DNA from: Bacteroidales bacterium
Lineage (GTDB): Bacteria > Bacteroidota > Bacteroidia > Bacteroidales > Azobacteroidaceae
Direction: 5' to 3'
DNA length: 13,466 nt
Assembly: GCA_020860885.1 (NCBI GenBank)
Contig: JAJBTS010000091.1
Location: 1 to 13,466 of the forward strand
Part shown: positions 1 through 13,466 of the stretch, in pieces
How positions within the stretch are numbered: the stretch's first letter is position 1
Layout of the letters: every line of letters starts with the position of its first letter
Position numbers and translations under genes: made by a program
Notes under the pieces: generated by a model
The model's input: the letters and a program-made list of their open reading frames with translations, nothing else
Told to the model about the DNA's origin: nothing
The model's database searches: none

Positions 1-99
1 ATGTACAAATATACAATTAAGTGAGTAAAAGATAATTCCAATTTTCATTTTAAATACTTTTATTAATCTAACAACTTTAATCTTATAAATAAGAACCTA

Positions 100-984
100 A
101 TGAAAAAGTCAATATCTTATTTACCTTCAACCAATCAGAATGATTTAAATTTTATAGTCGAGATTATACTTAAGAGACTAAAAAACACCGAAATGATCTT
201 TCTTTACGGAAGCTATGCCCGCAATGACTATGTAACATACGATTATATAAATAAATTAGGGGAACGACCCTTTTATAAAAGTGATTACGATGTATTAGTC
301 CTAACGAGCGGTATCTCAGAAGGTATTGCAGGGAAAGCCCTCGATAATATTGAAGACCACTACAAAAGAATAAAGATTCCGGAAAGACACCCTCTTGTAC
401 AATTTATCAACGATGATATAAAGAAATTCAACAAAGACCTGAAAGAAGGAAAATATTTTGCAACTCACATCAAACAGGAAGGTGTTCTCTTATACAACAC
501 AGGAAAACATAAACTGGCCCGCAGACGTAAACTTAATTTTGAAAAAATAAAACAGCAAGCGGAAGAATACTATAAAGAAAAATCCCTCAGAGCTTACAGC
601 TTTTTATGCGATGCACAAGGTGCATATAACAGGAAAGACTACAAACAAGCTTCTTTCCATCTCCATCAGGCCACTGAAAATTTATTTTATGCTATCCGCT
701 TAGTTTATACGCTGAAAAGCAGTAAACAACACAACCTATCCAAACTATTAAATTCGGTGAAGAAGTATTCGAATGATTTTATAAAAGTATTCCCACTAAA
801 TACTACGGATGAAAAAAGACTTTTCAATCTTATCAAATCGGCGTATGTCGACGGCAGATACAATCCGGACTTCCTGGTTACCCGGGAAGATATTGATGCC
901 CTTATTCCTAAAGTAGAATTATTGCGGGACATTACCCAACATATATGCGAGAAAAGGATCAAAGAGTATGAGGAGTTAAAGTAA
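100..984 (+). CDS. MNT-HEPN fusion: nucleotidyltransferase plus HEPN domain protein
   Basis: The 294-aa protein joins two domains. Residues about 20-125 look like a minimal (MNT, polymerase-beta fold) nucleotidyltransferase, with GSYARND at 37-43 followed by the acidic pair D62-x-D64, the usual metal-binding pattern. Residues about 145-294 look like a HEPN helical domain (FHLHQATENL at about 187-196, then QHNLSKLL). Near the C-terminus R276-x4-H281 fits the RX4-6H motif of RNase-active HEPN proteins. Separate MNT and HEPN proteins form toxin-antitoxin pairs (HepT/MntA), in which the MNT adds AMP to the HEPN toxin. Fused versions are common in Bacteroidota and their role is less clear. The ATG at 100 follows an AT-rich leader without a clear ribosome-binding site. 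The gene stands alone, convergent with the glycosyltransferase operon. The domain call is firm; toxin-antitoxin or defence function is only possible. Confidence 0.8.
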   Translation: MKKSISYLPSTNQNDLNFIVEIILKRLKNTEMIFLYGSYARNDYVTYDYINKLGERPFYKSDYDVLVLTSGISEGIAGKALDNIEDHYKRIKIPERHPLVQFINDDIKKFNKDLKEGKYFATHIKQEGVLLYNTGKHKLARRRKLNFEKIKQQAEEYYKEKSLRAYSFLCDAQGAYNRKDYKQASFHLHQATENLFYAIRLVYTLKSSKQHNLSKLLNSVKKYSNDFIKVFPLNTTDEKRLFNLIKSAYVDGRYNPDFLVTREDIDALIPKVELLRDITQHICEKRIKEYEELK

Positions 985-997
985 AAAAGTAAATTTA

Positions 998-1030
998 CGA
1001 ATTCATAGTAAGGAATACTCATTCGTTTTT
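998..1030. terminator. Possible bidirectional terminator between convergent genes
   Basis: CGAAT at 998-1002 pairs with ATTCG at 1021-1025, and an inner AGTA/TACT stem adds to it across an asymmetric bulge. On the plus strand the hairpin is followed directly by TTTTT; on the minus strand it is followed by a T-rich stretch (TAAATTTACTTTTTT). It lies in the 44-bp gap between two converging genes, where a shared terminator is expected. The stem is short and AT-rich, so this is a moderate call. Confidence 0.35.
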
Positions 1031-1874
1031 ATCCGGAAATTATCCATCTGTTTTTGTTTTCCGTAAAGAAGCTGAAATAAAAACTAAAAAACAAATCCGG
1101 ACTCATGGCTTTCTTATCCGCAAGAGAAATCAAATGCCTGTAGATTGACTCCAACTCCGGATAATCCGATTGATTTTTTTCGATTAAATATTCAATAATT
1201 TCTTTTTTTATTTTTTCAGAAGTATAATTTTGTTCTTTCTCTTTTATTTGTGAGACTTGTGTTTCGGAAATACGGTAAAACAACAACGGTTGCGATTCGA
1301 CATAAAATACGCCGTTGTTTTTAGCTATTTCAAACCATAGTTTATAATCTTCGGCATAATCATAGTGTTGATATTGTAGATGATGCTTTTCCAGAAAGTC
1401 TTTCCGGATAAGAGTGGTCGGATGGAACAAGAGATTCTGTTTCAGTAAAGCTATGACCGGATATTCTATCCGGCCATCGACTATCCGGTTGATGCTGCCG
1501 GCCTGAATACTTTCCCCAAAAAGGTTTATCCAGGTGCCGCAAACCGTGATCGAAGGTTCTTCTTCCATAATTCTATATTGTATTCTCAAACGGTCGACGT
1601 GCATGATATCGTCGGCATCCATCCGGGCAATGTATTTGCCTGTTGCATAGTGCAAGCCTTTATTCAACGAGCCGACAAAATCGTGTTCGTTTTGCAATAA
1701 AACCATTCGTTTGTCTTTGTACGATTGAATAATTTCCAGAGTACGGTCCGTGGAACCATCGTCAATAATAATAAACTCAAAATTGCGGAACGATTGTTTC
1801 AGTACGCTATCAATGGCTGCGGAAACATATTCTTCCGCATTGTATACGGGCATTACTACCGATATTTTATTCAT
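1029..1874 (-). CDS. Glycosyltransferase family 2 (GT-A fold)
   Basis: The 281-aa cytoplasmic glycosyltransferase should move a sugar from a nucleotide-sugar donor to an unidentified acceptor. The GT2 motifs are intact: VVMPVYNAEEY at 6-16, the nucleotide-binding IDDGSTD at 37-43, the metal-binding DADD at 86-89, HPTTLIRK at 151-158, and the E175-D176 'ED' pair expected to hold the catalytic base. No transmembrane segment is evident; the C-terminus has an aromatic stretch (FFSFYFSFF) that might touch the membrane. It is the last gene of the five-gene minus-strand run, starting 6 bp after the upstream glycosyltransferase stop, so it is almost surely co-transcribed with it. It resembles capsule or LPS GT2 enzymes, but the neighbours are a double-glycine-leader gene and a LanC-like gene rather than polysaccharide genes. 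The acceptor could be a peptide or protein (inference). Confidence 0.9.
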   Translation of the reverse strand: MNKISVVMPVYNAEEYVSAAIDSVLKQSFRNFEFIIIDDGSTDRTLEIIQSYKDKRMVLLQNEHDFVGSLNKGLHYATGKYIARMDADDIMHVDRLRIQYRIMEEEPSITVCGTWINLFGESIQAGSINRIVDGRIEYPVIALLKQNLLFHPTTLIRKDFLEKHHLQYQHYDYAEDYKLWFEIAKNNGVFYVESQPLLFYRISETQVSQIKEKEQNYTSEKIKKEIIEYLIEKNQSDYPELESIYRHLISLADKKAMSPDLFFSFYFSFFTENKNRWIISG

Positions 1875-1880
1875 AAAAAT

Positions 1881-3140
1881 TTAATAATTTGTACATTCTT
1901 CATAAACCTCCATCATCTCCCGCATCATTCGTCCGGAAGTAAACTTTTCTTCGTACAACTTCCGGGCGTTTTTACCTAATTTTCTCCTCAACTCTTCGTT
2001 TTCTATCAGTTGAATTATTTTTTCAGCAAGGCTGTCCGTATCGACTTTTAATCCGAATACTTTCGAAAAAACCGTATTTACTTTTAAGGCGTTAACAGTA
2101 TCTTCAAACATTTCATCCAGACCGTCGACAGCTGTTGTAACGACCGGCAGACCGAACATCGCCATTTCTATGGCTACGTAACTGCATTGTTCCTGGATAG
2201 AAGCAATTATTCCTATATCATTTTCCGAATACTGTTTTTTTAAATCCTCAAAAGGAATTCTACCTAAGAGATTAACAGACAGATCACTAAAGTCTGTTTC
2301 TATTTTCTTTTTGAATTCCGGAGAACAGGCTCCGGCTACATTCAAGATTACCTTATAGTTTCTAAGCTGCACTTTCCGTAAAGCTTCCAGGATATAAAAG
2401 ATGCCTTTACTTTTCGAAAGCACTCCCACATAGAGGCAATTAAAAACTTCCCTCTTATTTTTCTGTCTTCTTGCAGCAGGCGACCCTTTGTTGCAATCGT
2501 ATAATCCGTTCGGGATAACGGCTATTTTACCAGGATCGATCTCCATCGTTTGTACAAGAAACTGTTTGGCACAACCGGTTACGGTTACCACTTTATCGCT
2601 GGCAGAATAGGCATCGTATTCGCAGTTATTGGTAAGAAAAAAATCTTTTCCCAATGTTTTATTCGTATTCAGATAACTCTCGGTGTAAAGCGTATTGAAC
2701 TTCTTTTTATGGGTATTAAACGAACTTTTCCAGGGGATACAATGCAGATGTGTAATAATTTTGCATGGAACCTGCTCTTTTATATACAAAGCCAGATCGA
2801 TTAAATTCAGATAATGTATATGCAGAACCGATATTGCGTTTTTATCGAAAATCCACTTCAGCTGTTCAAAAACATAAGTATTGTATTTGCGTATCCAATA
2901 TCGTTCGTGAATAATTTCGCCGCAATCCAAAGGAAACGGAACGACGATTTCGGTATAGCCTTCCTTTTCTGTCTGTTCGGCAAACAGCAGGGACGGGTTG
3001 CGCATCAATTCTATTTTATAAACACGGATATCTTCCGTGTGAAATTTTATTTCGTTCAATAAAGCATCTATATAACGGTCTACTCCGGAAGTAGCGTTGA
3101 CATTGGTAATATTAAGCAGGTATAGATTTGTTTTTTTCAT
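1881..3140 (-). CDS. Glycosyltransferase, GT-B fold (GT4-like), GG-Bacteroidales peptide-system type
   Basis: The 419-aa protein has a GT4-like layout. The N-terminal Rossmann half has SGVDRY at 18-23, HIHYLN at about 107-112 and HLHCIPWK at 131-138; the linker has VIPNG at 208-212; the donor-binding half has YVGVLSKSKG at 237-246 and the EX7E pair E317/E325 before GLPVVTTAVDG. All elements of a working retaining enzyme are visible. From memory, NCBIfam holds a glycosyltransferase model named for the 'GG-Bacteroidales peptide system', and the HLHCIPWK-type segment and genomic setting fit it; this should be tested by HMM. The gene lies 55 bp downstream of the LanC-like gene and 6 bp upstream of the GT2 gene. 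The acceptor is unknown: a modified peptide, the exported protein of the cluster, or a surface glycan are all possible. Confidence 0.85.
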   Translation of the reverse strand: MKKTNLYLLNITNVNATSGVDRYIDALLNEIKFHTEDIRVYKIELMRNPSLLFAEQTEKEGYTEIVVPFPLDCGEIIHERYWIRKYNTYVFEQLKWIFDKNAISVLHIHYLNLIDLALYIKEQVPCKIITHLHCIPWKSSFNTHKKKFNTLYTESYLNTNKTLGKDFFLTNNCEYDAYSASDKVVTVTGCAKQFLVQTMEIDPGKIAVIPNGLYDCNKGSPAARRQKNKREVFNCLYVGVLSKSKGIFYILEALRKVQLRNYKVILNVAGACSPEFKKKIETDFSDLSVNLLGRIPFEDLKKQYSENDIGIIASIQEQCSYVAIEMAMFGLPVVTTAVDGLDEMFEDTVNALKVNTVFSKVFGLKVDTDSLAEKIIQLIENEELRRKLGKNARKLYEEKFTSGRMMREMMEVYEECTNY

Positions 3141-3195
3141 GAGATTACATAAAGGTTAACTTTCTGCATTATCAAAGCTTAACGGGATTGCAGAG

Positions 3196-4206
3196 CTAAA
3201 GCTGAAGTACAGAAATAAACCGTGCAGCTTCTTTTCCTTCCTTCTTCAAATTTGTATATACAGCGTAAAGCAAGAACCGTGCAATACCCGCTTCGTAGGC
3301 AGGAATAAACTTATTCGGCGGAATTTTCCGTAATAAGTTTTTCTGCAAATCTTTCAAATCCGGAACAAACAAATCTTTTTCCAACAAAGCCATGTATGAC
3401 TTGTATTTTCCGGGATTCTGATGGAACAAATACAATAAGTCGATTTGCGCTGCCAAAGGAAATTGATCCGGGTGATTTTTTATATTTTGCAAAGCCCTGC
3501 TTTTGTTGGCTTTTATTATTTTATCCATGAATCCGCAATTTTCTATTTGTTTCTGTTCTATCAATCGTTCCAGATAAAAAGCAATTTCGAAACGGCTTGC
3601 AAACTTGTTTTTTTGATACAAACCGGCATATTCCCGAACTAAAGACTCCGATACCGGATAACGATGGTTGGAAACCATTCGCAGGTAATCCATAAAGTCG
3701 GTCAGAAATTGAAATTTTGATATTTCAGGGTTACGGATCTGTTGCTTCAGAGACTCTTCTTTCGCCTTCCTGATCTTAAGAATGCACTCATAAACCTCAT
3801 TCTCGTGAGTGGCTTCGTACAACAATGCCAGGAAATGAATGTGAGGAAACAGTTTTTCACAAAGAGTGGTTTCTTTCTTCACGACGGAAACAATTCTTTT
3901 TGCATATTCTCCGAATAGTTCATCGAAACTTGCATCAATAAACTGATTTTGTATCAGGTAAAGCAACACAAAACCGATTCCGGATATTCCATTCTCGAAA
4001 GTAAGATCGTCTTCGTTCTCGCCCAGCACCAGCGATTCCTGAAGTAATTCGAAAGCATGTTCTTCTATACTTTCATCCTGCAAATACCTGGCTGTTTCGA
4101 ACAAGGACAACGAAAGTCCTGCCTTGCCATTGTATATACCGATACTTTTAAGGGAATAAGCGTTGTAGAGAAGATAGGACGTAAGATTGTAAAGGGTCTT
4201 TTGCAC
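3196..4206 (-). CDS. LanC-like protein, probably lacking the zinc site
   Basis: The 336-aa protein resembles the alpha/alpha-barrel of lanthionine synthetase C (LanC-like) proteins. It has the Gly-rich repeats GIYNGKAGLSLSLF at 23-36 and ENGISGIGFVLLYL at 71-84, each followed by a helix, and a last repeat near AYEAGIARFLLYAV at 303-316. True LanC cyclases bind zinc through one Cys and a Cys-His pair near the C-terminus. Here the only cysteines are C116, C141 and C224, and there is no Cys-His pair, so a cyclase role is doubtful. The protein is also somewhat shorter than typical LanC. Only 55 bp follow before the next gene, so no lost C-terminal fragment sits downstream. It lies 36 bp after the double-glycine-leader gene, which links it to that product as scaffold, chaperone or immunity factor (inference). 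Family membership is fairly confident; the function is not known. Confidence 0.7.
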   Translation of the reverse strand: MQKTLYNLTSYLLYNAYSLKSIGIYNGKAGLSLSLFETARYLQDESIEEHAFELLQESLVLGENEDDLTFENGISGIGFVLLYLIQNQFIDASFDELFGEYAKRIVSVVKKETTLCEKLFPHIHFLALLYEATHENEVYECILKIRKAKEESLKQQIRNPEISKFQFLTDFMDYLRMVSNHRYPVSESLVREYAGLYQKNKFASRFEIAFYLERLIEQKQIENCGFMDKIIKANKSRALQNIKNHPDQFPLAAQIDLLYLFHQNPGKYKSYMALLEKDLFVPDLKDLQKNLLRKIPPNKFIPAYEAGIARFLLYAVYTNLKKEGKEAARFISVLQL

Positions 4207-4242
4207 AGGATCAGTTAGTCATCGTATTTATCTTTTATCTTC

Positions 4243-4854
4243 TCAATACATATTGCCGGTATCGTCCAAGTTGCCGGTATCATCGTTGCAATTCATCTTA
4301 ACACTCCAAAATCCTTTAACGTCGGATATACTTATAGTACCGCTTTTTTTATTGGATGGATCCTGATAAACGATGGAAATATCTTTAAGATTTCCATTTT
4401 CATCTCTAATATAACTCACATCTGTTCCAACTACAAAATGGCCGATACCTCGTCTATCCGTATCAATAGCCATAATGACTGATTCGTTCTTATTGTTAGG
4501 ATTCAGTGAGTTCAACATATCATTAAGACCACCCTCCGCAATTGGAGGATAATTCTTTATTTGAAGATTTTCAGAATCACTATAACCTCTCTTAAAACCT
4601 ACATCAACCCCTCTGCGATTCCGGGGATCCATTGCTCCTCCTCTATAGGAAAGGTTATCCACATATTCTGTGTAATAGCTTTGCGCATCTCTATTATTGC
4701 ACCCTTGTAGTTCATTGACAAGCTCCAAACAATCAAAGAGGCATCCCCAATCATTATTAAAATATCCTCCCCGAATCTTTTCAAGCTTATTTCTTTCCAA
4801 TACGGAGAGTTCATTTCTCATAGATTCCAAAGTAACTTTACTCATTTTTTTCAT
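4243..4854 (-). CDS. Double-glycine-leader protein with papain/C39-like Cys-His-Asp domain
   Basis: The 203-aa product has two parts. Residues 1-30 form a classic double-glycine leader: hydrophobic L19 (-12), L24 (-7) and I27 (-4) before G29-G30. Such leaders are normally cut by the C39 peptidase domain of a peptidase-containing ABC transporter during export. The remaining 173 residues are too long for an ordinary peptide and look like a papain-like fold. WGC places C38 at the start of a helix, GHFVVGTDV at 138-146 offers H139, and YQDPSNKK at 163-170 offers D165, the order and context seen in C39-like cysteine peptidases. C42, C52 and C189 are further cysteines. The ATG at 4854 is preferred because it gives the full leader; Met4 is an alternative. 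It is the second gene of the five-gene run. It could be an exported peptidase or toxin, a modified substrate, or an inactive papain-like protein. The leader is well supported and the fold is a motif-level inference. Confidence 0.75.
   Translation of the reverse strand: MKKMSKVTLESMRNELSVLERNKLEKIRGGYFNNDWGCLFDCLELVNELQGCNNRDAQSYYTEYVDNLSYRGGAMDPRNRRGVDVGFKRGYSDSENLQIKNYPPIAEGGLNDMLNSLNPNNKNESVIMAIDTDRRGIGHFVVGTDVSYIRDENGNLKDISIVYQDPSNKKSGTISISDVKGFWSVKMNCNDDTGNLDDTGNMY
4253..4285 (-). repeat. 18-bp tandem duplication at the 3' end of the leader-protein gene
   Basis: TTGCCGGTATC occurs at 4253-4263 and again at 4271-4281, giving an 18-bp period. In the protein it duplicates the acidic unit DDTGN(L/M) at the C-terminus (residues 191-202), so the reading frame is kept. 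It is probably a replication-slippage duplication in a flexible tail. Confidence 0.8.
4765..4854 (-). other. Double-glycine leader peptide (30 residues)
   Basis: This stretch codes for residues 1-30 of the cluster's exported protein. It ends in KIRGG, with Leu/Leu/Ile at -12/-7/-4 relative to the predicted cut after G30. The mature protein would begin at Tyr31, only seven residues before Cys38. No transporter with a C39 domain is encoded in the window, so the processing enzyme must be elsewhere. Confidence 0.8.
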
Positions 4855-4878
4855 AACATTTTAATTTTAAATTAATAA

Positions 4879-5667
4879 TTAAAGATAAATATACGGCAAC
4901 TTTTCTTTCTCCTCTTGAATCGTATCCAGATAGGTTTTCAGATATTGAGAAGGTTCAAAAATAAGTTTATATCCTCCCAAGAGTAAAGGTGAATCCTCAG
5001 GAGTTGGTTCGGGCACATATAAATACGACACTTTTTTAGACCTCATCTTTAATAAGAAAGAGAACATTCTATCCAGACCAATGTATATCTTTGCAGTAGG
5101 CAATCTATAATTGTCCGCATCTCCTTTTCTTCCAAAACGATAGTATACACCCAATATATAAGACGCTATTTCTTCATCCGTATGAAATATGTCTTCTTTT
5201 AATGCACCTGTCTTTTCATCAAAAAAACTCCGTTTTATTTCCATCAGTTCCGGGGAATAAATACCAATATATCCATATTCTTCCTGTTTCACTGTTACGG
5301 ATATATTTAGTGTTTGCTTGAGGTATGTTTGAAGGTATTCCACCAAAGGTTCTTCTTCTTCCTTTCTATAATAATCTACTTTATCTCCTTGTAAAGGGTT
5401 CTTCTTTTGTGGAAGAGGATTGAGGGTTCCGAGAAAGAAATACTCGGGAACAATAACCGGAGTAAAATCTGCAAAGAACCTCTCGCCTCTCTTCCCGGTA
5501 ATAAAGTGTTCGGGAAGAGTACCGGAGGTATAAATATAGTTTTCATAAGAAGAATCTACTATTGGAAGATCGGAATTATCCTCATATCCTTTGATGAACG
5601 GATTATTTTGTGCACTTACATCGAAACAACAGATCAGAATACAAAAAATAAACAATAGGTTTTTCAT
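4879..5667 (-). CDS. Secreted/periplasmic protein of unknown function heading the cluster
   Basis: This is a 262-aa protein of a family I do not recognise. Residues 1-20 form a clear Sec signal peptide (a Lys near the start, the hydrophobic core LLFIFCILICC, then cleavage after SAQ), so the mature protein should be periplasmic or secreted. The two Cys inside the core do not match a lipobox. The mature part is mixed alpha/beta, rich in Tyr, Glu and Lys, with no other hydrophobic helix, no obvious catalytic motif, no cysteine, and no C-terminal type IX secretion domain that I can see. It is the first gene of the minus-strand run and ends 24 bp before the double-glycine-leader gene, so the two are likely co-translated partners. 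Candidate roles are an inhibitor or immunity protein for the exported papain-like protein, or its delivery partner. Both are inferred from position only. CCCGGTGA just upstream of the ATG may be a weak ribosome-binding site. Confidence 0.75.
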   Translation of the reverse strand: MKNLLFIFCILICCFDVSAQNNPFIKGYEDNSDLPIVDSSYENYIYTSGTLPEHFITGKRGERFFADFTPVIVPEYFFLGTLNPLPQKKNPLQGDKVDYYRKEEEEPLVEYLQTYLKQTLNISVTVKQEEYGYIGIYSPELMEIKRSFFDEKTGALKEDIFHTDEEIASYILGVYYRFGRKGDADNYRLPTAKIYIGLDRMFSFLLKMRSKKVSYLYVPEPTPEDSPLLLGGYKLIFEPSQYLKTYLDTIQEEKEKLPYIYL

Positions 5668-5764
5668 GATTCACCGGGTTTTTAATTTATAATTATTTTC
5701 CTCTTATTTCTGTAGAACTTATAATTCCTTTTTATCTAATTAGTAAAGCAAAACCACGCCTTTT

Positions 5765-5857
5765 ATGGAAGAGCATGAGATTGACGGTCAAACAATAACT
5801 ACAAATGTGAATAAAAAATCAGAATTTAACAAATATTTAGTGGAGAATATGAAATAA
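5765..5857 (+). CDS. Doubtful 30-codon small ORF
   Basis: An ATG at 5765 opens 30 codons ending in TAA at 5855-5857. The peptide begins MEEHEIDGQT and ends YLVENMK. It is hydrophilic with balanced charge, a composition plausible for a real peptide or a gene remnant. Against it: there is no ribosome-binding site or clear promoter, an in-frame stop lies at 5744, and it overlaps the candidate promoter of the opposite-strand cluster. The rest of 5668-5956 shows no other gene. Listed mainly so that this geneless stretch is described. Confidence 0.15.
   Translation: MEEHEIDGQTITTNVNKKSEFNKYLVENMK
5802..5833 (-). promoter_or_regulatory. Candidate promoter for the five-gene cluster
   Basis: Reading the minus strand, TTTG (5833-5830) is followed after 20 nt by CACATTTG (5809-5802), one mismatch from the Bacteroidota -7 box TAnnTTTG. 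A second, overlapping option is TTTG at 5863-5860, a 22-nt gap, then AATATTTG at 5837-5830. Either would give a leader of more than 100 nt before the start at 5667. Neither is a perfect match and the region is AT-rich, so chance matches are likely. Confidence 0.3.
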
Positions 5858-5956
5858 AGCAAATAAAAATATAAACAGAAGAAAGTCGCTCCTTATTATT
5901 TTTCTAAGTATGGAAAGAATATGTTTTAAACCTAAATATCATTTAATTAGAGAAAT

Positions 5957-5998
5957 AAAAAAAGAGGACTTTCTGATAAATATCAAAAAGCCCTCTTT
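5957..5998 (-). terminator. Rho-independent terminator of the tRNA unit
   Basis: On the minus strand AAAGAGG and CCTCTTT form a 7-bp stem, extended after one mismatch by four more pairs, around a loop of about 14 nt. It is followed by TTTTTTTATTT. It begins 2 nt past the 3' end of tRNA-Leu, so it ends the tRNA-Gly/tRNA-Leu transcript and should insulate the downstream cluster from it. Confidence 0.85.
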
Positions 5999-5999
5999 G

Positions 6000-6083
6000 T
6001 ACTCGGAGCGGGACTTGAACCCGCACAACCGTAATGGTCACAAGATTTTAAGTCTTGCGTGTCTACCATTCCACCATCCGAGC
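6000..6083 (-). tRNA. tRNA-Leu (anticodon UAA)
   Basis: This is an 84-nt class II tRNA. The acceptor arm GCTCGGA pairs with TCCGAGT (G-U at position 1), with discriminator A73. The anticodon stem CAAGA/TCTTG encloses the loop CTTAAAA, giving anticodon TAA for UUA codons. A long variable arm (GACC..GGTT) and the T-arm GCGGG-TTCAAGT-CCCGC follow. CCA is not encoded (the next bases are CAA), so it must be added enzymatically. It is the second gene of a two-tRNA transcript, 30 nt after tRNA-Gly. Confidence 0.95.
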
Positions 6084-6113
6084 AGACCATTTTTTAGTTT
6101 TTTAAAGAACCGG

Positions 6114-6186
6114 AGCGAAAGACGGGACTCGAACCCGCGACCCTAACCTTGGCAAGGTTATGCTCTACCAACTGAGCTACTTTCGC
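6114..6186 (-). tRNA. tRNA-Gly (anticodon GCC)
   Basis: This 73-nt cloverleaf has the acceptor arm GCGAAAG/CTTTCGC with U73, as usual for bacterial tRNA-Gly. The D-arm sequence is AGCTCAGTTGGTAGAGC. The anticodon stem TAACC/GGTTA encloses TTGCCAA, giving GCC, which reads GGC and GGU. The T-arm is CGGG-TTCGAGT-CCCG. The 3' flank reads CCG, so CCA is not encoded. It is the first gene after a consensus promoter. Confidence 0.95.
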
Positions 6187-6198
6187 GTTTTGCGTGTG

Positions 6199-6229
6199 CA
6201 AAGATAATATCAATTTCTTTTTTTACAAA
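6199..6229 (-). promoter_or_regulatory. Consensus Bacteroidota promoter for the tRNA-Gly/tRNA-Leu unit
   Basis: The minus strand reads TTTG (6229-6226), exactly 19 nt, then TATCTTTG (6206-6199). This fully matches the primary-sigma promoter of Bacteroidota (TTTG, 19-21 nt, TAnnTTTG). The -7 box lies 12 nt before the tRNA-Gly 5' end, leaving a very short leader as expected for a tRNA transcript. It sits in the 61-bp gap after the ABC transporter stop, so the tRNAs do not depend on readthrough. Confidence 0.85.
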
Positions 6230-6247
6230 TCTTTTTGGCAAGAAAAA

Positions 6248-8083
6248 TCAAAAAGATTGCATTTCGCATAATTTTGTATAATAACCGTTCAGAGAAATCA
6301 GCTCGTTATGAGTTCCTCTTTCCACTATTTTCCCTTCGTTCATCACGCAGATAAGATCTGCATTTTTAATAGTAGAAAGCCTATGCGCTACTACAATAGT
6401 GGTTCTGCTGACCATTAGCTTCTCCAAAGCTTCCTGAACCAGTCGTTCCGACTCCGTATCCAAAGCCGAAGTGGCTTCGTCAAGGATTAAAATCGGAGGA
6501 TTCTTCAGTACAGCCCGGGCAATACTGATCCGTTGACGTTGTCCGCCCGAGAGCTTACATCCCCTATCCCCTATATTCGTATCGAAACCGTTTTCACTCG
6601 CTACAATAAAATCGTACGCATTGGCTATCTTAGCAGCCTCAATCACATCCTCTATTTTTGCATTTTTGACGCCGAAAGCTATGTTATTGAAGAAAGTATC
6701 GTTGAACAGGATGGCTTCCTGATTTACGATTCCCATCAGTTCACGTACATCTTTCACCTTTGCATCGCGTATATCTACTCCGTCGATGGTGATACTTCCT
6801 TCCTGGACATCGTAGAAACGGGGAAGTAAGTCTACCATGGTCGATTTTCCCGAGCCGGATTGTCCGACTAAAGCAACCGTTTTACCATTTGGTATTTCCA
6901 GGTTGACGCCTTTGATTACCCAGTCTTCCCTGTATTTAAACCAAATATCGTTGTAAGAAATCTTGCTGTTCAAAGCGATAGGTTTGGGATTCGCCGGATC
7001 CACAATGGTTGTTTCAGCCAGTAATATCTTGTCGATCCTTTCCATAGAAGCCAGACCTTTTTGAATGGAATAGGCCGCTTTGGATAATTCTTTTGCCGGA
7101 TTGATTAAACCGTAAAAAATAGTCAGGTAATAAATGAATGTACTTCCTTCTATGGAAGAACTGCTCTCATTAAGGATCAGATATCCTCCGTAGCACAACA
7201 CAATAGCAATGGTGACCGTTCCCAACAGCTCGCTCACAGGATGAGCCAATTGCTGCCTGCGGAAAATACGGTTGGTGGTATTCCTGAAAGTATTGTTGCT
7301 CTCCTTGAAACGGCGGGATATTTTATTTTCCGCATTAAAAGCTTTTATAATACGCAAACCGCCCAGGGTTTCTTCTATCTGAGCCATCAAAGCTCCCCAT
7401 TGCTCCTGTCCTAAGAAAGATGTCTTTTTCAGAGATTTACCCACCTGCCCCATGATATATCCGGCAAGAGGAAGCACCAGCAAGACAAAAACAGTAAGTT
7501 GCCAACTGATAATCAACATACCAACCAGATAAATCAATAGCATAACCGGATTCTTAAAAAGCATATCCAGCGAACTCATGATTGAATTTTCCACTTCATT
7601 CACATCCCCGGACATCCTGGCTAATATATCTCCTTTCTTCTCTTCAGAGAAAAAAGCCAAAGGAAGAGAGATAATTTTGTCGTTGATCTGATTCCGTATA
7701 TCCCGCAGCACGCCGGTACGGATAGGGATCATAAAATAAGAAGCGAGGTACATCACTCCCGTACGCATAACCGTTGTAACCACAAGGAAAACTCCCAAAA
7801 GATACAATATATTGACGGGCCCGTAATCGTCCGCAATCTGTGTCATATACCAATTGGTATTATTTTTCAAAGTTTCCTTAAAAGCGCTGATGGAATCAAA
7901 AGAAAGAGGGACATACTCGTATACTTCGTTTCCCACCTTAAACAACAACTCTAAAATGGGTATAATAAAGGAAAAAGATACCAGAAATAAGATCGCTGAA
8001 AGGATATTCATTACGATACTTATGATCAGATATTTTTTATAAGGAGGTACAAACCGTTTAAGTACCTGAATAAAATCTTTCAT
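6248..8083 (-). CDS. ABC exporter half-transporter (MsbA-like, membrane domain fused to ATPase)
   Basis: The 611-aa protein is a complete ABC exporter half-molecule that should work as a homodimer in the inner membrane. The first ~340 residues hold a six-helix membrane domain (clear hydrophobic segments at about 19-45, 91-117, 178-212, 286-305 and 313-327). The ATPase domain has Walker A GQSGSGKS at 407-414, the Q-loop at Q455, the signature LSGGQ at 511-515, Walker B ILILDE at 531-536 and the H-loop H567, all intact. Length and layout match MsbA-like lipid or multidrug exporters. It lacks an N-terminal C39 peptidase domain (the start, MKDFIQVLKRF, leads straight into helix 1), so it is not the expected processor of the double-glycine leader encoded nearby, and the tRNA unit with its own promoter and terminator separates them. 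The substrate (lipid A core, other lipid or drug) cannot be read from sequence. It is divergent from the barrel gene. Confidence 0.9.
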   Translation of the reverse strand: MKDFIQVLKRFVPPYKKYLIISIVMNILSAILFLVSFSFIIPILELLFKVGNEVYEYVPLSFDSISAFKETLKNNTNWYMTQIADDYGPVNILYLLGVFLVVTTVMRTGVMYLASYFMIPIRTGVLRDIRNQINDKIISLPLAFFSEEKKGDILARMSGDVNEVENSIMSSLDMLFKNPVMLLIYLVGMLIISWQLTVFVLLVLPLAGYIMGQVGKSLKKTSFLGQEQWGALMAQIEETLGGLRIIKAFNAENKISRRFKESNNTFRNTTNRIFRRQQLAHPVSELLGTVTIAIVLCYGGYLILNESSSSIEGSTFIYYLTIFYGLINPAKELSKAAYSIQKGLASMERIDKILLAETTIVDPANPKPIALNSKISYNDIWFKYREDWVIKGVNLEIPNGKTVALVGQSGSGKSTMVDLLPRFYDVQEGSITIDGVDIRDAKVKDVRELMGIVNQEAILFNDTFFNNIAFGVKNAKIEDVIEAAKIANAYDFIVASENGFDTNIGDRGCKLSGGQRQRISIARAVLKNPPILILDEATSALDTESERLVQEALEKLMVSRTTIVVAHRLSTIKNADLICVMNEGKIVERGTHNELISLNGYYTKLCEMQSF

Positions 8084-8147
8084 TAGCTTAATTTATAAAA
8101 AAGAGGACGCAAGTTATTACTTATTGTTGAATATAAGGAAAATAATA

Positions 8148-8178
8148 GAAAGATAGCCTTGTTAAATTATCTAAAAAA
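8148..8178 (-). promoter_or_regulatory. Candidate promoter for the ABC exporter
   Basis: The minus strand has TTTT (8178-8175), a 19-nt gap and TATCTTTC (8155-8148). Each box is one base from the TTTG/TAnnTTTG consensus and the spacing is right. The transcript leader would be about 60 nt. Moderate to weak. Confidence 0.35.
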
Positions 8179-8197
8179 AATATTTCCTGTTAAACCT

Positions 8198-8228
8198 TTT
8201 GTTTTTTTCACTGTCTGAACTAACGTAT
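8198..8228 (+). promoter_or_regulatory. Weak candidate promoter for the outer membrane protein gene
   Basis: TTTG at 8198-8201 is followed after 19 nt by TAACGTAT at 8221-8228. The first box and spacing match the Bacteroidota consensus, but the -7 box agrees only at its TA and one other base. It would give a leader of about 20 nt before the ATG at 8256. The 172-bp divergent gap 8084-8255 must hold promoters for both flanking genes. Confidence 0.22.
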
Positions 8229-8255
8229 ATCATTAACTAAATTAAGGCAAATTAT

Positions 8256-11171
8256 ATGAAAATTTTTGGGAATATCCTAATTTTCTTTCTCTGCGCTGTT
8301 TCCGTTTTCGGTCAGGGAAATATATCTCTATCAGGAACGATATTAGACAAAACCGAGGAAGCACCTATCATCGGAGGGACTGTAGAACTACTGAATCCTA
8401 AAGACAGTACAGTAATAACCGGAGCTATCAGTGACGTAAACGGGATTTTCTCCATGCCGAATCTGTCTTCCGGAAAGTATATTCTCAAATTTTCTTATCT
8501 CGGCTTTAATGAGCTGACTCAAAACCTCAGCCTTTCTGGCAACCGACCCGCTATGAATGTCGGGAAGGTATATCTCGAACCCAATACCATTTTGCTGAGT
8601 GAGGCCGTTATAGATGGTAAAAAACCGGAAGTTATCGTTAAAAACGATACCATTGAATACGATGCGGCGTCTTATAAAGTAACAGAAAATGCAGTGGTGG
8701 AAGATCTTTTGAAAAGGCTTCCGGGTGTAGAGGTGGATACGGATGGTAAAATTACCGTGAACGGCAAAGAAGTTAAAAAGTTCCTTATCGAGGATAAGGA
8801 ATTCTTCTCGGACGACCCACAGGTCGCTTCCAAGAACCTTCCCGCAGAAATGGTTGAAAAACTTCAGGTCGTAGACCGCAAGTCGGAAACCGCCCGGTTG
8901 ACGGGATTTGACGACGGAGAAGAAGAAACGATCATCAACCTCACGGTTAAGCCCGGGATGAAAAAAGGAACCATGGGAAATGCTTTTGTGGGAGCCGGAA
9001 CCGACCTTGCCGATGATAACGATGTGCGATACAGAGGAGCGGGGTTCCTGAACCGGATGCAGGGAAATGACCGTTATACCGTAATTGCAGGTATTAATAA
9101 CAACAATAATATGGGAGCAGGCGATCTGGGCGCTCAACAGTTCGGAGGTATGAGGACCCGGAGAGGATCCGGCGGTATCACCGAAACGACAAACCTTATG
9201 GTCAGCATGGATAAAGAATTATGGTCGAATGCAACGTTGAACGGTGATATACGATACACCGGACTGGACCGGTTATCACGGACCATCACGGAAGAAGCTA
9301 CTTTATCGGAAGAAAGATCGCAGCTAGACAAAAGCAATTCCATGAACAATTACCTGTCGGATGCTATTTCTACCAATTTCAGGTTTGAATGGAAACCCGA
9401 CACACTGAATACCCTTATCGTACGTCCTAATTTCTCCTACAATAAAAGCAAAAGTTTTGAAACAAGTACCTTATACCGTTCTAATTTCGATACGGGAAAT
9501 ATGATCCTGGACGAATATCAGTCGGCTAAAGCGAAAGGTGAAGGGTACCGGTTCGGAGGAAATCTGGAATATGCTCATAAGTTCGCCAAACCCGGCCGGG
9601 TATTTAGTTTATCTTTAAGGGGAAATTACAATGACAGCTATTCTTATGAAAACAATTTCAACAGGAGTATACGGTTCTCGGACGACAACGAAGAGACAGA
9701 AACCATTCAAAACAGACGGGATGAAAACGATAATACCAGCAATTCTTTAAGAGGAACGGTAACTTGGGTAGAACCTTTAGGAAATAGCAATTTCATTCAA
9801 GGTTCTTACCGGATATCTTATACGGATACCAAGAATATAAACAGCACCTACGACCTTTGGAGAGACCTGGAAGATTACGATCCTTTGCTGGTCAATTCTT
9901 TATTAGCCAATGATTCCATAGCAACCTTAGTACTGGACCAGAGCCGTAGTACGTTGCGGGATGCGTTGGAACAACGGATCTCCGTAAGCTTCAAAGCCAT
10001 CCGGGAGAAATACAATTACACCATCGGTTTTAATATCGACCCTTCCAATTCGCTGAATGAAACTTATCAGCCTTTTGCAAGCCAGATAGAACCGATCACT
10101 TATATGTACGACAGGCGTTTGCCGAATGTAATGGGCGATTCCCTGTTTTATTCCGTAGAACAAAACGTAGTCAATTTTTCACCGGTTATTAATTTCAATT
10201 ATTTATTAGGACCCAGATCCAATATCCGCATCGATTATGAAGGTGAAACCAATCAGCCTTCAGCCAATCAATTGAGGGATTACATTGATATGTCGCGCCC
10301 CAACAATTGGGTAGAAGGGAATCCGAATCTTAAACCGAGTTACAGGAACTCTCTTCGTGCTCGTTTCATGAAATACATAACAGAGTCACAGCTCTCCTAT
10401 AATATTTCTGTTAACGGAGATTTCTCTACGAATGATATTGTTTCGGTCATGGTTTTACTGGACGATGGAGTGCGCTTAACCCAATACAAAAATGTAAATG
10501 GCAACTGGAACGTAAGCGCCAGGGGAGGGTTTAATATGCCTCTCAGAAACAAGAAATTCACCATCGGCAGCTTTTCTTCGTTAAGTTACCGGAACCAGAA
10601 GTCGTACGTTAACAGCAATGAGAACACGATGAAGAATTTCCAGGGCCGTATTTCCGCCAATGCAAACTACCGTTCAGATCTGTTCGATATAGGCATCCGG
10701 GCCAATTTCAACTACAACGATATCCATTATACCATACAGCCGGAAAAAAATCAGCAGACTTACAATTACGGCGTAGGCGGCTTTACCACCTGGTATTTGC
10801 CTTACAACTGGGTAATCGAAAGCGATATCAACTGGACAGACCGTGCAGGATACGCCTCCGGGTTCAATATCCCTGAAGTGATGTGGAATGCTTCAGTAAC
10901 CAAACAAATATTTAATAATACGAATGGAACCGGTTCTCTGAAATTCGATATTTACGATATTCTTCAGGACAGGAACAGTATCTCCGCCTCTTACACGGAT
11001 AACGGATATAAGACCACGGATTCGAACGCTATTCCCAGCTATTTTATGTGCAGCTTCATTTATAAGTTTACCTTTTTCCCAAAATCCTCCGGTTCTGGCA
11101 ACAGCGAGGGAGAGCCGAGACGCGGACCCGGCGAAGGGGGCGGCCGCAGAGGAGGGCCTCCGATGTTCTAA
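8256..11171 (+). CDS. Outer membrane beta-barrel protein (TonB-dependent-receptor-like, CarboxypepD_reg plus plug plus barrel)
   Basis: The 971-aa protein carries a Sec signal peptide (MKIFGNILIFFLCAVSVFGQ, cut after Q20). Residues about 22-110 form a carboxypeptidase regulatory-like beta-sandwich (SGTILDKTEEAPIIGGTV, then DVNGIFSMPNL and YLGF). Residues about 113-235 form a plug-like domain (AVVEDLLKRLPGVEVD, KKFLIEDKEFF, AEMVEKLQVVDR). About 240-945 is a long run of alternating-polarity strands rich in Tyr, Asn and Arg, typical of an outer membrane barrel. The final strand, CSFIYKFTFF, is followed by a 28-residue Gly/Arg/Pro-rich tail ending GGRRGGPPMF. The layout fits the 'outer membrane beta-barrel family' relatives of TonB-dependent receptors. 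It has no SusC signature and no SusD gene follows, so polysaccharide uptake is not indicated, and the substrate is unknown. It is monocistronic, and its stop codon overlaps that of the convergent porX by 4 nt. Confidence 0.88.
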   Translation: MKIFGNILIFFLCAVSVFGQGNISLSGTILDKTEEAPIIGGTVELLNPKDSTVITGAISDVNGIFSMPNLSSGKYILKFSYLGFNELTQNLSLSGNRPAMNVGKVYLEPNTILLSEAVIDGKKPEVIVKNDTIEYDAASYKVTENAVVEDLLKRLPGVEVDTDGKITVNGKEVKKFLIEDKEFFSDDPQVASKNLPAEMVEKLQVVDRKSETARLTGFDDGEEETIINLTVKPGMKKGTMGNAFVGAGTDLADDNDVRYRGAGFLNRMQGNDRYTVIAGINNNNNMGAGDLGAQQFGGMRTRRGSGGITETTNLMVSMDKELWSNATLNGDIRYTGLDRLSRTITEEATLSEERSQLDKSNSMNNYLSDAISTNFRFEWKPDTLNTLIVRPNFSYNKSKSFETSTLYRSNFDTGNMILDEYQSAKAKGEGYRFGGNLEYAHKFAKPGRVFSLSLRGNYNDSYSYENNFNRSIRFSDDNEETETIQNRRDENDNTSNSLRGTVTWVEPLGNSNFIQGSYRISYTDTKNINSTYDLWRDLEDYDPLLVNSLLANDSIATLVLDQSRSTLRDALEQRISVSFKAIREKYNYTIGFNIDPSNSLNETYQPFASQIEPITYMYDRRLPNVMGDSLFYSVEQNVVNFSPVINFNYLLGPRSNIRIDYEGETNQPSANQLRDYIDMSRPNNWVEGNPNLKPSYRNSLRARFMKYITESQLSYNISVNGDFSTNDIVSVMVLLDDGVRLTQYKNVNGNWNVSARGGFNMPLRNKKFTIGSFSSLSYRNQKSYVNSNENTMKNFQGRISANANYRSDLFDIGIRANFNYNDIHYTIQPEKNQQTYNYGVGGFTTWYLPYNWVIESDINWTDRAGYASGFNIPEVMWNASVTKQIFNNTNGTGSLKFDIYDILQDRNSISASYTDNGYKTTDSNAIPSYFMCSFIYKFTFFPKSSGSGNSEGEPRRGPGEGGGRRGGPPMF

Positions 11172-12721
11172 GACTTAGGTTCCAAAGTAATTAAAGGAAC
11201 CATCATTTCTTCCATGGAGATACCTCCATGCTGGAAAGTATCTTTATAATAAGAGACGTAGTAATTGTAGTTGTTAGGATAAGCAAAGAAATTATCATTC
11301 AAAGCAAAAACATACTTTGTACTGACATTGGGAGCAGGTAATCCGAACTTATGGGGATTGGATATCTCGTATACTTCTTTCGGATTGTAAGCCAGATTCT
11401 TTCCTAATTTATATCTTAAATTCGTATTTGTATTCCTATCGCCTACGACTTTAATAGGATCGTTCACGCGAATGGTTCCATGATCGGTAGTCAGGATCAC
11501 TTTACAGCCTCTTTCCGCTATTTTACGGAACAATTCCCGGGCTGTGGAGTGTTTGAACCAGGAACGAGTCAACGAACGGTAAGCCGCTTCCGTGGATGCC
11601 AGTTCCCGCACCATCTTGGATTCCGTACGCGCATGCGACAACATATCGACAAAGTTGAGGACAATAACATTCAACTGGTAATTTTCCAACTGCTTAAAGT
11701 TTTGCAACAGTTTCTCTCCGTAGCTGGATTCGTTTATTTTATGATAAGAGAAGGTATATCTTTTTCTGAAACGGTCGAGCTGTGTTTGAATAAGGGGAGC
11801 TTCGTTCAGGTTTTTTCCTTCTTCCGATTCTTCATCGACCCACAAATCAGGGAACATTTTCTCTATTTGGGAAGGCATCAGTCCGGAGAAGATAGCATTC
11901 CGGGCGTACTGAGTCGCTGTCGGTAAAATAGAGAAATAAAGATCTTCATTAAAGGTAAAAAACTCAGCCAATATATCACTTACTTCCCGCCACTGGTCCA
12001 GACGGAAATTATCTATCAAAACGAAGAATATCTCTTCTCCTTTGTCCAGCAAAGGGAATAATTTCGATTTGAAGATGTCGGGGCTTATAACAGGCCTGTC
12101 AGGGAAGTCCGGATTCTGTATCCATTTCTCATAATTCTTTTTTATGAACTTACTAAAAACCTGGTTGGCTTCCTGTTTTTGCGTGCGTAACAAATCGGCC
12201 ATCCCTGTCTGGGAAGCTTCCAGCTCGAGTTCCCAATACACCAATTTCTTGTACACCTCTTTCCAATCGTCGGTAGTAAAAGAATCGTTGATTTGCATTC
12301 CGATTTTCATGAATTCCTGTTGATAACCGGAAGTCATAGCTTTCGTAATGATCTCATTCTGATGAAGATTCTTTTTTATAGAAAGCAAGATCTGATTCGG
12401 ATTTACCGGTTTGATCAGGTAATCCGCTATTTTGCTTCCTATCGCCTGGTTCATGATTCCTTCATCTTCGCTTTTAGTGATCATGATAACAGGTACGGTC
12501 GGACTCAGTTCTTTAATAAGAGCCAGAGTCTCCAGTCCGCTTAATCCGGGCATATTTTCATCCAGGAAGATCAGGTCGAACGTTTCTTCTTTCACGCAGT
12601 CGATAGCATCCTGACCGCTGCATACCGTTACCACTTCATACCCTTTATCTTCGAGAAATAAAATGTGAGGCTTCAGTAAATCAATTTCATCGTCTGCCCA
12701 CAAAACCCGGTCTTTCTTCAT
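11168..12721 (-). CDS. porX: PorX-type response regulator: receiver domain plus PglZ domain
   Basis: The 517-aa protein has a receiver domain at about 1-120, with the acidic pair D10-D11, phospho-acceptor D54 (FLDENMPG), T82 and K104 (IKP). A helical linker follows, then a PglZ domain of the alkaline-phosphatase superfamily at about 205-510. Likely metal ligands are visible: D237 and D242 (LIDNFRLDQW), Thr in PTATQYARN (266-274) at the nucleophile position, D359/H363 (FVDMLSHAR), D413-H414 (TTDHGT) and H498 (FQHGGIS). This architecture and length match PorX, which with the sensor PorY controls type IX secretion genes in Porphyromonas; its PglZ domain is reported to have phosphodiesterase activity. 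The active site looks intact. No DNA-binding domain is present. The gene follows a coiled-coil gene by 3 bp. porY and the type IX secretion genes are not in the window, so the regulated pathway here is unproven. Confidence 0.92.
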   Translation of the reverse strand: MKKDRVLWADDEIDLLKPHILFLEDKGYEVVTVCSGQDAIDCVKEETFDLIFLDENMPGLSGLETLALIKELSPTVPVIMITKSEDEGIMNQAIGSKIADYLIKPVNPNQILLSIKKNLHQNEIITKAMTSGYQQEFMKIGMQINDSFTTDDWKEVYKKLVYWELELEASQTGMADLLRTQKQEANQVFSKFIKKNYEKWIQNPDFPDRPVISPDIFKSKLFPLLDKGEEIFFVLIDNFRLDQWREVSDILAEFFTFNEDLYFSILPTATQYARNAIFSGLMPSQIEKMFPDLWVDEESEEGKNLNEAPLIQTQLDRFRKRYTFSYHKINESSYGEKLLQNFKQLENYQLNVIVLNFVDMLSHARTESKMVRELASTEAAYRSLTRSWFKHSTARELFRKIAERGCKVILTTDHGTIRVNDPIKVVGDRNTNTNLRYKLGKNLAYNPKEVYEISNPHKFGLPAPNVSTKYVFALNDNFFAYPNNYNYYVSYYKDTFQHGGISMEEMMVPLITLEPKS

Positions 12722-12724
12722 ATT

Positions 12725-13438
12725 TTATTTATTTTTAGCGTCTACTTTTTGTCGTTCTCTTAATTTCTGAGCTTCTAACTTTTCCTGTTCCCGTCTTTTG
12801 CGGGCCTCTTCTTTTTCCATCTCTCTTTGTTTCTTTTGCTCTTCCGTCAGCTGCTGGGCTTTCTTTTTCTCTAATTCGCGTTGGACACGGGTTTCCTCAC
12901 GGAGTTTTTCCCTTTCCGCCTTTTGTTCATCTCTCAGCTTCTGAGCTTCCAGCCTTTCGAGTTCCTTTTTTTTCTGGGCATCTATTTTCTCCTGCTGTAT
13001 ACGCTTTCTTTCGTTTTCTTTTTCCTGCTGTATACGCTTTCTCTCCTCTTCTTTAGCTTTCTGCTCCGCCTTTTTCTGACTAGCTATTTCCTCTTGTTGC
13101 CTTTTTCTTTCTCTTTCCAATGCTTTTTCCTCTTCCTTTCTTTGCTTTTCAAGTTCTTTTTGCTCTTTTTCCCTTTGTTTAGCCAATTCCCGGAGAGCTT
13201 TCTCTTCCTCTTCCTTTTCTTTCTTCAACTGTTTTTGCTGTTCTTTTTCCAACCGCTCCTGCTCTTTTGCATATTCGTCGATAGGATTAGACTTTTTACG
13301 TTTGAAAAGATCACGGATACCACGAACGGGATCATTCATAATATCATCCACTTTATCACTTACATCATGAACAGCTTCCGAGGTTTTGGCGAACTTGTGG
13401 GCTGCGTGTTGGACAAGTTGTTCCTGTTTGTGTTCCAT
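12725..13438 (-). CDS. Highly charged coiled-coil protein upstream of porX (5' end may lie outside the window)
   Basis: The 237-aa product from the ATG at 13438 has a normal-looking N-terminal part (about 1-58, with DKVDDIMNDPVRGIRDLFKR). From about 57 to the end it is an almost unbroken Glu/Lys/Arg/Gln-rich helix, a long coiled coil or single alpha-helix like the TolA middle region. No signal peptide or membrane helix is visible. The frame stays open upstream of the ATG to the window edge (ACA AAA TCC GTA ... CCC ATG, no stop), so the real start could be earlier and a membrane anchor cannot be excluded. The stop is 3 bp before the porX start, so the genes are almost certainly co-transcribed and perhaps translationally coupled. 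I do not recognise a family. Database hits to TolA-like proteins would reflect composition more than homology. A scaffold role near PorX is inference. Confidence 0.7.
   Translation of the reverse strand: MEHKQEQLVQHAAHKFAKTSEAVHDVSDKVDDIMNDPVRGIRDLFKRKKSNPIDEYAKEQERLEKEQQKQLKKEKEEEEKALRELAKQREKEQKELEKQRKEEEKALERERKRQQEEIASQKKAEQKAKEEERKRIQQEKENERKRIQQEKIDAQKKKELERLEAQKLRDEQKAEREKLREETRVQRELEKKKAQQLTEEQKKQREMEKEEARKRREQEKLEAQKLRERQKVDAKNK
12990..13043 (-). repeat. 33-bp-period tandem repeat inside the coiled-coil gene
   Basis: TCCTGCTGTATACGCTTTCT occurs at 12990-13009 and 13023-13042, 33 bp apart. It codes for two copies of the 11-residue unit ERKRIQQEK plus two variable residues. An 11-residue (hendecad) period is compatible with a continuous helix, so the repeat lengthens the coiled coil without breaking its register. 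Confidence 0.75.
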
Positions 13439-13466
13439 GGGGGATTGTTGAGTTACGGATTTTGTA

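Follow-up and report, generated by a model that had tools for sequence, protein, structure and literature searches.

Polymorphic toxin systems combine a constant delivery part, a variable toxin domain and an adjacent partner gene, as the cassette series described here appears to (Zhang et al. 2012, PMC3482391), and the toxin-domain table of that survey includes papain-like C39, JAB and Tox-MPTase2. The available sections of the survey list export routes including T2SS, T5SS, T6SS, T7SS, PVC and TcdB/TcaC; 'T1SS' and 'type I secretion' are absent from those sections, and we saw in them no LanC-like or glycosyltransferase tailoring genes of the kind present here. LanC proteins without the zinc triad have already been noted in Bacteroidales, in clusters that resemble ours in having GG-type leaders and sometimes a glycosyltransferase and a PCAT; according to the accessible part of PMC10352776, the three clusters differ in carrying radical SAM and pseudo-rSAM enzymes (one of them with a glycosyltransferase) and putative precursor peptides, and immunity proteins were not recognised there. 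A further likeness is to unclassified clusters with a LanC-like protein and no LanB, LanM or kinase. The portion of PMC7268733 available to us counts 1392 such LanC-like proteins, some clustered with ABC transporters and proteases; its precursor search took ORFs of 30–120 residues, so that folded cargos like those described below would have been missed. Colicin V and the bacteroidetocins, both named in PMC10352776, likewise pair a leader with a C39-type transporter or type I export and yield an antibacterial product.

We rate the ingredients of the present locus as known singly and their combination as new among polymorphic toxin systems. Caulobacter Cdz is a double-glycine bacteriocin of a Gram-negative organism that uses type I export or a C39-type transporter. 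To our knowledge, what these Gram-negative bacteriocins export is a peptide or glycine-zipper protein; interchangeable enzymes accompanied by tailoring genes are not known among them. No description of the combination was recognised in the open-access literature, the scope of the search (subscription papers and preprints fell outside it).

The window, the whole 13,466-nucleotide stretch analysed, belongs to a 19.5 kb contig (JAJBTS010000091.1) of a 3.0 Mb Bacteroidales genome in 438 contigs. Five minus-strand ORFs form a cassette transcribed in the order S, GG, LanC-like, GT4 and GT2, with intergenic gaps of 24, 36, 55 and 6 bp; the ORF coordinates agree with the arrangement reported in the first-pass annotation, and the spacing by itself suggests co-transcription. 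The features are:

4879..5667, minus strand: S, 262 aa, a Sec-type secreted protein with a hydrophobic N-terminus ending SAQ, with paralogues and a fold match; probable (putative) partner or immunity protein of GG
4243..4854, minus strand: GG, 203 aa, a leader-bearing papain-like candidate effector with C38, H139 and D165 and a paralogue on contig C87
4765..4854, minus strand: double-glycine leader of GG, 30 residues, aligning with 25 other leaders and represented in a leader-only profile
3196..4206, minus strand: LanC-like protein, 336 aa, GTG start, LANC_like likeness on residues 23–145
1881..3140, minus strand: GT4 glycosyltransferase, 419 aa, related to TIGR04157
1029..1874, minus strand: GT2 glycosyltransferase, 281 aa, Glycos_transf_2, with a DAD motif
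5961..5998, minus strand: terminator-like hairpin of 17 pairs, between a tRNA-Leu gene and S

We moderately favor the view that this cassette belongs to a polymorphic effector–immunity system in which a type I, peptidase-containing ABC transporter exports cargo that the LanC-like protein and both glycosyltransferases have acted upon. What sequence comparison itself reveals is a shared leader, exchange of cargos behind it, a neighboring secreted gene, a recurring gene set, a C39 exporter encoded within some of the loci and, for the window's genome, on another contig, and a LanC-like protein that has lost its cyclase motif.

Recurrence was examined by scanning named genomes with the GT4 alignment, which gave 18 loci, or 17 after exclusion of a generic GT4 match in Bacilli (L077); duplicate loci were counted once (L070 read as L033, L090 as L069, L115 as L065). 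A LanC-like gene adjoins GT4 in 16 of the 17 Bacteroidales loci (the exception is L074), and 13 of the loci also have GT2, 11 have a gene for a leader-bearing protein and nine encode a PCAT of the same type. The leader protein is absent from six, three of which run out soon after GT4 or GT2; L067, L072 and L075 end soon after, or inside, cassette genes. Among the hosts are Proteiniphilum acetatigenes DSM 18083, Proteiniphilum sp. X52, Paludibacter sp. 47-17 and Paraprevotella clara YIT 11840. The lack of joint conservation that the first-pass annotation named as a refuting outcome was not observed: LanC-like, GT4 and often GT2 genes turn up elsewhere in Bacteroidales beside a leader protein and a secreted partner. 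This recurring set led us to reject the possibility that polysaccharide glycosyltransferases had come to lie beside an unrelated secreted protein by chance. Among 393 Bacteroidales genomes the LanC clade occurs in six (E ≤ 1e-15) and the leader-only profile likewise matches six, five of them among the LanC-clade genomes. Four of the six leader-positive genomes gave rows to the profile, while G303 and the weak G309 (E 4.6e-4) gave none; because four of the five shared genomes supplied rows, G303 is the single independent shared positive. The absence of leader matches in the other genomes is unaffected by this overlap.

GG consists of a 30-residue leader ending Gly-Gly and a 173-residue cargo. 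C38, H139 and D165 are all shared with the paralogue on contig C87, and among eight leader proteins taken as papain-like the cysteine and aspartate are invariant, the histidine not being aligned in all. A Pfam scan of the window's GG protein matched no family; we call it papain-like because of these motif positions and because L147, whose leader is of the same type, matches Peptidase_C39_2 at 24.5 against a cut-off of 24. Searched against 5.8 billion proteins, GG retrieved only itself; the C87 paralogue was missed, and the reach of the search is therefore limited. The predicted structure of GG was poor (pLDDT 45.5) and was set aside as evidence. The first-pass interpretation is supported in part: we agree with it on a single cassette, on a folded papain-like product for export instead of a small peptide, and on the link to double-glycine leader systems. 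The suggested check against the NCBIfam GG-Bacteroidales models fell short: TIGR04149 scored 17.9 bits, under its curated cut-off of 25.

The leader is common to 26 proteins, chosen by eye and non-blind from loci in hand (the leader-only search is less biased), which align over its 30 residues while their cargos form several unrelated groups. With the leaders aligned on GG, all but one have Leu at position −21 (25 Leu, one Ile), position −1 is Gly in all 26, and position 0 is Gly in 21, the second Gly being replaced by Lys, Met or Arg in the other five; a Met stands exactly 30 residues before the motif end in 20 of the 26. Family matches come from the subset of cargos that was scanned. One cargo (L064) matches Tox-MPTase2 above cut-off, and two (L066 and L068) match DUF5675 far above it; L068 also gives a weak phospholipase A2-like match. 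The CHAP-like cargos of L061, L063 and L092 all fall just under the Pfam cut-off of 26 (scores of 25.8, 22.9 and 23.8). HExxH motifs occur in cargos of L033, L062, L069 (two), L071 (two) and L073; alone this motif is weak evidence, because the pattern also matches one CHAP-like protein. Other cargos have JAMM-like (contig C212) or papain-like motifs. The L061 and L062 proteins are 70% identical over the first 40 post-leader residues and then continue as CHAP-like and HExxH cargos, respectively.

Scored with a simple hydrophobicity rule, the gene immediately downstream is secreted for 22 of the 26 effectors; among the remaining ORFs of these loci the figure is 46 of 236. L071_11274, L089, L095 and the window depart from the pattern; in the window and L095 a secreted gene lies directly upstream instead. 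All three new loci from the leader-only search with room downstream (L145, L146 and L147) encode a secreted protein there. In most of the cases that can be compared, the partner family tends to go with the class of effector; two cases break the pattern. Partners cluster by sequence at all three loci with CHAP-like effectors, where one matches DUF3828 (26.4 against 26), and at both loci with DUF5675 effectors. For the Tox-MPTase2-like effectors a partner family is common to two of three (L064 and L069); the L073 effector resembles those two, and its partner differs, with no match to theirs at E ≤ 1e-3. The YWGK/YWGM proteins of L031 and L091 also have different partners. Papain–S pairs were seen only twice, in two of two cases, both in the window's own genome. 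Partner genes may also be tandem or stand without an adjoining effector; examples are S on contig C198, a group of four related Paraprevotella clara genes, and L109, which holds one relative each of S and of the DUF5675 partners. What varies across the swappable series is the leader protein together with its secreted neighbor, a feature absent from the first-pass annotation that points towards effector–immunity pairs.

For S, none of the family profiles reached cut-off. Its paralogues adjoin GG on C87, are in tandem on C198 and lie beside the exporter on C391; the relatives of S in L065 and L109 have no adjoining leader gene in the stretches covered. Modelling suggests a LAGLIDADG-endonuclease fold, by a structural comparison that re-examined Foldseek's own matches, so that other folds are possible. 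Sequence tests gave no confirmation of this fold: Pfam LAGLIDADG did not match S, hhalign of the S group against eight intein domains gave E 0.57 with shallow profiles, and the catalytic acid at the motif end is absent from the group (11 sequences, with an assumed motif spacing), the first motif being non-acidic in 10 of 10 placed sequences and the second in nine of nine.

Related cassettes in the same genome bear on how the window's products might leave the cell. On contig C87 the GG gene precedes its S paralogue, the reverse of the window order. On contig C212 the leader recurs on a different protein, of 188 residues, that has the JAMM-like motif; next come an unrelated secreted protein, a LanC-like gene that is broken, and a GT4 truncated at the contig end. 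Contig C391 encodes an S paralogue, TolC, HlyD, a C39 PCAT with a complete C39 triad (C, H, DP) and the start of a LanC-like gene. In L065, from Dysgonamonadaceae MAG Cf509_bin64, a genome of the same GTDB genus as the window, the order is a relative of S, another secreted gene, LanC-like, GT4, GT2, PCAT and HlyD, with TolC two small genes beyond; its PCAT is 85% identical to that of C391. The window's 19.5 kb contig contains no C39 exporter: its sole PCAT-like gene, at 6248–8083, encodes an MsbA-type transporter whose likeness lies outside the C39 part, and the PCAT label on the window is a cross-match to this gene. Because the exporter is present in the C391 and L065 layouts and missing from the window contig, the cassette probably uses one encoded elsewhere in the genome.

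The LanC-like protein scores 23.0 against the Pfam LANC_like cut-off of 23.2, over residues 23–145 only. The CHG of the zinc motif occurs in none of 21 aligned members, whereas a LanB-linked LanC of the same genus carries both WCYG and CHG. Class I lanthipeptide synthesis was considered and rejected on this motif loss and on the lack of any LanB resemblance among the ORFs of the window contig. The resemblance to GG-Bacteroidales RiPP-like neighborhoods drawn in the first-pass annotation therefore stands for the leader and the exporter and fails for the LanC-like protein, which is without the cyclase zinc motif. The annotation's remark that the cassette has no radical SAM enzyme was borne out: there was no family match in the seven window proteins scanned, and nothing like one reference radical SAM protein among the ORFs of the contig. 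Contig C63 encodes a single protein of 541 residues with matches to Glycos_transf_2 (55.7 bits) and to LANC_like (26.1 bits), and BLAST places LanC-like sequence inside long proteins on C329, L035, L039 and L046 that, on reading, have the appearance of glycosyltransferase fusions. The LanC-like protein is thus a probable docking partner for the glycosyltransferases, and docking may perhaps occur via the leader. A search of viral contigs for LanC-like proteins found none.

Both glycosyltransferases are assigned by family profiles: GT4 scores 80.8 against 26.4 for Glycos_transf_1, with 200.6 for TIGR04157 (cut-off 400), and GT2 scores 115.9 against 23.3 for Glycos_transf_2. The effectors contain 41 copies of the pattern (S/T)-G-x-(Y/W/F), spread over 19 of the 26 proteins, against 4.8 expected from 306 other ORFs and a mean of 11.3 in effector shuffles (sd 3.3, maximum 22), a count inflated by repeats in two P. 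clara proteins and by homologous pairs. We take it as a lead only to a candidate sugar acceptor site. The O-glycosylation sequon of Bacteroides is D(S/T)(A/I/L/V/M/T); it is not enriched in the effectors, with 11 occurrences against 16.1 in shuffles. Whether the cargo would carry a sugar seems to us evenly balanced.

If the effector–immunity reading is right, GG would be a papain-like enzyme preceded by the standard leader of 30 residues. Leader and cargo would be bound in the cytoplasm by the LanC-like protein and both glycosyltransferases, which would add a sugar, perhaps near (S/T)-G-x-aromatic sites. The C39 transporter with HlyD and TolC, here on another contig, would then cut after Gly-Gly and export the enzyme; cleavage and export are likely, judging from the leader and the transporter. 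The exported enzyme may attack the envelope or surface proteins of competitors, with S reaching the periplasm by its Sec signal and neutralizing the enzyme in the maker and its kin; we lean towards such antibacterial action with immunity. At other loci, by sequence, the same leader and tailoring genes go with other enzymes and other partners. A more specific proposal, possible and tentatively held, is a Bacteroidales class of polymorphic toxins that would carry a double-glycine leader, leave through a type I peptidase-transporter and be glycosylated beforehand, in the cytoplasm, by GT4 and GT2 at (S/T)-G-x-aromatic sites that a cyclase-dead, leader-binding LanC-like protein would position; the sugar would maybe be a ticket into glycan-importing competitors, and immunity would include a periplasmic, catalytically dead LAGLIDADG fold. 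Were the system confirmed, a leader-peptide type I route would join the known exits of polymorphic toxins; LanC-like and glycosyltransferase genes left unclassified by surveys for want of a dehydratase would gain a role; Bacteroidales effectors that family searches overlook would share one readable tag; and the role of zinc-less LanC proteins would become directly testable in cultured Proteiniphilum acetatigenes and Paraprevotella clara.

Other readings share part of this evidence. Since polysaccharide pathways often hold GT4 and GT2 relatives, the glycosyltransferases and LanC-like protein might alter the maker's own surface, for instance in self-protection, rather than the cargo. This we find rather doubtful, given that the three genes recur with leader proteins, that LanC-like sequence is fused to glycosyltransferase sequence at other loci, and that (S/T)-G-x-aromatic is enriched in the effectors, although the Bacteroides sequon is not. 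It is unlikely, in our judgment, that the leader proteins serve in digestion or surface remodelling as secreted enzymes, with inhibitors, chaperones or surface anchors as partners and no competitor attacked. Many cargos are indeed predicted hydrolases, and the partners are secreted and varied, with TonB-C-like and beta-propeller matches among them, but modular swapping behind one leader, tandem or lone partners and a named toxin family suit conflict better. A RiPP-like pathway that ends in a small modified peptide released from GG would account for the double-glycine leader, the LanC-like protein and the weak TIGR04149 match; it is very improbable in view of the largest cargos, of about 430 residues with enzyme motifs present, of a contig with no LanB or radical SAM resemblance, and of a LanC-like protein lacking the zinc motif.

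At L069, leader genes repeat with short GT2 fragments between them, as displaced cassettes would. In the window, the one match to a Bacteroidota-type promoter pattern lies at 6199–6229 and is no above-chance signal. The cassette is flanked by a tRNA-Leu/tRNA-Gly pair on one side and a HEPN-domain gene on the other, and its GC content is 37.1%, compared with 42.1% for the contig from 6200 onward.

Adjoining the five-gene cassette, the window encodes a HEPN domain protein whose N-terminus is nucleotidyltransferase-like, both parts lying in one polypeptide; its match to HalB (NF051895) is weak. Elsewhere in the window lies a gene for a response regulator-PglZ fusion protein.

Window 100-984, + strand: HEPN protein (PF05168, 45.9 bits)
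Window 11168-12721, - strand: fused response regulator and PglZ domain

Relatives of the cassette's Sec-type secreted protein (S) and double-glycine-leader papain-like protein (GG) occur on other contigs of the same genome. On C198 (L049, 3-3352), three S genes in tandem are followed by what read as an Rhs-core-like fragment and a protein whose C-terminal end is JAMM-like, calls for which Pfam gave no support. On C87 (L025), the second GG-S pair is faced by what read, at 490-3025, as a LicD-like protein and a nucleotidyltransferase/aminotransferase-like protein.

Among the proteins sharing the GG-type leader, Lys, Met or Arg replaces the second motif Gly in the following:

L031 6748-7248: leader-bearing protein, second Gly replaced
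L031 13920-14435: the same
L091 5846-6382: the same
L091 7477-8040: the same
L076 11477-12001: the same

A radical SAM enzyme locus on C329 of the window's genome (L030, 2-9460) encodes the enzyme with a Cys-rich leader peptide of 107 residues, a long glycosyltransferase/LanC-like protein, a peptidase-containing ABC transporter (PCAT) and pieces of a TonB-dependent receptor.

LanB is described in PMC10352776 as absent from the Bacteroidales genomes screened there. A split LanB is present in two loci, L059 (C356 of the window's genome, 1714-8385), where PCAT and HlyD accompany it, and L042 (G018 C18, 8574-13270), where its neighbours include a genuine LanC as well as a GG peptide; Lant_dehydr_N is present in both, and Lant_dehydr_C was checked in L059.
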